From Thauera humireducens (GTDB lineage: Bacteria > Pseudomonadota > Gammaproteobacteria > Burkholderiales > Rhodocyclaceae): 64,000 bases of DNA. The DNA is taken from NCBI RefSeq assembly GCF_001051995.2, contig NZ_CP014646.1:3162001-3226000 (forward strand). Reading direction: 5' to 3'. A program made the position numbers and the translations under genes. Below are positions 1 through 64,000 of the stretch, piece by piece. Under the pieces are notes generated by a model. That model was not told where the DNA came from and searched no databases. It saw only the letters and a list, made by a program, of their open reading frames with translations. How positions within the stretch are numbered: the first letter of the stretch is position 1; each line of letters opens with the position of its first letter.

Positions 1-493
1 CCTGCTGGAGTCCGCCGACGTCGAGCTGCTCGCCCTCGAACTGGAGCCGCAGCGCGCTCAGCGTATCGGCGCCAATCTGGAGCGCCTCGGCTTGCGCGCC
101 GAGATCCGTGTGGCCGATTGCTGCGACCTGCGCAGCTGGTGGGACGGGCGGCCATTCGATCGCATCCTCGCCGACGTGCCGTGCTCGGCATCCGGTGTCG
201 TGCGCCGTCATCCGGACATCAAGTGGTTGCGTCGCGACGAGGACATCGCGGGCTTCGCGAAGCAGCAGCGGCGCATCGTCGATGCGCTTTGGCAGACGCT
301 GGCGCCGGGTGGCACAATGCTTTACGTGACCTGCTCTGTGTTCGAGCAGGAGAATGCGGCGCAGATCGCACGCTTCCTCGATCGCCATGCCGATGCCGAA
401 TGCGTGCCCATCCATGCTGCCTCCGACTGCCAGTTGCTGCCCGACGCCGAACATGACGGCTTCTACTTTGCCCGGCTCCGCAAGCAGGCGTGA
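1..493 (+). CDS. rsmB: RsmB/Sun 16S rRNA (cytosine-C5) methyltransferase, 3' part
   Basis: Last 163 residues of the SAM-dependent enzyme that makes m5C967 in 16S rRNA. The frame is open from base 2 and the start lies outside the window. Visible are the SAM-binding strand with ALELEPQRAQRI, motif IV DVPCSASGV (the Pro-Cys of RNA m5C methyltransferases) and motif VI TCSVFEQEN with the second catalytic Cys. The C-terminus HDGFYFARLRK is typical of the family. The next gene starts inside this one, as expected of the conserved rsmB-DUF4390-ntrYX order of betaproteobacteria (family knowledge). Confidence 0.93.
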   Translation, partial: LLESADVELLALELEPQRAQRIGANLERLGLRAEIRVADCCDLRSWWDGRPFDRILADVPCSASGVVRRHPDIKWLRRDEDIAGFAKQQRRIVDALWQTLAPGGTMLYVTCSVFEQENAAQIARFLDRHADAECVPIHAASDCQLLPDAEHDGFYFARLRKQA

Positions 494-1055
494 CCGCGCC
501 CTGCGCGTCGTCGCGCTGCTCGCATTGATGGCGTGTGCGACGCTTGCACGCGCCAACGAGGCGCGTATCGTGAGCGCCGAGGTCGTCGCAGGCGAGGGCG
601 GTTACGTGCTCAACGCCGACATCGACGTCGAGCTCAACCCCCGCTTGGCCGACGCGGTGAGCCGGGGCGTATCGCTGTACTTCACCACCGAGCTGCGCAT
701 CGAGCGTCCACGCTGGTACTGGCTCGACGAGGTCGTCGTCGATCGCAGTCTCGATTACCGGCTGTCCTACCATCCGATCACGCGCAGCTATCGCCTTTCG
801 ATCGGCAGTTTCCATCAGAGCTTCGACTCCCTGGACAGTGCCGTACGCACGATGCGCAGGGTGCGCAACTGGCAGGTTGCCGAGCTCGCCGAGTTGACGG
901 CGGGGGTGTCGCACGAGGTTGCGCTCCGCTTCCGCCTCGATACCTCGCAACTGCCCAAGCCCTTCCAGGTCACGGCGATCGGCAGTCGGGACTGGAACCT
1001 CGGCACCGACTGGGCGACGTGGACCTTCCTTCCGGGTGCGGCGGGCCAGCGATGA
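453..1055 (+). CDS. DUF4390 domain protein, exported
   Basis: 200-residue protein of unknown function matching the DUF4390 family, which usually sits directly upstream of ntrY in betaproteobacteria. The N-terminus is basic (ASRRDRALR) and followed by a hydrophobic stretch ending at ARANEA, which looks like a cleavable signal peptide, so a periplasmic location is likely. The mature part is beta-rich with WYWLDEVVVDR and LSYHPITRSYRLS. The start at 453 is chosen because it keeps the whole signal peptide; it overlaps rsmB by 41 bases, and ATG 528 is a shorter alternative that would lose the basic n-region. The stop overlaps the ntrY start (ATGA), so the two are translationally coupled. A role in membrane-signal input to NtrY is only a guess from context. 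Confidence 0.8.
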   Translation: MTASTLPGSASRRDRALRVVALLALMACATLARANEARIVSAEVVAGEGGYVLNADIDVELNPRLADAVSRGVSLYFTTELRIERPRWYWLDEVVVDRSLDYRLSYHPITRSYRLSIGSFHQSFDSLDSAVRTMRRVRNWQVAELAELTAGVSHEVALRFRLDTSQLPKPFQVTAIGSRDWNLGTDWATWTFLPGAAGQR

Positions 1056-3172
1056 AACGCATCCTTCTCGTCATTGCCGCTGCGCTGGCAGGCATTTCGC
1101 TGTTCCTGCTCACCTCGGCGAGCTCGAACTCCGATCTCTTCGCCAGCAGCTATCCTTACCTGCTTGCCTTCAATGGCGTGCTCGCGGTGGTCCTGGGCGG
1201 ACTGGTGGGCGTGCAGTTGCGCCAGCTATGGCGCGAGTACCGCTCGCGCCAGTTTGGCTCGCGGCTCAAGTACCGGCTGGTGCTGATGTTCGGGCTGATG
1301 GGCGTCGTTCCCGGTCTCGTGATCTACGCGGTGTCGCTGCAGTTCGTGGTGCGCAGCATCGAGTCGTGGTTCGACGTTCGGGTGGAGTCTGCGCTGGAGG
1401 GCGGCATCGCGCTGGGGCAGAACGCGCTCGACTACCTCGTCAGCCAGATGGGTGACAAGGCAGGGGACATGGTGCTGGAGCTCGAAGACGCGAGCACGGT
1501 GTCGGCGGTCATGTTGAACCGGCTGCGGGAACAGGCGGGCGTTGGCAGCGTCACGGTGATTGCCGCCAATGGCCAGGTGCTCGCTACGGCGGCCGATGCG
1601 ATGTCAGCCCTGCTTCCGGACCTGCCCAGCGTCACCCAGCTGCGCCAGGCGCGGCAGACACGGATCTTCCATGCGATCGAGAGCCAGAAGGATGGCCGGC
1701 TGGTCATCCGTGTCATCGTGCCGATTCCCCTGCGCACGCTGGCGGGCGAACCCAACCTGCTGCAGCTGACACAGGCCGTGCCCGAGAGCTTCGGCCGCCA
1801 TGCCGAGGCGGTGCAGGATGCATACCGCGAATACCAGCAGCTCACCCTCGGGCGCGAGGGGCTGAACCGCATCTACACGCTCACGCTGACCCTGACGCTG
1901 TTGCTGGCATTGCTGACCGCACTCGCCGCCGCCTTCATCATCGCGCGCCGGCTGGCAGCGCCGCTGCTGATCCTGGCCGAAGGGACGCAGGCGGTCGCAC
2001 AGGGCGATTACAGCCCCCGTCAGGCGCTGCCGGCACGCGACGAACTGGGCGTGCTGACCCAGTCTTTCAACCGCATGACGCGTCAGCTCGAGGATGCGCG
2101 CGCGGCCGCCGAGCGTAACCGCGCGGCGGTCGAGTCGGCGCGCGCCTATCTGGAGAGCGTGCTGGCGAACCTGTCGACCGGGGTGCTGGCCTTTTCCGCC
2201 GAGGGCGGCCTGCGCGCGGCCAACCACGGCGCGATGCAGATCCTCGGTGACGAACTGGCCGGCTTCGAGGACATCACGCTGGCCGAATGGCCGCGTCTCG
2301 AAGGCTTCCGCGACGCCTTGCTCGAAGGCTTCGCCGCCAACGAGGGCGACTGGCAAAGCCAGATCGAGCTGCCGGTCAAGGACAGCACGCCGCTCACGCT
2401 GCTGATCCACGGCTCGCGCCTGCCCAAGAGCACCGGCGGTGGCCTGGTGGTCGTGTTCGACGACATCTCGCGTCTGGTGGCAGCGCAACGCACGGCGGCG
2501 TGGGGCGAGGTTGCCCGGCGGCTCGCACACGAGATCAAGAACCCGCTGACGCCGATCCAGCTCTCCGCCGAGCGGCTTGCGTTCAAGCTTTCCGACAAGC
2601 TCGACGACAGCAGCCGCGAGATGCTCGAGCGCGGCACGACGACCATCGTCAACCAAGTCGAGGCGATGAAGAACCTGGTCAACGCTTTCCGCGACTACGC
2701 GCGCCTGCCCGCGCCGCAACTGTCGGCGATCGACCTCAATGCCCTTATCCGCGAGATCCTGAACCTGTACGAGAGCTTTGCCTCGCACATCCGGCTCGAA
2801 CTGGAGGGCGGACTGCCTCTGGTGCAAGGCGACGCCAGCCAGATCCGGCAGGTCGTCCACAACATCCTGCAGAATGCGCAGGATGCGCTCTCCGGGACCG
2901 AGGACGGCGAGGTGAGGGTGATCACGCGGGTCGAGGGTGAGCGCGTGGCGCTGCTGTTCCGCGACAATGGGCCGGGGTTCCCGGCCGAGCTGCTTGCACA
3001 TGCGTTCGAGCCCTACTTCACGACCAAGTCGCGGGGCACGGGACTGGGACTGGCGATGGTGAAGAAGATCGTCGACGAGCACGGCGGCGATGTGCGGCTG
3101 GCGAACCGCGATGGTGGCGGGGCGGAGATCCGTATCCGGCTGCGCTTGGCCGAAATGAATGGTAAACACTGA
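1052..3172 (+). CDS. ntrY: NtrY-like membrane sensor histidine kinase
   Basis: 706-residue sensor kinase. Two N-terminal hydrophobic segments (about residues 5-27 and 35-55) and a third near 70-95 precede an extracytoplasmic region. A further membrane helix (about 270-292) leads into HAMP, then a PAS domain (ANLSTGVLAFSAEGGLRAAN) and the kinase core. The H-box RRLAHEIKNPLTPIQ places the phosphorylated His at 493. HATPase boxes follow: N (IRQVVHNILQNAQDAL), G1 (DNGPGFP) and G2 (GTGLGLAMVKKI). This order is that of NtrY, the partner of NtrX. ATG 1052 overlaps the DUF4390 stop; a longer upstream frame has no homology. ntrX follows after 5 bases, so one operon is likely. The stimulus (nitrogen or redox) cannot be read from sequence. 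Confidence 0.93.
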   Translation: MKRILLVIAAALAGISLFLLTSASSNSDLFASSYPYLLAFNGVLAVVLGGLVGVQLRQLWREYRSRQFGSRLKYRLVLMFGLMGVVPGLVIYAVSLQFVVRSIESWFDVRVESALEGGIALGQNALDYLVSQMGDKAGDMVLELEDASTVSAVMLNRLREQAGVGSVTVIAANGQVLATAADAMSALLPDLPSVTQLRQARQTRIFHAIESQKDGRLVIRVIVPIPLRTLAGEPNLLQLTQAVPESFGRHAEAVQDAYREYQQLTLGREGLNRIYTLTLTLTLLLALLTALAAAFIIARRLAAPLLILAEGTQAVAQGDYSPRQALPARDELGVLTQSFNRMTRQLEDARAAAERNRAAVESARAYLESVLANLSTGVLAFSAEGGLRAANHGAMQILGDELAGFEDITLAEWPRLEGFRDALLEGFAANEGDWQSQIELPVKDSTPLTLLIHGSRLPKSTGGGLVVVFDDISRLVAAQRTAAWGEVARRLAHEIKNPLTPIQLSAERLAFKLSDKLDDSSREMLERGTTTIVNQVEAMKNLVNAFRDYARLPAPQLSAIDLNALIREILNLYESFASHIRLELEGGLPLVQGDASQIRQVVHNILQNAQDALSGTEDGEVRVITRVEGERVALLFRDNGPGFPAELLAHAFEPYFTTKSRGTGLGLAMVKKIVDEHGGDVRLANRDGGGAEIRIRLRLAEMNGKH

Positions 3173-3177
3173 ATAAG

Positions 3178-4425
3178 ATGGCAAAGATACTGATCGTTGA
3201 CGACGAAGTCGGCATTCGCGAGCTCCTGTCCGAGATCCTGCGCGACGAGGGCTACGACATCCTGCTGGCGGAGAACGCGGGTACGGCACGCGCGATGCGC
3301 AACGCCGGCCGCCCCGACATGGTGCTGCTCGACATCTGGATGCCGGACACCGACGGCATCTCCCTGCTCAAGGAGTGGGCGGCCAATGGCCAGCTCAACA
3401 TGCCGGTGGTGATGATGTCGGGCCATGGCACGATCGACACCGCGGTCGAGGCCACGCGGATCGGGGCGATCGACTACCTCGAGAAGCCCATCGCCCTGCA
3501 GAAGCTGCTGGCGGCGGTCAAGCGTGGCTTGCAGCGCCCTCAGGCACCAGGCGCCCCGGCGCCGTTGACCCTGGCGGCGTTCACGCGCTCGGTGCCCCTG
3601 CGCGAGCTGCGCCGGCGGGTGGAGCAGATCGCGAGCAGCACGCGCGTTCTGCTGCTGCGTGTCGGCGCGGGCAGCCTGGCCGAGCTCGTCGCCCGCAGCG
3701 TGCAGAGCAGCTCCCCGGCATGGCTCGACCTGTCCGCGATCAGTGCGCCGCTCGACATCGCGCAGTTGCAGGCAACGCAGGGCGGGGTGCTGTTCGTGGG
3801 CGAGCTCGCGCGTTTGTCGCGCGCGCAGCAGAAGAACCTCGCCTTCGCCGTCGAGCGGCTCGACCGCTACGACCTGCGCGTGGTCGTCGCGACCGACCGC
3901 AGCGCGGAGGGACTGCTCGCCGAAGGCTGGGAGGAGGCGCTGGTGTCGCGCCTGTTCGAAGTCAGTCTGGCGCCGCCGTCGATCGCGGACGTGCGCGACG
4001 ACCTGCCCGAGCTGGCGAGCCAGGTCCTGATGCATCTGTCCGAAGGCGGCGAGGTGCCGCTCAGGCGCTTCTCCACGGCCGCGCTCAACCAGTTGCGCAA
4101 CCTTCCTTGGCCAGGCGGCTATGCCGAACTGCGCGCGGCGGTGAAGTCGCTGGCGCTGGGAACGCTGGAGGAGGAGATCGGCGCGGGTGACGTGCGCCGC
4201 TTGCTACCCCCTGATGCGGCGGCGGGCTCGGTCGGCGTATCGCTCGACCAGCCTCTGCGCGAGGCGCGCGAGGCCTTCGAGCGCCTGTACTTCGAACACC
4301 ACCTTCGCCTCGAGGGCGGCAACATGACGCGACTGGCCGAGAAGACGGGCCTCGAGCGGACGCACCTCTACCGCAAGCTCAAGCAACTGGGCCTGCAGGC
4401 GGGGCGCCGCCATGAGGAAGCCTGA
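3178..4425 (+). CDS. ntrX: NtrX-like response regulator with degenerate AAA+ domain
   Basis: 415-residue partner of NtrY. The receiver domain (1-120) is complete: acidic D8/D9, phospho-acceptor D52 in LLDIWMPD, and K103 in LEKP. A C-terminal Fis-type helix-turn-helix (about 383-407, MTRLAEKTGLERTHLYRKLK) is also intact. The central region is the size and layout of a sigma-54 AAA+ domain and keeps a Walker-B-like GGVLFVGELARL and a WPGGYAEL segment (compare WPGNVREL). It lacks the Walker A GExGxGKE and the GAFTGA loop that contacts sigma-54. It should therefore bind DNA but not hydrolyse ATP to remodel sigma-54 polymerase (inference). This fits reports of NtrX-type regulators in some betaproteobacteria acting outside classical sigma-54 activation. 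Confidence 0.88.
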   Translation: MAKILIVDDEVGIRELLSEILRDEGYDILLAENAGTARAMRNAGRPDMVLLDIWMPDTDGISLLKEWAANGQLNMPVVMMSGHGTIDTAVEATRIGAIDYLEKPIALQKLLAAVKRGLQRPQAPGAPAPLTLAAFTRSVPLRELRRRVEQIASSTRVLLLRVGAGSLAELVARSVQSSSPAWLDLSAISAPLDIAQLQATQGGVLFVGELARLSRAQQKNLAFAVERLDRYDLRVVVATDRSAEGLLAEGWEEALVSRLFEVSLAPPSIADVRDDLPELASQVLMHLSEGGEVPLRRFSTAALNQLRNLPWPGGYAELRAAVKSLALGTLEEEIGAGDVRRLLPPDAAAGSVGVSLDQPLREAREAFERLYFEHHLRLEGGNMTRLAEKTGLERTHLYRKLKQLGLQAGRRHEEA

Positions 4426-4518
4426 ACCGCGGCGGGTGTTGCATTGCAGCAATCGCTGTATCTGGATGTTGCACGGCAGCGTAGAATCCGCCGCTGAAAC
4501 GCATCTCGGGAACGCTCG

Positions 4519-5922
4519 GTGAAGATCATCATTCTCGGCGCCGGCCAGGTCGGCGCGTCGGTCGCGGAAAACCTGGTTTCGGAGGCGAACGACATCACGC
4601 TCGTCGATACCAGCGCCGAGTACCTTGCCGCCCTGCGCGACCGCCTCGAGGTGCGTACGGTCTGCGGCAACGCCGCCTCGCCTTCGGTGCTGCGCGAGGC
4701 AGGGGCCAACGACGCGGACCTGCTGATCGCCGTGACCCAGTCGGACCAGACCAACCTGTGCGCCTGTCGCATCGCCAAGGCGGTGTTCAACCTGCCGACG
4801 CGGATCGCCCGACTGCGCTCCACCGACTATGTCGATCATCCGGAACTGCTGGACGACGACAACTTTGCCGTCGACTTCTCGATCTGCCCCGAACAGGTCG
4901 TCACCGACTACATCAAGCGCCTCATCGCCTTTCCCGAGGCCCTGCAGGTACTGGAGTTCGCCGAGGGCGTCGTCAGCCTGATCTGTGTGCGTGCCTTCGA
5001 GGGCGGCCCGCTGGTGGGCCACCCGCTGAAGGCCCTGCGCTTTCACCTGCCGAACGTCGAGGTCCGTATCGCGGCGATCTACCGCAACGGGCTGCCGATC
5101 ATTCCCCAGGGGGACACCATCATCGTGCCGGGAGACGAGGTCTTCTGCCTTGCGGCCACGGTGCACATCCGCCAGGTGATGCGTGAGCTGCGCCGTTCCG
5201 ACCGGCCGATGCGCCGCATCATGATCGCCGGTGGCGGCAACATCGGCTTCCGTCTCGCGCAGTCGATCGAGCAGAACTACCACGTCAAGATTCTCGAGGT
5301 TAACCGCGACCGTGCCGAAACGCTGGCCACGCAGCTGACGAAGGCGCTCGTGCTGCGCGGGGACTCCACCGACGAGAAGCTGCTCGAAGCCGAGGGTATC
5401 GACGAGACCGACCTCTTCGTCGCGCTCACCAACGACGAGGAGGACAACATCATGTCCGCCTCGCTCGCCAAGCGCATGGGCGCGCGCCGCACGCTGGCGC
5501 TGATCAACCGCAAGAGCTACGTCGACCTCGTGCAGGGCGGGCCGATCGACATCGCCATCTCGCCGGCTCATACCTCGATCGGTACGCTGCTGGCGCATGT
5601 GCGACGCGGCGACGTGGTTGCGGTGCACAGCCTGCGCCGCGGTGCCGCCGAAGCGCTCGAGATCATCGCCCATGGCAGCCGCAGGGACTCCAAGGTGGTC
5701 GGACGGCCGATCGAGGAGATCATGCTGCCCAAGGGCGCGACCATCGGGGCCATCGTGCGCGACGAGAAACGCGAGGACGGGCGCGTGGTGCGGCGGGAGG
5801 TGATCATGCCCCACCACGACACGGTGATCGAAGAGGATGATCACGTGATCGTGTTCTGCACGCACAAGAACCTGGTGCGCAAGGTCGAGAAGCTGTTCCA
5901 GGTCGGCTTCCATTTCCTCTGA
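4519..5922 (+). CDS. trkA: TrkA, cytoplasmic NAD-binding subunit of the Trk potassium transporter
   Basis: 467 residues, close to E. coli TrkA (458). It has two tandem RCK_N/RCK_C units. The first nucleotide-binding motif is ILGAGQVGASVAENL near the N-terminus and the second is IAGGGNIGFRLAQS near residue 237; each is followed by a TrkA_C segment, the last ending in DHVIVFC. TrkA gates K+ flux through TrkH in response to NAD(H)/ATP. The start is GTG 4519, immediately before KIIILGAGQVG. trkH follows after 12 bases. The 93-base gap after ntrX contains a TAGAAT hexamer at 4482-4487 but no convincing -35, so a separate trk promoter is possible but unproven. Confidence 0.96.
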   Translation: MKIIILGAGQVGASVAENLVSEANDITLVDTSAEYLAALRDRLEVRTVCGNAASPSVLREAGANDADLLIAVTQSDQTNLCACRIAKAVFNLPTRIARLRSTDYVDHPELLDDDNFAVDFSICPEQVVTDYIKRLIAFPEALQVLEFAEGVVSLICVRAFEGGPLVGHPLKALRFHLPNVEVRIAAIYRNGLPIIPQGDTIIVPGDEVFCLAATVHIRQVMRELRRSDRPMRRIMIAGGGNIGFRLAQSIEQNYHVKILEVNRDRAETLATQLTKALVLRGDSTDEKLLEAEGIDETDLFVALTNDEEDNIMSASLAKRMGARRTLALINRKSYVDLVQGGPIDIAISPAHTSIGTLLAHVRRGDVVAVHSLRRGAAEALEIIAHGSRRDSKVVGRPIEEIMLPKGATIGAIVRDEKREDGRVVRREVIMPHHDTVIEEDDHVIVFCTHKNLVRKVEKLFQVGFHFL

Positions 5923-5934
5923 GCGCTCACCCTC

Positions 5935-7392
5935 ATGCGTGCCTACCACCCACCGCTGAATGCGCTCGGCCTGATCATCATGATCTTCGGCCTGCTGATG
6001 GGCTTTCCGCTCGCGGTGTCGGCCTGGCTCGACGACGGTGCGACGCTGGCCTACGACCAGGCGATCTTCGGCACCTTCGTCGCGGGCTTGATCCTGTGGA
6101 CGATCACCCGCGGCGTACGGCGCGACCTGCGGGTGCACGACGGCTTCTTCCTGGTCGCTGCCACCTGGGTCGTCCTGCCGCTGTTCGGTGCCCTGCCGCT
6201 GCTGGCCTTCCTGCCCACGCTCAGTTTCACGGATGCGTACTTCGAGGCGGTGTCGGGGCTGACCGCGACGGGCGCCACCGTGCTGACCGGCCTCGACGAC
6301 CTGCCGATCTCGATCAACCTGTGGCGCACCTTCATGCACTGGATTGGCGGCATGGGCGTCATCGTGCTGGTGGTGGCGATCCTGCCGCTGCTGGGCATCG
6401 GCGGCCGGCAGCTGTACAAGGCCGAGGTGCCGACGCCGATGAAGGACGCCAGTCTCACGCCGCGCATCGCCGAGACCGCGAAGGGGCTGTGGCTGACCTA
6501 CCTGCTGCTGACCGTCGCCTGCGGTTTCAGTCTCTGGGGGGCCGGGCTGGAGGGCTGGGATGCGCTGATCCATGCCTTCACGATCACCGGCCTGGGAGGG
6601 TTCTCGAGCAAGGATGCCTCGCTCGGCCACTTCGACAACCTCAACGTGGAACTGGTGACGATCACTTTCGCCCTGCTGGCCGGCCTGAACTATGCGACCC
6701 ACTACCTCGCACTGGTGCGTGGCTCGTTCCGGCCCTACCTGCGCGATCCGGAGATCCCGTTCTACTTCGGTGTGCTGCTGTTCAGCATCGCCATGCTGAC
6801 CGTGTACATGATGTACTGGCAGATCCACGCCGACCTGTTCACGACCTTGCGCAACGTGGCCTTCCATGTGGTGTCGATCTCGACCTCGCTCGGTCTGGCC
6901 ATCGACGACTACACCAGCTGGCCCATGTTCGCGCAGATCTGGATCCTCTTCCTCGGCAGTTTCGTCGCCTGTTCGGGCTCGGCCGGCGGTGGCATCAAGA
7001 TGATGCGCGCGATCATCCTGTACAAGCAGGTGCTGCGCGAGATCGTCCGCTCGCTGCACCCGCATGCGGTGCGTCCGGTGCGCATGGGCAACAAGCCGGT
7101 ACCCGAGACGATCCTGCATGCCGTGCTCGGCTTCAGCTTCATGTACATGGTGTCGATCGTCAGCCTGACGCTGATCCTGTCGGCCACCGGTCTCGAGCTG
7201 GTGACCTCCTTTTCCGCCGTCGTGGCCTGCCTGAACAACACCGGACCCGGGCTCGAGGCAGTGGGGCCGGCGGCGAACTATCAGGCGCTCAGCGCATTCC
7301 ACAAGTGGGTGCTGGCGTTCACGATGATCCTCGGGCGACTCGAGATCTTCACCTTTCTCGTCGTGCTGACGCCGGCTTTCTGGCGCCGCTGA
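5935..7392 (+). CDS. trkH: TrkH-type potassium uptake channel/permease
   Basis: 485-residue integral membrane protein, the pore subunit of Trk K+ uptake. It shows the four pore loops of the family in order: TATGATVLTGL, TITGLGGFSSKDAS, CSGSAGGGIKMMR and NNTGPGLEAVGP, each between membrane helices. Length and the C-terminal LGRLEIFTFLVVLTPAFW match TrkH/KtrB proteins. It is 12 bases downstream of trkA on the same strand, giving a complete transporter from one transcript. Confidence 0.95.
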   Translation: MRAYHPPLNALGLIIMIFGLLMGFPLAVSAWLDDGATLAYDQAIFGTFVAGLILWTITRGVRRDLRVHDGFFLVAATWVVLPLFGALPLLAFLPTLSFTDAYFEAVSGLTATGATVLTGLDDLPISINLWRTFMHWIGGMGVIVLVVAILPLLGIGGRQLYKAEVPTPMKDASLTPRIAETAKGLWLTYLLLTVACGFSLWGAGLEGWDALIHAFTITGLGGFSSKDASLGHFDNLNVELVTITFALLAGLNYATHYLALVRGSFRPYLRDPEIPFYFGVLLFSIAMLTVYMMYWQIHADLFTTLRNVAFHVVSISTSLGLAIDDYTSWPMFAQIWILFLGSFVACSGSAGGGIKMMRAIILYKQVLREIVRSLHPHAVRPVRMGNKPVPETILHAVLGFSFMYMVSIVSLTLILSATGLELVTSFSAVVACLNNTGPGLEAVGPAANYQALSAFHKWVLAFTMILGRLEIFTFLVVLTPAFWRR

Positions 7393-7492
7393 AGGGGCGT
7401 TGCGCACCGGCTTGATGCGTGACAACCCCACCGCCGGCGCCGACGGGCGATAATGACGGCTTGTGCCCGAACGATTGCCAAGAGGACTCGAC

Positions 7493-8563
7493 GTGAGCCG
7501 TCTCAAGAACGACACCTTCCTGCGCGCACTGCTGCGCCAGCCCACCGAATACACGCCCGTCTGGCTGATGCGCCAGGCCGGGCGCTACCTGCCGGAGTAC
7601 TGCGAAACGCGCAAGCGTGCAGGCAGTTTCCTCAACCTCTGCAAGAACCCCGCGCTGGCCTGCGAAGTGACGCTGCAGCCGCTGGCACGCTACGACCTCG
7701 ATGCGGCCATCCTGTTCTCGGACATTCTCACCGTGCCCGACGCGATGGGCCTCGGCCTCTACTTCGCTGAAGGCGAGGGGCCGCGCTTCGAGCGTCCGCT
7801 CAAGGACGAGTGGGAGATCCGCAACCTCAGCGCGCCGGACCCGCATGCCGAGCTGCAGTACGTGATGGATGCGGTCAGCGAGATCCGCCGCGCGCTCGAC
7901 GGCAGCGTGCCGCTGATCGGCTTCTCCGGCAGCCCGTGGACCCTGGCCTGCTACATGGTCGAAGGCGGCTCGTCGGACGATTACCGCAAGGTCAAGAGCC
8001 TGGCCTACAGCCGCCCGGACCTGATGCACCACATCCTCGACGTCACCGCGCGTGCGGTGGTGAAGTACCTCAATGCCCAGATCGAGGCCGGCGCCCAGGC
8101 CGTGATGGTGTTCGACTCGTGGGGCGGGGTGCTGTCCGAGGCCGCCTACAAGGAGTTCTCGCTGCGCTACCTCGAGCAGGTACAGGCTGGGCTGATCCGC
8201 GAACGCGACGGCGTGCGCGTGCCGAGCATCGTATTCACCAAGGGCGGTGGCCTGTGGCTCGAATCGATTGCCGCCGTCGGCTACGACGCGGTGGGCCTCG
8301 ACTGGACGATGGACATCGGTCGCGCCCGCCAGCTCGTCGGCGACAAGGTGGCATTGCAGGGCAATATCGACCCCAATGTGCTGTTCGCCCCGCCCGAGAC
8401 CGTGGCGACGGAGGCCCGTCGTGTGCTCGACGCCTTCGGCAACCATCCTGGCCATGTCTTCAACCTCGGCCATGGCATCTCGCAATTCACGCCCCCGGAG
8501 AACGTCTCGGTGCTGGTCGACACCGTTCACGCGCACAGCCGCAAGCTGCGCGCCCAGGGCTGA
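7493..8563 (+). CDS. hemE: Uroporphyrinogen decarboxylase
   Basis: 356-residue HemE, which converts uroporphyrinogen III to coproporphyrinogen III in haem and sirohaem-related tetrapyrrole synthesis. Motifs: [10 protein letters not shown] near the N-terminus (substrate-binding Arg), the [14 protein letters not shown] segment with the catalytic Asp, and C-terminal [16 protein letters not shown]. The start is taken as GTG 7493, giving [17 protein letters not shown], which lines up with the E. coli N-terminus; AGAGGA at 7481-7486 is a well-placed ribosome-binding site. An in-frame GTG at 7463 lacks that support. Haem supply suits a window rich in cytochrome c genes. Confidence 0.96.
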
Positions 8564-8950
8564 GGCGTGGCAGGCCGTCGCCCGGGAGGCGCGAGCGGCG
8601 GCCTGTCAAGCACGATATTTGTATTTCAAGGCTTGACTTATGCACAACTGCGCGTTCCTGAGCCTGGGCGCGCAGTGCACCGGCGGGTTATGCGGCTGAT
8701 CGATTAAGCTATTGAAAAATAAGAATAAAAATTTCGCACAATGTTAAGGCAATGTGACGAAAAGCCTGATGTGGCGCCGGTTTGCGCCTGATGTTCCCAC
8801 TTTCCCCACAAACTTATCCACAGGTTTTGTGGACAAGCGCCGGGTCGGTTTTCCTGCCAAAGACTTGCCCTACGTTTTCTCGGCTGGTTCTCACGAAACG
8901 CCCGCAAGTTACTGACGTTCAACGTCTTTTCAGATTGTCTCCGTTTACGC
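8564..8950. other. hemE-priA intergenic region with DnaA-box-like cluster and AT-rich tract
   Basis: 387 bases with no credible gene, and the only such stretch over 300 bases in the window. It holds two perfect matches to the DnaA-box consensus TTATNCACA (TTATGCACA at 8638-8646 and TTATCCACA at 8814-8822). A one-mismatch box lies on the other strand at 8828-8836 (TGTGGACAA), facing the second, and two boxes with two mismatches lie at 8732-8740 and 8802-8810. Between them lies an unusually AT-rich run (about 8700-8750). DnaA boxes beside AT-rich DNA are the hallmark of an origin or of a DnaA-regulated promoter. Here priA follows directly, so either is possible; no ribosome-binding site is evident before priA. 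Confidence 0.5.
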
Positions 8951-11128
8951 ATGCCCATCGTCCGTGTCGCATTGCCCGTGCCCCTGCCGCAAGTGTTTGA
9001 TTACCTTGCGTCAGATGCGTCCGCAGAGGACGTCGGGCGTTGCGTCAAGGTGCCTTTCGGGCGCGGTGAGCGCAATGGCCTGATCGTGGCGGTGGCGTCC
9101 GAGGCGGACGTCGAGGTCGCCCGCCTCAAGCCCGTGCATCACATCCAGCGTGACGTGCCGCCCCTGCCGGGCGACTGGCTGGCGCTGGTCAGTTTCGTGT
9201 CCCGCTACTATCACGCGCCGCTCGGCGAAGTCGTCGCGCTGGCGTTGCCGCCGGGTCTGCGCCGAGCCGATGGCGTCAGCGGCGATGACGCGGACCCGCT
9301 GCTGGCGCTTGGCGCAGCGGGTAGCGAGGCCTTGCGCGCGGCGCGCCGGCCGAGCAAGGCGCTGGCCTTGCTGCAGGCGCTGGCGCAGGACACGCCGCCC
9401 TGGCGCCGCAGTGCGGTACGCGAACGCGAAGGCGGGGAGGCCGTCGGCGACCTGCTGCGTCGCGGCTGGCTGGTCGAGGCGGCCATCGGCGATCTGCGCC
9501 GCGACGCGACCGGCCCCCAGCCCGAACTGACGGCGGAGCAGGGTGAGGCGGTGAACGCCATCCTGGACGCCGGCCCGGGCTTTCGTGCGTGGCTTCTGCA
9601 CGGCGTGACCGGCAGTGGCAAGACCGAGGTCTACCTGCGTCTCGCCGCCAACGCGCTGGCCCAGGGCAAGCAGGTGTTGATGCTGGTGCCCGAGATTGCG
9701 CTGACCCCACAGCTCGAGCGCCGCGTTGCGCAGCGCTTCGCTGCGGCGAACGTCGTCAGCCTGCATTCCGGACTGGCCGATGGGGCGCGTTCACGTGGCT
9801 TCGTGCAGGCGCTCAGCGGCCACGCCGATATCGTGCTCGGCACCCGGCTTGCGGTGTTCGCGCCCCTGCCGCGTCTGGGCCTGATCCTGGTCGACGAGGA
9901 GCACGACGCCTCCTACAAGCAGCAGGAAGGGGTGCGCTATTCGGCACGTGACGTCGCGGTGTGGCGCGCCCGCCAGGGCGATGTACCGGTGGTGCTCGGC
10001 TCGGCCACGCCCTCGCTCGAGACCTGGTATCACGCCCGCAACGACCGCTATGCGCTCCAGGTGCTGAACCAGCGTGCGGTGGCCGCGACCATGCCTGCCG
10101 TGCGCTGCATCGATGTGCGCCGCCTGAAGCTGGACGAGGGCCTCAGCCCCGGCCTGAAGGCAGCGATCGAGCAGCGCCTGGCGCGCGGTGAGCAGAGCCT
10201 GGTGTTTCTCAACCGGCGCGGCTATGCACCGGTGCTGTCCTGTCCGTCCTGCGGCTGGGTCAGCCGCTGTCCGCACTGTTCGGCCAACCTGGTCGTTCAT
10301 CTGGTCGACCGCCGCCTGCGCTGCCACCACTGCGGTTGCGACGGCGGTATCCCGCACGCCTGCCCGAGCTGCGGCAACCAGGACATCCAGCCCTTCGGTC
10401 GCGGTACGCAGCGCATCGAGGCGCGCCTGGCCGAGCTGTTTCCGCAGGCACGGGTGCTGCGCGTCGACCGCGATGCCGCACGCACCCGCAAGCAGTGGGA
10501 GAGTCTGCTGGCGACGATCGCCGACGGCGGGGCCGACATCCTGGTCGGTACCCAGATGATGGCCAAGGGACACGACTTCCCGAAGCTGACACTGGTCGGC
10601 GTGATCGGGGCGGATGCCTCGCTGCATGCGGCCGATTTCCGTGCGCCCGAACGCCTGTTCCAGCAGCTGATGCAGGTGGGCGGTCGCGCGGGGCGGGGCA
10701 CGCTGCCCGGCGAGGTGCTGATCCAGACCGAGTACCCCGCGCATCCGCTGTACCTGCACCTCGCACGCCACGACTTCGATGCCTTCGCGCGCATGGAGCT
10801 GGCCGAGCGGCGCAGCGCGGGTTTTCCGCCCTTCACCTACCAGGCCATGCTGCGTGCGGATGCGCCCGCGCTGGATGATGCCGTCGAGTTCCTGCGCCAC
10901 GCGCGGCGGCTGGCCGAGGAGCGCGCGCCCGAAGGCCTGCGCATCTACGACCCGGTGCCCATGCGCATGACCCGCCTGGCCCGCCGCGAGCGCGCGCAAC
11001 TGCTGCTCGAAGCCGACCAGCGCGGCGTGCTGCAGGGTTTTCTCGCCGATTGGGTGGCGCTGCTGTACCGCCAGCGCACCGCGCGCGAGTTGCGCTGGCA
11101 GCTGGACGTGGATCCTCTCGAGGTCTGA
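8951..11128 (+). CDS. priA: PriA primosomal helicase (replication restart)
   Basis: 725-residue superfamily-2 3'-5' DNA helicase that reloads the replisome at stalled forks. The N-terminal DNA-binding domain begins VRVALPVPLPQVFDYL. Walker A GVTGSGKT is at 218-225 and the DEEH box at 315-318. The cysteine-rich zinc-binding insertion starts at C431 with CPSCGWVSRCPHC and continues CHHCGC and CPSCGNQ. Helicase motifs follow: ILVGTQMMAKGHDFP and the QVGGRAGRG region. Length matches E. coli PriA (732). It is transcribed away from hemE across the DnaA-box-containing spacer. Confidence 0.97.
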   Translation: MPIVRVALPVPLPQVFDYLASDASAEDVGRCVKVPFGRGERNGLIVAVASEADVEVARLKPVHHIQRDVPPLPGDWLALVSFVSRYYHAPLGEVVALALPPGLRRADGVSGDDADPLLALGAAGSEALRAARRPSKALALLQALAQDTPPWRRSAVREREGGEAVGDLLRRGWLVEAAIGDLRRDATGPQPELTAEQGEAVNAILDAGPGFRAWLLHGVTGSGKTEVYLRLAANALAQGKQVLMLVPEIALTPQLERRVAQRFAAANVVSLHSGLADGARSRGFVQALSGHADIVLGTRLAVFAPLPRLGLILVDEEHDASYKQQEGVRYSARDVAVWRARQGDVPVVLGSATPSLETWYHARNDRYALQVLNQRAVAATMPAVRCIDVRRLKLDEGLSPGLKAAIEQRLARGEQSLVFLNRRGYAPVLSCPSCGWVSRCPHCSANLVVHLVDRRLRCHHCGCDGGIPHACPSCGNQDIQPFGRGTQRIEARLAELFPQARVLRVDRDAARTRKQWESLLATIADGGADILVGTQMMAKGHDFPKLTLVGVIGADASLHAADFRAPERLFQQLMQVGGRAGRGTLPGEVLIQTEYPAHPLYLHLARHDFDAFARMELAERRSAGFPPFTYQAMLRADAPALDDAVEFLRHARRLAEERAPEGLRIYDPVPMRMTRLARRERAQLLLEADQRGVLQGFLADWVALLYRQRTARELRWQLDVDPLEV

Positions 11129-11301
11129 GCGAGGCGGTCGGGCTGCTCCCGGTCGCTCGGGGGGCGGCTTGTCGTGACATCGCGCTACCCAAGCTGGGTG
11201 ATGATGCGTCATGATCGACGACGACCCGCTGCTGTGCGTCCGGCATACCTCCATGCCGTCGCGCGCGGTTTCGATCGATCGTCGCGAAGGGAGCCGCTGG
11301 C

Positions 11302-14300
11302 ATGGCGCGAACGTTTCCGCTTCATACGCATGTCCTGGCGCTGGCGCTGGGTCTTGTCCTGCTGGTCGGCGGGCTGCTGGCCTTCATCGGCCAGCAGCTT
11401 GCCGGCAACATGCTGTCGGCGGTGGCCGAGGACCAGTCGCTGCGCATCAACCGCGAGGTGCGGGGCAGCCTGTATCACCTGGTGCAGCCCGCCGACATGG
11501 CGCTCAGGCTGTTGAGCGAGGACGCCCTCGCGGACGCTGCCACGCTCGACGAGCGCCTGCGGCGGCTGCCCGCGGCGCGTGCGGCGCTGGCGGGTTCGGC
11601 GGCGCTGTCCTCGCTCTACGTCGGCTATGGCGACGGCCAGTTCTTCTTCGTGCGCAGACTGGCCGGCGAGGCGGAGCGGGCGCGGTTCGAGGCGCCGCCG
11701 CAGACGGCCTACCTGGTGCAGAGCATAGACCGCGACGCGGGCGGCGCGCTGCGCGGGCGCTACCTGTTCCTCGATGCCGCCCTCGGCGTGCTGGCGCAGC
11801 GCGAGCGGACGCAGTATCCGGACGCGTTCGATCCGCGCCGGCGCGACTGGTACCGCGACGCCCCGCAGAACGGTGAACTGTTGGTGACCCCGCCCTATCC
11901 CTTCTTCTCCGACCAGCAGGTGGGCATCACCCTGGCACGGCGTGCCGGCAACGGTAGCGCCGTGATCGGCGCCGACATCCGCCTGCACACCCTGGGCGCA
12001 GTCCTCGCGCGGCAGAAGGTGACGCCCGGTGCGCGCCTCGTGCTGGCTGACGGGGACGGACGGATCGTGGCCCTGGACGATGCCAGCCTGCCGGTCGCAG
12101 CGCCCGACGCGCGCGGTGTGCAGCGCCTGCAGCACCTGCAGGATCTGGCGCATCCAGCCTTCCGCGACCAGGGCGGCCTCATTGCCGAAGCCCGGGCCGC
12201 GCCCGGTGGCACGCTCGCGCGCAAGCGCGTGGTCGATGGCGAGGCGTGGTTGCTCAGCGCCACGGCCCTGCAGATGGAACACGTCGACGCCAGCTTCGTG
12301 GTCATGGCCATCCCGGAGCAGGAGTTGATGGCGGGAGCGCTGCACCAGCGCAACGTCGCGCTCGTCATCACCGTCCTCGTGCTCTGCATCGCCGCGCCGC
12401 TCACCTGGCTGCTCGCGCGCCAGATCGCCCGTCCCATGCGGGCGCTCGCAGCCGAGGCGGAGGCGATCCGCCGCTTCAACTTTGCGCCGGTCGGCGCGCC
12501 GCGCTCGCGCATTCGCGAGGTGGAGGTGCTGGGCGAGACCATGGACGGGATGCGACAGACGATCCGCCGCTTCCTGGAACTCAACACTGCGGTCGCCGGC
12601 GAACCCGATTTCGACAGCCTGCTGCCGCGTCTGCTCGGGGAGACCTTGTCGGCGACGCGGGCGCAGGGCGGGGTGCTCTACCTCGCGACCGACGGACACC
12701 TGGCGCCGGTCGCGACGCTGGACGGCGAGGGTCATCCCTTGCCCGACACTGCGTCCTGGGCTGCAACAGACGCGGAGGCGGGGGAGTGGATGCATGCCCG
12801 TCCGCCCGGGCAGATTGCCCAGGCCGCCCGTGCGCTCGACGCACTCGGGCCGCTGCTGGGCGAGGCGCTCGCCGCGCGCGCCGTGCGCTCCGCGGCGCTG
12901 ACCGATGCCGATCTCGTCGCCCTCGGCCTGCAGGCGCAGGCGAACGCGCTGGGCGTGTCGCAGGCGATCGCGGTGCCGCTGATCAACCGCCAGGGCGAAC
13001 TCGTCGGCGCCCTGCTGTTGCTGCTGGACGCACCGGCTGACGATGACCGTCTCGCCTTCATCAGCGCGCTGTCTGGCCTCGCGGCAGTCACGCTCGAAGC
13101 GAGGGCCCTCATCGCCGCGCAGAAGGCCTTGTTCGAGGCCCTGATCCGCATGATCGCCGGTGCGATCGACGCCAAGAGCGAGCACACCGGTGGTCATTGC
13201 GCGCGCGTCCCCGAGCTCGCCCGCCTGCTGGCCCAGGCCGCGTGCGAGGCGAAGCAGGGCCCGTATGCGGACTTCAAGCTCGACGACAATGGCTGGGAGA
13301 TCCTGCGCATCGCAGCCTGGATGCACGACTGCGGCAAGATCACCACGCCCGAGTACGTTGTCGACAAGGCGACCAAGCTGCAGACCCTGTACGACCGCAT
13401 CCACGAGGTCCGGATGCGGTTCGAGGTGCTCAAGCGCGAGGCCGAACTGCGCTGCCTGCAGGACATCCTGGACGGCGCGGACGCCGATGCGCGCAAGCGC
13501 CTGCGCGACGAGGAACTGGTCGCACTCGACGACGACTTCGCCTTCGTCGCGCGCTGCAACCAGGGGAGCGAGTCGATGGCCGACGCCGACGTGGAACGCC
13601 TGCACCGCATTGCCAGCCGCACCTGGACGCGTACGCTGGACGACCGTCTCGGGCTCTCGCACGAGGAGGCCGCGCGCAGGCAGGCGGCGCCGGCTGCGCT
13701 CCTGCCGCACCCCGAGCCGCTGCTCGCCGATCGTCCGGAGCACCTCGTTCCGCGCCGCACGGACGAGTGCTTCGCGGCAGACAACCGATGGGGTTTCCGC
13801 ATGCAGCCGCCGCGCTGGCGGCAGAACCTGGGCGAACTGCACAACCTCGGGGTGCGCTATGGCACGCTGACCGAGGAGGAGCGCTACCTGATCAATGCCC
13901 ACATCATCCAGACCGAGATCATGCTCCGCAGCCTGCCGTTTCCTCGCCACCTCGCGGGCGTGCCGGAAGTGGCCGTCTCGCACCACGAGAAGATGGATGG
14001 CAGCGGCTACCCCAAGGGTTTGCGGGCCGAGCAGATGAGCCCGCTGGCGCGGATGATGGCGATCGCCGACATCTACGAGGCGCTCACCGCGCGCGACCGC
14101 CCCTACAAGCGCGGCAAGACCTTGTCGGAGGCCTTGTCGATCATGGCGCGCATGGCCCGCGAGGGGCACATCGATCCGGCCCTGTTCGCCCTGTTCCTGC
14201 GTTCCGGGGCCTACCTCGCGTATGCGCAGCGCTTCGTCGAACCCGGGCAGATCGATGCAGTCGAGGTCGACGCCCTGCTGGACGGGCAGGAAATCGGCCA

Positions 14301-14310
14301 GCCGGCCTAG
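11302..14310 (+). CDS. Membrane sensor HD-GYP protein (putative c-di-GMP phosphodiesterase)
   Basis: 1002 residues. An N-terminal membrane helix (about 8-33) and an extracytoplasmic Cache-like sensor domain are followed by a second helix (about 351-372), HAMP (to about 425), a GAF-like region (about 425-600) and an HD-GYP domain. The HD-GYP parts are HTGGHCARV, the HD dyad H675-D676 in MHDCGKITTPE, and HHEKMDGSGYPKGL from H894, followed by AIADIYEALTARDRPYK. HD-GYP enzymes hydrolyse c-di-GMP. About 219 residues separate the HD dyad from HHE, far more than the roughly 60 usual for the family, so an insertion of about 150 residues splits the domain. The start at 11302 has AAGGGAG upstream. The stop codon overlaps that of the convergent sugar kinase. 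Confidence 0.85.
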   Translation: MARTFPLHTHVLALALGLVLLVGGLLAFIGQQLAGNMLSAVAEDQSLRINREVRGSLYHLVQPADMALRLLSEDALADAATLDERLRRLPAARAALAGSAALSSLYVGYGDGQFFFVRRLAGEAERARFEAPPQTAYLVQSIDRDAGGALRGRYLFLDAALGVLAQRERTQYPDAFDPRRRDWYRDAPQNGELLVTPPYPFFSDQQVGITLARRAGNGSAVIGADIRLHTLGAVLARQKVTPGARLVLADGDGRIVALDDASLPVAAPDARGVQRLQHLQDLAHPAFRDQGGLIAEARAAPGGTLARKRVVDGEAWLLSATALQMEHVDASFVVMAIPEQELMAGALHQRNVALVITVLVLCIAAPLTWLLARQIARPMRALAAEAEAIRRFNFAPVGAPRSRIREVEVLGETMDGMRQTIRRFLELNTAVAGEPDFDSLLPRLLGETLSATRAQGGVLYLATDGHLAPVATLDGEGHPLPDTASWAATDAEAGEWMHARPPGQIAQAARALDALGPLLGEALAARAVRSAALTDADLVALGLQAQANALGVSQAIAVPLINRQGELVGALLLLLDAPADDDRLAFISALSGLAAVTLEARALIAAQKALFEALIRMIAGAIDAKSEHTGGHCARVPELARLLAQAACEAKQGPYADFKLDDNGWEILRIAAWMHDCGKITTPEYVVDKATKLQTLYDRIHEVRMRFEVLKREAELRCLQDILDGADADARKRLRDEELVALDDDFAFVARCNQGSESMADADVERLHRIASRTWTRTLDDRLGLSHEEAARRQAAPAALLPHPEPLLADRPEHLVPRRTDECFAADNRWGFRMQPPRWRQNLGELHNLGVRYGTLTEEERYLINAHIIQTEIMLRSLPFPRHLAGVPEVAVSHHEKMDGSGYPKGLRAEQMSPLARMMAIADIYEALTARDRPYKRGKTLSEALSIMARMAREGHIDPALFALFLRSGAYLAYAQRFVEPGQIDAVEVDALLDGQEIGQPA

Positions 14311-15230
14311 CGGGCCGGCGCCGGGCCGTCGCTGCAGGCCGGCCACAGCCAGGCCGCGCCGCGCACGCCGGACGCGTCGCCGTGGCGCGCCGGCAGCAGG
14401 CGGGTGGCGACGTGGTCCGAGAACACGGCGTACTTCCACAGCCGCGGCACATTGGCGTACAGGCGCTCGATGTGCGACAGCCCGCCACCGAGCACGATCA
14501 CGTCCGGGTCGAGCAGGTTGATGACGCTGGCCAGCGCGCGCGCGAGGCGCTGTTCATAACGTTGCAGCGTGGTTTCGCAGGCGATGTCGCCCCGCGCCGC
14601 GCCCGCGACGATTGCCGCCGCGTCGAGCCGATCGCCGTAGCGCCGCTGGTGCTCGGCCGCCATGCCCGGCCCGGACAGGTAGGTCTCGATGCAGCCGGCA
14701 CGGCCGCAATAGCAGGCGGGCAGGGGCAGGTCGTCCTGACCGGGCAGCGGCAGCGGGTTGTGGCCCCATTCGCCGGCGATGGCGTTGGCACCGCTGACCA
14801 GCCCGCCGCGCACGACGAGGCCGCCACCGACGCCGGTGCCGAGGATCACGGCGAACACCACCTCCGCGCCCGTGCCGGCGCCATCCGTGGCTTCGGACAT
14901 CGCGAGGCAGTTGGCGTCGTTCGCCAGGCGCAGCGGCCGCTGCAGCAGCGCCTCCAGATCCTGCTGCAGCGGCTGGCCGTTGAGGCAGGTGGAGTTGGCG
15001 TTGCGGATCAGGCCGGTGACCGGCGACAGCGAGCCGGGCGTGCCGATGCCGACGCTGGCCCTGCGGCCGATGGCGCGCTCGGCGTCCTGAACCAGGCCCA
15101 CGATCGCCCGCAGCGTGGCCTGGTAGTCACCTTGCGGCGTCGGCACGCGGCGGCGGAAGCGCTCGCCACCGTCCTCGTCGAGCGCGACCAGCTCGATCTT
15201 GGTGCCACCCAGGTCGACGCCGATGCGCAT
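14307..15230 (-). CDS. ROK-family sugar kinase (glucokinase/fructokinase-like)
   Basis: 307 residues. It has the ATP-binding VDLGGTKIELVAL at the N-terminus, the sugar-binding EWGHNPLPLP and the ROK zinc motif CYCGRAGCIETYLSG, then VIVLGGGLS. ROK kinases phosphorylate glucose, fructose, mannose or N-acetyl sugars; the sequence resembles fructokinase/NagK-type members, but substrate cannot be fixed. Its TAG stop overlaps the TAG of the convergent HD-GYP gene (14307-14310). A carbonic anhydrase gene lies 20 bases upstream on the same strand, so the two may be cotranscribed. The start is ATG 15230, directly before RIGVDLGGTK; longer frames lack homology. Confidence 0.88.
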   Translation of the reverse strand: MRIGVDLGGTKIELVALDEDGGERFRRRVPTPQGDYQATLRAIVGLVQDAERAIGRRASVGIGTPGSLSPVTGLIRNANSTCLNGQPLQQDLEALLQRPLRLANDANCLAMSEATDGAGTGAEVVFAVILGTGVGGGLVVRGGLVSGANAIAGEWGHNPLPLPGQDDLPLPACYCGRAGCIETYLSGPGMAAEHQRRYGDRLDAAAIVAGAARGDIACETTLQRYEQRLARALASVINLLDPDVIVLGGGLSHIERLYANVPRLWKYAVFSDHVATRLLPARHGDASGVRGAAWLWPACSDGPAPAR

Positions 15231-15250
15231 GTCGCGACCGCGATGAACCG

Positions 15251-15898
15251 TCAGGCGATGCGCTCGACCGCGCCGCGATAGAGCTCCATCGCCTCCTCGC
15301 GGCTGCGGGCGCTGACCCCGAGGTTGCGGACCAGCCCGTCGTCGAGGCTGTAGCACCAGGCGTGCACCGTGACGCCCTGGCCGCGCTGCCAGGCTTCGCG
15401 CAACACCGAGGTCTGGCACACATTGACCACCTGATGGATGGCGTTGAGTTCGCACATCCGGTCCAGGCGGGCATTGGGGTCGTCGATCTGCGCGAGGCGC
15501 TCCTCGTGGCGGTCGCGCACGTCCTGCACGTGGCGCAGCCAGTTGTCGGTGAGGCCGGTGCGGTTGTCGTTGAGGGCGGCCTTGACCCCGCCGCAGCCGT
15601 AATGGCCCACGACCAGGATGTGTTTCACGCGCAGCATCTCGACCGCGTAGTGGATCACCGACAGCGCGTTGAGGTCGGTATGCACGACGACGTTGGCGAT
15701 GTTGCGATGGACGAAGACTTCGCCCGGCGCCAGGCCGATGATCTGGTTGGCCGGCACGCGGCTGTCCGAGCAGCCGATCCACAGGTACTCGGGCGACTGC
15801 TGCTTGACCAGGCGGGCGAAGAACTCGGGGTCCTCGGCATGCATGCGTTCGGACCAGGCCTTGTTGTTGGCGAAGAGGTGTTCGATGGTCTGGGCCAT
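15251..15898 (-). CDS. can: Beta-class carbonic anhydrase
   Basis: 215-residue beta-carbonic anhydrase, interconverting CO2 and bicarbonate in the cytoplasm. Zinc ligands are visible as C43 (IGCSDSRVPA, with D45 and R47 of the catalytic dyad), H99 and C102 (VVGHYGCGGVKAAL). The length and HRNIANVV segment match E. coli Can (220 residues). It is followed on the same strand by the ROK kinase. The region 15899-15996 between it and the SMUG1-like gene shows nothing I can assign beyond an AT-rich patch likely to hold its promoter. Confidence 0.95.
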   Translation of the reverse strand: MAQTIEHLFANNKAWSERMHAEDPEFFARLVKQQSPEYLWIGCSDSRVPANQIIGLAPGEVFVHRNIANVVVHTDLNALSVIHYAVEMLRVKHILVVGHYGCGGVKAALNDNRTGLTDNWLRHVQDVRDRHEERLAQIDDPNARLDRMCELNAIHQVVNVCQTSVLREAWQRGQGVTVHAWCYSLDDGLVRNLGVSARSREEAMELYRGAVERIA

Positions 15899-15996
15899 GG
15901 CCGTTTCTCTGTCTGGAATCGCGTAAAGGCGAAATTATGAATAATTCGTGCGACGGGCGTAAGCGTGCGGGCGGCCGGTGTCGCGATGGCGCGCTT

Positions 15997-16749
15997 TCAG
16001 GCGCCGGCGGACACCTCGGGCCAGATGCCCAGCCCGACCAGCTGCCGTGTCGCCGCCTCTGCCCAACCGCGGTTGGCGGCCGGGCTGGCCGGACTGGGAT
16101 GCAGGATGCGACCGAACCTCACTTGGGCGGTGTCGCCCAGGGCCTCCGTCGCGCGCTTTTCGGCCCAGTTGCCGATGCCGACCACCCAGTCGGGTTGCAG
16201 GGTGGCGATCAGGGTGCGCAGGTGGGCGTCGCAGGCTTCAAGCAACGGGCGCTGCTCGATCGCCGGCAGCTTGTCCGGCGTGAGGTTGCGGCCGCCCTCG
16301 AAGAAGGCGAGCGGGCAGTAGTTGGCGACGAAGTGCTCGGCGAAGAAGGCCGCTGGCGTACCGAATCGCGCGCGGAACAAGCCCCACAGGCGCTGGCCGC
16401 TGACCTCGGAGCGGGGGCAGGCGAAGCCTTCGACGGGGCGCTTGGGGTTGGTTTCGCGCGGTTGGCCGACCGGTCCTTCCAGCCCGAGCCAGTCGCGCGC
16501 ACTGGCGATCTCGCCGAAGGGCACGCCGATCTGCGCCATGCCGAAGGGGCCGGGATTCATGCCGACGAAGACCACGCGCTTGCGCCCTGCGCCGAAGCGC
16601 TCGAGATAGCGACGATGCACGTCCCAGGCGTAGTCGAGCGGGTTGTACACGTGGGTGACCGGCGGCGCGAAACGCATCGCATCGACCGCATCGGAAAGCG
16701 TACGGGCGGCGTCGATCAGGGTGGTGGCGGTCGGGTGGGTGTCGGTCAT
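15997..16749 (-). CDS. SMUG1-type uracil-DNA glycosylase
   Basis: 250 residues with the signature of single-strand-selective SMUG1 glycosylases: FVGMNPGPFGMAQIGVPFGE at about 61-80 (water-activating Asn in MNPGP) and the C-terminal HPSPASPAANRGW loop with the catalytic His. The match to animal SMUG1 in the first motif is close. It removes uracil and oxidised pyrimidines from DNA at the start of base-excision repair. SMUG1-like enzymes are known in a limited set of bacteria, and annotation software often labels them only as hypothetical. It lies 22 bases beyond azlD in the same direction, the end of an azlCD-led group, with no obvious functional tie. Confidence 0.85.
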   Translation of the reverse strand: MTDTHPTATTLIDAARTLSDAVDAMRFAPPVTHVYNPLDYAWDVHRRYLERFGAGRKRVVFVGMNPGPFGMAQIGVPFGEIASARDWLGLEGPVGQPRETNPKRPVEGFACPRSEVSGQRLWGLFRARFGTPAAFFAEHFVANYCPLAFFEGGRNLTPDKLPAIEQRPLLEACDAHLRTLIATLQPDWVVGIGNWAEKRATEALGDTAQVRFGRILHPSPASPAANRGWAEAATRQLVGLGIWPEVSAGA

Positions 16750-16771
16750 CGGGCGTGCGGGGTGAGGGGGG

Positions 16772-17095
16772 TCAGAACAGGCGCTTCAGCAGGTACAGCG
16801 CCGCCATGCCGGCGCCAATGGTTGCCAGCACGTTGCGCGTGCGCCAGGCGACGGTCACGGCGACCAGCGCCGCCCATGGGCGAGGGGTGTCGAAGGCAAA
16901 CTGCACTTCTCCAGCGCTGACGAACAAGGCACTGGCGGTCAGCGCGGCGAAGCTGGCGGGGGCGATGTGGCGGCACAGCGCATGCAGCCAGCCGGGCAGG
17001 CTGCGGCTGGCGAAGACGCCGATCATCGCGTAGCGGTAGAGGAAGGTCAGCACGCCGACGAACACCAGCAGCAGGACCAGGGTGGTGGCGCTCAT
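16772..17095 (-). CDS. azlD: AzlD-family branched-chain amino-acid exporter subunit
   Basis: 107-residue hydrophobic protein with about four membrane helices, starting MSATTLVLLLVFVGVLTFLY, with the family's FLYRYAMIGVF segment and the C-terminal ATIGAGMAALYLLK. AzlD pairs with AzlC to export branched-chain amino acids or analogues. ATG 17095 overlaps the azlC stop (ATGA), so the pair is translationally coupled. A longer open frame upstream runs antisense-like through azlC and is rejected. Confidence 0.88.
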   Translation of the reverse strand: MSATTLVLLLVFVGVLTFLYRYAMIGVFASRSLPGWLHALCRHIAPASFAALTASALFVSAGEVQFAFDTPRPWAALVAVTVAWRTRNVLATIGAGMAALYLLKRLF

Positions 17096-17820
17096 CGTGC
17101 GCGCTCCAGGCGGCGTACCGTCCATACGCCGGCCAGCAGCCCGAGCAGGATCGCCGCGACCAGCCCGAGCTTGTAGGGCAGGGCGGCGAAGGCCAGGGCG
17201 CCGAGGCCGGCGACCAGCGCCGCAGCCTGGCCCGCACGCTCGCGCAGCAGCAGGGTCAGGAGCGCGATGAAGGTCAGCGGCACGGCGAAATCGAGCTCCC
17301 ATGCGGCCGGGATCGTCGCGCCGAACAGCAGGCCGGCCGCGGTGGACAGCTGCCAGCCCGCCCACAGCGTGAAGCCCGCGCCCAAGAAGTACCAGTGGCG
17401 CAGGTCCGACGCGGGGGCAGGGGGTTCGCTGTGGTCGCGCCGCTGATAACGCAGCACGGCAACCGCGTAGGCCTCGTCGGTCAGCAGGTAGGCCAGCAGC
17501 AGGCGCCAGCGTCGTGGCAGGTGGCGCACGTATTCGGCCATCGACGCGCTGTACAGCACGTGGCGCAGATTGAGCAGGCCGGAGGTGAGTGCGATCGGCA
17601 GGGCGCCTGCGCCCGCGGCCAGCATCTGCACGATGACCAGCTGCGCGGCTCCGGCGAAGACCACGGCAGAGGCCAGTTGCGCCAGCCAGGCCGGCACGCC
17701 GGCAGATAGCGCGGCGATGCCGTAGATCATGCCGAAGGGGGCCACGCCGAGGAGCAGCGGTGCCTCGTCGCGGCAGCCGGCGAGGAACTCGCCGCCCGCG
17801 CTCATGCCGGCCCCGGCCAT
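17092..17820 (-). CDS. azlC: AzlC-family branched-chain amino-acid permease
   Basis: 242 residues with seven or eight predicted membrane helices and the AzlC signature APFGMIYGIAALSAG plus LTSGLLNLRHVLYSASMA and LLTDEAYAV. It forms a two-component exporter with AzlD. The start at 17820 shares one base with the stop of the upstream permease (TGATG) and gives MAGAGMSAGGEFLAG; ATG 17805 is an alternative. The gene is in a tight ampG-azlC-azlD-SMUG1 run on the minus strand. Confidence 0.9.
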   Translation of the reverse strand: MAGAGMSAGGEFLAGCRDEAPLLLGVAPFGMIYGIAALSAGVPAWLAQLASAVVFAGAAQLVIVQMLAAGAGALPIALTSGLLNLRHVLYSASMAEYVRHLPRRWRLLLAYLLTDEAYAVAVLRYQRRDHSEPPAPASDLRHWYFLGAGFTLWAGWQLSTAAGLLFGATIPAAWELDFAVPLTFIALLTLLLRERAGQAAALVAGLGALAFAALPYKLGLVAAILLGLLAGVWTVRRLERAR

Positions 17821-19364
17821 CAGTCGTCCACCGCGCCGTCGGTCTGCGGCCGGCCCAGGCGGCCGAGCGCCTCGCGCAGCCACCACACCATGACCACGCC
17901 GGGTATCGCGACGATGATCGAGAAGATGAAGAATGCCGGCCAGCCGATGCTCTGCGACAGCACGCCCGACAGCGGGCTGACGTAGATCCGCCCCACCGCG
18001 GCGAAGGCCGAGAGCATGGCGTAGTGGGTGGCGGTGAAGTGCTGGTTGCACAGCCCCATCAGCAGTGCAACGAAGGCCACCGTGCCCATGCCGCCGCTGA
18101 TGTTCTCGCCGGCGATCACGGTGAGCAGCAGCAGGTCGAGCGCCGCCGGCGCATCCAGCGACACGAAGCCCCAGTCGAAGGCCGGCATCATCACCGCGCC
18201 CCAGGCACCCTTGCCGAGCTGGGCGAGCAGGTAGAAGCCGAAGTTCGACACCAGCTGCAGCACGCCGAACAGCAGCAGCGAGCGGTACAGCGCCAGCCGC
18301 GTCATGATCAGCCCGCCGATGAAGGCGCCGAGGATGGTGAGCCAGATGCCGATGACCTTGTTGGCGATGCCGACCTCTTCCTGCGAAAAACCCATGCCCT
18401 TGATCAGGAAGGGCGTGGTCAGGCTGCCGGCGAAGGCGTCACCGAGCTTGTAGAGGATGATCAGCGCGAGGAAGGCGGCCGCGCCCTGCTGCGCGAAGTA
18501 GCTCGACAGCGAGCGGTTGAGCGTCTCGAAGCCGGCGCGCCGCGCCGCCCACCACGCCAGCGGCAGGGCGAGCGCGATCTCGGCGAGGACGAACAGCAGC
18601 TGGATCCAGCGATTCGTGTCGTCGGGGTTCAGCCCGATCAGGATCAGCGCCTGGCGCGCGATCCAGTAGCCGGCGGCCACGCCGGCGAGCATCGCGGCAA
18701 AACCGACCAGCTCGCGCTTCGGGTCGGAATCGAGCGGCTTCAACGCGGCCGACACGCGCGGCAGCGCCAGCAGCGAGGCCACGCCGCAGGCGAGCATGAT
18801 CAGCGCCATCGTTTCGTAAACCCGCGGCCACGATGCCCATTGCCCGGCCCAGATCAGCGCGATGCCGCCGGACAGGATCATCGCCAGGCGGTAGGCGAAG
18901 ACGTGCACCGAGGCGCCCAGGCCGCGCTCGGCTTCGGGCAGCAGGTCGGTGCGGTAGGCGTCGACCACCACGTCCTGCGAGGCCGACAGGAAGGCCACCA
19001 GCACCGCGGCGGCGGCGAACAGGCCCGGCGTCGCGGTGGGCGACAGGCTCGCCATCCACCATAGCAGCACCGCCAGCGCCAGCTGGGTCAGCGCCAGCCA
19101 GCCGCGGCGACGACCGAGCCAGGGCGGCTCGAAGCGGTCCATCAGCGGCGCCCACAGGAACTTGAAGGTGTAGGGCACGCCGACGAGGCCGAAGAAGCCG
19201 ATGGTCGCCAGATCCACGCCGTCCACCGTCAGCCACGCCTGCATCGCCTGGCCGGTCAGCGCCAGCGGCAGGCCGGAGGCGAAGCCGAGCACCAGAATGG
19301 CGGACAGGCGCCAGGCGCGCGCAAGGGCGGGAGACAGGGAGGCAGGCAAGGGGGTGGGGTGCAA
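17820..19364 (-). CDS. ampG: AmpG-like muropeptide permease (MFS)
   Basis: 514-residue major-facilitator transporter with at least twelve membrane helices. AmpG-type motifs: LVLGFASGLPLALTGQ near the N-terminus, GVPYTFKFLWAPLMDR, LSASQDVVVDAYRTDLL and AGENISGGMGTVAFVALLM. AmpG imports GlcNAc-anhydroMurNAc peptides released by cell-wall turnover and so affects recycling and, where present, AmpC induction. No ampC or ampD is in view. Translation is linked to azlC by an overlapping TGATG. A 152-base spacer separates it from the divergent gene at 19517 and presumably holds both promoters. Confidence 0.88.
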   Translation of the reverse strand: MHPTPLPASLSPALARAWRLSAILVLGFASGLPLALTGQAMQAWLTVDGVDLATIGFFGLVGVPYTFKFLWAPLMDRFEPPWLGRRRGWLALTQLALAVLLWWMASLSPTATPGLFAAAAVLVAFLSASQDVVVDAYRTDLLPEAERGLGASVHVFAYRLAMILSGGIALIWAGQWASWPRVYETMALIMLACGVASLLALPRVSAALKPLDSDPKRELVGFAAMLAGVAAGYWIARQALILIGLNPDDTNRWIQLLFVLAEIALALPLAWWAARRAGFETLNRSLSSYFAQQGAAAFLALIILYKLGDAFAGSLTTPFLIKGMGFSQEEVGIANKVIGIWLTILGAFIGGLIMTRLALYRSLLLFGVLQLVSNFGFYLLAQLGKGAWGAVMMPAFDWGFVSLDAPAALDLLLLTVIAGENISGGMGTVAFVALLMGLCNQHFTATHYAMLSAFAAVGRIYVSPLSGVLSQSIGWPAFFIFSIIVAIPGVVMVWWLREALGRLGRPQTDGAVDD

Positions 19365-19516
19365 GGGACGAGGCGGGAGGCGCTGCGGAGCGGCGCATTA
19401 TCGCAGATCGGGGGAGGGCGCCGGTTTACACAATTCGATACGTTGCTTGCGTCCGGCGCCATCTGCCTCAACAATGCGCGCATTCCGCGTTTCCAGCTTC
19501 GAGGAGGGAGTCCTTC

Positions 19517-19834
19517 ATGTCCTACACAGTGACCGTGGTGTTCGGTGGCAACCGCGAGTACGAGTTTGCGTTGCACGAATCCGAAGTGGCGGGAACGACC
19601 AAGGACCAGGCGCGCAGCTGGCTGGCGAAGGAATTCGAGGAACTCGAGTGCACGCCCTCCAACCCGATGGGTAAGGTGCTGGTGCTGGACATGATCCTCA
19701 ACGTCGCCAAGTACGGTGGCGAAAGCCGCTTCGAGCAGGCGTCCGACTGGGCGAAGAAGTTCGCGGTGGTGACGGCAGCCGCGCTCGATCGTCCCGCCGT
19801 GCGCGTGGACGTGTCGGCCTTCGTCGTCGGCTGA
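19517..19834 (+). CDS. Conserved hypothetical protein, 105 residues
   Basis: I do not recognise a named family. The ORF has a strong ribosome-binding site (GAGGAGGGA at 19500-19508) and a balanced composition, so it is very likely a real gene. It starts MSYTVTVVFGGNREYEFALH and contains VLDMILNVAKYGGESRF. No signal peptide, membrane helix or Cys/His cluster is present. The alternating hydrophobic N-terminus and later helices suggest a small alpha/beta cytoplasmic protein. It is monocistronic, with the divergent permease on one side and a hairpin (19849-19884) before the convergent metW on the other. Confidence 0.7.
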   Translation: MSYTVTVVFGGNREYEFALHESEVAGTTKDQARSWLAKEFEELECTPSNPMGKVLVLDMILNVAKYGGESRFEQASDWAKKFAVVTAAALDRPAVRVDVSAFVVG

Positions 19835-19848
19835 TCTCCGCGTTACCT

Positions 19849-19884
19849 GACCGGGGCGCCCTGCATCGGCAGCGCGCCCCGGTC
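19849..19884. terminator. Hairpin between convergent genes (bidirectional terminator candidate)
   Basis: Perfect 11-bp inverted repeat GACCGGGGCGC / GCGCCCCGGTC around a 14-base loop, placed between the stops of the 105-residue gene and metW. The following T-tract is weak (TGCGTT), so termination strength is uncertain. Confidence 0.55.
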
Positions 19885-19889
19885 TGCGT

Positions 19890-20477
19890 TCAGCCGCGTC
19901 CCAGGCGGTACACCGCCACGCTGGCGAGAAAGTTCGGCTCCTCGAGCACCAGCTTGCCCTCGTCGAAAGCCAGGCGCTCTCGCACCGCGATGCCGTTCAT
20001 CTCGCACAGTGCGTCGAAGTCGGCGATGGTGAAGAAGCGCACGTTGGGGGTGTTGAACCACTGGTGCGGCAGGCTTTCCGACACCGGCATGCGGCCGTTG
20101 AGGATGCTCTGGCGGTGGCGCCAGTAACCGAAGTTCGGGAAGCTCACCACGGCCTCGCGGCCCACGCGCAGCATCTCGTGCAGGATGCCCTGGGTGTTGT
20201 GCATGGCCTGCAGCGACAGGCTCATGATGACGTGGTCGAAGAAGCCGTCCTCCAGCCCCACCAGGCCCTTTTCCAGGTCCATCTGGATCACGTTGACGCC
20301 GTTCTTCACGCTTGCCAGCAGCTTGTCGGGGTCGTTCTCGACGCCGTAGCCGTGCACCTGGCGTACCTGCATCAGGTGCTTGAGCAGGTCGCCATCGCCG
20401 CAGCCGAGGTCGAGCACCTTCTCGCCGGGCTCGATCCACTGGGTGATCACTTCATAGTCGTAGCGGTAGGAGGTCAT
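19890..20477 (-). CDS. metW: MetW, methionine biosynthesis methyltransferase-like protein
   Basis: 195 residues, the normal size of MetW. It has a class-I SAM-binding motif VLDLGCGDGDLL at the N-terminus, then MSLSLQAMHN and VVSFPNFGYWRHR. MetW works with MetX in homoserine acylation or methionine supply in proteobacteria; its exact reaction is not settled. It lies 82 bases downstream of metX with a palindromic repeat (20509-20558) in the gap, and probably shares the riboswitch-controlled transcript. Confidence 0.94.
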   Translation of the reverse strand: MTSYRYDYEVITQWIEPGEKVLDLGCGDGDLLKHLMQVRQVHGYGVENDPDKLLASVKNGVNVIQMDLEKGLVGLEDGFFDHVIMSLSLQAMHNTQGILHEMLRVGREAVVSFPNFGYWRHRQSILNGRMPVSESLPHQWFNTPNVRFFTIADFDALCEMNGIAVRERLAFDEGKLVLEEPNFLASVAVYRLGRG

Positions 20478-20508
20478 ATCAGTATGCGCCGAACCGTCTC
20501 AAGCGTAC

Positions 20509-20558
20509 TGACACCCCCTTGGGGGGCAGCGAACGCAGTGAGCGTGGGGGTTGTGTCA
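20509..20558. repeat. Palindromic intergenic repeat between metX and metW
   Basis: An imperfect inverted repeat whose outer arms are TGACAC and GTGTCA. Inside are facing C/G runs (CCCCCTTGGGGGG ... GTGGGGG) around GCAGCGAACGCAGTGAGCG. The inner sequence looks like a dispersed palindrome common between genes in betaproteobacteria (recalled, not searched). It could modulate metX/metW transcript levels as a stabilising or partly terminating hairpin. Confidence 0.55.
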
Positions 20559-20559
20559 T

Positions 20560-21696
20560 TCATGCCTCGATGCGGTCGAACCAGGCCGACAGCAGCGCGT
20601 GGTAGCGCGTTTCGTCGAGCAGGAAGGAGTCGTGGCCGGCCGGACAGTCGATCTCGGCGTAGCTGACCCTGCGCTTGTTGTGTAGCAGCGCATAGACGAT
20701 CTCGCGCGAACGCTCGGGCGAGAAGCGCCAGTCGGTGGTGAAGGACACCACCAGGAAGTCGGCGCTGGCGCGGGCGAGCGCGGCGGGCAGGTTGCCGCCG
20801 TATTCGAAGGCAGGGTCGAAGTAGTCCAGTGCCTTGGTCGTCAGCAGGTAGGTGTTGGCGTCGAAGTAGCCGGCGAACTTGTCGCCCTGGTAGCGCAGGT
20901 AGGACTCGATCTCGAACTCGACGTCATAGCTGTAGGTGTTGCGGCCGTGGCGCAGGCTGCGGCCGAATTTCTCCGCCATCGCGTCGTCGGACAGGTAGGT
21001 GATGTGGCCCACCATGCGCGCCAGCTTGAGCCCGCGCGCCGGAACCACGCCGTGCTCGTAGAAGTGTCCGCCGTGGAATTCGGGGTCGGTCAGGATGGCC
21101 TGTCGCGCCACTTCGTTGAAGGCGATGTTCTGTGCGGTGAGCTTGGGCGCCGCGGCGATCACCGCGACGTGGCCGACGCGCTCGGGAAACTGCAGCGCCC
21201 ATGACAGTGCCTGCATGCCGCCCAGGCTGCCGCCGACCACGGCGGCGAAGCGCCGGATGCCGAGCTGGTCCGCGAGGCGGGCCTGCGATTCGACCCAGTC
21301 CTCGACGGTGACGAAGGGAAAGTCTGCGCCCCATAGCCTGCCGGTGGCCGGGTTCATCTGGTTGGGACCGGACGAACCGTAGCAGCCGCCGAGGTTGTTG
21401 ACGCCGATGACGAAGAACTTGCGCGTATCCAGCGGCTTGCCCGGACCGACCAGGTTGTCCCACCAGCCGACGTTGTGCGGCGCGTCGGCATAGGTGCCGG
21501 CAACGTGGTGCGAGCCCGACAGCGCGTGACACACCAGCACCGCATTGCTGCGATCGGCGTTGAGCGTGCCGTAGGTCTCGTAGACGAGGTGGTAGTGGTC
21601 CAGCGTGCCGCCGCCGCGCAGGGCCAGCGGCTCGGTGAACTCGGCGCGTTGCGGGGTGACCACACCGACCGATTGGGGTTGGATCATTTTCGTCAT
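20560..21696 (-). CDS. metX: MetX, homoserine O-acyltransferase
   Basis: 378-residue alpha/beta-hydrolase-fold enzyme for the first committed step of methionine synthesis, acyl transfer from acetyl- or succinyl-CoA to homoserine. Motifs: [13 protein letters not shown], the nucleophile elbow [10 protein letters not shown] (S157), and [12 protein letters not shown] near the C-terminus with the catalytic His. Acetyl versus succinyl specificity cannot be told by eye; many proteobacterial MetX proteins use succinyl-CoA. The start is uncertain: ATG 21696 is used, with TTG 21702 and ATG 21687 nearby. A SAM-II riboswitch and an intrinsic terminator occupy the leader, so expression should fall when SAM is plentiful. 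Confidence 0.95.
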
Positions 21697-21705
21697 CTGC
21701 AAAAC

Positions 21706-21739
21706 AAAAAACCCAGTCGGCTGAAGACGCGGACTGGGT
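21706..21739 (-). terminator. Intrinsic terminator in the metX leader
   Basis: On the minus strand an 8-bp stem (ACCCAGTC pairing with GACTGGGT, 21711-21718 and 21732-21739) with a 13-base loop runs directly into six T residues at 21706-21711. It begins one or two bases after the riboswitch core and ends just before metX, so it most likely carries out riboswitch-controlled attenuation. Confidence 0.8.
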
Positions 21740-21797
21740 GCCCTCGCTTTAGCCGTATTTGTTGAGCGCCCGCAAGCTGTTGATCAAATCGGCGCTA
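21740..21797 (-). ncRNA. SAM-II riboswitch
   Basis: The minus-strand leader of metX matches the SAM-II (SAM_alpha) class in order and spacing. P1 5' arm AGCGCC is followed by the conserved GATTTGA in loop 1, then GCTTGC, the P1 3' arm GGCGCT, a short A-rich linker (CAACAAATA) and the conserved GGCTAAAG. SAM-II is an H-type pseudoknot that binds S-adenosylmethionine and represses metX/metA genes, mostly described from alphaproteobacteria. Here the aptamer abuts an intrinsic terminator instead of a ribosome-binding site, suggesting transcriptional control. Confidence 0.85.
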
Positions 21798-21806
21798 GGT
21801 CGGGCG

Positions 21807-21835
21807 AACTTAGCGCTCGTGGCGGGAAAAGTCAA
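21807..21835 (-). promoter_or_regulatory. Putative metX promoter
   Basis: TTGACT (-35, 21830-21835) and TAAGTT (-10, 21807-21812) with 17 bases between them on the minus strand. Transcription would begin just upstream of the riboswitch P1 stem, which is the expected place. The -10 is a weak match. Confidence 0.5.
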
Positions 21836-21885
21836 ACGTCGGCGCCGTGATAAGATTTTCGCCCGCAACGTCCATCCGCATCGCC

Positions 21886-22089
21886 ATGATCCAGGTCATC
21901 GTCAACGGCCAGCCCGAATCGCTGGCGCCCGGTATCACCGTTTTCGGACTGCTCGAGGCCCGCGGCCTCGTCGGCAAGCGTCTGGCGGTCGAGCGTAACG
22001 GCGAGATCGTGCCGAAGGCGCGTCACGCCGAGGTCGCGCTGACCGACGGCGACCGGCTCGAGATCGTCGTCGCCGTCGGCGGCGGCTGA
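21886..22089 (+). CDS. thiS: ThiS sulfur-carrier protein
   Basis: 67-residue ubiquitin-fold sulfur carrier for thiazole synthesis. It starts [13 protein letters not shown] and ends with the required Gly-Gly tail (VAVGGG), whose terminus becomes the thiocarboxylate. The start at 21886 aligns with ThiS N-termini; an upstream in-frame start at 21847 would add an unrelated extension. It is divergent from metX, and thiG follows 101 bases downstream. No TPP riboswitch is recognisable upstream. Confidence 0.94.
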
Positions 22090-22190
22090 GCTCCGGCGCC
22101 GAGAATGCGCGACCCGGCAACGCAGCGGCGAACTTTCCGCGCGCAGCCGGTCTTCACCACAGTCACTCAAGAACAGCACAGGCTCACACC

Positions 22191-22976
22191 ATGAACGACC
22201 CCCTGGTCATTGCCGGTAAGTCCTACAACTCGCGACTGCTCGTCGGCACCGGCAAGTACAAGGATTTCGCCGAGACGCGCGAAGCGATCGACGCCAGCGG
22301 CGCCGAGATCGTCACCGTCGCCATCCGCCGCACCAACATCGGCCAGAACCCGGACGAGCCCAACCTGCTCGACGTGCTGCCGCCGGAAAAATTCACCATC
22401 CTGCCCAACACCGCCGGCTGCTACACCGCCGACGACGCGGTGCGCACGCTGCGCCTGGCGCGCGAGCTGCTGGACGGGCATGCGCTGGTCAAGCTGGAAG
22501 TGCTGGGCGACCCCAAGAACCTGTTCCCCAACATGCCCGAGACGCTCAAGGCGGCCGAGACTCTGGTCAGGGACGGCTTCGACGTCATGGTCTACTGCGC
22601 CGACGATCCCATCCAGGCGAAGATGCTCGAGGACATCGGCTGCTGCGCGATCATGCCGCTGGCCTCGCTGATCGGCTCCGGCATGGGCATCCTGAACCCG
22701 TGGAACCTGCGCCTCATCATCGACAACGCCAAGGTGCCGGTGCTGGTCGACGCCGGCGTGGGCACCGCGTCGGATGCCGCGATCGCGATGGAGCTGGGTT
22801 GCGACGGCGTGCTGATGAACACCGCGATCGCCGCCGCCGGCAAGCCGGTGCTGATGGCGAGCGCGATGCGCAAGGCCGTCGAGGCCGGCCGTGAGGCCTT
22901 CCTCGCCGGGCGCATGCCGCGCAAGTTCTATTCGGCCGATCCGAGTTCGCCGACCCAGGGGCTGATCGGTTCATGA
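22191..22976 (+). CDS. thiG: ThiG thiazole synthase
   Basis: 261-residue TIM-barrel enzyme that builds the thiamine thiazole from deoxyxylulose phosphate, dehydroglycine and ThiS thiocarboxylate. Motifs: [45 protein letters not shown] (lysine forming the imine) and [15 protein letters not shown]. Its stop overlaps the trmB start (ATGA), an operonic arrangement also seen in other betaproteobacteria. Confidence 0.97.
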
Positions 22977-23731
22977 GCCACGCCAACGACACGCAGCGCG
23001 TGCAGGAACCCGTCGCCGGGGTCGAGATCATCGGCCGCGACAGCCCGGAACACCGCTTCTCCAGCCGCAGCATCCGCAGCTTCGTGCTGCGCCAGGGCCG
23101 CATGTCCGAGGCGCAGCAGCGTTACCTGGACGACATGTTGCCGAAGGTCGGCATCGACTACCGTGTGGCGCCGCTCGACCTCGACGCAGCCTTCGGCCGC
23201 AAGGCGCCGAAGATCCTCGAGATCGGCTTCGGCATGGGCGAGACGACGGCGAGGATCGCCGCCGCGATGCCCGACCACGACTTCCTCGGCATCGAGGTCC
23301 ACACGCCGGGTGTCGGCGCGCTGTGCAAGCTCATCGCCGAGGGCGATCTCGGCAACCTGCGGATCATGCAGCACGACGCGGTCGAGGTGATGCGCGACAT
23401 GATCGCCGACGCTGCGCTGGCCGGCGTGCATGTCTTCTTCCCCGACCCCTGGCGCAAGAAGCGCCACTTCAAGCGTCGCATCATCCAGTCCGATTTCGTC
23501 GCGCTGATCGCGCAGAAACTCGCCCCCGGCGGCTACCTGCACTGCGCCACCGACTGGGAGGACTACGCGCACTGGATGCTCGAGGTCATCTCCGCCGAAC
23601 CGCTGCTGCAGAACACCGCGGACGGTTTCGCGCCGCGCCCCGACTACCGGCCGCTGACCAAGTTCGAGAGCCGCGGCCTGAAGCTGGGCCACGGCGTGTG
23701 GGACCTGGTGTTCCGTCGTCGCGCGGACTGA
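22973..23731 (+). CDS. trmB: TrmB, tRNA (guanine-N7)-methyltransferase
   Basis: 252 residues. SAM-dependent enzyme making m7G46 in tRNA. Key segments: [17 protein letters not shown] (SAM site), [29 protein letters not shown] (catalytic Asp and the substrate-contacting PDPW motif) and [15 protein letters not shown]. Translation is coupled to thiG by ATGA. Confidence 0.97.
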
Positions 23732-23744
23732 GGGGAGAGGGCGC

Positions 23745-25583
23745 TTGATCCGGGGTCTGTTCCGCTTCCTCTTCGCCACGCTGCGCCTGTTCGTGCGTAC
23801 GCTGGACTTCGTCGTGCGCGGCCTGTTCTATGCCATGCTGATCTTCAGCGTCGGCATGCTCGTGGCCTTCTTCTTCCGCCCTGCGCCGGACATTCCAGAG
23901 GGGGCGGCGCTCTTGCTGCGCCCGACCGGCAGCCTTGTCGAACAGCCGGTGTTCGAGCGGCCGCTCGATCTGCTGGCGGCCGGCGGTGCGCCGGCGGGGC
24001 AGGCTTCGCTCGGCGACCTGCTCGAGGCGATCCGCGTGGCGAAGGACGATGCGCGCATCAAGGCCCTGGTCATCGAGACCGACGAGTTGATGGCTGGCGG
24101 CCTCTCCAAGCTCGCCGAACTGCGTCAGGCGATTGTCGACTTCAAGGCCTCCGGCAAGCCGGTGCTCGCGCGCGGCGAGCGCTTCACCCAGGGGCAGTAC
24201 TACCTCGCCACGGTGGCGGACGAACTGCATCTGTCGCCGGACGGCTTCGTGCTGCTGCACGGCCTGTCGCGCTACGGCGCCTACTTCAAGGAGGCGCTCG
24301 ACGCGCTGGGCGTGAAGGTGCATGTGTTCCGCGTCGGCGAATACAAGTCCTTCTCCGAGCCCTTCACCCGCAACGACATGTCGGAGGAGGACCGCGAGGC
24401 CTCGCGCGACCTGCTCGACGGACTATGGACGATGCTGCGCGACGACATCGCGGTCGCGCGCAAGCTTGCGCCGGAAGCGGTCGAAGCCCACGTGCAGAAC
24501 TATCGCGACGCGCTTGCCGCGGCGGGCGGCGACGCCGCGCTGGCGGCACGCAGCGCCGGTCTGGTTGACCGCTTCAGCACCCGCGACGAGTGGCGGGCGC
24601 GGCTGGTCGAGCGCGTGGGCGCCCACGCGGGCAGCGGCGACGCGCGCATGGTCGAGATCGGCGAGTACCTGGCGGTGGTCCGCGGCGCACGCCACGCACC
24701 GGCGGAGAAGGTGGCCGTGCTGGTGGCGCAGGGTGCGATCGTCGACGGGCGCGAGCCGGCTGGCGTGGTGGGCGGCGACACCTTTGCCGAGCTGATCCGC
24801 GCGGCGCGCGAGGACGAGCAGGTCAAGGCGGTGGTGGTGCGCATCGACAGCCCGGGCGGCAGCGCCTGGGCGTCGGAAGTCGTCCGTCGCGAACTCGAGC
24901 TGACCCGCCAGGCGGGCAAGCCGGTGATCGCGTCGATGAGTTCGGTGGCGGCCTCGGGCGGTTACTGGATCGCGGCGGGCGCCGACGAGATCTGGGCCGC
25001 GCCCTCGACGCTGACCGGCTCGATCGGCATCTTCGCGATGTTCCCCGAGTTCTCGGAGCCGTTGCGCCGCCTGGGCATCGGCGTCGACGGCGTGGCGACC
25101 GCGCCGCTGGCCGGTGCGCTCGACCCGCGTCGTCCGCTCAGTCCGGCGGCGGCCGATGCGATGCAGCTCGGCATCGAGCACGGCTATCGCCGCTTCCTCG
25201 ACGTCGTCGGCAAGGCGCGCGACATGAGCGCGGCCGAGGTCGATGCCGTCGCCCGCGGCCGGGTGTGGACCGGCAAGGCCGCGCACGAGCTCGGTCTGGT
25301 CGACCAGCTTGGCGGTCTCGAGGCCGCGGTCGCTGCGGCCGCCGGGCGTGCGGGCCTCAGCGACTACGAGGTCGTGTGGCCGACGGCGGACGAGTCGCTG
25401 CAGCAGCGCCTGCTACGCAAGCTGACGGGTTTTGCCGAGGATTTGGGCATCGATGCCGGTTTCGCCGCCAGGCCCTCACCGCTCGCCCGCCTGCTTGCAG
25501 AGGTGCAGGCACCGGCCGCCGACCTGCTGCGCTGGAACGATCCGCAGCACCTGTACATGCATTGCCTGTGCGAGGCGCCGTGA
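23745..25583 (+). CDS. sppA: SppA-type signal-peptide peptidase (S49)
   Basis: 612-residue tandem-domain S49 protease, the 67K type like E. coli SppA (618). The catalytic Lys lies in the first repeat (K201 in GEYKSFSEPF) and the nucleophile Ser in the second (S404 in AASGGYWIAAGADEI), matching the Lys/Ser dyad positions. An N-terminal membrane anchor (about 20-45) holds it on the periplasmic face of the inner membrane, where it degrades cleaved signal peptides. The start is TTG 23745 with GAGAGG just upstream; the next ATG (about 23835) would truncate the membrane segment. Confidence 0.93.
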   Translation: MIRGLFRFLFATLRLFVRTLDFVVRGLFYAMLIFSVGMLVAFFFRPAPDIPEGAALLLRPTGSLVEQPVFERPLDLLAAGGAPAGQASLGDLLEAIRVAKDDARIKALVIETDELMAGGLSKLAELRQAIVDFKASGKPVLARGERFTQGQYYLATVADELHLSPDGFVLLHGLSRYGAYFKEALDALGVKVHVFRVGEYKSFSEPFTRNDMSEEDREASRDLLDGLWTMLRDDIAVARKLAPEAVEAHVQNYRDALAAAGGDAALAARSAGLVDRFSTRDEWRARLVERVGAHAGSGDARMVEIGEYLAVVRGARHAPAEKVAVLVAQGAIVDGREPAGVVGGDTFAELIRAAREDEQVKAVVVRIDSPGGSAWASEVVRRELELTRQAGKPVIASMSSVAASGGYWIAAGADEIWAAPSTLTGSIGIFAMFPEFSEPLRRLGIGVDGVATAPLAGALDPRRPLSPAAADAMQLGIEHGYRRFLDVVGKARDMSAAEVDAVARGRVWTGKAAHELGLVDQLGGLEAAVAAAAGRAGLSDYEVVWPTADESLQQRLLRKLTGFAEDLGIDAGFAARPSPLARLLAEVQAPAADLLRWNDPQHLYMHCLCEAP

Positions 25584-25632
25584 GGCCAGGCGCCGCGCAC
25601 GCGATCCACCCGACCGTGACGAAGGAGACAGC

Positions 25633-26259
25633 ATGAAACTCACCAGCCAGAGCTTCAACGACGGTGCGCCGATTCCCGGCGAGTTCGCCTTCTGCATCCC
25701 CGCCGAGGAGGGACACGCCCGCCTCGGTGCCAATCGCAACCCGCAGCTGTCGTGGTCCGACGTGCCGGCGGGCACGCAGTCCTTTGCGCTGATCTGCCAC
25801 GACCCGGACGTGCCGAGCAGGGGCGATGACGTGAACCAGGAAGGCCGCACGGTGCCGGCCAGCCTGCCGCGGGTGGATTTCTTCCACTGGGTGGTGGTGG
25901 ATCTGCCGGCCGACCTGCGCGCCATCGATGCCGGCCACTTCTCCGGTGAAGTCACGCCCGGCGGCAAGCCCGGCCCCGAGACCGCGCTGGGCGCGCGTCA
26001 CGGCGTCAATGACTACACGGCGTGGTTCGCCGGCGACGACGCGATGAAGGGCGACTACCACGGCTACGACGGCCCTTGCCCGCCGTGGAACGACGAGATC
26101 GTGCATCGCTACGTGTTCACGCTGTACGCGCTCGATGTGCCGCGCTGCGCGGTGGAAGGGCGCTTCACCGGTCCCGAGGTGCGTGCGGCGATTGCCGGGC
26201 ACGTGCTGGCCGAGGCGAAGCTCACCGGCACTTACGCACTGAACCCGGCCCTGCGCTGA
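25633..26259 (+). CDS. YbhB/YbcL-family PEBP protein
   Basis: 208-residue phosphatidylethanolamine-binding-protein homologue. Family segments: FALICHDPDVPSRGDDV, HWVVVDLPADL, GYDGPCPPWNDEIVHRY (conserved GPCPP and H-x-Y) and FTLYALDVPR. The ligand-pocket residues Asp and His are present. Bacterial members have no firm function. It has an AGGAGA site before ATG 25633 and no signal peptide. It follows sppA after a 49-base gap and ends at a hairpin facing hemW. Confidence 0.88.
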   Translation: MKLTSQSFNDGAPIPGEFAFCIPAEEGHARLGANRNPQLSWSDVPAGTQSFALICHDPDVPSRGDDVNQEGRTVPASLPRVDFFHWVVVDLPADLRAIDAGHFSGEVTPGGKPGPETALGARHGVNDYTAWFAGDDAMKGDYHGYDGPCPPWNDEIVHRYVFTLYALDVPRCAVEGRFTGPEVRAAIAGHVLAEAKLTGTYALNPALR

Positions 26260-26266
26260 ATCGGCG

Positions 26267-26301
26267 CGTGCGCGCCGGCCCGGCTGGGCCCGGTGCGCAC
26301 G
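26267..26301. terminator. Hairpin between convergent PEBP gene and hemW
   Basis: CGTGCG (26267-26272) and CGCACG (26296-26301) enclose a GC-rich imperfect inner stem (CGCCGGCCC / GGGCCCGGTG). It is well placed to stop transcripts from both sides, but there is no clear T-tract. Confidence 0.45.
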
Positions 26302-26321
26302 GTTACCGCGGGCGGGCGCAG

Positions 26322-27542
26322 TCAGTCGTCCAGGAAAACCTGCAGCAGATCGTTGAGGAAGCGTCGCCCCTGCGGGCTCGGTCGGATCTGCCCGTCGCGC
26401 ATCTCCAGCAGCCCGCGTTCGCGCGCTGCCTCGATGCGTTCGCCGATGGCCTCGAGTGGCAGGCCGGTGCGCGCCGCAAACAGCTTGGCCGGCGCGCCCT
26501 CGGTCAGGCGCAGCGCGTTCATCATGAACTCGAAGGGCAGTTCGGTCACCGACACCTCGCGCGCTTCCTGGATGAAATCGCCGCGCGCCGCGCCTTCGAG
26601 GTAGCGCGCCGGGTGCTTGTGCCGCATCTCGCGGCGGATGCCTTCATGGCTGGACAGCTTGCCGTGCGCCCCGGGGCCGATCCCGAGGTAGTCGCCGAAG
26701 GTCCAGTAGTTGAGGTTGTGCCGGCTCTGGCCGTGCGGGCGGGCGAAGGCCGAGGTCTCGTAGTGCTCGAAGCCGGCTGCGGCGAGGCGCGACTCGATCG
26801 CCTCCTGCATGTCGGCGGCGACGTCGTCGTCGGGCAGGGACGGGGGATCGTGGGCGAAGGGCGTGTTCGGCTCGAGCGTCAGGTGGTAGCAGGACAGGTG
26901 CTCGGTGCCGAAGCCGAGCGCGGTCTCCAGGTCGCCGAGCGCCATTTCCAGGCGCTGCTCCGGCAGGGCGTACATCAGGTCGAGATTCACCCGTTCGAAA
27001 TGCGTGGTGGCGGCCTCGATCGCCCGCCGTGCCTCGTCGCCGCCGCGGATGCGGCCGATCCTCGCCAGCATCGCGTCGTCGAAGCTCTGGATGCCGAGCG
27101 AGAGGCGATTGACGCCGGCGGCGCGGTAGTCGCGGAAGCGCTCGGCTTCGACCGTGCCCGGGTTGGCCTCGAGCGTGATCTCGGCCAGCGGGTCGAGCGG
27201 CAGCAGCATGCGGATGCCGGTGAGCAGCGCGTCCAGCGTCTGCGCCGACATCAGGCTCGGCGTGCCGCCACCGATGAAGACGCTGTGCACCCGGCGGCCC
27301 CACACCTGCGGCAGGGCGTGCTGCAGGTCGGCGAGCACGGCATCGAGCCAGGCCCGTTCCGGGATGCCGCCTTCGCGCGGTGCGTGCGAGTTGAAGTCGC
27401 AGTAGGGGCACTTGCGCACGCACCAGGGGAAATGCACGTACAGGGACAGGGGCGGCGGCGCCTCGAGCTGCGGGCGTTCGGGCAGGGGCAGCGTGCGCGC
27501 CGGCGACGCGGCAGGGGTCAGCGGGATGATGCGGCGTGTCAC
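26322..27542 (-). CDS. hemW: HemW, radical-SAM haem chaperone
   Basis: 406 residues. The radical-SAM cluster ligands are C41, C45 and C48 in WCVRKCPYCDFNSH (CxxxCxxC). Further conserved parts are SVFIGGGTPSLM, ITLEANPGT and RLSLGIQSF, and the C-terminal HemN_C region with MNALRLTEG. It is homologous to HemN, but the lack of the extra HemN-specific N-terminal motif fits HemW, which transfers haem to target proteins. The start is set at GTG 27542 (MTRRIIPLTP); the longer open frame upstream is low-complexity Arg/Pro sequence and is rejected. rdgB ends 71 bases upstream. Confidence 0.9.
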   Translation of the reverse strand: MTRRIIPLTPAASPARTLPLPERPQLEAPPPLSLYVHFPWCVRKCPYCDFNSHAPREGGIPERAWLDAVLADLQHALPQVWGRRVHSVFIGGGTPSLMSAQTLDALLTGIRMLLPLDPLAEITLEANPGTVEAERFRDYRAAGVNRLSLGIQSFDDAMLARIGRIRGGDEARRAIEAATTHFERVNLDLMYALPEQRLEMALGDLETALGFGTEHLSCYHLTLEPNTPFAHDPPSLPDDDVAADMQEAIESRLAAAGFEHYETSAFARPHGQSRHNLNYWTFGDYLGIGPGAHGKLSSHEGIRREMRHKHPARYLEGAARGDFIQEAREVSVTELPFEFMMNALRLTEGAPAKLFAARTGLPLEAIGERIEAARERGLLEMRDGQIRPSPQGRRFLNDLLQVFLDD

Positions 27543-27613
27543 GGCGTGTGTCTTGAGGGGGCAGGAGGCGCCGGGCCGCAGCGTGTGTTCTGCGGCCGGC
27601 CTTGCCTGCGGTT

Positions 27614-28219
27614 TTACAGGGGGTGGTGCTCGAGGCGGGCGAGGAGGTGCCGCATGGCCGCGCCGCGGTGGCTGAGCGCGTTCTTCAGTGCCGCGTCGAG
27701 TTCGGCGGCGGTCTGACCCAGCTCGGGCAGCCAGAACAGCGGGTCGTAGCCGAAGCCGCCTTCGCCGCGTGCAGCGGTAAGGATCTGGCCGTGCCACTCA
27801 CCGTCGGCGATCAGCGGGCGTGGATCGTCGGCATGGCGCACCAGAACGACGACCGAGCAGAAATAGGCGCGGCGCTGTCCGGGCTCGGGGAAGGCGGCGA
27901 GTTTTTCCAGCAGCAGGGCATTGTTGCGCGCGTCGGACTTGGGCTCGCCGGCGAAGCGCGCCGACTGTACGCCCGGCTCGCCACCCAGCGCCTCGACGCA
28001 CAGGCCCGAGTCGTCGGCGATGGCCGGCAGGCCGGTCGCGGCTGCGGCGTGACGGGCCTTGGCCAGCGCGTTCTCGACAAAGGTGGGGTGGGGTTCCTCC
28101 GCTTCGCTCACGCCGAGCGCGCTCTGCGGGATCACCTCGATGCCCAGCGGTGCGAGCAGGGCTTGCATCTCGGCCGCCTTCTTGGCGTTGTTGCTCGCCA
28201 GTACCAGTCGCTTGCTCAT
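27614..28219 (-). CDS. rdgB: RdgB, XTP/dITP diphosphatase
   Basis: 201 residues. House-cleaning pyrophosphatase removing ITP, dITP and XTP. Motifs: LVLASNNAKKAAEM (nucleotide binding), PAIADDSGLCVEAL (metal-binding Asp), GGFGYDPLFWLP and LSHRGAAM. ATG 28219 is chosen because GGAGG lies six bases upstream. Its start region overlaps nothing, but the rph stop is only two bases upstream, so rph-rdgB-hemW reads as an operon. Confidence 0.95.
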   Translation of the reverse strand: MSKRLVLASNNAKKAAEMQALLAPLGIEVIPQSALGVSEAEEPHPTFVENALAKARHAAAATGLPAIADDSGLCVEALGGEPGVQSARFAGEPKSDARNNALLLEKLAAFPEPGQRRAYFCSVVVLVRHADDPRPLIADGEWHGQILTAARGEGGFGYDPLFWLPELGQTAAELDAALKNALSHRGAAMRHLLARLEHHPL

Positions 28220-28221
28220 CT

Positions 28222-28941
28222 TCAACCTCCGTGAACCGCGGCGCGCTGCAGCGCGAACAGGCGACGAATGCCGCTGTCGGCGAGATCGAGCAGGGTGTTG
28301 AGCTCGGCGCGCGAGAAGGCCGCGCCCTCGGCCGTGCCCTGCACCTCGATCAGGCCGCCGCCTTCGGTCATGACCACGTTCATGTCGGTGTCGCAGTCCG
28401 AGTCCTCAGCGTAGTCCAGGTCGAGCACCGGTGCGCCCTTGTGGATGCCGACCGAAACCGCGGCGACGAACTCGCGCATCGGGTTGCGCGGCAGCGTGCC
28501 GCTGGTGACGAGCCCCATCAGCGCGTCGTGCACCGCGACACAGGCGCCGGTGATCGAGGCCGTGCGCGTGCCGCCGTCCGCCTGCAGCACGTCGCAGTCG
28601 ATGATGACCTGGCGTTCGCCCAGTGCTTCCAGATCGACCACCGCGCGCAGGCTGCGGCCGATGAGGCGCTGGATCTCCTGCGTGCGGCCGCTCTGCTTGC
28701 CCTTGGCGGCCTCGCGCGCGCTGCGCGTGTGGGTGGCACGCGGCAGCATGCCGTACTCGGCGGTGAGCCAGCCCTGGCCCTTGCCGCGCAGGAAGGGGGG
28801 CACGCTTTCCTCGACGCTGGCGGTGCACAGCACGCGGGTGGCGCCGAACTCGACCAGCACCGAACCTTCGGCATGGCAGGTGAAATTGCGGGTGAGGCGG
28901 ACGGCGCGGAGTTCGTCGGGTTTGCGCTCGCTGGGTCGCAT
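28222..28941 (-). CDS. rph: RNase PH
   Basis: 239-residue phosphorolytic 3'-5' exoribonuclease that trims tRNA 3' ends. Motifs: [58 protein letters not shown] (phosphate-binding Arg) and [14 protein letters not shown]. Full length against the E. coli enzyme. It is between the phosphatase/kinase pair and rdgB on one strand. Confidence 0.97.
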
Positions 28942-28950
28942 GGGGGAGTC

Positions 28951-29865
28951 CTATTGCTTGTCGAACTTGTGGATGGCGGCGTTGATCTCGCGGATGGCGC
29001 GTTCGATCTCGTCCTCGTCGAGGTCGACGAGCTGGCCGATGCTGCGGCTGCTCAGGTCGATCTCGGTGGTGAAGTGGTTGAGTGCCATGGTCTGCGTCGA
29101 GATGACGTCCGGCCCCGGGGTGGACAGGTCGTCGTGCCAGGTCATCGCGACCATGGACAGGTTGTCGGCCGTCTCGCCGGCGCGGGCCTCGGCCTGCCCC
29201 ATCAGGCGCGGCACGGCCTGGTGCAGCGGGCTGTCGACGAGGCCGAGCAGCAGGGCTTCGTCGCCGAGCGGACCCCACACACCGTCGCTGCACAGCACGA
29301 AGGTGTCGCCATCGAGCAGGTCCATGCGCGGTGAATACTCGATCTGCGGCGAGTGCGTGCCGCCCAGGCAGGAATAGATGCGGTTGCGTCCCGGGTGGTT
29401 CGTGGCGTCGCGGGCGCTCAGCAGGCCCTGGTCGATCAGCATCTGCACGCGCGAATGGTCGCGGGTGCGGGTGTGGATGCGCCCGCGGCGCAACAGGTAG
29501 AGGCGCGAATCGCCCGCGTGCGCCCACCAGGCGCTGCCGTCCTGCACGACGCAGGCGACGATGGTGGTGCGCGGCGCCTCCTGCAGGTGGCGGTCGAGGG
29601 TGTCGTCGAGGATTGCGTGATGGGCGCCGGTGAGCGCGCGCGACAGGAACAGCGCGGGGTCGTGCAGCGCGGGCTGGGCGTCGCGCTGGAAGGCATGCGT
29701 GATGTACTGTGCCGCGATGTGCGCGGCCAGTTCGCCGTGCTGGTGGCCGCCCATGCCGTCGGCCACCAGCATCAGCAGCGAGTCGCGCGAGTAGCAGTAG
29801 GCGATGCGGTCCTGGTTCGACTGGCGCTGGCCGATGCGGCTTTCCTGGTAGATCGTGAATCGCAT
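28951..29865 (-). CDS. PP2C-family Ser/Thr protein phosphatase
   Basis: 304 residues. Metal-dependent phosphatase with PPM motifs in order: SNQDRI (D19), LVADGMGGH (D36/G37), HAGDSRLYLLRRG, CSDGVWGPL and DNLSMVAM. After the catalytic domain (to about 245) comes an acidic C-terminal tail (LVDLDEDEIERAIREINAA) likely to be helical. The gene is 11 bases downstream of a Ser/Thr kinase and ends 9 bases before rph, so it should dephosphorylate substrates of that kinase (inference). The start is ATG 29865 (MRFTIYQESRIG). Confidence 0.92.
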   Translation of the reverse strand: MRFTIYQESRIGQRQSNQDRIAYCYSRDSLLMLVADGMGGHQHGELAAHIAAQYITHAFQRDAQPALHDPALFLSRALTGAHHAILDDTLDRHLQEAPRTTIVACVVQDGSAWWAHAGDSRLYLLRRGRIHTRTRDHSRVQMLIDQGLLSARDATNHPGRNRIYSCLGGTHSPQIEYSPRMDLLDGDTFVLCSDGVWGPLGDEALLLGLVDSPLHQAVPRLMGQAEARAGETADNLSMVAMTWHDDLSTPGPDVISTQTMALNHFTTEIDLSSRSIGQLVDLDEDEIERAIREINAAIHKFDKQ

Positions 29866-29876
29866 GTCGAATTCCT

Positions 29877-30827
29877 TCAGCCGCGGCCGATGAAGGCCTT
29901 GAGCTTGCTGCCGAGATCGGTGAACCAGGGGGTGTGCGGCACGGTCTCCACCTCGCTCTTGCGGACCAGCGCCTTCTGCAGCGTATACACGCTTTGCGGC
30001 CGCGCAAAGGGGTCGAGCTTGAGGCACCAGTCGATCAATTCGAGGAGTTGCGGCGAGAAACGGTCGGACTGCGTCTTCGCCAGTGGCTGCAGCGTGTCCT
30101 GTTTGACACGCTCGTCGGCACGCGGCGGCGCGCTGCCGACGACGCTGGTGTAGAGGCTCGCCCCCACGCTGTAGATATCGCTCCACGGGCCCAACTGGTC
30201 GCGGCGGTCGTACTGCTCGGGTGAGGCGAAGCCCGGGGTGTACATGGGCTTGAGGATTGGCTGGTCGTTCATCAGGGTCTGGCGCGAGGCCCCGAAGTCG
30301 AGCAGCACGGGCGTGCCGTCGGTGCGCAGGTAGATGTTCGACGGCTTGATGTCGAGGTGCAGCAGCTTGTGGGCATGGACCTCGCGCAGGCCGTTCAGCA
30401 TGCGTGCAAACACGGTGCGGATGAAGGCTTCGCGGATCTCGCCGCGGTGTTTCTGGATGAAGTCGTGCAAGGTGCGGCCGCGTTCGAACTGCATGACCAT
30501 GTACACCGTGCCGTTGGCGCGGAAGAAGTTGAGCACCCGCACCACGTTCGGGTGCATCAGCTTGGCCAGCGAGCGGCCTTCCTCGAAGAAGCACTTCATG
30601 CCGTAGCGGAAGGCGGCCTGGTGCTCTTCGGTCACCTGCGGCACGATCTCGCCGTCCTTGCGCAGGGCGAGCGAGTTCGGCAGGTACTCCTTGATGGCGA
30701 CCGGCGTTCCGGCTTCGTCATGCGCCAGGTAGACAATCGAGAACCCGCCGAGCGAAAGCTGGCGGTCGATGCGGTACTGGTCGAGCAGGAAGCCTGCGGG
30801 CAGCGCGCAGTTGGCTTGAGGCGGCAT
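29877..30827 (-). CDS. Hanks-type Ser/Thr protein kinase
   Basis: 316 residues, soluble, a kinase domain with almost no extra region. Glycine loop LSLGGFSIVYLA, ATP Lys K46 (VAIKEYLP), catalytic loop HLDIKPSN (D159, K161, N164) with Leu in place of the Arg of HRD, and DFG at 177-179 followed by an activation segment with TPGFASPEQY. All catalytic residues are present, so it should be active. Lack of the RD arginine suggests it need not be activated by loop phosphorylation. No membrane or sensor domain is visible. It is paired with the PP2C gene. ATG 30827 gives MPPQANCALPAGFLLDQYRI; upstream in-frame residues are unrelated. Confidence 0.92.
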   Translation of the reverse strand: MPPQANCALPAGFLLDQYRIDRQLSLGGFSIVYLAHDEAGTPVAIKEYLPNSLALRKDGEIVPQVTEEHQAAFRYGMKCFFEEGRSLAKLMHPNVVRVLNFFRANGTVYMVMQFERGRTLHDFIQKHRGEIREAFIRTVFARMLNGLREVHAHKLLHLDIKPSNIYLRTDGTPVLLDFGASRQTLMNDQPILKPMYTPGFASPEQYDRRDQLGPWSDIYSVGASLYTSVVGSAPPRADERVKQDTLQPLAKTQSDRFSPQLLELIDWCLKLDPFARPQSVYTLQKALVRKSEVETVPHTPWFTDLGSKLKAFIGRG

Positions 30828-30845
30828 CTTCGAGGGCGCTAGAAT
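30816..30845 (+). promoter_or_regulatory. Candidate promoter for yicC-gmk-rpoZ-spoT
   Basis: TTGAGG (30816-30821) and TAGAAT (30840-30845) separated by 18 bases, 73 bases before the yicC start. It overlaps the first codons of the divergent kinase gene. Judged by eye only. Confidence 0.4.
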
Positions 30846-30918
30846 CCGGGCTTTCCCAGCCTCTTTCCTGAGTGGGACCCGCAGTGTAATCGATCGCGCC
30901 GGGTTCCCGGAGACCCCA

Positions 30919-31785
30919 ATGATCCAGAGCATGACAGGTTTCGCGGTCCAGACCCGCGACCTGGGTGGCGTCAGCGTTCACCTGGAACTGCGCAGCGTGA
31001 ATTCGCGCTACCTCGACCTCGGTTTCCGCATCGTGGACGACCTGCGCCAGGCCGAGCCCGCCATCCGCGAACGCGTCACCGCCAAGCTCGGCCGCGGCAA
31101 GGTGGAATGCCGCCTCAACCTGCAGGCCGGGCATGGCGCGCCGCGCAGCCTGTCCCTGAACGGGGCGCTGGTCGACCAGCTCGCCGAAGCGCAGGACACG
31201 CTGCGCGCCCGCTTTCCGGACGCCCCGCCGCTGTCCGTCAATGAGCTGCTGCGCTGGCCCGGCATGCTCGCCGACGACAGCCTCGGCTTCGACGAACTGC
31301 TGCCGCACATCTGCGCACTGGTGGATGCCGCGCTGGTGGAGCTGGTCGCCACCCGCCGCCGTGAGGGCGAGAAGCTGGCCGACGCCATTCGCGAGCGCGT
31401 CACGCGCATGCGCGAACTCGTCGCCACGGCCACGCCGCGCATGCCGGCGGTCGTCGCCGAATATCAGGAGCGCCTGACCGCCAAGTTGCGCGATGCGGTC
31501 GCCAGCCTGGACGAAGACCGCATCCGCCAGGAGGTCGCGCTGTACGCGCAGCGCATCGATGTGGCCGAGGAGCTCACGCGCCTGAGCACCCACCTCGACG
31601 AGGTCGAGCGCATCCTCAAGGCTGGCGGCGCGGCCGGCAAGCGCCTCGACTTCCTGATGCAGGAGCTCAATCGCGAAGCCAACACCCTCGCCTCCAAGTC
31701 GCCCGCCACCGACATCACCGGCATCGCCATGGAAATGAAGGTGCTGATCGAGCAGATGCGCGAACAAGTGCAGAACATCGAGTAA
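30919..31785 (+). CDS. yicC: YicC-family endoribonuclease
   Basis: 288 residues. It starts with the invariant MIQSMTGFA and has ELRSVNSRYLDLGFR, then a long helical middle and the C-terminal signature GKRLDFLMQELNREANTLASK. YicC/YloC proteins are RNases acting in RNA turnover. It is followed after 12 bases by gmk, an association conserved across proteobacteria. Confidence 0.95.
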   Translation: MIQSMTGFAVQTRDLGGVSVHLELRSVNSRYLDLGFRIVDDLRQAEPAIRERVTAKLGRGKVECRLNLQAGHGAPRSLSLNGALVDQLAEAQDTLRARFPDAPPLSVNELLRWPGMLADDSLGFDELLPHICALVDAALVELVATRRREGEKLADAIRERVTRMRELVATATPRMPAVVAEYQERLTAKLRDAVASLDEDRIRQEVALYAQRIDVAEELTRLSTHLDEVERILKAGGAAGKRLDFLMQELNREANTLASKSPATDITGIAMEMKVLIEQMREQVQNIE

Positions 31786-31797
31786 GGAACGTCGTCC

Positions 31798-32412
31798 ATG
31801 CCCGGAACCCTCTTCATCGTCACCGCGCCCTCGGGCGCCGGCAAGACGACCCTGGTGCGTGGCCTGCTGCAGCGCGACCCGCGCGTGCAGCTCTCCATCT
31901 CCTACACCACGCGCGCGCCCCGCCCCGGCGAGCAGGATGGCCGCGAATACCACTTCGTCGACGTGCCCACCTTCCGTGCCCTGCGCGACCGCGGCGAATT
32001 TCTCGAGTGGGCTGAGGTCCACGGTAACTACTACGCCACCTCCAAGGTGTGGCTGCGGGACCAGATCGCGGCCGGTCGCGATACCCTGCTCGAGATCGAC
32101 TGGCAGGGTGCCCAGCAGGTGCGCAAGTCCTTCCCGGAGGCGGTCGGCGTCTTCATCATGCCGCCGTCGATGGAAGAGCTCGAGGCGCGACTGCGCGGTC
32201 GCGGCACCGACAGCGACGAGGTGATCAGCCGCCGCCTGCTTGGCGCACGCGGGGAAATGCGCCATGTGGCCGAATTTGACTACGTTATAATCAATAACGA
32301 AATCGACGTTGCGCTGGACGATCTGGTCGCAGTGGTGCGTGCCGCCCGCCTGCGCTACCCGAACCAGCATCAGCGTCATCCCGATTTTTTTGATTTTCTC
32401 GAACAGGATTGA
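31798..32412 (+). CDS. gmk: Guanylate kinase
   Basis: 204 residues. It phosphorylates GMP/dGMP to the diphosphate. P-loop [10 protein letters not shown] at 10-19, GMP-binding [21 protein letters not shown], and [12 protein letters not shown]. Clusters with rpoZ and spoT, tying GMP supply, RNA polymerase and ppGpp metabolism as in E. coli gmk-rpoZ-spoT. Confidence 0.97.
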
Positions 32413-32414
32413 AC

Positions 32415-32630
32415 ATGGCCCGCATCACCGTCGAAGACTGCCTGAAGAAGATTCCGAACCGCTTCCAGCTCACGCTGGCCGCGACCTATCGCGCCCGTCA
32501 GCTGACCATCGGCAGCACGCCGCAGATCGACATCGATCCGCACGACAAGGACAAGCCCACCGTCATCGCGCTGCGTGAAGTCGCCGCCGGCAAGGTCGGG
32601 CTCGAGATGCTGAACCGCGGCCAGGCCTGA
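32415..32630 (+). CDS. rpoZ: RNA polymerase omega subunit
   Basis: 71 residues, shorter than E. coli omega (91) but usual for betaproteobacteria. It begins [19 protein letters not shown] with the family's ATYRARQL and [15 protein letters not shown]. It starts 2 bases after the gmk stop; an upstream TTG (32409) is not needed. Confidence 0.96.
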
Positions 32631-32652
32631 GCCTGGTCATGAGGGGCGACAC

Positions 32653-34860
32653 ATGGAAGCGAGCGACATAGGCGCCCCTCGTCCGGTCTTCAGCCCGCCG
32701 GTGTCGAGCGTGCTCTCGCTCGACTTCCAGCAGCTGAAGGCGAAGATCCAGACCTACCTGCGTCCCGAGGACGTGGGGCGGGTCGAAGCGGCCTATCACT
32801 TCTCGGCCGATGCGCACGCCGGCCAGTTCCGCGTCAGCGGCGAGCCCTACGTCAGCCATCCGGTCGCGGTCGCCTCGCTGGTGGCCGACTGGCATCTCGA
32901 CGCGCAGGCCCTGATCGCCGCGCTCCTCCATGACGTCATGGAGGACACGCACATCTCGAAGGCGGAGCTCACCGAGCGCTTCGGCAAGGTGTCTGCCGAA
33001 CTGGTCGATGGCCTGTCCAAGCTCGACAAGATCGAGTTCCGCTCGCACGAGGAAGCGCAGGCCGAGAACTTCCGCAAGATGCTGCTGGCGATGGCGAGCG
33101 ACTTGCGCGTCATCCTGATCAAGCTCGCCGACCGCCTGCACAACATGCGCACGCTGGACCACATGCGTCCGGCCAAACGCCGCCGCATCGCCAACGAGAC
33201 GCTCGAGATCTATGCGCCGATCGCCAACCGGCTCGGCCTCAACGACCTGTTCCGCGAACTCCAGGAGCTGTCGTTCAGCAACAAGTACCCGCTGCGCTAC
33301 CAGGTGCTGGCGCGCGCCATCCGTGCTGCCCGCGGCAACCGGCGCGAGGTGGTGGGCAAGGTGCGCGAGGCGATCGAGGCCCGCCTGCCGCAATGGGGCA
33401 TCGCCGCCGAGGTGCAGGGGCGCGAGAAGCATCTCTACGGCATCTACCGCAAGATGGTGGAAAAGCGCCTGTCCTTCTCCCAGGTGCTGGATATCTACGG
33501 CTTCCGCGTCATCGTGCGCGACGTGCCGGGCTGCTACCTGGCGCTGGGTGCGCTGCACTCGATGTACAAGCCGGTGCCGGGCAAGTTCAAGGACTACATC
33601 GCCATCCCCAAGGCGAATGGCTACCAGAGCCTGCACACCACGCTGATCGGGCCGTTCGGGACGCCGGTCGAGGTGCAGATCCGCACGCGCGAGATGCATC
33701 ACATCGCCGATTCCGGCGTGGCCTCGCACTGGCTGTACAAGGAAGACGAGAAGACGCTGACCGAGCTGCAGCAGAAGACGCATTCCTGGCTGCAGTCGCT
33801 GCTCGAGCTGCAATCGACTTCGGGCGAGGCCACCGAGTTTCTCGAGCACGTCAAGATCGACCTGTTCCCGGGCGAGGTCTACGTGTTCTCGCCCAAGGGT
33901 ACGATCTTCTCGCTGCCCAAGGGCTCGACGCCGGTGGACTTCGCCTATGCGGTGCACACCGACGTCGGCAACCGCTGCGTTGCCTGCCGCATCAACGGCG
34001 ACCTGATGCCGCTGCGCAGCGAGCTCAAGAACGGCGACCAGGTCGAAATCATCACCGCCACCCACGCCAACCCCAACCCGGCCTGGCTGTCGTATGCGCG
34101 CACCGGCAAGGCGCGCGCGCAGATCCGCCACTTCATGAAGAACGCCCAGCAGGACGAGTCCGTGGCGCTGGGCGAACGTCTGCTCAACCAGGCCTTGCGC
34201 CCGCATGGCCTCACGCTGGGGCAGATCTCCACCTTCGCCTGGGACCGTTTCCTGCGCGACCGCGGCGTGCGCCACAAGAAAGAGGTCTTCGCCGACCTCG
34301 GCCTCGGCAAGCGCCTGCCGGCCATCGTCGCGCGTCGTCTGGCGCAGGCGCAGGACATGGAGTCGGGGCGGCCCGATGTGGTCAAGCCCAAGCCGGCCGG
34401 CGCGATCACGATCCGCGGCTCCGAGGGCATCGCGGTGCAGCTGGCGCGCTGCTGCCATCCGATCCCGGGCGACCCCATCATCGGCACGCTGCGCAAGGGC
34501 CAGGGGCTGGAAGTGCACACCCACGACTGCCCGAGCGTGGCCAAGCTGCGCGGCGATCGCGGGCGCTGGGTCGATGTCGAATGGGAACCCGGCCACGACG
34601 ATCGCCTGTTCGACGTCGGCATCCGCGTGCTGACGCGCAATGCGCGCGGCGTCCTCGCCCGGGTGGCGAGCGCGATTGCCGAGGAAGACTGCAACATCCA
34701 GAGCGTGCACATGGACAACGAGCAGGGCGCCTACACCGCGCTCAACTTCACCCTGCAGGTGCGCGATCGCATGCATCTGGCCCGGGTGATGCGTGCCGTG
34801 CGCCGGGTGCAGGAGGTGGTGCGCATCGGCCGCGTGAAGGGCGACGGGCGGGCGGCCTGA
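32653..34860 (+). CDS. spoT: RSH-family (p)ppGpp synthetase/hydrolase SpoT
   Basis: 735 residues, bifunctional layout. The hydrolase HD domain has SHPVAVASL and H93-D94...E97-D98 (LLHDVMEDT). The synthetase domain has YGFRVIV, the KFKDYIAIPKANGYQSLHT block and EVQIRTREMH. A TGS domain (VFSPKGTIFSLPKGSTPVDF), a Cys-containing zinc/helical region (RCCHPIPGD) and a C-terminal ACT domain (LARVASAIAEEDCNIQSVHM) follow. The synthetase loop reads KFKD instead of RXKD but keeps the basic character of bifunctional enzymes, unlike the acidic EXDD of RelA. Last gene of the yicC-gmk-rpoZ-spoT group. Confidence 0.95.
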   Translation: MEASDIGAPRPVFSPPVSSVLSLDFQQLKAKIQTYLRPEDVGRVEAAYHFSADAHAGQFRVSGEPYVSHPVAVASLVADWHLDAQALIAALLHDVMEDTHISKAELTERFGKVSAELVDGLSKLDKIEFRSHEEAQAENFRKMLLAMASDLRVILIKLADRLHNMRTLDHMRPAKRRRIANETLEIYAPIANRLGLNDLFRELQELSFSNKYPLRYQVLARAIRAARGNRREVVGKVREAIEARLPQWGIAAEVQGREKHLYGIYRKMVEKRLSFSQVLDIYGFRVIVRDVPGCYLALGALHSMYKPVPGKFKDYIAIPKANGYQSLHTTLIGPFGTPVEVQIRTREMHHIADSGVASHWLYKEDEKTLTELQQKTHSWLQSLLELQSTSGEATEFLEHVKIDLFPGEVYVFSPKGTIFSLPKGSTPVDFAYAVHTDVGNRCVACRINGDLMPLRSELKNGDQVEIITATHANPNPAWLSYARTGKARAQIRHFMKNAQQDESVALGERLLNQALRPHGLTLGQISTFAWDRFLRDRGVRHKKEVFADLGLGKRLPAIVARRLAQAQDMESGRPDVVKPKPAGAITIRGSEGIAVQLARCCHPIPGDPIIGTLRKGQGLEVHTHDCPSVAKLRGDRGRWVDVEWEPGHDDRLFDVGIRVLTRNARGVLARVASAIAEEDCNIQSVHMDNEQGAYTALNFTLQVRDRMHLARVMRAVRRVQEVVRIGRVKGDGRAA

Positions 34861-34879
34861 GGGCAGCCCTGACGGTGTC

Positions 34880-36571
34880 TCAGGCGTTCAGGCGCACGGT
34901 GTTGCGGCCGCCGTTCTTCGCCTCGTAGAGTGCCTCGTCGGCCTTCTGCAGTGCCAGTTCGACCGTCTCGCCCGGCTTCACCAGGCGCGCACCGATGCTC
35001 ACCGTCAGCGCGCGGCCGCCGGGCAGGGGGCGGGCCGCCTCGGCCTCCGCACGGATGCGTTCGCTCAGGCTGGCGAGGGTGTGCGCATCGCACGGTGTCA
35101 GCAACACCAGGAATTCATCGCCGCCCCAGCGCGCGGCGCTGTCATAGGGGCGGATGTGGTTGCGCAGCAGCGCGGCGACCGTCACCAGTGCGCGGTCGCC
35201 TTCGGCATGGCCGAGTTCGTCGTTGATTTCCTTGAAGTGATCCACGTCGATCCAGATGATGCCGAAGGGCTGGCGTTCGCGGGCACCGCGGCTGACCGCG
35301 TCGTCGATCAGCTCGCTCATGCCGCGGCGGTTGATCAGCCCGGTGAGGTCATCGATCCGTGCTAGGCGGTTCAGGGCCTCGGTGCGCTCCTGCACACGGC
35401 TTTCGAGTTCCACCGTGGTGTTGCGCACCGCGCCGGCCATGGCCTCGAAGTGCTTGATCAGGCGCCCGATCTCGCCCTTGCCCTCAGGCAGGTCGGCCGG
35501 GGCGAGATCGCCGTCGCGCACGCGCAGGATGGCGCGCTCGAGCGCGCTGACGGGGCGGAACACGAGGCGCTCCAAGGCCAGGTGCACGATCAGCAGTGTC
35601 AGCAGCAGGGCGGCGGCGAATACCAGCGCCGCCATGCCGAATCGGTTGACCGGCATCACCACGTCGAGGTCGAGCAGGGTGATCTCGTACCAGTCGAGCT
35701 CTGGCAGGTAGGCAATGCCGGCGAGGTGGCGCTTGCCGTTGACCTGGACGAAACGGCTCAGCACGGTTGTCCCGGGCGTGGTGGTCGCGGCCAGTTCGCG
35801 CATCATGTCGCGCAGGTGGGCGCGATCCTCCGCGGTCTCCAGCAGGAGGTCCACGGTCTTCTTGTTCCATTCCGGCTTGGTGAGGCTGGCGTAGTCGATC
35901 AGGTTGCGGTCCCGGAACAGCTGGATGGCGCCGTTGTGGTCGACGAAGAGTGTGGTGATGCCGGGCGGGGCCACATCGATGACGTCGCGGATGAAGCCGT
36001 CCAGCTCGAGACCGGTGCCGACCACGCCGAGGATGCGCTCGCCGTCGCGCAGCAGCACGTCGATCCACAGCTTGGTCACGCCGAGCGGGATGTCCGGATT
36101 GACGTTGAGGTGGAAGTCGCGGCCTTCGCGGATGATGGTGTAGAACCATGCGTCCGGCGGGTTGTCTGGGCGCAGGTGGTAGCGCAGCGGGTTGGCGGCG
36201 AATTCGTTGCGGGCGTTGTTGTGGAAGTAGGCGCCGGAATCGAGCAGGGCGACGAAATAGCTGCGGTCCTGGAAGTTGCTGCGGAAGCTCTCCATCTCGG
36301 CGATTGCCTCGACGCGCATGCCGGCGTCCTCGGGCGTCTTCGCCCAGCGTCGCAGAACCTGCGAATCGGCCATCTGGCGGGCGAGGGCGATCTCGCGGGC
36401 GATCGGCTGCAGCAGCTTGGCGCTGTCGTAACGCACCTGTACTTCGGCGAGCCGTACGCCCCACTGTTCGATGATGGTCTCGGCAATACGCTGGAAAACC
36501 GACCAGGCCGCCGCCGAGGCGGTCAGGACCAGCAGGGTGGCCAGGAGCAGGAAGCGCGTCTTGAGGTTCAT
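34880..36571 (-). CDS. Membrane diguanylate cyclase with Cache sensor and HAMP
   Basis: 563 residues. N-terminal helix (about 5-25), a periplasmic dCache-like domain (about 30-305, with SYFVALLDSGAYFHNNARNE and ILGVVGTGLELDGF), second helix (about 310-333), HAMP (to about 385) and a GGDEF domain. The active site is intact: GGDEF at 483-487, with an inhibitory-site RxxD (RPYD, 474-477) exactly five residues ahead. It should make c-di-GMP with product feedback. It lies convergent to spoT. The HD-GYP protein encoded at 11.3-14.3 kb could oppose it. Confidence 0.93.
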   Translation of the reverse strand: MNLKTRFLLLATLLVLTASAAAWSVFQRIAETIIEQWGVRLAEVQVRYDSAKLLQPIAREIALARQMADSQVLRRWAKTPEDAGMRVEAIAEMESFRSNFQDRSYFVALLDSGAYFHNNARNEFAANPLRYHLRPDNPPDAWFYTIIREGRDFHLNVNPDIPLGVTKLWIDVLLRDGERILGVVGTGLELDGFIRDVIDVAPPGITTLFVDHNGAIQLFRDRNLIDYASLTKPEWNKKTVDLLLETAEDRAHLRDMMRELAATTTPGTTVLSRFVQVNGKRHLAGIAYLPELDWYEITLLDLDVVMPVNRFGMAALVFAAALLLTLLIVHLALERLVFRPVSALERAILRVRDGDLAPADLPEGKGEIGRLIKHFEAMAGAVRNTTVELESRVQERTEALNRLARIDDLTGLINRRGMSELIDDAVSRGARERQPFGIIWIDVDHFKEINDELGHAEGDRALVTVAALLRNHIRPYDSAARWGGDEFLVLLTPCDAHTLASLSERIRAEAEAARPLPGGRALTVSIGARLVKPGETVELALQKADEALYEAKNGGRNTVRLNA

Positions 36572-36749
36572 GCGCAGGGCGAGTCGACGGAGTGGGTGGG
36601 GGCGGCCGCAGTATTAATGCAGCCTAACATGCGGCCAGCGTGCCGCATGCGTTCTGCGTCACGGACTCCATGAGGCGGTTGCGCGCTGCCGCAGCGGCGC
36701 AGGTCGGCGCCTGCTGCTAGAATTGCGGCCACTTTCCGGGGACCCGATC

Positions 36750-36938
36750 ATGGCCATGTACGAATCCGAACACACCAAGTTCATGCGTGAATGGATGGAG
36801 AAGCATCCGCAGGAGCGCGCCGAGCAGCAGAAGGGCCGTGCCCTGTGGTGGGACAAGCCGCAGTCGCTCGAGCAGCAGCAGCGTCACCGCGAGGCGAGCG
36901 TGCCGGTGAAGCCCTACTACTACGACGCCAACCACTGA
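36750..36938 (+). CDS. DUF3460 family small protein
   Basis: 62 residues starting MAMYESEHTKFMREWMEKHP, with KGRALWWDKPQSLE. This matches the DUF3460 family of short, charged, cytoplasmic betaproteobacterial proteins of unknown function (recognised by pattern). The start at 36750 is chosen over GTG/ATG-like codons upstream because the family begins at MYESE. A TAGAAT hexamer at 36718-36723 could be its -10. Confidence 0.8.
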   Translation: MAMYESEHTKFMREWMEKHPQERAEQQKGRALWWDKPQSLEQQQRHREASVPVKPYYYDANH

Positions 36939-36981
36939 GCCTTGCGTCACGACCCGTCGCGCGGCGCCGTGCGCTGACCGC

Positions 36982-38403
36982 ATGAGCCTGCCGCGCCGTC
37001 TCGCCTTCATCGATGTCGAGAGCACCGGGGCCCATCCGGTGCGCGACCGCATCACCGAGATCGCCATCCTCCGCGTGGAGGACGGCGTGCTCGTCGAGCG
37101 CTGGGAGAGCCTGGTCGATCCCGGGATTCCCATTCCGCCGCTGATCCAGCAGGTGACGGGCATCACCGACGACATGGTGGCCGGCGCGCCCGGCTTCGAG
37201 GCGCTGGCCGACCGGGTCCAGACCTTGCTGGCCGACTGCGTGTTCGTCGCTCACAACGCGCGCTTCGATTTCGGCTTCATCAAGAACGCCTTCGAGCGCA
37301 TCGGCCGCGCGTTCGACGCGCGCGTGCTGTGCACGGTCAAGCTGTCACGGGCGCTGTTTCCCGAGCACCACCGCCATGGGCTGGATGCGCTGATCGAACG
37401 TCACGGTCTGCACTGCGGCGCACGCCACCGGGCCATGGGCGATACCGAGGCACTGTGGCAGTTCGTGCAGATGGCGCAAGCGCAGTTCGCGCCCGATGTG
37501 GTCGGTCGCGCCGCCGAACGTGCGATGAAGGCGCCAGCACGGGCCCCGGGTCTTCCCGAGGGGCTGCTGGAAGCGATTCCCGACGTGCCCGGCCTCTATC
37601 TTTTTCATGCCGAGCCGGAGGCGCCTCCGCCCGGGCGCAGCGACCGCCCGCTGTTCGCCGCCCGGGCCGTCAGTTTGCGCGCACGGGTCAAGGAGCATTT
37701 TGCGGCCAGCGTGCGCAAGGGCAAGGATGCCGAGCTGCGCGAGCAGGTGCGCCGGGTCGAGTGGATCGAGACCGCCGGCGAGCTCGACGCGATCCTGCGC
37801 GAAGCCGAACTCGTGAAGCGCCTGCGCCCGCCCTTCAATCGCGTGCCCGAAAGCGTTGACGAGGCCTTCGCGCTGCGGCTGCTGGACAACCGCCGTCGTC
37901 CGCCGATCTATGAACGCGTGCCGATTGCCGGTACCGATCCGACCGGCTGGCAGGGCTTGTACGGCGTGTTCCGCAACCGCCGCGAGGCGGAGAACCTGCT
38001 GCGCGAGCTGGCCCTGCTGTATCGCCTGTGTCCGCGCCGCCTCGGTCTGGAGTCAGGCACCCTTGGCGCATGCTCGGCGTTCCACCTGAAGCGGTGTGCG
38101 GGGGTTTGCGCGCGGCGGGAGAGCGCCGCCGACCATGATGCCCGCCTGCTCGGCGGGCTGGCCTCGGCGGGCATCAAGCCCTGGCCGTGGCCGGGCGCGA
38201 TCGTCGTCGCCGAGCGTCATGCCCATTCGGGACGGGAGGCCTATCACGCGTTCGACCAGTGGTGCCATCTCGGCAGCGTCGAACGCCGCGAAGAGCTTGT
38301 CGCCCTCGACCGCACGCGGCGGTTCGATGCCGATACCTGGCGCCTGCTTGGGCGCTGGTTCGCCGTGCCCGCCAATCTGGCGGCCGTCGAGCCGCTGGTT
38401 TAG
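36982..38403 (+). CDS. DnaQ-like 3'-5' exonuclease fused to a degenerate GIY-YIG domain
   Basis: 473 residues. The first 180 form a DEDDh exonuclease like DNA polymerase III epsilon: D11/E13 in FIDVESTG, HNARFDFGFI and HRAMGDTEAL with the catalytic His and Asp. The second part (about 195-290) aligns with the UvrC/Cho GIY-YIG nuclease: PGLYLF replaces PGVYLM and the REAELVKRLRPPFN segment with the catalytic Glu is kept. The second motif (YVGKA) has become FAARAVSLRARVKEHF, losing the YIG residues. A C-terminal region with CPRRLGLE and HLKRCAGVC resembles the Cys-containing part of Cho. A repair or proofreading role is likely, with the GIY-YIG part perhaps only binding DNA. Confidence 0.85.
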   Translation: MSLPRRLAFIDVESTGAHPVRDRITEIAILRVEDGVLVERWESLVDPGIPIPPLIQQVTGITDDMVAGAPGFEALADRVQTLLADCVFVAHNARFDFGFIKNAFERIGRAFDARVLCTVKLSRALFPEHHRHGLDALIERHGLHCGARHRAMGDTEALWQFVQMAQAQFAPDVVGRAAERAMKAPARAPGLPEGLLEAIPDVPGLYLFHAEPEAPPPGRSDRPLFAARAVSLRARVKEHFAASVRKGKDAELREQVRRVEWIETAGELDAILREAELVKRLRPPFNRVPESVDEAFALRLLDNRRRPPIYERVPIAGTDPTGWQGLYGVFRNRREAENLLRELALLYRLCPRRLGLESGTLGACSAFHLKRCAGVCARRESAADHDARLLGGLASAGIKPWPWPGAIVVAERHAHSGREAYHAFDQWCHLGSVERREELVALDRTRRFDADTWRLLGRWFAVPANLAAVEPLV

Positions 38404-38430
38404 CGCGAAAGTCGCTGACGCGCCCTGTGC

Positions 38431-39123
38431 CTAGTGGGCCGCTGCGCGTCGTAGCTGGCTGAGGTTGTCCAGCATCAGGCCACGACGCCCCTGGGGGCGT
38501 ACCAGGCCGTCGCGCACGAAGCGCGACAGCACGCGCGAGAAGGTCTCCGGTGTGAGGTTGAGCTGGGCCGCGATCGTCTGCTTGTCGGATGCCAGGCGGA
38601 CTTCGGCATGCTCGGCGCCCTGCGGCGCGAGCTGCGCCAGATACTGCGCGACGCGCTGGGTGCTGCTCAGCTGGATACAGAGCTGCATGTGCAGCATCAT
38701 CTCGTAGCTGGCGGCCGCGAGCCGGGTGGTCATGGCCTCGCCGAAGCTGGGCACGGCGACCATCGCCTCGCGCACCAGCGCGATGGGCACGTGCAGCAGG
38801 CGGGTGTTGCGTGCAGCCTGGGCCATCGCCATTGCGGGGCGGCCGAGCAGGGCGGCCTCCTCGCCGAAGGTGTCACCGGGGCCGGCGATGCGGATCAGCT
38901 TTTCGCTGCCCGACGGTGCGAGCAGCAGGCATTTCACTTCGCCGTCGAGCACCACGTGCATGCAGGTGGCCGTATCCTGGGCCTGGATGAGAATCTCGCC
39001 ACGCTCGGCACGCACCAGACGGGACGCTGCGACCAGGCGATGCAGGCGTGGGTCGTCGAGCAGATCGAAGGGAGCGATCTGGCTCAGGCTCGGGATGCTG
39101 GGAGGGGTTTTTTCTCGTTTCAT
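38431..39123 (-). CDS. Crp/Fnr-family transcriptional regulator
   Basis: 230 residues. Cyclic-nucleotide-binding-type beta-barrel (about 20-125, GPGDTFGEEAALLG), dimer helix, and a C-terminal winged helix with TPETFSRVLSRF. The recognition helix carries E193...S196-R197, the ExxSR pattern of Fnr-type proteins that read TTGAT half-sites. It has no N-terminal cysteine cluster (its cysteines are C54, C65 and C149, scattered), so it is unlikely to hold the [4Fe-4S] of true FNR; a Dnr/NnrR-like NO or redox role is possible. AGGAG lies six bases before ATG 39123. Its place next to narXL-nap suggests control of denitrification-type genes, including the TTGAT box at 42013-42026. Confidence 0.88.
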   Translation of the reverse strand: MKREKTPPSIPSLSQIAPFDLLDDPRLHRLVAASRLVRAERGEILIQAQDTATCMHVVLDGEVKCLLLAPSGSEKLIRIAGPGDTFGEEAALLGRPAMAMAQAARNTRLLHVPIALVREAMVAVPSFGEAMTTRLAAASYEMMLHMQLCIQLSSTQRVAQYLAQLAPQGAEHAEVRLASDKQTIAAQLNLTPETFSRVLSRFVRDGLVRPQGRRGLMLDNLSQLRRAAAH

Positions 39124-39229
39124 CGTTCGCTCCTGCGTGCTGCGCTGGTTGTCAGCGTGGCCGAACTGGAGTCTAGACAGGGCGGAGGCGGGGTCAAAGG
39201 CGTCGCGCGCGTGCAAGGTGGCGTTGGCA

Positions 39230-39245
39230 TACCTCTAAGGAGGTA
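39230..39245. promoter_or_regulatory. NarL/NarP-type 7-2-7 binding site
   Basis: TACCTCT-AA-GGAGGTA: two facing heptamers spaced by two bases. The left one fits the NarL/NarP heptamer TACYYMT fully and the right one fits its complement with one mismatch. It lies between the divergent Crp/Fnr gene and narX, 123 bases before narX, so it could serve autoregulation of narXL or nitrate control of the regulator gene. Confidence 0.55.
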
Positions 39246-39368
39246 TTCAGGCTTCTTGCAAGTGCTTGTAAACAATCGGTAATGCGATGAGGGGCCGTGT
39301 CGATCGGGCCGTTGCAGGTATAAAGGAGTAGGCCGACAGCGACCCCCGCCGGCCGCTGGAGACCACGG

Positions 39369-41279
39369 ATGAAGTTCGCGATGCCGCGCCTGCTCGTCAG
39401 GCATTCGATCCTGCTGCTGGTTGCGCTCGCCATGCTCGCGCTCGCGCTGATCAGTCTGGTCGGCATGAGCGCATCGGTGATGGTTGCCGAGAGCGTGCAG
39501 GGCAGTGCCAGTGCGATCAACCATGCCGGCGGCCTGCGCCGGCTGACCTATCGCGTGGCCGGATTGGTGGCGGCCGACGCGCTCAGCGGGCCGCTGTCGC
39601 CGCGACGGGTCGAGGCCGCGATCGAGGATTTCGAGCGTGCGCTGGGACATCCCGAACTGCAGCGCATCGTGCAGCGCAACCCCGGCGGACTGTTCGCCGC
39701 CACTTACCGCGGTGTCGAGTCGTCGTGGAGTCAGAGCCTGAAACCGAGCCTGAAGCGCATGGTGCGCGACGCGCCATCGACGTCGCCCGCGCAGATCGAG
39801 GACTTGCTCACCAATGTGGACCGTTTCGTGGATCAGCTCGACACGCTGGTCTTCGTGCTCGAGCAGGATACCGAGGCCCGCATCGAGGACCTGCGAGAGA
39901 TCCTCGCCGGGGCGATCGTCGCCACGCTGGTGGTGATCTTCCTGGCCCTCGTGGTCCTGCGTCATACGCTGCTCAAGCCGCTGAGCCGGCTGCTTGCGGC
40001 GACGCGGGCGATTGCCCGCGGCGACTATTCGGCCCGGGTCGCGCACGTCGGCCATGACGAACTCGGCCGTGTCGGCGCCACCTTCAACCTGATGGCGGGG
40101 GAGATCTCGCGCCAGTACCAGACCCTCGAGCAGCGCGTGGCCGAGAAGACCGCGGAGCTGCAGCGCAGCAACCGCTCGCTGGAGCTGCTGTACCACGCCA
40201 TCGCCCGCTTGTATCAGACGCCGACCGAGCCGGCTGTGTACGAAGCGACCCTGCGCGACATCGACCGCGTCGCCGGCCTGCAAGGCAGTTTCGCCTGCAT
40301 CGAGCCGCGTCAGGAGGGGCCGGCGACGGTCATTGCGTCGACCCTCGGTCCGTGTGTCGATCGTGTTGCGCGCGGCGACGAGGCCTGTGTGGAATGCAGG
40401 TCGGTTTCCGTGGCCGGGGCAGAGCACCGTGGCGGCCAGCAGTTGCTGCGCTTCCCGTTGCGCGATCGCGAGCACCACTACGGCATGCTGCGCCTCGCCC
40501 TGCCCGCCGGCGAAGCGCTCGAGGACTGGCAGCGCCAGCTGGTCGAAGCCCTGTCGCGCCACATCGGCATGGCGCTCGGTGCGGCCCGGCGTAGCGAGCA
40601 GGAACGCCTGCTGGCCTTGCAGGAAGAACGCTCCGTGATCGCGCGCGAGCTGCATGATTCGCTGGCGCAGGCGCTGTCCTACATGAAGATCCAGATGAGC
40701 CTGCTGCAGCGCGCCCTGGCGGATCCGGCGCGCCTCGCCGAAGCGGGCACGATCCTGGCCGATCTGCGCACCGGGGTGAACGACGCCTATCGCCAGTTGC
40801 GCGAACTCCTGGTCTCCTTCCGTCTCGAGTTGTCGGGCGACCTGGGCGCGCTGCTGCGTACCGCCGTGGCGGAGTACCGCGAGCGCGGTGGTGTCGACAT
40901 CACGCTCGAGATCCGGCTGGCCGATTGCAGCCTGACGCCGAACCAGGAAGTCCACGTGCTGCAGATCGTGCGCGAGGCGCTGTCGAACATGCTGCGTCAC
41001 GCGATGGCGCGTCACGCGCGTGTGGTCCTGACGTGTGACGAGGCCTGGCGGGTGACGATCACGGTCGAGGACGATGGCGTGGGCATCGATGACGGGCCGG
41101 TGGATGGCCGCGACCATCACGGCTTGTCGATCATGCGCGAACGGACCCGCAGTCTCGGGGGCGAGATCGAGATCACCCGTCGCGGTGAGGGGGGCACCCG
41201 TGTCAGCGTGAGCTTCCAGGCCGTTCACACCCTGCCGGCGCTCGCGGTCGACGCATTCACTGAAGAAGGACGCCATTGA
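39369..41279 (+). CDS. narX: NarX-type nitrate/nitrite sensor histidine kinase
   Basis: 636 residues. Membrane helix (about 10-35), periplasmic four-helix sensor with a P-box-like NHAGGLRRLTYRVA that binds nitrate/nitrite in NarX, second helix (about 178-202), HAMP, a central module with spaced cysteines (LGPCVDRV, DEACVECRS) as in E. coli NarX, then a HisKA_3 kinase: H429 in ARELHDSLAQALSYMK, and VEDDGVGID for ATP. The stop is joined to the narL start (TGATG). Upstream lies the 7-2-7 NarL-like site. With no narGHI in view, its nearest target is nap. Confidence 0.93.
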   Translation: MKFAMPRLLVRHSILLLVALAMLALALISLVGMSASVMVAESVQGSASAINHAGGLRRLTYRVAGLVAADALSGPLSPRRVEAAIEDFERALGHPELQRIVQRNPGGLFAATYRGVESSWSQSLKPSLKRMVRDAPSTSPAQIEDLLTNVDRFVDQLDTLVFVLEQDTEARIEDLREILAGAIVATLVVIFLALVVLRHTLLKPLSRLLAATRAIARGDYSARVAHVGHDELGRVGATFNLMAGEISRQYQTLEQRVAEKTAELQRSNRSLELLYHAIARLYQTPTEPAVYEATLRDIDRVAGLQGSFACIEPRQEGPATVIASTLGPCVDRVARGDEACVECRSVSVAGAEHRGGQQLLRFPLRDREHHYGMLRLALPAGEALEDWQRQLVEALSRHIGMALGAARRSEQERLLALQEERSVIARELHDSLAQALSYMKIQMSLLQRALADPARLAEAGTILADLRTGVNDAYRQLRELLVSFRLELSGDLGALLRTAVAEYRERGGVDITLEIRLADCSLTPNQEVHVLQIVREALSNMLRHAMARHARVVLTCDEAWRVTITVEDDGVGIDDGPVDGRDHHGLSIMRERTRSLGGEIEITRRGEGGTRVSVSFQAVHTLPALAVDAFTEEGRH

Positions 41280-41929
41280 TGAACGACACGCCGCTCGAGT
41301 CCGTACTGATCGTCGATGACCATCCGCTGTTCCGCAAGGGATTGGCGCAGCTGCTGCAGACCGTTCCGGCCTTCCGTCTCGTCGGCGAGGCGACCGGCGG
41401 CGCCGAGGGCGTCGAGATGGCGCGCTCGCTGCAGCCCGACCTGGTGCTGCTGGACCTCAACATGCGTGACATGAGCGGGCTCGAGGTGCTGCGCCAGCTG
41501 CGTCAGATGCGGCCGGAGCCGCGGGTGGTGATGATCACGGTGTCGGACCAGGGCGAGGATGTGGTCGCGGCGTTGCGCGGCGGCGTCGACGGCTACCTGC
41601 TCAAGGACATGGAGCCCGAGGCGATGGTGGCGGCGCTCGCGGACGTCGCGGCGGGGCGGGTGGTGATCCCGCCCGAGCTCAACCTGCTGCTCGCCGCGGC
41701 CCTGCGCAGCGAAGTCCGGCCGCAGTCCGCGGACGCCGCAGGCCTGACCGAGCAGGAGCAGCGCATCCTCGACAAGATCGCCGCCGGCCTGTCGAACAAG
41801 ATGATCGGACGCGAGCTCAACATCGCCGAGGGCACGGTCAAGGTCCACGTCAAGCACATCCTGCGCAAGCTCAACCTGCGTTCGCGGGTCGAGGCTGCCG
41901 TATGGGCGGTGGAACGCCCGCGCGGCTGA
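41279..41929 (+). CDS. narL: NarL-type response regulator
   Basis: 216 residues. Receiver with D14/D15 region (IVDDHPLFRKG), phospho-acceptor D59 (LVLLDLNMRD) and K in YLLKDMEPE. The C-terminal LuxR/NarL helix-turn-helix reads LTEQEQRILDKIAAGLSNK and IAEGTVKVHVKHILRKL. ATG 41279 shares its A with the narX stop; the TTG at 41276 is rejected. Binds TACYYMT heptamers when phosphorylated (family knowledge). Confidence 0.93.
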   Translation: MNDTPLESVLIVDDHPLFRKGLAQLLQTVPAFRLVGEATGGAEGVEMARSLQPDLVLLDLNMRDMSGLEVLRQLRQMRPEPRVVMITVSDQGEDVVAALRGGVDGYLLKDMEPEAMVAALADVAAGRVVIPPELNLLLAAALRSEVRPQSADAAGLTEQEQRILDKIAAGLSNKMIGRELNIAEGTVKVHVKHILRKLNLRSRVEAAVWAVERPRG

Positions 41930-42012
41930 CCCGGGCAGTTTTCCGCACGGCTTCGTCAGTCCGCGCAAGGCCTCGCCAGCTGCCTTGGCGCGCCAGCGTG
42001 CCGCTTCCGTCC

Positions 42013-42061
42013 TTGATCGCGGTCAATGACCGGGTTGGGGGCATGGGATTCAATGGGCGGC
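42013..42061 (+). promoter_or_regulatory. FNR-type box and class II promoter upstream of napF
   Basis: TTGAT-CGCG-GTCAA (42013-42026) matches nine of ten defined positions of the FNR/Dnr consensus TTGATnnnnATCAA. A -10-like TTCAAT at 42049-42054 puts the start of transcription near 42061, so the box is centred at about -41.5, the class II activator position. This predicts anaerobic or NO-linked activation of the nap operon. Confidence 0.65.
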
Positions 42062-42085
42062 GTATAGATGGGTTCAGGGGCTCTT

Positions 42086-42613
42086 GTGGAATCGGCATCA
42101 CCTTCTCGTCGGGGCTTTCTGCGCGGCAGGGTCCGTGCGGTAGCGCCCGCCCCGCGTCCGCCTTGGGCGCGGGAGGAGCGCGATTTCATCTCGTCCTGCA
42201 CCCGCTGCGATGCCTGTATCGACGCCTGTCCGACCGCCATCCTGGTCCGGGCCGACGGCGGGTTCCCCGCGGTCGACTTCTCGCGCGGTGAATGCACCTT
42301 CTGTGGCGACTGTGTGACGCATTGCGCGCCGCGCGCCCTGCTGCGCCCTGCGGAAGGCGATGCACCCTGGTCCTTGAAGGCGAGCATCGGTCAGGCCTGC
42401 CTCGCGGCGGCGGGCGTGGAGTGCCGTGTCTGCGGCGAGAACTGCCCCGTGGGCGCGATCCGCTTCCGCCCGCGCATCGGCGGTGTGGCGCTGCCGCAAC
42501 TTGAGGCCGAAGCCTGCACCGGCTGCGGCGCCTGCTTTGCGCCCTGCCCGACGCGGGCCATCGTGGTGCAGGCGCCGGTTGAATGCGATGTTCCGACGGA
42601 GAGCGAACAATGA
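42086..42613 (+). CDS. napF: NapF, ferredoxin-type protein of periplasmic nitrate reductase
   Basis: 175-residue cytoplasmic iron-sulfur protein with four Cys clusters: CTRCDACIDACP, CTFCGDCVTHCAP, CRVCGENCPVGAI and CTGCGACFAPCP. NapF helps mature or protect NapA before Tat export. The N-terminal SPSRRGFLRGR resembles E. coli NapF ASRRGLLTGR. GTG 42086 is preferred because AGGGG lies just upstream and because the predicted promoter start (about 42061) would leave ATG 42068 almost no leader; 42068 would add six residues. The stop overlaps napD (ATGA). Confidence 0.9.
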   Translation: MESASPSRRGFLRGRVRAVAPAPRPPWAREERDFISSCTRCDACIDACPTAILVRADGGFPAVDFSRGECTFCGDCVTHCAPRALLRPAEGDAPWSLKASIGQACLAAAGVECRVCGENCPVGAIRFRPRIGGVALPQLEAEACTGCGACFAPCPTRAIVVQAPVECDVPTESEQ

Positions 42614-42864
42614 AGATTGCAAGTCTGGTTCTGCGGGCCCTGCCTGCGGATTTCCCGGAGATCAAGGAAGCGCTGGCGCGCATCCCGGGGGTCGAGATTC
42701 ATGGCTCCTCGGACGAAGTGGGTCGCATCGTGGTCACCGTGGAGGATGGCGAGGGCTGGTCGGTCACCGACTCGATCCTCGCGGTCAACCTCGCGCCCAA
42801 GGTGCAGGCGGTGACGCTGGCTTACGAATACACCGATGACGGTCTCGAATTGACGGAGGCATGA
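42610..42864 (+). CDS. napD: NapD, NapA Tat-signal chaperone
   Basis: 84 residues, cytoplasmic. Ferredoxin-like fold expected from [39 protein letters not shown] and the C-terminal LAYEYTDD. NapD binds the NapA twin-arginine signal until cofactors are loaded. Overlaps napF by ATGA, and napA starts one base after its stop. Confidence 0.93.
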
Positions 42865-42865
42865 A

Positions 42866-45418
42866 ATGAGCATGAATCGACGCGAATTCATCAAGAACAA
42901 TGCGGTCGCCGCAGCCGCTGCAACGGCCGGCATCGGCATTCCCGTGGTCACGCAGGCACAAGGCAACGGCGCGGCCAGCGCCGGCACCAAGGTGCGCTGG
43001 GACAAGGCGGCCTGTCGTTTCTGCGGCACCGGCTGCTCGGTGCTGGTCGGCGTGCAGAACGGCCGCATCGTCGCCACCCAGGGCGATCCGGACTCGCCGG
43101 TGAACCGCGGCCTGAACTGCATCAAGGGCTACTTCCTGTCCAAGATCATGTACGGCGAGGACCGCCTGACCAAGCCGCTGCTGCGGATGAAGAACGGCAA
43201 GTACGACAAGAACGGCGAGTTCACGCCGATCTCGTGGGACCAGGCCTTCGACATCATGGAAGAGAAGTGGAAGAAGGCGTTCAAGGAGCACGGCCCCGAC
43301 TCCATCGCCATGTTCGGCTCCGGCCAGTGGACGATCTGGGAAGGCTATGCCGCCTCCAAGCTCTACAAGGCCGGCTTCCGCACCAACAACATCGACCCGA
43401 ACGCGCGCCACTGCATGGCCTCGGCCGTGGCCGGCTTCATGCGCACCTTCGGCATCGACGAGCCGATGGGCTGCTACGACGACATCGAGAACGCCGACAC
43501 CTTCGTGCTGTGGGGCTCGAACATGGCGGAGATGCACCCCATCCTGTGGAGCCGCATCACCGACCGTCGCCTGTCCAAGGAAGGCTGCCAGGTCCACGTG
43601 CTGTCGACCTTCGAGCATCGTTCGTACGAGCTCGCCGACAACCCGATGATCTTCGTGCCGAACACCGATCTCGCGATCCTGAACTACATCTGCAACTACA
43701 TCATCCAGACCAAGCGCGTTAACACCGACTTCGTCAATCGCAACGTCAAGTTCAAGATGGGCGAGACGGACATCGGTTTCGGCCTGCGTCCGAACCACGT
43801 GCTCGAAGCCAAGGCCACCAGCAACGGCTATCCCGGCGCCGACGGCAAGCCCAAGGGCGATACCGGCGCGGCCAAGGACATCAGCTTCGACGAGTTCGCC
43901 AAGTTCGTATCCGAGTACACGGTCGAGAAGGTGTCCAAGCTGTCGGGCGTGCCCGAGGACCGCCTGACGAAGATGGCCGAGCAGTACGCCGATCCGAGCC
44001 GCAAGGTCGTGTCGTTCTGGACCATGGGCTTCAACCAGCACACCCGTGGCACCTGGGTGAACAACATGATCTACAACGTCCACCTGCTGGTGGGCAAGAT
44101 CTCCGAGCCCGGCAACAGCCCGTTCTCGCTGACCGGCCAGCCGTCCGCATGCGGCACGGCGCGCGAGGTGGGCACCTTCGCCCACCGCCTGCCGGCCGAC
44201 ATGGTCGTCACCAACCCGATGCACCGTGCCCTGACCGAGCAGATCTGGCAACTGCCGGAAGGCACGATTCCGGCCAAGATCGGCCTGCACGCCGTGGCGC
44301 AGAGCCGCGCGCTGAAGGACGGCAAGGTCAAGTGCTACTGGACCACGACCACCAACAACATGCAGGCGGGACCGAACGTCAATGACGAGATCTACCCGGG
44401 CTGGCGCAATCCGGAAGCCTTCGTCGTGGTGTCCGACGTCTATCCGACCGTGTCGGCCCTGTCGGCCGACCTGATCCTGCCGTCGGCGATGTGGGCCGAG
44501 AAGGAAGGCGCCTTCGGCAACGCCGAGCGCCGCACCCAGTTCTGGCGCCAGCAGGTGGCCGCACCGGGCGAGGCCAAGTCCGACCTGTGGCAGTACATCC
44601 AGTTCGCCAAGCGCTTCAAGGTCGAGGACGTGTGGCCGGCCGAGCTGATCGCGAAGAAGCCGGAGTACAAGGGCAAGACCCTGTACGACGTGCTTTACGC
44701 CAACGGCCAGGTGAACAAGTACCCGCTCGCCGACGTGGAGACGGCCAACGCCCACGCCTGGAAGGGTTACATGAACGACGAGTCGAAGGAACTCGGCTAC
44801 TACCTGCAGAAGGGGCTGTTCGAGGAGTACGCCGCCTTCGGTCGTGACCACGGCCACGATCTGGCGAACTTCGACGTCTATCACAAGGCGCGCGGCCTGC
44901 GCTGGCCGGTGGTCGACAACAAGGAAACCCTGTGGCGCTTCCGCGAGGGCTACGACCCGTACGTGAAGGCGGGCGAGGGCGTGAAGTTCTACGGTCACAA
45001 GGACAACAAGGCGGTCGTGTTCGCGCTGCCCTACCAGGATCCGCCCGAGATGCCGGATGCCGAGTTCGACATGTGGCTGTGCACCGGTCGCGTGCTGGAG
45101 CACTGGCACACCGGCTCGATGACGCGCCGCGTGCCCGAGCTGCACCGCTCGGTGCCCGAAGCCCAGGTCTTCATGCACCCGGACGACGCGCAGAAGCGCG
45201 GCCTGCAGCGCGGCATGGCGGTCAAGGTGTCGTCGCGGCGCGGCGAGATCGTTGCCCGTCTCGAGACTCGCGGCCGCAACAAGCCGCCGGTCGGCCTGAT
45301 CTTCGTGCCCTTCTTCGACGAAGGCCGGCTGGTGAACAAGCTCACGCTCGACGCCACCTGCCCGATCTCGAAAGAGACCGACTACAAGAAGTGCGCGGTC
45401 AAGGTGGTCAAGGCCTGA
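42866..45418 (+). CDS. napA: NapA, catalytic subunit of periplasmic nitrate reductase
   Basis: 850 residues, full length. Tat signal [17 protein letters not shown], then [4Fe-4S] ligands C50, C53, C57 ([12 protein letters not shown]) and C85 (NCIKG), and the molybdenum-ligand Cys C182 in NARHCMASA. Cys as ligand, with the single cluster, is diagnostic of NapA rather than NarG. C-terminal pterin-binding region includes [14 protein letters not shown]. It reduces nitrate to nitrite in the periplasm and takes electrons from NapB. Preceded by GGAGG. Confidence 0.98.
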
Positions 45419-45488
45419 TCGACAGGAGGCGTGAGCCCGACGCCCCGCCGACCGGGGGGACGGCCCCGGGCGCAGGCTCACGACGAAC

Positions 45489-46367
45489 ATGAACGACATC
45501 GCGAAACCGACCGGACGTACCGCAGCCAGCGCACCGTCGCCGCGTCGCCGCTTCCTGAAGGATGCGGCGGGCGTCGCCGGCGGCGCGGGCCTGCTCGCGC
45601 TCGGAGCCGGGATGTACGCGAAGCAGGCGTCGGCGCTGCCGGCCACTGCCATCCGTCCGCCCGGCGCGCTCCCCGAACACGACTTCCTGGCGGCCTGCGT
45701 GCGCTGCGGCTTGTGCGTGCGCGACTGCCCCTACGACACGCTGAAGCTGGCCGAACTCGGCGACAGCGTGGCGACGGGCACGCCGTACTTCGAAGCGCGC
45801 AAGATCCCCTGTGAAATGTGCGAGGACATCCCCTGCGTGGTCGCCTGTCCGACCGGTGCGCTCGATCGCGGGCTCACCGACATCGGCAAGGCGAAGATGG
45901 GGCTGGCCGTGCTCATCGACCAGGAGAACTGCCTCAACTTCCTCGGTCTGCGTTGCGACGTGTGCTACCGCGTGTGCCCGGTCATCGACAAGGCGATCAC
46001 GCTCGAACGCATGCACAACCCGCGCTCCGACCGCCATGCCATGCTGCTGCCGACGGTGCATTCGGAGCACTGCACCGGCTGCGGCAAGTGCGAGAAGGCC
46101 TGCGTGCTGCCCGGCGAGTCGGCGATCAAGGTGCTGCCGATCAAGCTGGCGCAAGGCTCCAAGGCCGAGCACTACCTGCGCGGCTGGGAAGAGAAGGAGG
46201 CGGCCGGCGGCTCGCTGATCGGCGACCAGGTCGAACTGCCCGTTCGCGGCCTCGAGGACAAGGCCTACGGCGACACTCGCGTCAAGCCGGGTGACGGTCC
46301 GCAGGGTCCGGACACCAGGCCGGCCCAGCCCGCCGGCAGCGGTCTGGATTCGGGGTGGAAGCCATGA
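45489..46367 (+). CDS. napG: NapG, ferredoxin-type quinol-oxidation subunit
   Basis: 292 residues. Twin-arginine leader [20 protein letters not shown], so the protein is exported folded. Four cluster motifs: [35 protein letters not shown] and [14 protein letters not shown]. It forms with NapH a route for electrons from quinol to NapC/NapAB. The C-terminal tail is Gly/Pro-rich. Stop overlaps napH (ATGA); 70 bases separate it from napA. Confidence 0.95.
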
Positions 46368-47302
46368 GCGCGCAGACGACGACCGGCGGCGTGCCGGAGC
46401 GCAAGGTTCCGCCTACCAGCGTGCGCGGCGCCGCGATGCGCGGCGTGGTGGCGCGCCCCGGGCAGGAAGCGATCGAGGCCAAGGGCTGGCTGCGGGCGCA
46501 CAAGTGGCTGCTGCTGCGGCGCGCCTCGCAACTGGGCATCCTGGCGCTGTTCCTCGTCGGGCCGTGGCTCGGGTGGTGGATCGTGAAGGGCAACCTGTCG
46601 TCCAGCCTGACGCTGGGTGTGCTGCCCCTGACCGATCCCTTCCTGATCGCACAGCAGCTTGCGGCGGGGCGGTGGCCCTACCGCGAGGCCTTGCTGGGTG
46701 GCGGCATCGTGCTGGCCTTCTATCTCCTGCTCGGCGGGCGGCTGTTCTGCTCGTGGGTATGCCCGGTGAACCTCGTCACCGACGCCGCCGCCTGGCTGCG
46801 CCGGCGTCTGGGCTTGAAGGGCGGCAAGGCGCCTGCGGGCAACACGCGCTACTGGCTGCTGGGCTTCGTGCTGGTGACTGCAGCGGCGACCGGTTCGTTG
46901 GCATGGGAGTGGGTTAACCCGGTGTCGATGTTCCACCGCGGGCTGATCTTCGGCTTCGGCCTCGCCTGGGGCCTCGTCGGTGGCATCTTCTTCTACGACC
47001 TGCTGATCGCACCGCGCGGCTGGTGTGGCCACCTGTGTCCGCAGGGTGCTTTCTACGCGTTGCTCGGCCGCGCTTCGGTGGTCAAGGTGTCGGCGGACAG
47101 GCGGAGCGCCTGCAACGACTGCATGGACTGCTTCGCGGTGTGCCCCGAGCCCCAGGTCATCCGACCTGCACTGAAGGGCGTGGGGCAGGACCACCCCCTC
47201 ATTCTGGATGCCGACTGCACCACCTGCGGACGCTGCGTGGATGTGTGCGGCAAGGACGTTTTCCGTATTACGACCCGATTCAACAGGAGCGAGTCAAAAT
47301 GA
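46364..47302 (+). CDS. napH: NapH, membrane quinol-dehydrogenase subunit
   Basis: 312 residues with four membrane helices and polyferredoxin motifs: [13 protein letters not shown] and [12 protein letters not shown] (conserved CxxxCP pairs facing the cytoplasm), then two [4Fe-4S] sites [14 protein letters not shown] and [15 protein letters not shown] 46364 overlaps the napG stop; the GTG at 46355 is less likely. Stop overlaps napB (ATGA). Confidence 0.95.
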
Positions 47303-47751
47303 AAAAACAGACACGAAATCTGGTGCTCGCGCTCGTCGCCGCAATCGGCTTCGGCGCCGTGGTACCGTCGTCGGCGATGGCCCAGGCCGTCAAGAGCATC
47401 CGTGGCGCCGACGTCGCAGAGCAGGAGCTGCAGGTCGGCAACTACAAGCCGATTCCGGACCAGGCGCCGATCGAGCGCGACTACGTGCAGCAGCCGCCGC
47501 TGATTCCGCACAAGGTCGAAGGCTATGAAGTCACGATGAACTTCAACAAGTGCATGGATTGTCACGCCTGGAGCCGCTACAAGGAGTCGGGCGCGACCAA
47601 GGTCAGCCTGACGCACTTCAAGGACCGCGATGGTGGGGAGTTGTCGAACATCTCGCCGCGCCGCTATTTCTGCATGCAGTGCCACGTGCCGCAGACCGAC
47701 GCCAAGCCGCTGGTGGAAAACAAGTTCCAGCGCGCGGAAGGCCTGCGCTGA
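47299..47751 (+). CDS. napB: NapB, dihaem cytochrome c subunit
   Basis: 150 residues. Sec signal [20 protein letters not shown] ending near AMAQA. Two CxxCH haem sites: CMDCH (85-89) and CMQCH (124-128), with the axial-ligand histidines in PPLIPHKVEGY and LTHFKDRD. It passes electrons from NapC to NapA. Overlaps napH by ATGA. Confidence 0.97.
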   Translation: MKKQTRNLVLALVAAIGFGAVVPSSAMAQAVKSIRGADVAEQELQVGNYKPIPDQAPIERDYVQQPPLIPHKVEGYEVTMNFNKCMDCHAWSRYKESGATKVSLTHFKDRDGGELSNISPRRYFCMQCHVPQTDAKPLVENKFQRAEGLR

Positions 47752-47774
47752 GGCTTCAATAAACGGGGATCGTC

Positions 47775-48395
47775 ATGACCGACAACAACAAGAGCCTGAT
47801 TCAGCGCATACGCGGCGCAGGCTGGGGCGCCATCGTGCTGCTCGTCGCTTTGGGCGTGATCTTCTGGGGTGGCTTCAACTGGGCCCTGGAGATGACCAAC
47901 ACCGAGAAGTTCTGCATTTCCTGCCACGAGATGGAGGAAAACGTCTTCAAGGAGTACCGCAACACCATCCATTACCAGAACCGCACCGGTGTGCGCGCGA
48001 CCTGCCCGGACTGCCACGTACCCAAGGAGTGGGGGCCGAAGATGATCCGCAAGATCAAGGCCTCGCGGGAGCTCTACGGCAAGGTGATGGGCACCATCAG
48101 CACGCCGGAGAAGTTCGCCCAGGAGCGTCCGCGCCTCGCGCAGAACGAATGGAACCGCATGAAGGCGAACAACTCGCAGGAGTGCCGCAACTGCCACAAC
48201 TACGAGTATTTCGACTACTCGGTGCAGGGCCGTCGCTCGAACCAGATGCACCAGGCCGGCTTCGCCGAAGGCAAGACCTGCATCGATTGCCACAAGGGCA
48301 TCGCGCACTCGCTGCCGCCGGTCAAGCAGGACATCGGCGTCGATCGCGGCGGTGTCGCCCCCGAGGTGATGCACCCGCCGGTGCAGAAGCAGTAA
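47775..48395 (+). CDS. napC: NapC, tetrahaem quinol dehydrogenase
   Basis: 206 residues of the NapC/NirT family. One N-terminal membrane anchor (about 17-37) and four haem motifs: CISCH, CPDCH, CRNCH and CIDCH. The anchor holds the haem domain in the periplasm, where it oxidises quinol and feeds NapB. Last nap gene; a stable hairpin (48434-48473) follows before ccmA. Confidence 0.97.
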   Translation: MTDNNKSLIQRIRGAGWGAIVLLVALGVIFWGGFNWALEMTNTEKFCISCHEMEENVFKEYRNTIHYQNRTGVRATCPDCHVPKEWGPKMIRKIKASRELYGKVMGTISTPEKFAQERPRLAQNEWNRMKANNSQECRNCHNYEYFDYSVQGRRSNQMHQAGFAEGKTCIDCHKGIAHSLPPVKQDIGVDRGGVAPEVMHPPVQKQ

Positions 48396-48433
48396 GGACG
48401 CCGGCCGGACGGCTGACCGTCCCGGTTCGCGCA

Positions 48434-48473
48434 ACCGGCCCCGCCATCTGCCCACGGGTGGAGCGGGGCCGGT
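48434..48473 (+). terminator. Hairpin between napC and ccmA
   Basis: Perfect 11-bp stem ACCGGCCCCGC / GCGGGGCCGGT with an 18-base loop, followed by a T-poor GTCGTTC. It may end or attenuate the nap transcript ahead of ccm, letting the ccm genes be expressed at a lower or separate level. Confidence 0.5.
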
Positions 48474-48529
48474 GTCGTTCCGCGCGTCCGGGATGGCGCC
48501 GGCCTGACCCCTGTGGTTCAATCGCGCCC

Positions 48530-49156
48530 ATGCTCGAAGTTGAAGATCTCGCCTGCCTGAAGGGCGATCGCCTGTTGTTCCGCGACCTCGCCCTCCGCCT
48601 GCAGGCGGGAGAGCTGCTGCGCATCGCCGGCCCCAATGGCGTCGGCAAGACGAGCCTGCTGCGCCTGGTCACCGGCCTGGCGCTGCCCGAGGCCGGCGAG
48701 ATCCGCTGGCGCGGCGAGTCGATCCGGCGCGAGCGCGAGGCCTTTCATCGCGAACTGCTCTATCTCGGCCACGCACCGGCCATCAACGATCTGCTGAGCC
48801 CGCTCGAGAACCTGCGCTTCGCCTGTGCCGCCGCAGGCGACGAGGTCGATGCCGAAACCTGCATGCAGGCGCTGGTGCGCATCGGTCTCGAGAACCAGCT
48901 CGATCTGCCGGCGCGCGTGTTGTCGCAGGGCCAGCGCCGCCGTGTGAGCCTCGCCCGCTTGTTCCTGTCCGGGCGACGGGCGCTGTGGGTGCTGGACGAA
49001 CCCTTCACCGCACTCGACGTGAAGGCCGTCGCCGACTTGGCGCAGGCCTTGTCCGACCACTGCGCCGCGGGTGGCATGGTGATGCTGACCACCCATCAGG
49101 ACGCGCCCTTCGCGCTCACGCCGCGGGTGCTCGACGTCGGAGCCTATGCATGCTGA
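48530..49156 (+). CDS. ccmA: CcmA, cytochrome c maturation ABC ATPase
   Basis: 208 residues. Walker A GPNGVGKTS at 34-42, ABC signature LSQGQRRRVSLARL, Walker B LWVLDEP and TTHQD H-loop. With CcmB it powers release of haem-loaded CcmE from CcmCD. Starts 56 bases after the hairpin that ends nap. Overlaps ccmB by 7 bases. Confidence 0.95.
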   Translation: MLEVEDLACLKGDRLLFRDLALRLQAGELLRIAGPNGVGKTSLLRLVTGLALPEAGEIRWRGESIRREREAFHRELLYLGHAPAINDLLSPLENLRFACAAAGDEVDAETCMQALVRIGLENQLDLPARVLSQGQRRRVSLARLFLSGRRALWVLDEPFTALDVKAVADLAQALSDHCAAGGMVMLTTHQDAPFALTPRVLDVGAYAC

Positions 49157-49818
49157 GCACCTTCCTCGCCGTGTTGCGTCGCGACCTGCTGCTGGCCTGG
49201 CGCGGGCGCGCCGACGTGCTGGTCACGCTGGCCTTCTTCGTCATCGTCGTCTGCCTGTTCCCCTTCGGCGTTGGCGCCGAGCCCAACCAGTTGCGCGCGA
49301 TCGCGCCCGGCGTGCTGTGGGTCGCGGCGCTGCTCGCCTGCCTGCTGTCGCTGCACAGACTGTTCGCCCAGGACTACGCCGACGGAACCCTGGAGCAGCT
49401 TCTCCTGTCTAGCGAACCGGCTGCACTGTGGGTGACGGCCAAGGTGCTGGCCTTCTGGCTCAGTACCGGGCTGCCCGTGGTGGCGGTTGCGCCTGGCCTG
49501 GCGCTGCTGCTTGACCTTGAACAAGGCGCCTTGCCGGTGCTGGTTTTAAGTTTGGCGCTGGGTACGCCGATCCTCGGCTTGCTGGGGGCGGTGGGCGCGG
49601 CGCTGACGCTGGGCCTGCGTGGCGGCGGCATGTTGCTGGCATTGCTTGTGCTGCCGCTGTTCGTGCCGGTGCTGATCTTCGGGGCAGGTGCGGTCGAGGC
49701 CGAGATGTCGGGCGCCGGCGCTGCAGCGCACCTGCTGCTGCTGGGCGGTGGTCTGGCTGGTGCGCTGGCGCTGGCACCGTGGGCGTGTGCTGCAGCCTTG
49801 CGCATCACGACTGATTGA
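49150..49818 (+). CDS. ccmB: CcmB, haem-export ABC membrane subunit
   Basis: 222 residues with six predicted helices. Family features: VLRRDLLLAWRGRADVL at the N-terminus and FAQDYADGTLEQLLLSSEP. Start ATG 49150 inside the ccmA 3' end. A 64-base gap precedes ccmC. Confidence 0.94.
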   Translation: MLSTFLAVLRRDLLLAWRGRADVLVTLAFFVIVVCLFPFGVGAEPNQLRAIAPGVLWVAALLACLLSLHRLFAQDYADGTLEQLLLSSEPAALWVTAKVLAFWLSTGLPVVAVAPGLALLLDLEQGALPVLVLSLALGTPILGLLGAVGAALTLGLRGGGMLLALLVLPLFVPVLIFGAGAVEAEMSGAGAAAHLLLLGGGLAGALALAPWACAAALRITTD

Positions 49819-49882
49819 AGAATGAACCCTTGGCCGGCGCGAGTGCAGCCGGCCCAATGTAGAGACGACGAGTAGCCCACGC

Positions 49883-50659
49883 ATGAATGCTCCCGAGCGC
49901 AGCCGCAGCCTTTTCCGCTTCGCCGCCCCGAACAACTTCTATCCGCTGGCAGGTCGCCTTGCGCCCTGGTTTGCCGCCGCAGCGCTGGTCCTGACGCTGG
50001 CCGGCCTGTGGCTCGGCTTCTTCGTTGCGCCGACCGATGCCACGCAGGGCCAGGTCTATCGCGTCATCTTCATCCACGTGCCGGCGGCCTGGATGTCGAT
50101 GTTCATCTACCTGGTCATGGCCTTCTGGTCGGCGGTCGGTCTGGTCATGAACACCCGCCTGTCCTTCGTCATGAGCCAGGCGCTGGCACCGACTGGCGCG
50201 ATGTTCTGCTTCGTCGCGCTGTGGACCGGCGCGCTGTGGGGCAAGCCCACCTGGGGGGCCTACTGGGTGTGGGACGCGCGCCTGACCTCGCAACTGTTGC
50301 TGCTCTTCCTCTATTTCGGCTTCATCGCGCTCACGCGTGCGATCGAGGATCCGCGCCGCGCCGATCGGGCCGGTGCCATCATCGCCCTGGTGGGTGCGGT
50401 CAATGTGCCGATCATCTATTTTTCGGTGCAATGGTGGAACACCCTGCACCAGGGCGCCTCGGTCAGCCTGACCAAGGCGCCGTCGATGGCGACGACCATG
50501 CTCGCCGGCATGCTGGTGATGGCGATTGCGGCATGGATGTACACGATTGCGGTGGTGCTGTGGCGCGCGCGGTCGATGATTCTCGAGCGCGAGCGGCACA
50601 CCGAGTGGGTTGGCGCGGTGCTCGAGCATGAGGCGCAGCTCAAGGGAGGACGTGCCTGA
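49883..50659 (+). CDS. ccmC: CcmC, haem delivery protein
   Basis: 258 residues, six membrane helices, with the periplasmic tryptophan-rich haem-handling WWD-type segment ([19 protein letters not shown]) and flanking histidines ([20 protein letters not shown]). It loads haem onto CcmE. Stop and ccmD start share a base (TGATG). Confidence 0.96.
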
Positions 50660-50886
50660 TGGCGCAGTGGGAAAGCTGGTCCGCATTCTGGGACATGGGC
50701 GGCGCGGCCTTTTTCGTGTGGGGCAGCTACGGCGTGACCTTCGCGCTGATGGCGCTGGAACTCGTGCTGGTGTTGCGGCGTCGGAAGGACACGGTCACGC
50801 GGCTGCTGCGCTGGCGGCGTGCGGTTGGCAAGGATTCAGCAAGGAAGACCGGCGCGTCCGTGCCGGTCATGGAGTCGGAAACATGA
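50659..50886 (+). CDS. ccmD: CcmD, small membrane protein of cytochrome c maturation
   Basis: 75 residues with one membrane helix ([18 protein letters not shown]) followed by an Arg-rich cytoplasmic segment. Needed for release of holo-CcmE from CcmC. Recognised mainly by position and architecture. Overlaps ccmE by ATGA. Confidence 0.9.
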
Positions 50887-51329
50887 AAGCCCGTAGCAAA
50901 CGTCTGATGCTCGTCGGCGGCGGGGTGGCCCTGCTCGTCGCGGCGGTCGCCCTAGTGCTGAGCGCCTTCCAGCAGAACCTGGTGTTCTTCCACACGCCCA
51001 GCGAGGTCGCCGAAGGCAAGGCGCCGACCGGCAAGACCTTCCGCGTCGGCGGCATGGTCGAGGAGGGCTCGATCAAGCGCGAGGCCGACGGTCTGACCGT
51101 CAGCTTCGCCATCACGGACACGGCCAGGGTGATCCCGGTGAGCTATCGTGGCACGCTGCCCGACCTGTTCAAGGAGGGCAAGGGCGCGGTGGTGCAGGGC
51201 AAGCTCGAGGCCGACGGCACCTTCCGTGCCACCGAGGTGCTGGCCAAGCACGACGAGAACTACATGCCGCCGGAAGCGGCGCATGCGGTGGAACAGGCCA
51301 GCAAGGCCGCAGCAACCGTGAGCCAGTGA
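50883..51329 (+). CDS. ccmE: CcmE, periplasmic haem chaperone
   Basis: 148 residues. N-terminal anchor (about 7-28), OB-fold domain with [16 protein letters not shown] and the haem-attachment motif [11 protein letters not shown], with covalent His H123 and axial Tyr Y127. It carries haem from CcmC to CcmF/H. ccmF starts one base after the stop. Confidence 0.97.
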
Positions 51330-51330
51330 C

Positions 51331-53304
51331 ATGATCCCCGAACTCGGACATTTCGCCCTCGTCCTCGCGCTGGTGCTTGCCCTGGTGCAGGCCGTGGTGC
51401 CGATGGTGGGCGCCAGCCGCAACCGCTTCGCTCTGATGGCCGTCGGTCGCCCGGCGGCGCAGGGGCAGTTCTTCTTCATCCTGGTCAGCTACGTCTGCCT
51501 GACCTGGGCCTTCATCCAGAGCGATTTCTCGGTGCAGCTCGCGGCCAGCAACTCGCACAGCGCCACGCCGCTGATGTACAAGATCACCGGCGTGTGGGGC
51601 AACCACGAAGGCTCCCTGCTGCTGTGGGCGATGTCGCTGTCGTTGTGGACAGTGGCCGTCACCGTGTTTTCGCGCCACCTGCCCGAGGCCTTCGTCGCCC
51701 GCGTGCTGGGCGTGCTGGGCTGGGTCAGCGTCGGTTTCCTGTCCTTCCTGCTCGTCACCTCTAACCCCTTCGACCGCCTGCTGCCGGCGGTGGGCGAGGG
51801 CCGAGACCTGAACCCGCTGCTGCAGGACCCGGGCATGATCATCCACCCGCCGCTGCTGTACATGGGCTACGTGGGCTTCTCTGTCGCCTTTGCCTTCGCC
51901 ATCGCGGCGCTGCTCACCGGTCGCCTCGACGCCGCCTGGGCGCGCTGGTCGCGTCCCTGGACCACGGTGGCCTGGGTGTTCCTCACTGCCGGCATTGCGG
52001 TCGGTTCGGGCTGGGCCTACTACGAGCTGGGCTGGGGCGGCTGGTGGTTCTGGGACCCGGTCGAGAACGCTTCCTTCATGCCCTGGCTGCTCGGCACCGC
52101 GCTGATGCACTCGCTCGCCGTCACCGAGAAGCGCGGCGCCTTCCGCAGCTGGACGGTGCTGCTGGCGATCTCGGCCTTCTCGCTGTCGCTGCTCGGCACC
52201 TTCATTGTGCGCTCGGGCGTCATCACCAGCGTGCATGCCTTCGCCACCGATCCCAAGCGCGGCCTGTTCATCCTGGCGCTGCTGGTCATCGTGATCGGCG
52301 TGTCGCTGCTGCTGTATGCGTGGCGCGCGCCCAAGCTCGGCGGTGGCGGCAGCTTCAGCCTGGTGTCGCGCGAGACCTCGCTGCTGGGCAACAACGTGCT
52401 GCTGTCGGTGGCCTCGGCCTCGGTGCTGCTGGGCACGATGTATCCGCTGTTCCTCGACGCGCTGGGCATGGGCAAGATCTCCGTCGGCCCGCCGTACTTC
52501 GAGGCGGTGTTCATCCCGCTGATGACGCCGGTCGTGGTGCTGATGATGTTCGGTCCCTTCCTGCGCTGGAAGGATGACGACCTCACCGCCGCGGTGAGCA
52601 AGGTCGCGCCCGCCTTCATCGCCAGCGTGCTGATCGGCCTGGGGACGGCCTATGCTGTCGATCACGTCACCTGGCGCACGGTGCTGGGCCTGGCGCTGGC
52701 CGCCTGGGTGGTGCTGGCCAGCATCCAGCTGCTGGCCGGTCGTATCACCGAGCGCGCGGGCGCCGGCATGGGGGCGCGCCTGCGCGCGATCACCGCGTCG
52801 TGGTGGGGCATGTGGCTGGCCCACCTTGGGGTGGGCGTCTTCATCATCGGCGTGACGCTGGTGGGCAGCCTGGATGCCAACCTCGACGTGAAGATGCAGA
52901 ACGGCCAGCGCGCCGAACTGGCCGGCTACACCTTCACCTTCCGCGGCGTGCAGGATGCCGACGGTCCCAACTACGACGCCGCGCGCGCCACCATCGACGT
53001 GACCCGCGACGGCCGCGCCATCGCCACGCTGACGCCCGAGAAGCGCATGTATCTTGCACAGGGCATGCCGATGACCGAAGCCTCGATCGACATCGGTGCG
53101 TTCCGCGACGTGTATGTGTCGCTCGGCGAGCAGATCGAGGACGGCACCTGGATCGTCAGCCTGTACTACAGACCCTTCATCAGCTGGATCTGGCTGGGCT
53201 GCACCCTGATGGGCCTGGGTGGCGTGTTCGCTGCTGCCGATCGTCGTTACCGTCGTCTGGCCGCGCGCGACGCGACGGTGGCGGCCAACCAGCGCGTCGC
53301 CTGA
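51331..53304 (+). CDS. ccmF: CcmF, haem lyase core subunit
   Basis: 657 residues with about fourteen membrane helices. The WWD domain reads GWGGWWFWDPVENASFMPW, and the family's KITGVWGNHEGSLLLW and HPPLLYMGYVG with conserved His are present. It attaches haem to the CxxCH cysteines of apocytochromes such as NapB and NapC. Size equals E. coli CcmF (647). Confidence 0.97.
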   Translation: MIPELGHFALVLALVLALVQAVVPMVGASRNRFALMAVGRPAAQGQFFFILVSYVCLTWAFIQSDFSVQLAASNSHSATPLMYKITGVWGNHEGSLLLWAMSLSLWTVAVTVFSRHLPEAFVARVLGVLGWVSVGFLSFLLVTSNPFDRLLPAVGEGRDLNPLLQDPGMIIHPPLLYMGYVGFSVAFAFAIAALLTGRLDAAWARWSRPWTTVAWVFLTAGIAVGSGWAYYELGWGGWWFWDPVENASFMPWLLGTALMHSLAVTEKRGAFRSWTVLLAISAFSLSLLGTFIVRSGVITSVHAFATDPKRGLFILALLVIVIGVSLLLYAWRAPKLGGGGSFSLVSRETSLLGNNVLLSVASASVLLGTMYPLFLDALGMGKISVGPPYFEAVFIPLMTPVVVLMMFGPFLRWKDDDLTAAVSKVAPAFIASVLIGLGTAYAVDHVTWRTVLGLALAAWVVLASIQLLAGRITERAGAGMGARLRAITASWWGMWLAHLGVGVFIIGVTLVGSLDANLDVKMQNGQRAELAGYTFTFRGVQDADGPNYDAARATIDVTRDGRAIATLTPEKRMYLAQGMPMTEASIDIGAFRDVYVSLGEQIEDGTWIVSLYYRPFISWIWLGCTLMGLGGVFAAADRRYRRLAARDATVAANQRVA

Positions 53305-53322
53305 GCGCGCGAAAGTCCTCAC

Positions 53323-53916
53323 ATGAAAGCGAAATTCCTCGTTCCCCTGCTCCTCTTCATCGGCCTGGCGGGCTTCCTAGCCTTCGGCCTCACCCTCAAC
53401 CCGCGCGAGGTGCCTTCGCCGCTGATCGACAAGCCCGCGCCCAACTTCAGCCTCGCCCGGCTCGATGATCCCGCCAGACCGTTCGCGCTGGAGGAGATGA
53501 AAGGCCAGGTCTGGCTGCTCAACGTGTGGGCGTCGTGGTGCGTGGCCTGCCGCCAGGAGCATCCGCTGCTGGTGCAGATGGCCCGCCAGAAGATCGTGCC
53601 GGTGGTCGGCCTCAACTACAAGGAAGTGCGCGGTGACGGCGCGATCAACGCGCGCGGCATGGCGCTGGAGGCCGAGACGGCGATGGCCATCGAGCGTGCC
53701 CGCCGCTGGCTCACCGATCATGGCGACCCCTACGTGCTGTCGGTGCTCGACATCGATGGCCGCGTCGGCATCGATTTCGGCGTGTATGGCGTGCCCGAGA
53801 CCTTCCTGATCGATGCCGAGGGCCGCATCCGCTACAAGCACATCGGCCCGATCACGCCGGAAAGCCTGCAGCAGGTGATCCTGCCCAAGATCGAGGAGGT
53901 CCGCCGTGCCGGTTGA
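53323..53916 (+). CDS. ccmG: CcmG/DsbE thiol:disulfide oxidoreductase
   Basis: 197 residues. Signal anchor at the N-terminus, thioredoxin fold with active site WCVAC (C73, C76) in NVWASWCVACRQEHP, and cis-Pro loop GVYGVPETFLID. It reduces apocytochrome haem-binding cysteines. Compared with E. coli DsbE there is an insertion of about 20 residues after VGLNYKEVRG (rich in Ala/Glu). The 3' end overlaps ccmH by 11 bases. Confidence 0.94.
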   Translation: MKAKFLVPLLLFIGLAGFLAFGLTLNPREVPSPLIDKPAPNFSLARLDDPARPFALEEMKGQVWLLNVWASWCVACRQEHPLLVQMARQKIVPVVGLNYKEVRGDGAINARGMALEAETAMAIERARRWLTDHGDPYVLSVLDIDGRVGIDFGVYGVPETFLIDAEGRIRYKHIGPITPESLQQVILPKIEEVRRAG

Positions 53917-54445
53917 GCGTTTCCCCAGGGCGCTGCGCGCACTGGCGCTGGCGGCGCTGCTCGGCGCCGCACTGCCGGCGATGGCACAGCAGCCGGCAGC
54001 CGATCCCGGCATGGCGCCGGCGGTGGCACCCGACCCGCAGCTCGAGGCCGACGTGATGGAGCTGTCGCACAAGCTGCGCTGCCTGGTGTGCCAGAACCAG
54101 TCCATCGCCGAATCCAATGCACCGCTGGCCCTCGACCTGCGCGACCAGGTGCGCGAGCAGCTCGCCAGCGGCCGCAGCAAGGACGACGTGGTCGATTACC
54201 TCGTTGCCCGTTACGGCGACTTCGTGCTCTACGAGCCGCCCTTCAAGGCCACCACCCTGCTGCTGTGGGGCGGACCGGTGCTGCTGCTGGTGGGCGGTGC
54301 GGGCTGGCTGGCCTACCGCCTGCGCCGCCGTGCGAGCGAACTCGCCGCCGCAGGCCACCTGAGCGAGGCCGAGCGCCAGCGCGCGCGCGAACTGCTCGCC
54401 GGTGCCGCCCAGCCTTCTTCTGAATCTCCGGAGTCCCGTTCGTGA
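53906..54445 (+). CDS. ccmH: CcmH, thioredoxin-like apocytochrome handling protein
   Basis: 179 residues. Signal peptide to about AMAQQ, three-helix domain with the redox motif LRCLVCQNQS (C59, C62), then a membrane helix (TLLLWGGPVLLLVGGAGWLAY). It corresponds to the N-terminal part of the longer E. coli CcmH. GTG 53906 has GAGGAGGT five bases upstream. GTGA overlap couples it to ccmI. Confidence 0.94.
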   Translation: MPVERFPRALRALALAALLGAALPAMAQQPAADPGMAPAVAPDPQLEADVMELSHKLRCLVCQNQSIAESNAPLALDLRDQVREQLASGRSKDDVVDYLVARYGDFVLYEPPFKATTLLLWGGPVLLLVGGAGWLAYRLRRRASELAAAGHLSEAERQRARELLAGAAQPSSESPESRS

Positions 54446-55662
54446 CCGCCTTCATCTTCTTTGCCGGCCTGCTGCTGGCCGGTGCCCTGCTTTGGATCCT
54501 GCCGCCGCTGTTCGGCGCTGCCGGGCGTGCGCAGCGCGAACAGGCGGCGCAGAGCAGCATGGCGCTGACCGTGTTGCGCGAGCAGCTGGCTGAACTGGAC
54601 GCCGAGCTGGCCGCGGGTCGCATCGACGCCGCCAGTCATGCCCAGAGCCGGGAGGAACTCGAGCGCCGCGCGCTGGAGGAAGGCGAGGCGGCGGCCGAGC
54701 GCGCCCAAACGGCCGATGCGCGCCCCGAGCGGCGCTGGGCGCTCGGCCTCGGGCTGAGCGTGCCGGTGCTGGCGGTTGCGGGCTATCTGGTGTTCGGCAC
54801 GCCGGCGGGGCTCGACCCCGCCAATGTCGCTGGCCAGCAGGGCTTCTCGCCGGAAGAGATCGCCGACATGGTGGGCAAGCTCGAAGCGCGCCTGCAGCAG
54901 GAGCCCGACAACGTCGAAGGCTGGATGATGCTGGCACGCTCCTATCTGGTGCTGGAGGACTACCCGAAGGCGGCGGCGACCTACGAGAAGCTGGCTAAGC
55001 TCGCGCCCGAGGAGCCCGACGTCTATGCCGACTGGGCCGACGTGGTGGCTGCCATGAAGGGCACCGTGGTCGGCGAAGCCGAGGAGCTGCTGCAGAAGGC
55101 CCTGGCGATTGCGCCCGAACATCCCAAGGCGCTCGCGCTGGCCGGCACCGCCGCCTACCAGCGTGAGGACTACGCTGCCGCGGCCGCGCACTGGGAGAAG
55201 ATCCTTGCGCGTATCCCGCCGGGCGAGGACGTGGCGCGCGGCATCCGCGCCAGCATCAACGACGCCCGCGCCAAGGCGGGCATGGCGCCGCTGGACGAAG
55301 CCGCGGCCGCACCGGCGGCGACCGCAACCCTGAAGCTGTCCGGCCGTCTGGAGGTCGATCCGGCCCTGGTCGAGCGGCTGTCCCCCGACGATGCGGTGTT
55401 CGTGTTCGCCCGCGGCGAGGCAGGCGGCCCGCCGCTGGCGGCGCTGCGCTTCAAGGGCAGCGAGCTGCCACGCGATTTCAGCTTCGAGGGCGCAAGCCTG
55501 ATGATGGGCGACGCCGTGTTGCCCGAGCGTGTCATCGTTGGCGCCCGGGTGTCCAAGGGCGGCGATGCCATGGCGCGCAGCGGCGACCTGGAAGGCCTGA
55601 GCGGACCCGTTGCCACCGACGCCAGCGGCGTCAGCCTGCGTATCGACCGCGTGCGCGAATAA
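54442..55662 (+). CDS. ccmI: CcmI, TPR apocytochrome c chaperone
   Basis: 406 residues, GTG start overlapping ccmH. Two N-terminal membrane helices (about 2-22 and 98-115) flank a cytoplasmic region with LREQLAELDAELAAG. Then come periplasmic TPR units (DNVEGWMMLARSYLVLEDYPKAAATYEKL) and a C-terminal beta domain. It captures apocytochrome C-termini. In E. coli this part is fused to CcmH; here it is separate, the arrangement of alpha- and many betaproteobacteria. Confidence 0.93.
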   Translation: MTAFIFFAGLLLAGALLWILPPLFGAAGRAQREQAAQSSMALTVLREQLAELDAELAAGRIDAASHAQSREELERRALEEGEAAAERAQTADARPERRWALGLGLSVPVLAVAGYLVFGTPAGLDPANVAGQQGFSPEEIADMVGKLEARLQQEPDNVEGWMMLARSYLVLEDYPKAAATYEKLAKLAPEEPDVYADWADVVAAMKGTVVGEAEELLQKALAIAPEHPKALALAGTAAYQREDYAAAAAHWEKILARIPPGEDVARGIRASINDARAKAGMAPLDEAAAAPAATATLKLSGRLEVDPALVERLSPDDAVFVFARGEAGGPPLAALRFKGSELPRDFSFEGASLMMGDAVLPERVIVGARVSKGGDAMARSGDLEGLSGPVATDASGVSLRIDRVRE

Positions 55663-55713
55663 GGCGCAGGCGCGTCGCGAGGATCCGGCGGGCCGCGATG
55701 CACGCCCGGTTCG

Positions 55714-56775
55714 TCAGCCGATATAGTTGAAGCGCACCCGCTTCACGTTGCACAACAGTTCGTAGGCGATCGTGCCCGCCGCTGTCGCGATGTGGTTGAC
55801 GGGCACCTGCCGTCCCCACAGTTCCACCCGGCTGCCGAGGCCGGCGTCCGGATGCCCGGTGAGGTCGATGGTCAGCATGTCCATCGACACGCGCCCGATG
55901 AGACGTCCCGGCCGGCCGTCGATCGCCACCGGCGTGCCGTCCGGGACGACGCGCGGATAACCATCGGCGTAGCCCATTGCGACCAGGCCCACGCGCGTGC
56001 GGCGCTCGGCGACGAAGCGTGCGCCATAGCCGAGCGGTTCGCCGGCGTCGATCTCGCGCACTGCCATCACCGCGCTCTCCAGCGTCATCACCGGCTGCAG
56101 GCCATTGCCTTCGCCCGGCATCGGGTCGGCGCCGTAAAGCAGGATGCCGGGACGCGCCCAGTCGCCGCGTGCCTGCGGCCAGCCGAGGATGGCGCCCGAA
56201 TTGGCCAGGCTGCGGCTGCCGGGCAGCCCGGCGGTGGCGGCCTTGAACCGTTCCACCTGGGCGGGCGTGGCGATGACCTCCGGCTCGTCGGCACGGGCGA
56301 AGTGCGTCATCAGCGTGATGTCGGCGACCTTTCCGCTTGCCTGAAGACGCCGCCAGGCTTCGGCGACCGCATCGCCGACGAAGCCGGCGCGGTTCATGCC
56401 GCTGTTGACCTTCAGCCACACGTTCAGTGGCCGCGCGAGCGGCGTCGTCTCGATCATGCGCAGCTGCGCCTCGTGATGCACGACGATCCACAGCGCGTGG
56501 CGAACCACCGCGTCCAGCTCCGTGGCATCGAACACCCCTTCGAGCAGCAGGATCGGATGGGTGATGCCGGCTTCGCGCAGTTCCAGCGCTTCCCCGAGGA
56601 AGGCGACGGCGAAACCGTCGGCTTCGTCGGCCAGCGCCTGGGCGCAGCGCACGGCGCCGTGGCCATAGGCATTGGCCTTGACCACGGCGAGGGCGCGGGC
56701 GCCATGGCGGGCGCGCGCGAGATGGTAGTTGTGCCGCAGCGCGGCAAGATCGATCAGGGCGCGGGCAGGACGCAT
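55714..56775 (-). CDS. alr: Alanine racemase (dadX-like by context)
   Basis: 353 residues, PLP-dependent. Lys K33 in VVKANAYGHG binds PLP; the catalytic Tyr is in the C-terminal beta domain near GYGARFVAERRTRVG. VGLVAMGYADGYPR and GRVSMDMLTIDL are further signatures. It interconverts L- and D-alanine. Its position after dadA, with a divergent Lrp-type regulator, suggests a catabolic DadX role, but it may also be the sole Alr for cell-wall synthesis. A palindrome lies between it and dadA. Confidence 0.93.
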   Translation of the reverse strand: MRPARALIDLAALRHNYHLARARHGARALAVVKANAYGHGAVRCAQALADEADGFAVAFLGEALELREAGITHPILLLEGVFDATELDAVVRHALWIVVHHEAQLRMIETTPLARPLNVWLKVNSGMNRAGFVGDAVAEAWRRLQASGKVADITLMTHFARADEPEVIATPAQVERFKAATAGLPGSRSLANSGAILGWPQARGDWARPGILLYGADPMPGEGNGLQPVMTLESAVMAVREIDAGEPLGYGARFVAERRTRVGLVAMGYADGYPRVVPDGTPVAIDGRPGRLIGRVSMDMLTIDLTGHPDAGLGSRVELWGRQVPVNHIATAAGTIAYELLCNVKRVRFNYIG

Positions 56776-56830
56776 CGTGAGGTTCCGGCAGGGGCGAGGC
56801 GCAACATGGTGCGCCGAAGCGGGCGGCGCT

Positions 56831-56886
56831 GCAACGCACCCACCGGGTGCGGCAGCCGGAGCCGTCGCGCCCGATGGGTGCGTTGC
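56831..56886. repeat. Palindromic repeat between dadA and alr
   Basis: Perfect 12-bp inverted repeat GCAACGCACCCA / TGGGTGCGTTGC around a 32-base GC-rich spacer. The GTGCGTTGCG core resembles common dispersed intergenic palindromes in GC-rich beta- and gammaproteobacteria (from memory, not searched). It may lower dadA-to-alr read-through. Confidence 0.55.
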
Positions 56887-56901
56887 GCGCCTGCCTCGGG
56901 T

Positions 56902-58212
56902 TCAGGCGGGCGACAGGCTCAGCCCGGTCGCACGGCGCGTCGCCTCGCGGCCATAGCGGCTCAGGGCCAGGTCGTCGTGGCGGATTGCCGGCTGACGGCC
57001 GGTGACGAGGTCGGCGACGAGTGCGCCGGCACCGCAGGACATCGTCCAGCCCAGCGTGCCGTGACCGGTGTTGATGAAGAGCTCGGGGTAGGGCGTGGCG
57101 CCGACGATCGGAGTCGAGTCCGGCGTCATCGGCCGCAGCCCGGTCCAGAACTCGGCGCGCGGCAGGTTGCCGCCGGTCGGGAACAGGTCACCGACCACCC
57201 TCTCGAGGGTCTCGCGCCGACGCGGGTTCAGGCGCAGATCGTAGCCGCCCAGCTCGGCCATGCCGCCAACGCGGATGCGATCGTCGAAGCGCGTCACCGC
57301 GACCTTGTAGGTCTCGTCCAGCACCGTCGACTGCGGTGCGCCGTCGGCGTCGACCAGCGGCACCGTCAGCGAATAGCCCTTCACCGGATAGACCGGCAGG
57401 TCCAGGCCGAGGCCGGCCGCCATCTGGCGCGAGTAGCTGCCGAGCGCCAGCACGTAGCGGTCCGCGGCCAGCACCTCGCTGTGTTCGCCGTCGCCGACGC
57501 GCACGCCGATCACGCCACCGCCACCGGTCAGGATCTCGCGGATATCCACGCCGAAGCGGAATTCGACGCCGGCCTGGCGGGCAAGCTCGGTGAGCCGGGT
57601 GGTGAACAGGTGGCAGTCGCCGGTCTCGTCGTTGGGCAGGCGCAGGCCACCGGCCAGCGGGCTGCGGCTGCGGGCGAGTGCAGGTTCGACCTGCGGCAGT
57701 TCGTCAGCGCCGAGCAGTTCGTAGGGCACGCCGCACTCCTGCAGCACCGCGATGTCGCGCTGCGCCGCCTCGAGCTGGGCCTGGGTGCGGAACAACTGCA
57801 GCGTGCCGCGGCTGCGTTCCTCGTAGGCGATGCCGGTATCGGCGCGCAGCGTGCGCAGGCAGTCTCGCGCGTACTCGGACAGCCGCATCATGCGTTCCTT
57901 GTTCACCGTGTAGCGCTCGGCGCTGCAGTTGGCGAGCATCTGCATCATCCAGCGTAGCTGGAACAGGCTGCCGTCGGCGCGGATGGCGAGCGGGGCATGG
58001 CGCTGGAACAGCCATTTCAGCGCCTTCAGCGGAATCCCAGGCGCTGCCCAGGGCGTGGAGTAGCCGGGCGAGACCTGGCCGGCGTTGGCGAAGCTGGTCT
58101 CCAGGGCGGGGCCGGGCTGGCGCTCCAGCACGGTTACGCGCGCGCCGCGTTGGGCGAGATACCACGCCGTGGTGGTGCCGATGACGCCGCTTCCGAGTAC
58201 GATCACATGCAT
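56902..58212 (-). CDS. dadA: D-amino-acid dehydrogenase small subunit
   Basis: 436 residues, matching E. coli DadA (432). FAD-binding [21 protein letters not shown] at the N-terminus, then [20 protein letters not shown], which is typical of DadA, and C-terminal [16 protein letters not shown]. It oxidises D-alanine to pyruvate at the membrane, passing electrons to quinone. ATG 58212 has GAGAGG upstream. Divergent from an Lrp-type gene. Confidence 0.95.
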
Positions 58213-58344
58213 GGCTGCCTCTCGCCTGAATGACGTTGGATGTACGCAGTTTAGGCAAGCGTGTGCAGTGAGTTTCACTTATAAACGGCAGTCATGCAGT
58301 GGAAAATAGGGTCTGCAGTGCCGTTTTCTCGCCGGAACAGCGAA
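58213..58344. promoter_or_regulatory. dadA/lrp divergent control region
   Basis: For dadA a TTTCCA (58300-58305) and TATAAG (58278-58283) pair with 16 bases between lies on the minus strand. For lrp the same AT-rich spot gives TATAAA at 58280-58285. The overlap of the two -10 elements, and the Lrp-type gene alongside, suggest joint regulation. No Lrp site is defined with confidence. Confidence 0.35.
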
Positions 58345-58812
58345 ATGCGCGAACTCGACCGAATCGACCGCAAGATCCTCGACCTGTTGCAGAAGGAAGG
58401 CCGTCTGTCGATGACGGAGCTGGCGCAGCGCGTCGGCCTGTCGGCGACACCGTGTACCGAACGTGTGCGCCGTCTCGAGCGCGAGGGGATCATCACCGGC
58501 TATCACGCCCGCGTCGACCCGCGTGCGCTCGGACGGCCGCTGCTGGTGTTCGTCGAGCTGAAGCTGTCGGCCAAGTCCAACGACACCTTCGACCGGGTGA
58601 AGAAGGAGCTGGCCTACGTTCCGGAAGTGATGGAGTGCCATCTCGTGTCGGGCGACTTCGACTACCTGATCAAGGCCCGCATCGCTGAGATGAGCGACTA
58701 CCGCCGCCTGCTCGGCAACATCCTGCTCAAGCTGCCGTCCGCGACCGAATCGCGCAGCTATGTGGTGATGGAGGAGGTGAAGGAGAGCCTGTACCTGCCA
58801 CCAGAGCCTTGA
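58345..58812 (+). CDS. Lrp/AsnC-family regulator (DadR-like by context)
   Basis: 155 residues. Helix-turn-helix MTELAQRVGLSATPCTERVRRL and an RAM effector domain (LLVFVELKLSAKSNDTF, VMECHLVSGDFDYLIKARI). Close to E. coli Lrp through LDRIDRKILDLLQKEGRLS. In pseudomonads an Lrp-type DadR next to dadA activates alanine catabolism; the same job is inferred here. ATG 58345 is preferred; ATG 58294 would add 17 residues but lies almost on the predicted transcription start. Confidence 0.9.
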   Translation: MRELDRIDRKILDLLQKEGRLSMTELAQRVGLSATPCTERVRRLEREGIITGYHARVDPRALGRPLLVFVELKLSAKSNDTFDRVKKELAYVPEVMECHLVSGDFDYLIKARIAEMSDYRRLLGNILLKLPSATESRSYVVMEEVKESLYLPPEP

Positions 58813-58830
58813 CGCACATTGCGGGGCGGA

Positions 58831-58869
58831 AAGCAGAAGGGCCAACCTTTCGGGTTGGCCCTTCTGCTT
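58831..58869. terminator. Strong bidirectional terminator hairpin
   Basis: A perfect 17-bp stem (AAGCAGAAGGGCCAACC with GGTTGGCCCTTCTGCTT) and a 5-base loop TTTCG. It follows lrp by 18 bases on the plus strand and the tRNA-Gly 3' exon by 9 bases on the minus strand, so it should end both transcripts. Confidence 0.8.
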
Positions 58870-58878
58870 GAATTCAGG

Positions 58879-58913
58879 TGGAGCGGGTGAAGGGAATCGA
58901 ACCCTCGTCATGA
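58879..58913 (-). tRNA. tRNA-Gly(CCC), 3' exon (split gene)
   Basis: 35-base 3' half of a glycine tRNA interrupted by a group II intron. It begins TCATGACGAGGG, giving the last three bases of the anticodon stem and the variable region. The T-arm GAGGG-TTCGATT-CCCTT, acceptor strand CACCCGC, discriminator T and encoded CCA follow. CACCCGC pairs perfectly with the GCGGGTG of the 5' exon at 61597-61603, and TCA completes the TGAGC/GCTCA anticodon stem. The two exons total 75 bases, a normal tRNA-Gly. Annotation programs would miss it. Confidence 0.88.
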
Positions 58914-58954
58914 GTCGGGTAAGGAGGCGGCCTCACGGCCACCCCCTCCCCTAA

Positions 58955-58988
58955 GAACCGTACGTGCAAGTTTCCCCGCATACGGCTC
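58955..58988 (-). ncRNA. Group II intron domain V
   Basis: 34-base catalytic hairpin: 5' strand GAGCCGTATGCG, tetraloop region GGGGAAACTTGC and 3' strand ACGTACGGTTC. It has the shape of bacterial group II domain V with an AC bulge region. Domain VI (58914-58954) follows directly. Confidence 0.9.
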
Positions 58989-59007
58989 AAGCAACCCGGA
59001 AACGCCT

Positions 59008-60678
59008 CTACTTAAAGCAGGAGACGCCGGCAGGGCCGTACAACTTTTCCAGTACGTGGTGCTGCATATGGCAGTTCGGATGTAGCAGAACCAGATTGGT
59101 CAGCTTGTCCGTTCCTCGGTTGGATCGCTTCACGATGTGGTGTAGGTGCCACCCCGTTTCCTGCGTGATCCTCTGGTCGCAGATCGGGCAGATACCGCTT
59201 TGCCATCCCCACAACCACCGGAGTTTGTGGCGACCCTCGAGCGTCTTTTCCATCTTCCGGCTGAGGCGTTTGGAAAAATACTCGTCATACCTTGGGTCGT
59301 ACGGGTTCGCTTCCCCCTTCACCTTGGTGTGCGGCCGTTTTCGGTAATCGCACAAGTTGGGGAGTTGCTTATCCATGACCGCAAACCGCCAGTCGCGCCC
59401 CTTGAGACACTTGAAATAGCGCAGTTTGATCCACCGTTTTCCCTTGTTAGGGTGACGGCGGCACGCCCAACGCCATAACGCTTCCCAGATGCGATGGTCG
59501 CATTTTGCAAACGCCTGGGATGACATCTGACTTCGATGATAGTTCGCCCAACCCCGTATGACCGGAGAGAGTGCGTCGATCACGTCGATCTGATGTGCAG
59601 CCTTCCGTTCGTGCAGCAAGCCGCGGATCTTGCTGAGAAACGCTTTGATATTCTTCTTCGACGGCTGTGTTACCAGCATGCCGTTGTAGAACCGTACGTT
59701 CCATCCCAAGAAATCGAATCCCTCGGTCACGTGTGTGATCTTGGTTTTCGTCTCCGAGAGCGCAAGACCCCTGGAAGCCAGAAACTTCTCAACCAGTGGC
59801 TTGACCGTCCGCTCCAGCAACTCGCGAGAGCTGCCAGTGATGACGAAGTCGTCGGCATACCGCACCAGGTTGATCTTGGCCGCTTGTCGGTCGCGCCGTG
59901 TAAACGGCAACGATTCGAGTTCGCGCTCAAGACCGTCTAGGGCGATGTTGGCCAGTACGGGCGAAATAATGCCGCCCTGCGGTGTACCCGCTTTCGTCGG
60001 GAAAAGCTGTCCCGTCTCGATGAACCCTGCCTTCAGCCACTTCCGGAGGATGCCTTTGTCCATGCAGACGTTGGCGATCAACCAGTCATGACTGATGTTG
60101 TCGAAACACCCTTTGATATCTCCCTCGAGTACCCATTTTGCCGAGTTGCCTCTGCCAAGTACGTTCCGTACCTGTTCGATCGCGTCAGCAGTGGAGCGCT
60201 CACGGCGGAAGCCGTAGGAGTTGTGATCGCCGATTGTTTCTGCAACAGGATCCAGCGCCAAGAGATGCAGCGCTTGCATGGCCCGGTCGCGCATGGTCGG
60301 GATGCCCAGTGGTCGGGTTCCGCCACTTGCTTTCGGGATATTTATGCGACGCAGCGGGAGCGGTTTGTATTTCTTGTTGCCGAGTTCGGCAACCGCTCGC
60401 CACTTGTCTTCTGGAGTGCCCCAGGTTTGCTTATCCACTCCTGGAGTTTTCCGACCGCGGTTCTCAGTGACCCTTCTCACAGCCAGCGCTTTCGCGCTAG
60501 AGGAGTTGGTGAGCAACCGCTGCAGGGTGCGAACCTTCCGCCATTCACCTGCTTGTACTGCCTTCGCAATTCGTTTCTGTAGCCCCGCGACAACTTTGCA
60601 TGCCTTGACCCAGTGAATCTCGTGCCAAGAGCGCCAAGCTGCGAAGGCGACATCACAATCGTGCTGACTTGCGTCCAT
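59008..60678 (-). CDS. ltrA: Group II intron reverse transcriptase/maturase with HNH endonuclease
   Basis: 556 residues. Reverse transcriptase blocks include TPGVDKQTW, RPLGIPTMRDRAMQ, EGDIKGCFDNISHDWL, GTPQGGIISPVLANI and the catalytic VRYADDFVITG. Then comes the maturase (X) region with IRGWANYHRS. A C-terminal HNH endonuclease ends the protein: CPICDQRI, WHLHHIVKRS and LVLLHPNCH. All catalytic motifs are intact, with no frameshift. It reads from ATG 60678 with GGAGG five bases upstream; that site lies just past the 3' end of the embedded tRNA gene. It helps the intron splice and move by target-primed reverse transcription. The gene symbol is used by analogy. Confidence 0.94.
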   Translation of the reverse strand: MDASQHDCDVAFAAWRSWHEIHWVKACKVVAGLQKRIAKAVQAGEWRKVRTLQRLLTNSSSAKALAVRRVTENRGRKTPGVDKQTWGTPEDKWRAVAELGNKKYKPLPLRRINIPKASGGTRPLGIPTMRDRAMQALHLLALDPVAETIGDHNSYGFRRERSTADAIEQVRNVLGRGNSAKWVLEGDIKGCFDNISHDWLIANVCMDKGILRKWLKAGFIETGQLFPTKAGTPQGGIISPVLANIALDGLERELESLPFTRRDRQAAKINLVRYADDFVITGSSRELLERTVKPLVEKFLASRGLALSETKTKITHVTEGFDFLGWNVRFYNGMLVTQPSKKNIKAFLSKIRGLLHERKAAHQIDVIDALSPVIRGWANYHRSQMSSQAFAKCDHRIWEALWRWACRRHPNKGKRWIKLRYFKCLKGRDWRFAVMDKQLPNLCDYRKRPHTKVKGEANPYDPRYDEYFSKRLSRKMEKTLEGRHKLRWLWGWQSGICPICDQRITQETGWHLHHIVKRSNRGTDKLTNLVLLHPNCHMQHHVLEKLYGPAGVSCFK

Positions 60679-60696
60679 ATCAACCTCCGGTTGAAA

Positions 60697-60771
60697 TGGA
60701 GCGGGCGATGGGAGTCGAACCCACGTCTCTTGCTTGGGAAGCAAGGGTAATAGCCGTTATACGACGCCCGC
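60697..60771 (-). tRNA. tRNA-Gly(CCC), intact, inside the group II intron
   Basis: 75 bases including encoded CCA. Acceptor GCGGGCG/CGCCCGC with discriminator T (normal for glycine), anticodon stem CTTGC/GCAAG around loop TTCCCAA (anticodon CCC), and T-arm GTGGG-TTCGACT-CCCAT. It differs from the split copy in the anticodon stem, T-stem and one acceptor pair, so it is not a simple recent duplicate. It sits between intron domains I-III and the RT gene, 18 bases before that start codon. No clear promoter of its own is seen. Confidence 0.95.
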
Positions 60772-61101
60772 TCTGTCCCTAGTGGGATAGACGCACTTCT
60801 CCCCTGGCGGGGATAGTACATCATCCCCGTCGGGTGCGATTTTACAGATCTGTCTTGCGACAGGTCACCAGATGGAAGTCTGCACGCTTTCGCGTCGGGG
60901 CGATCGTTTCATCCCCTATCCACGCCATTACAGCGAGGCATTTGCTTTTTCCATCCTCCTCTACCCACTGTGACACCGGTTGGTCTCACGACCGCCCTTG
61001 TCTGGCTTGACTGGCCAGACGCCACGTCGGGCTTACCTCGTTCCGTACAAGTAACAGAGTTGGGAAGGTCCTGCCTTTCCGCCGGTGATGCTATGTCAGC
61101 G

Positions 61102-61124
61102 TGTCCGCACCAAGCAAGCGGACA
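61102..61124 (-). other. EBS1 hairpin of the group II intron
   Basis: A 7-bp stem (TGTCCGC/GCGGACA) with the nine-base loop TTGCTTGGT on the intron strand. GCTTGG in the loop pairs with CCAAGC at the 3' end of the upstream exon, which fits exon-binding site 1 in domain I. Confidence 0.7.
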
Positions 61125-61563
61125 TCCGATCACGTGCCATTTTGGCAGAGCCCGATACAACAAGTTGCGTTTGGCTCACCGAGCTTGACGACGTTTAGCG
61201 GCAGTTCACTTGTGTTGACCATCCAACTCAGTCTAGCGCCTCATTCGGGTGCAACTCCCGAAATCACACCGAACCCCTCACGGGATATGGCGTACCCCGT
61301 AAGGTGGCTACATTGTCAGAGCGCTTAGCACCCCACCGTTACCAGTGACGCACTGCTCCTAGACTACCGGGGGCTGAACCCCGGGTTCTGTCACCCCCTT
61401 TCGAGGGGCAGAACCATTACTCATACGGCCTTCGCCGTTTCGTGCCTTACGGCACTCTTTGAAAGGCTGAGTTTCTGTGCGCCCACCGCAATGGTGGTGA
61501 TCCCGCAATGGGATCGCGTGGCACAGAGGCTACAGCTAGCCTTCGACTCGGCTCGAGTCGCAC

Positions 61564-61603
61564 GCTTGGGAAGCTCAGGTAATAGCCATTATACGACACC
61601 CGC
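61564..61603 (-). tRNA. tRNA-Gly(CCC), 5' exon (split gene)
   Basis: 40-base 5' half: acceptor GCGGGTG, D-arm region TCGTATAATGGCTATTAC, anticodon-stem strand TGAGC, loop TTCCCAA (anticodon CCC) and the first two stem bases GC. The group II intron follows at once with GTGCG. The cut falls between tRNA positions about 40 and 41. A promoter lies upstream at 61644-61673. Confidence 0.88.
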
Positions 61604-61643
61604 TGGGTCGACCAGCCCTGAGGCCGGCACGAGCAAGGTCGCC

Positions 61644-61673
61644 ATTCTAATGGCCGGCTGCCCGTTGTGGCAA
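61644..61673 (-). promoter_or_regulatory. Promoter of the split tRNA-Gly gene
   Basis: TTGCCA (-35, 61668-61673) and TAGAAT (-10, 61644-61649), 18 bases apart on the minus strand, about 40 bases before the tRNA 5' end. It would drive the split tRNA, the intron RNA, the RT gene and the embedded tRNA in one transcript. Confidence 0.6.
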
Positions 61674-61715
61674 TGCCGGCCTGGGCCGATGTCGGCCAGG
61701 CTCAGCTGTCCAGGG

Positions 61716-63446
61716 TCAGGTGGCCAAGCGCTCGACTGCCTCGCGGACCCGGGCGGGCTCGTCCATCTTCAGGATACGTTGCACCTTGGGTGCCAGGTCG
61801 CTGAGGTCCGAGCGCAGGATCTGCTGCTTGATCTCGAGGATGTTGCCCGGGTGCATCGAGAAGTTGCGCAGGCCCATGCCGAGCAGCAACAGGGTGTAGC
61901 TGGGATCGCCGGCCATCTCGCCGCACACGGAGACGGGCACGCCATAGCGGGCGCCTGTCGCGATCGTGCCGCCGATCAGCTTCAGCACCGCGGGGTGCAG
62001 CGGGTCGTAGAGATGGACGACCGCCTCGTCCGACCGGTCGATGGCCAGCGTGTACTGGATCAGGTCGTTGGTACCGATCGACAGGAAGGACAGGCGGCGG
62101 ATGAACATGCCCAGCGACAGCGCCGCCGCGGGAATCTCGATCATGCCGCCGATCTGCACGGCTTCGTCGAACTTCTGCTTCTCCGCACGCAGTTCGGTCT
62201 TGGCCTTGTCGATCAGGGCCAGGCACTGGTCGATCTCCTGTGCATGGGCCAGCATCGGGATCATGATCTGCAGCTTGCCGTGTGCCGAGGCGCGAAGCAG
62301 GGCGCGCAACTGGGTCAGGAACATCTTCGGTTCGGCCAGCGAGTAGCGCACCGCACGCAGCCCCAGGGCGGGGTTGGGCTCGACGCGCGCCGGGGCGCCG
62401 GCCAGCGCCTTGTCGGCGCCGACGTCGAAGGTGCGGATCGTGACGGGTTTGGTCGGCAGCGCCTTGAGAACGGAGCGATAGGCTTCGTACTGCTCGTCCT
62501 CGTCGGGCAGCGTGTCGCGGCCGATGAAGAGGAACTCGGTACGGTACAGGCCGATGCCGTCGGCGTTGGCGGTCTTGACTGCGGGCAGATCCTTGGGGCC
62601 CTCGATGTTGGCGAGGAGATTGATCGTCTCGCCGTCGAGGGTGGAGGCGTGGGTGTCGCGCAGGCGGTTGAGCTTGGAGCGTTCGATCTCCAGTTCGCTG
62701 CGGCGCAGGCGGTACTCCTCGACGATCCGTTCGTCCGGGCCGACGATGATCACGCCGCGGGTGCCATCGACGATGACGAGCTCGTCGGCCTGGAGGAGGT
62801 CGCGTACGTGGTGCAGGCCGACGACTGCCGGGATCTTCAGGCTGCGGGCGACGATGGCCGTGTGGCTGGTGGGGCCGCCCACATCGGTGACGAAGCCGGC
62901 GATATTGTGGTCGCGAAAGCCGATGGTGTCTGCGGGCGACAGGTCGTGGGCGACGATGATGGTGCCCAGCCCGTCGCGGCGCTTGGGCGGCAGGTGGCCG
63001 GGGTGGCCGAGCAGTACCTTGACCAGGCGCTCGACCACCTGCACCACGTCGGCCTGGCGTTCGCGCAGGTAGGGGTCCTCGATCTGGCGGAACTGCTCGA
63101 CCAGGTGATTCATCTGCTGCACCAGCGCCCATTCGGCGTTGCAGCGTCGCGTCTCGATCAGGTTGCGCGCCGAGTCGATCAGCAGCGGGTCGGCCAGCAT
63201 CATCAGCTGCAGGTCGACGAAGGCGCCGACCTCGCTGTGCGTCTGACCCGAGGTGGCGGCCGCCTTCAGGCCGACCAGCTCGCCCTGCACGGTGGCGACG
63301 GCGTCGTCCAGACGAGCCAGTTCGTCTGGCAGGTGCCTGGGCTGGACGAGGTAGTGGTTAACCTCGAGTAGGGCATGCGAGATCAGGTGCACATGGCCGA
63401 TCGCGATGCCCTGGGAAACAGGCAGGCCGTGGAGGGCGAAGGTCAT
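61716..63446 (-). CDS. ptsI: PTS enzyme I (phosphoenolpyruvate-protein phosphotransferase)
   Basis: 576 residues. It starts LHGLPVSQGIAIG and has the phospho-accepting His H195 in GGPTSHTAIVAR. PEP-binding segments are GIGLYRTEFLFIGRD, LRAVRYSL, GTNDLIQYTLAIDR and the active Cys in VSVCGEMAGDP. It phosphorylates HPr from PEP. ptsH is 2 bases upstream. With only an EIIA-Man nearby and no EIIBC, it most likely feeds a regulatory PTS. Confidence 0.97.
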   Translation of the reverse strand: MTFALHGLPVSQGIAIGHVHLISHALLEVNHYLVQPRHLPDELARLDDAVATVQGELVGLKAAATSGQTHSEVGAFVDLQLMMLADPLLIDSARNLIETRRCNAEWALVQQMNHLVEQFRQIEDPYLRERQADVVQVVERLVKVLLGHPGHLPPKRRDGLGTIIVAHDLSPADTIGFRDHNIAGFVTDVGGPTSHTAIVARSLKIPAVVGLHHVRDLLQADELVIVDGTRGVIIVGPDERIVEEYRLRRSELEIERSKLNRLRDTHASTLDGETINLLANIEGPKDLPAVKTANADGIGLYRTEFLFIGRDTLPDEDEQYEAYRSVLKALPTKPVTIRTFDVGADKALAGAPARVEPNPALGLRAVRYSLAEPKMFLTQLRALLRASAHGKLQIMIPMLAHAQEIDQCLALIDKAKTELRAEKQKFDEAVQIGGMIEIPAAALSLGMFIRRLSFLSIGTNDLIQYTLAIDRSDEAVVHLYDPLHPAVLKLIGGTIATGARYGVPVSVCGEMAGDPSYTLLLLGMGLRNFSMHPGNILEIKQQILRSDLSDLAPKVQRILKMDEPARVREAVERLAT

Positions 63447-63448
63447 GT

Positions 63449-63718
63449 TTATTCTCCCTCGCCGAACCTGTCCGCGATCAGGTCCTGGATGGCCTGCAAC
63501 GCCTTGTCGGCGTCTTCGCCTGCGGTGTCGATGGTGATCGTGCTGCCGCGGGCGGCCGCCAGCATCATCACGCCCATGATGCTCTTGGCGTTGACCCGCC
63601 GGCCGTTGCGCTCGAGCCAGACCTCGCAGGGGAAGCTGCTGGCGAGTTGCGTCAGCTTGGCGGACGCGCGGGCGTGCAGCCCCAGTTTGTTGATGATCTC
63701 GGCGTCGGCCTTCGGCAT
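63449..63718 (-). CDS. ptsH: HPr phosphocarrier protein
   Basis: 89 residues. H15 in KLGLHARASAKL is the enzyme-I phosphorylation site, and S46 in NAKSIMGVMML is the regulatory Ser targeted by HPr kinase. Betaproteobacteria usually have HprK, so Ser-phosphorylation is plausible although hprK is not in view. Between ptsI (2 bases) and the EIIA-Man gene (42 bases). Confidence 0.97.
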   Translation of the reverse strand: MPKADAEIINKLGLHARASAKLTQLASSFPCEVWLERNGRRVNAKSIMGVMMLAAARGSTITIDTAGEDADKALQAIQDLIADRFGEGE

Positions 63719-63760
63719 GGTGTGCTCCCCCGCAGTGTTCTCGTGCGCGCTCTCAGGCGC

Positions 63761-64000
63761 CTAGGTTGATTCGATGTGCAGCACGCCGTCACAGCCACCG
63801 GACACGGCGCGCTTGAGCAGCGTGTTCATGTCGCGCTCGCGGTAGGTGAGCACCCGCAGCAGCATCGGCAGGTTGACGCCGGCGACCGCCTCGACGCGAC
63901 CGGGCTCGATCAGCTTGGCGGCGACGTTGCACGGCGTGGCGCCGTAGATGTCGGTCATTACCAGCACGCCATACCCGCTGTCGGCCCAGCCGAGCATCTG
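63761..64000 (-). CDS. PTS EIIA component, mannose family, 3' part
   Basis: Last 79 residues; the start and the N-terminal phospho-His lie beyond the window edge. Family features are VLVMTDIYGATPCNVAAKLI and VAGVNLPMLLRVLTYRE. In betaproteobacteria this EIIA-Man-HPr-EI set lacks cognate permeases and is thought to have regulatory roles (family knowledge). Confidence 0.9.
   Translation of the reverse strand, partial: QMLGWADSGYGVLVMTDIYGATPCNVAAKLIEPGRVEAVAGVNLPMLLRVLTYRERDMNTLLKRAVSGGCDGVLHIEST

What the first reader, a model, noticed from the sequence alone, without database searches (positions are those of the whole stretch)
58879..61603. tRNA-Gly(CCC) gene split by a group II intron that carries an intact tRNA-Gly(CCC)
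Seen directly: a 40-base 5' exon (61564-61603) and a 35-base 3' exon (58879-58913) join into a perfect 75-base tRNA-Gly(CCC). Both the acceptor stem (GCGGGTG/CACCCGC) and anticodon stem (TGAGC/GCTCA) match only when the exons are joined. The 2650 bases between start GTGCG, end AC, and hold domains V/VI and an intact RT-maturase-HNH gene. Inside the intron, just before the RT gene, is a complete tRNA-Gly with the same anticodon. Bacterial group II introns rarely sit in tRNA genes. One carrying a spare copy of the gene it interrupts would be a self-rescuing mobile element, so that the host survives even if splicing is slow. I know of no described example; this is inference, not a literature search.
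Basis: partly seen in the sequence, partly recalled or inferred. Interest (0 to 1): 0.92.

Follow-up and report, generated by a model that had tools for sequence, protein, structure and literature searches.

The report
Intron carrying its own rescue tRNA
A mobile self-splicing intron that breaks a bacterial glycine tRNA gene carries inside itself a complete, slightly different copy of that same tRNA, and dozens of related introns in other bacteria do the same, which looks like a natural 'insert and rescue' genetic element.

Summary
Observation confirmed. In a Thauera-genus genome a 2650-nt group II intron (RT-maturase-HNH) splits tRNA-Gly(CCC) and carries an intact, different tRNA-Gly(CCC) in domain IV, 18 nt before the RT gene. 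It belongs to a monophyletic family in beta- and gammaproteobacteria. Of 44 family loci among the 80 kept from one scan, 38 show an intact cargo tRNA, one is broken by assembly Ns, three by foreign DNA, two start too late. No cargo equals the gene it replaces (0 of 36). In the main set 38 of 44 cargos lack A29 at the splice-site base pair, against 3 of 43 targets and 13 of 126 intron-free genes; three members found later keep A29, two of them changing pair 31-39. Predicted EBS2 pairs better with target than cargo in 30 of 39 introns (equal 6, worse 3). One genome holds sister introns, one in tRNA-Gly(CCC) with CCC cargo, one in tRNA-Gly(UCC) with UCC cargo, each EBS2 matching its own target. 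In two decayed loci the cargo is the only tRNA-Gly(CCC) found. Best reading: a natural home-and-rescue retroelement with a targeting-resistant replacement gene. Splicing, homing and tRNA function are untested; ten literature searches found no description.

The parts
61564..61603 (-). 5' exon: first 40 nt of tRNA-Gly(CCC), ending ..CTTCCCAAGC
   Evidence: joined exons are tRNA-Gly(CCC) by ARAGORN with fully paired stems
58914..61563 (-). group II intron, 2650 nt, GTGCG...AC
   Evidence: Rfam RF02012 and RF00029; same site in relatives
61237..61385 (-). part of the catalytic core matched by Rfam group-II-D1D4-7
   Evidence: 110.2 bits, gathering 34
61180..61186 (-). predicted EBS2 (AAGCTCG): pairs 7 of 7 (one G-U) with the 5' exon, 5 of 7 with the cargo tRNA
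   Evidence: inferred by pairing and covariation
61110..61115 (-). predicted EBS1 (GCTTGG) in a hairpin loop, pairs with exon CCAAGC
   Evidence: GCTTGG is present in every row listed there
60697..60771 (-). cargo: complete tRNA-Gly(CCC) with encoded CCA, inside domain IV
   Evidence: ARAGORN, Rfam 58.8 bits
59008..60678 (-). intron-encoded RT-maturase with HNH endonuclease, 556 aa
   Evidence: TIGR04416 376.9 bits; Pfam RVT_N, RVT_1, GIIM, HNH; closest solved chain 6me0_C
58914..58990 (-). domains V and VI
   Evidence: RF00029 69.5 bits
58879..58913 (-). 3' exon: last 35 nt of tRNA-Gly(CCC) including CCA
61644..61673 (-). sigma-70-like promoter before the host tRNA gene (TTGCCA-18-TAGAAT)
   Evidence: 10 of 12 consensus matches; a TANNAT box lies within 70 nt upstream in 39 of 44 members (no chance level computed)

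Best explanation
It is a mobile group II intron with an RT-maturase-HNH protein that homes into a glycine tRNA gene in the 3' half of the anticodon stem and brings a complete replacement tRNA of the same anticodon in domain IV. SHOWN by sequence: the insertion site, the intact joined exons, the intact cargo, the family-wide architecture, the match of cargo and target anticodons, and the usually weaker predicted pairing of the intron with its cargo. INFERRED: (1) transcription from the host tRNA promoter gives one long precursor; (2) RNase P and 3'-end enzymes cut the cargo tRNA out of domain IV, so that the host keeps decoding whether or not the exons are spliced; domain IV is where nearly all natural trans-splicing group II introns are split, so splicing could still follow; (3) the intron RNP retrohomes into intron-free alleles through EBS1/EBS2, while the changed anticodon stem of the cargo (mostly pair 29-41, sometimes 31-39) weakens recognition and shields the cargo; (4) once the split gene decays, the host depends on the cargo. 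It works like an engineered home-and-rescue drive with a resistant rescue copy.
For: Family: of 80 loci kept (of 561 found) 44 form the tRNA clade. 39 show a 5' exon with the CCC anticodon, L098 does so on its neighbouring stretch L021, three (L125, L127, L134) show only a tRNA-Gly-type 3' exon, L135 no exon. 38 carry an ARAGORN-called cargo, L109 one with Ns, L098, L125 and L135 one cut by foreign DNA; L127 and L134 start too late. The RT tree separates 41 clade rows from 36 relatives without tRNA on one branch (SH-aLRT 99; one change if L135 is set aside). Anticodon tracking: L210 and L211, one genome, CCC-in-CCC and UCC-in-UCC, sister RTs inside the clade; each EBS2 pairs 7 of 7 with its own exon, 4 of 7 with the other's. 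Resistance: nt 29 is A in 40 of 43 targets and 113 of 126 intron-free genes but in 6 of 44 cargos (Fisher p 1e-20; 4 of 25 distinct cargos, p 3e-13); EBS2 favours exon over cargo in 30, ties in 6, loses in 3 of 39. Constraint: 25 distinct cargos, 97.7% of stem cells paired, 9 of 21 pairs changed on both sides, covariation score reached by 0 of 500 shuffles. Target copy number: in 39 of 42 carrier genomes two patterns find exactly two 5' halves, exon and cargo; G077 has one (the cargo), G002 and G368 three. In each of 7 genomes one uninterrupted tRNA-Gly(CCC) is found, the cargo in six, an island copy in G002. Natural deletions: G013 and G077.
Against: No RNA, splicing, mobility or growth data. 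6 of 44 cargos keep A29, and so do all three cargos found later (L209, L210, L211), making 9 of 47; two of these three flip pair 31-39 instead. EBS2 pairs as well or better with the cargo in 9 of 39. One intron copy (G261, L087) has neither RT nor cargo. The UCC case is a single genome. By eye no promoter is conserved before the cargo. Joined exons are called tRNA-Gly(CCC) in 37 of 38 loci (the other has Ns), 7 of the 37 with one anticodon-stem mismatch, so spliced tRNA may suffice and the cargo may be only a back-up. 106 of 229 class genomes gave no match to the tRNA-Gly(CCC) pattern, so that gene may often be dispensable. One of five covariation measures, further pair types, did not exceed its shuffles (405 of 500 as high). 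Rows are related, so the p-values overstate independence.
Confidence: 0.82

Rival explanations
1. The cargo is a processing signal: RNase P and tRNA 3'-end enzymes cut at it to release a translatable RT mRNA or to split the intron, and its glycine identity is incidental.
For: It always lies directly before the RT start, 12-46 nt away and mostly 18; no promoter is visibly conserved before it (by eye).
Against: Any tRNA would do, yet every intact cargo seen has the anticodon of its target, including the switch to UCC; cargos differ between introns with nearly the same flanks but stay CCC; the cargo survives in decayed introns.
Confidence: 0.08
2. The cargo is a rescue gene, but its divergence from the target serves to avoid homologous recombination and gene conversion with the flanking exons, not to resist the intron.
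For: Cargo and own joined exons are 72-97% identical and never identical, 0 of 36 after one duplicate locus is set aside. A loss of one half of an intron exists (G013). 9 of 47 cargos keep A29.
Against: In the main set the difference concentrates on pair 29-41, nearly fixed as A-T in targets and with A29 in 113 of 126 intron-free genes, while acceptor and T arms stay nearly the same.
Confidence: 0.2
3. Splicing alone restores the tRNA; the cargo is a passenger copied once by recombination and now neutral.
For: Joined exons are called tRNA-Gly(CCC) in 37 of 38 loci.
Against: One neutral capture does not explain intact, covarying cargos over a clade with RTs down to about 60% identity, nor the matched UCC cargo.
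Confidence: 0.04
4. Assembly artefact or chance juxtaposition.
For: None found.
Against: Same junctions in many assemblies, including the single-contig own genome and the chromosome record CP054864.1 (L106).
Confidence: 0.01

Closest known systems
Mobile group II introns with RT-maturase-HNH proteins (closest solved relative by sequence: chain 6me0_C, maturase reverse transcriptase, E 3.3e-183)
   Same: Ribozyme domains, intron-encoded protein in domain IV, EBS/IBS target pairing
   Different: Sits in a bacterial tRNA gene and carries a full replacement copy of that gene; the passages seen in one review (PMC4424553) describe no such cargo
Chloroplast trnK intron with matK (passage in PMC4424553)
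   Same: Group II intron inside an essential tRNA gene, with an intron-encoded maturase
   Different: No tRNA inside the intron (recalled); the review says RT activity and presumably mobility are lost; organellar
Group I introns in bacterial tRNA genes, e.g. Azoarcus tRNA-Ile (title in the reference list of PMC4390854)
   Same: Self-splicing intron in a bacterial tRNA gene
   Different: Different ribozyme; no replacement tRNA known to me (recalled)
tRNA-targeting phages and integrative elements that restore the tRNA 3' end (recalled)
   Same: Use a tRNA gene as target and spare the host
   Different: Integrase-based and restore only the end of the gene; some integrated DNA here even sits in the intron-borne tRNA
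Engineered home-and-rescue (HomeR) gene drives (abstract and passages of PMC7968924)
   Same: Copies into a target gene and carries a re-coded rescue of that gene
   Different: CRISPR-based, synthetic, in flies; here a natural retroelement and an RNA gene

Membership tests
Group II intron | Domain V-VI structure | tested here: met
   RF00029 69.5 bits; also in 6 of 8 relatives given to (not in L082 and L188, which lack that half)
Group II intron | Domain I-IV catalytic core | tested here: met
   RF02012 110.2 bits; 7 of 8 relatives (L188, a fragment, without)
Group II intron | 5' GUGYG and 3' AY ends (recalled definition) | tested here: met
   GTGCG...AC in the window; many relatives end CC instead and G002 ends CG
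Group II intron | RT-maturase (here with HNH) in domain IV | tested here: met
Group II intron | EBS1-IBS1 and EBS2-IBS2 pairing with the 5' exon | tested here: met
   by predicted pairing; EBS2 changes with the target in L210/L211 and L121
Group II intron | Splicing and retrohoming activity | not testable with these tools
   needs RNA and mobility assays
Home-and-rescue element (works like) | Element inserted inside the target gene | tested here: met
Home-and-rescue element (works like) | Carries an intact copy with the identity of the target | tested here: met
   CCC; UCC
Home-and-rescue element (works like) | Rescue copy resists the element's own targeting | tested here: inconclusive
   nt 29 and EBS2 counts support it; 9 of 39 pairings and 9 of 47 cargos do not fit the simple form; no assay
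Home-and-rescue element (works like) | Rescue copy functional in the host | tested here: inconclusive
   only tRNA-Gly(CCC) found in G013 and G077; no RNA data
tRNA-targeting integrase element | Site-specific integrase encoded by the element | tested here: not met
   the one large frame of the intron that was profiled is the RT-maturase; the shorter frames listed were not profiled
A named group II class (such as chloroplast-like) | Place in the published RT class tree | not tested
   only the closest solved chain was found

The most novel reading that the evidence does not exclude
This is a natural home-and-rescue selfish element, the first I know of: a retrohoming ribozyme that disrupts a tRNA gene found in one copy (in the UCC case presumably essential) and replaces it with a captured allele that resists its own targeting, and that switches to another tRNA gene by changing EBS2 and the cargo anticodon together. 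It makes the host depend on the element or its remnant and may spread through a population as a replacement drive.
Probability: 0.6. Interest if true: 0.95.

Novelty: new variant of a known kind. Interest (0 to 1): 0.92.

Why it matters
Group II introns are generally held to avoid needed genes or to rely on splicing (recalled). A family that instead carries a changed replacement of the gene it breaks shows a third strategy, the one engineers arrived at for gene drives. It offers natural replicates for how rescue, resistance and target switching evolve together, a test of whether a tRNA can be cut out of domain IV while the intron still splices, and a warning for annotation: in the window a tRNA finder reports only the inner gene and misses the interrupted one.

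Tried and rejected
An internal promoter for the cargo (60868-60839, 9 of 12) was dropped because by eye it is not conserved in the family. Whether intron-free tRNAs with cargo-like stems are domesticated cargos was tested on the 13 of 126 intron-free genes without A29: no convincing intron remains lay beside them (two short hits, E 0.001 in G413 and 0.009 in G571, taken as chance). 5 of these 13 genomes have an RT match, the best 41% identical. One of the 13 (G507) is identical to the second commonest cargo, that of 6 of 44 rows. My first EBS2 scan used a loose anchor that misread some loops; one search replaces it, and four introns without an anchor there (L101, L128, L129, L137) are not in its count. 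Plasmids: 1575 records matched part of the intron, none over 80% of it. Viral contigs gave 6 and 5 RT loci; the 6 had no tRNA; one further contig (L223) was not scanned. A 3'-half pattern with wrong spacing was redone for seven genomes. Rows left out of the RT trees: L119, L127, L134 (truncated), L169 (match length not a multiple of three), L164 (same exons and cargo as L136; the whole loci were not compared). L164 is also left out of the nt-29 and EBS2 counts. The 18 strong loci overlap the 44 and are not added to them. Not found in print: ten searches (one search was for gene drives) of an open-licence library in which most subscription papers are missing.
Full report
OBSERVATION. The finding is real and exact. 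On the minus strand, GCGGGTG..CTTCCCAAGC (61603-61564) and TCATGACG..CACCCGCTCCA (58913-58879) flank a 2650-nt insert. Joined, they are a tRNA-Gly(CCC) by ARAGORN with no mismatch in acceptor, anticodon or T stems. The insert has group II domains by Rfam (D1-D4 110.2 bits; D5-D6 69.5 bits) and an intact 556-aa RT-maturase-HNH protein. Eighteen nt before its ATG ends a complete tRNA-Gly(CCC), 60771-60697, with encoded CCA. The own genome is one contig. Its genus is Thauera, since the same-genus genome G002 has a contig of the same length as the Thauera propionica record NZ_NOIH01000003.1. The upstream neighbour has PEP-utilising enzyme domains (PTS enzyme I type) and the downstream one is an Lrp/AsnC-type regulator. 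In 14 of 15 same-genus genomes checked (16 loci), the same upstream gene stands before a tRNA-Gly(CCC) without intron; in G007 a truncated tRNA precedes the complete one. So empty sites exist and the joined exons are the native gene.

A FAMILY, NOT A CURIOSITY. A search of 297 genomes drawn from the taxonomic family found a relative of the 5' ribozyme in 22: 18 strong and four weak (G036, G103, G244, G332; no tRNA called in their fetched loci). Of the 18, 15 show an intact tRNA-Gly(CCC) cargo and G002 one cut by an island. G189 is split over contig ends. G261 (L087) has an intron copy with neither RT nor cargo, followed directly by a second intron start. Forty-four of the 80 belong to the tRNA clade: 38 with an ARAGORN-called cargo (12-46 nt before the RT, mostly 18), one with assembly Ns in it (L109), three with the cargo cut at its T arm by foreign DNA (L098, L125, L135), two starting too late (L127, L134). 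Thirty-nine of the 44 show a 5' exon with the CCC anticodon, L098 shows it on its neighbouring stretch, three show only a 3' exon, and L135 shows none. Hosts by record title include Thauera, Azoarcus, Accumulibacter, Dechloromonas, Azonexus, Gallionella, Sideroxydans, Massilia, Duganella, Piscinibacter, Paenalcaligenes, Solimonas and Lysobacterales. One record is titled Planctomycetota (L136), but it shares exons and cargo with L164, a 'Proteobacteria' MAG, so binning is doubtful. In the RT tree (77 rows) the 41 clade rows lie on one side of a branch with SH-aLRT 99, against 36 relatives without a tRNA from 1500 nt before the RT to about 800 nt past it, as far as the loci reach. One change explains the trait if L135 is set aside. 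Wherever a 5' exon is read, the site is the same: after CCAAGC, in the 3' strand of the anticodon stem.

THE CARGO TRACKS THE TARGET. A pattern for the D6 end followed by a tRNA T arm, run on 369 class genomes, matched in 4: the window's own, G682 (CCC in CCC, L209), G608 (two places) and one unrelated hit (G516). In G608, L210 is an intron in tRNA-Gly(CCC) with a CCC cargo. L211 is its sister (RT 78% identical) in the tRNA-Gly(UCC) of a Tyr-Gly-Thr cluster, and its cargo is tRNA-Gly(UCC). L211 groups with L210 (SH-aLRT 99) inside the clade (quick method). Predicted EBS2 changes with the target: AAGCTGA for CCC and AAGGCTG for UCC, each 7 of 7 with its own exon and 4 of 7 with the other's. A generic processing signal would not behave so. 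It is one genome.

THE CARGO LOOKS RESISTANT. GCTTGG (EBS1, pairing with CCAAGC) is in every row; EBS2 (AAGC plus three) pairs upstream. tRNA nt 29 lies in IBS2 and its stem partner nt 41 is the first 3'-exon base, so one base-pair change touches both sides of the splice site. Nt 29 is A in 40 of 43 targets and 113 of 126 intron-free genes of the class (letters read by eye), but in 6 of 44 cargos; among distinct cargos it is 4 of 25. Six-nt EBS2 pairs better with the exon than with the cargo in 30 of 39 introns, equally in 6 and worse in 3; four introns without an anchor were not scored. Five of the 25 distinct cargos also flip pair 31-39. The three members found later, not in these counts, all keep A29 (9 of 47 in all): L210 and L211 flip pair 31-39 and L209 changes only the outer stem. 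In these three the first six EBS2 bases still favour the exon (6 pairs against 5 each). So resistance is well supported as a trend, with exceptions and without independence of lineages.

THE CARGO IS UNDER CONSTRAINT AND IS EXCHANGED. The 25 distinct cargos keep 97.7% of stem cells paired, with 9 of 21 pairs changed on both sides. The covariation score was reached by 0 of 500 shuffles; the count of further pair types did not exceed its shuffles (405 of 500 as high). Introns with flanks 87% and 96% alike may differ in cargo (78%, L099/L132), while L118 and L112, with flanks 74% and 73% alike, share an identical cargo. One cargo, in 6 of 44 rows, equals a native tRNA of a bacterium without intron at that gene (G507). 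Exchange by recombination among tRNA-Gly genes is the likely source (inference).

WHAT THE HOST DEPENDS ON. Two complementary patterns over 42 carrier genomes found exactly two 5' halves, exon and cargo, in 39. G077 has only the cargo, G002 a third, island-borne copy, and G368 one extra elsewhere. A pattern for an uninterrupted anticodon-to-T arm finds one gene in each of seven genomes, the cargo in six and the island copy in G002. In G013 the RT, D5-D6 and 3' exon are absent from the assembly; the 36-nt hit elsewhere is tRNA-Gly(UCC). In G077 only an intron fragment with the intact cargo remains and no 5' exon is found. In these two draft genomes the cargo is the only tRNA-Gly(CCC) seen. Joined exons are called tRNA-Gly(CCC) in 37 of 38 scorable loci, 7 of them with one anticodon-stem mismatch, so most members may still splice, and cargo and spliced tRNA may coexist. 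Against a strong need for CCC itself: 106 of 229 class genomes gave no match to the pattern.

MECHANISM. The likely order is: transcription from the tRNA promoter; excision of the cargo by tRNA-processing enzymes; splicing in cis or, after the cut in domain IV, in trans, since domain IV is where nearly all natural trans-splicing group II introns are broken (passage of PMC4424553); retrohoming into native alleles but less into the cargo. All RNA and mobility steps are inference.

KNOWN AND NEW. Membership in group II introns is met on structure and protein; activity is untested. Passages seen in PMC8919778, PMC4424553, PMC3073962, PMC4390854 and PMC4033280 mention no intron carrying the tRNA it interrupts, and the searches named in Tried and rejected listed none. 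The closest functional parallel is the engineered home-and-rescue drive (abstract and passages of PMC7968924). I rate it a new variant of a known kind with an unusually novel strategy.

Noticed in passing
L021:3138-3324 and L022:5890-5925 (G002, Thauera propionica contig): An island of about 21 kb sits in the T arm of the intron-borne tRNA and carries its own complete tRNA-Gly(CCC) about 55 nt inside its left end, with two large frames behind it, the first recombinase-like (my reading, no profile run): a third layer of tRNA replacement at one locus.
   Followed up: partly
L082:1-1281 (G241), L125:1-520, L135:4900-5010: Foreign DNA uses the intron-borne tRNA as its site: a frame with an Arm-DNA-binding domain typical of integrases begins shortly after the cargo in G241, and in L125 and L135 foreign DNA ends at the cargo's last 18 bases.
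   Followed up: partly
L036 (G007:C87:116556-116740): A truncated tRNA-Gly(CCC) is followed about 55 nt later by a complete one of another type, the same layout as the G002 island end but without the intron.
   Followed up: no
L087:2700-3854 (G261): An intron copy without RT and without cargo is followed directly by the start of a second intron (D6 end joined to GTGCGACGCG): tandem insertion at the 5' splice site.
   Followed up: no
L111:6690-6760 (Massilia sp. Bi118): Domain V is interrupted by a sequence starting GTGCGCC, possibly another group II intron nested in the ribozyme core (by eye).
   Followed up: no
L077:3386-3828 (G158) and L127:1-140: Two halves of what looks like one locus (contig of equal length, 402797): the RT match ends near residue 106 on one contig and resumes at 104 on the other, with other DNA between, so the RT gene seems broken there while the cargo is intact.
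   Followed up: no
window:58914-58915 and relatives: The intron's last two bases are AC in the window and several relatives, but CC in many members and CG in G002.
   Followed up: no
L102, L112, L115, L124, L126, L129, L169 (joined exons): The joined anticodon stem has one mismatch in these 7 of 37 loci; whether native tRNAs there have it too was not checked.
   Followed up: no
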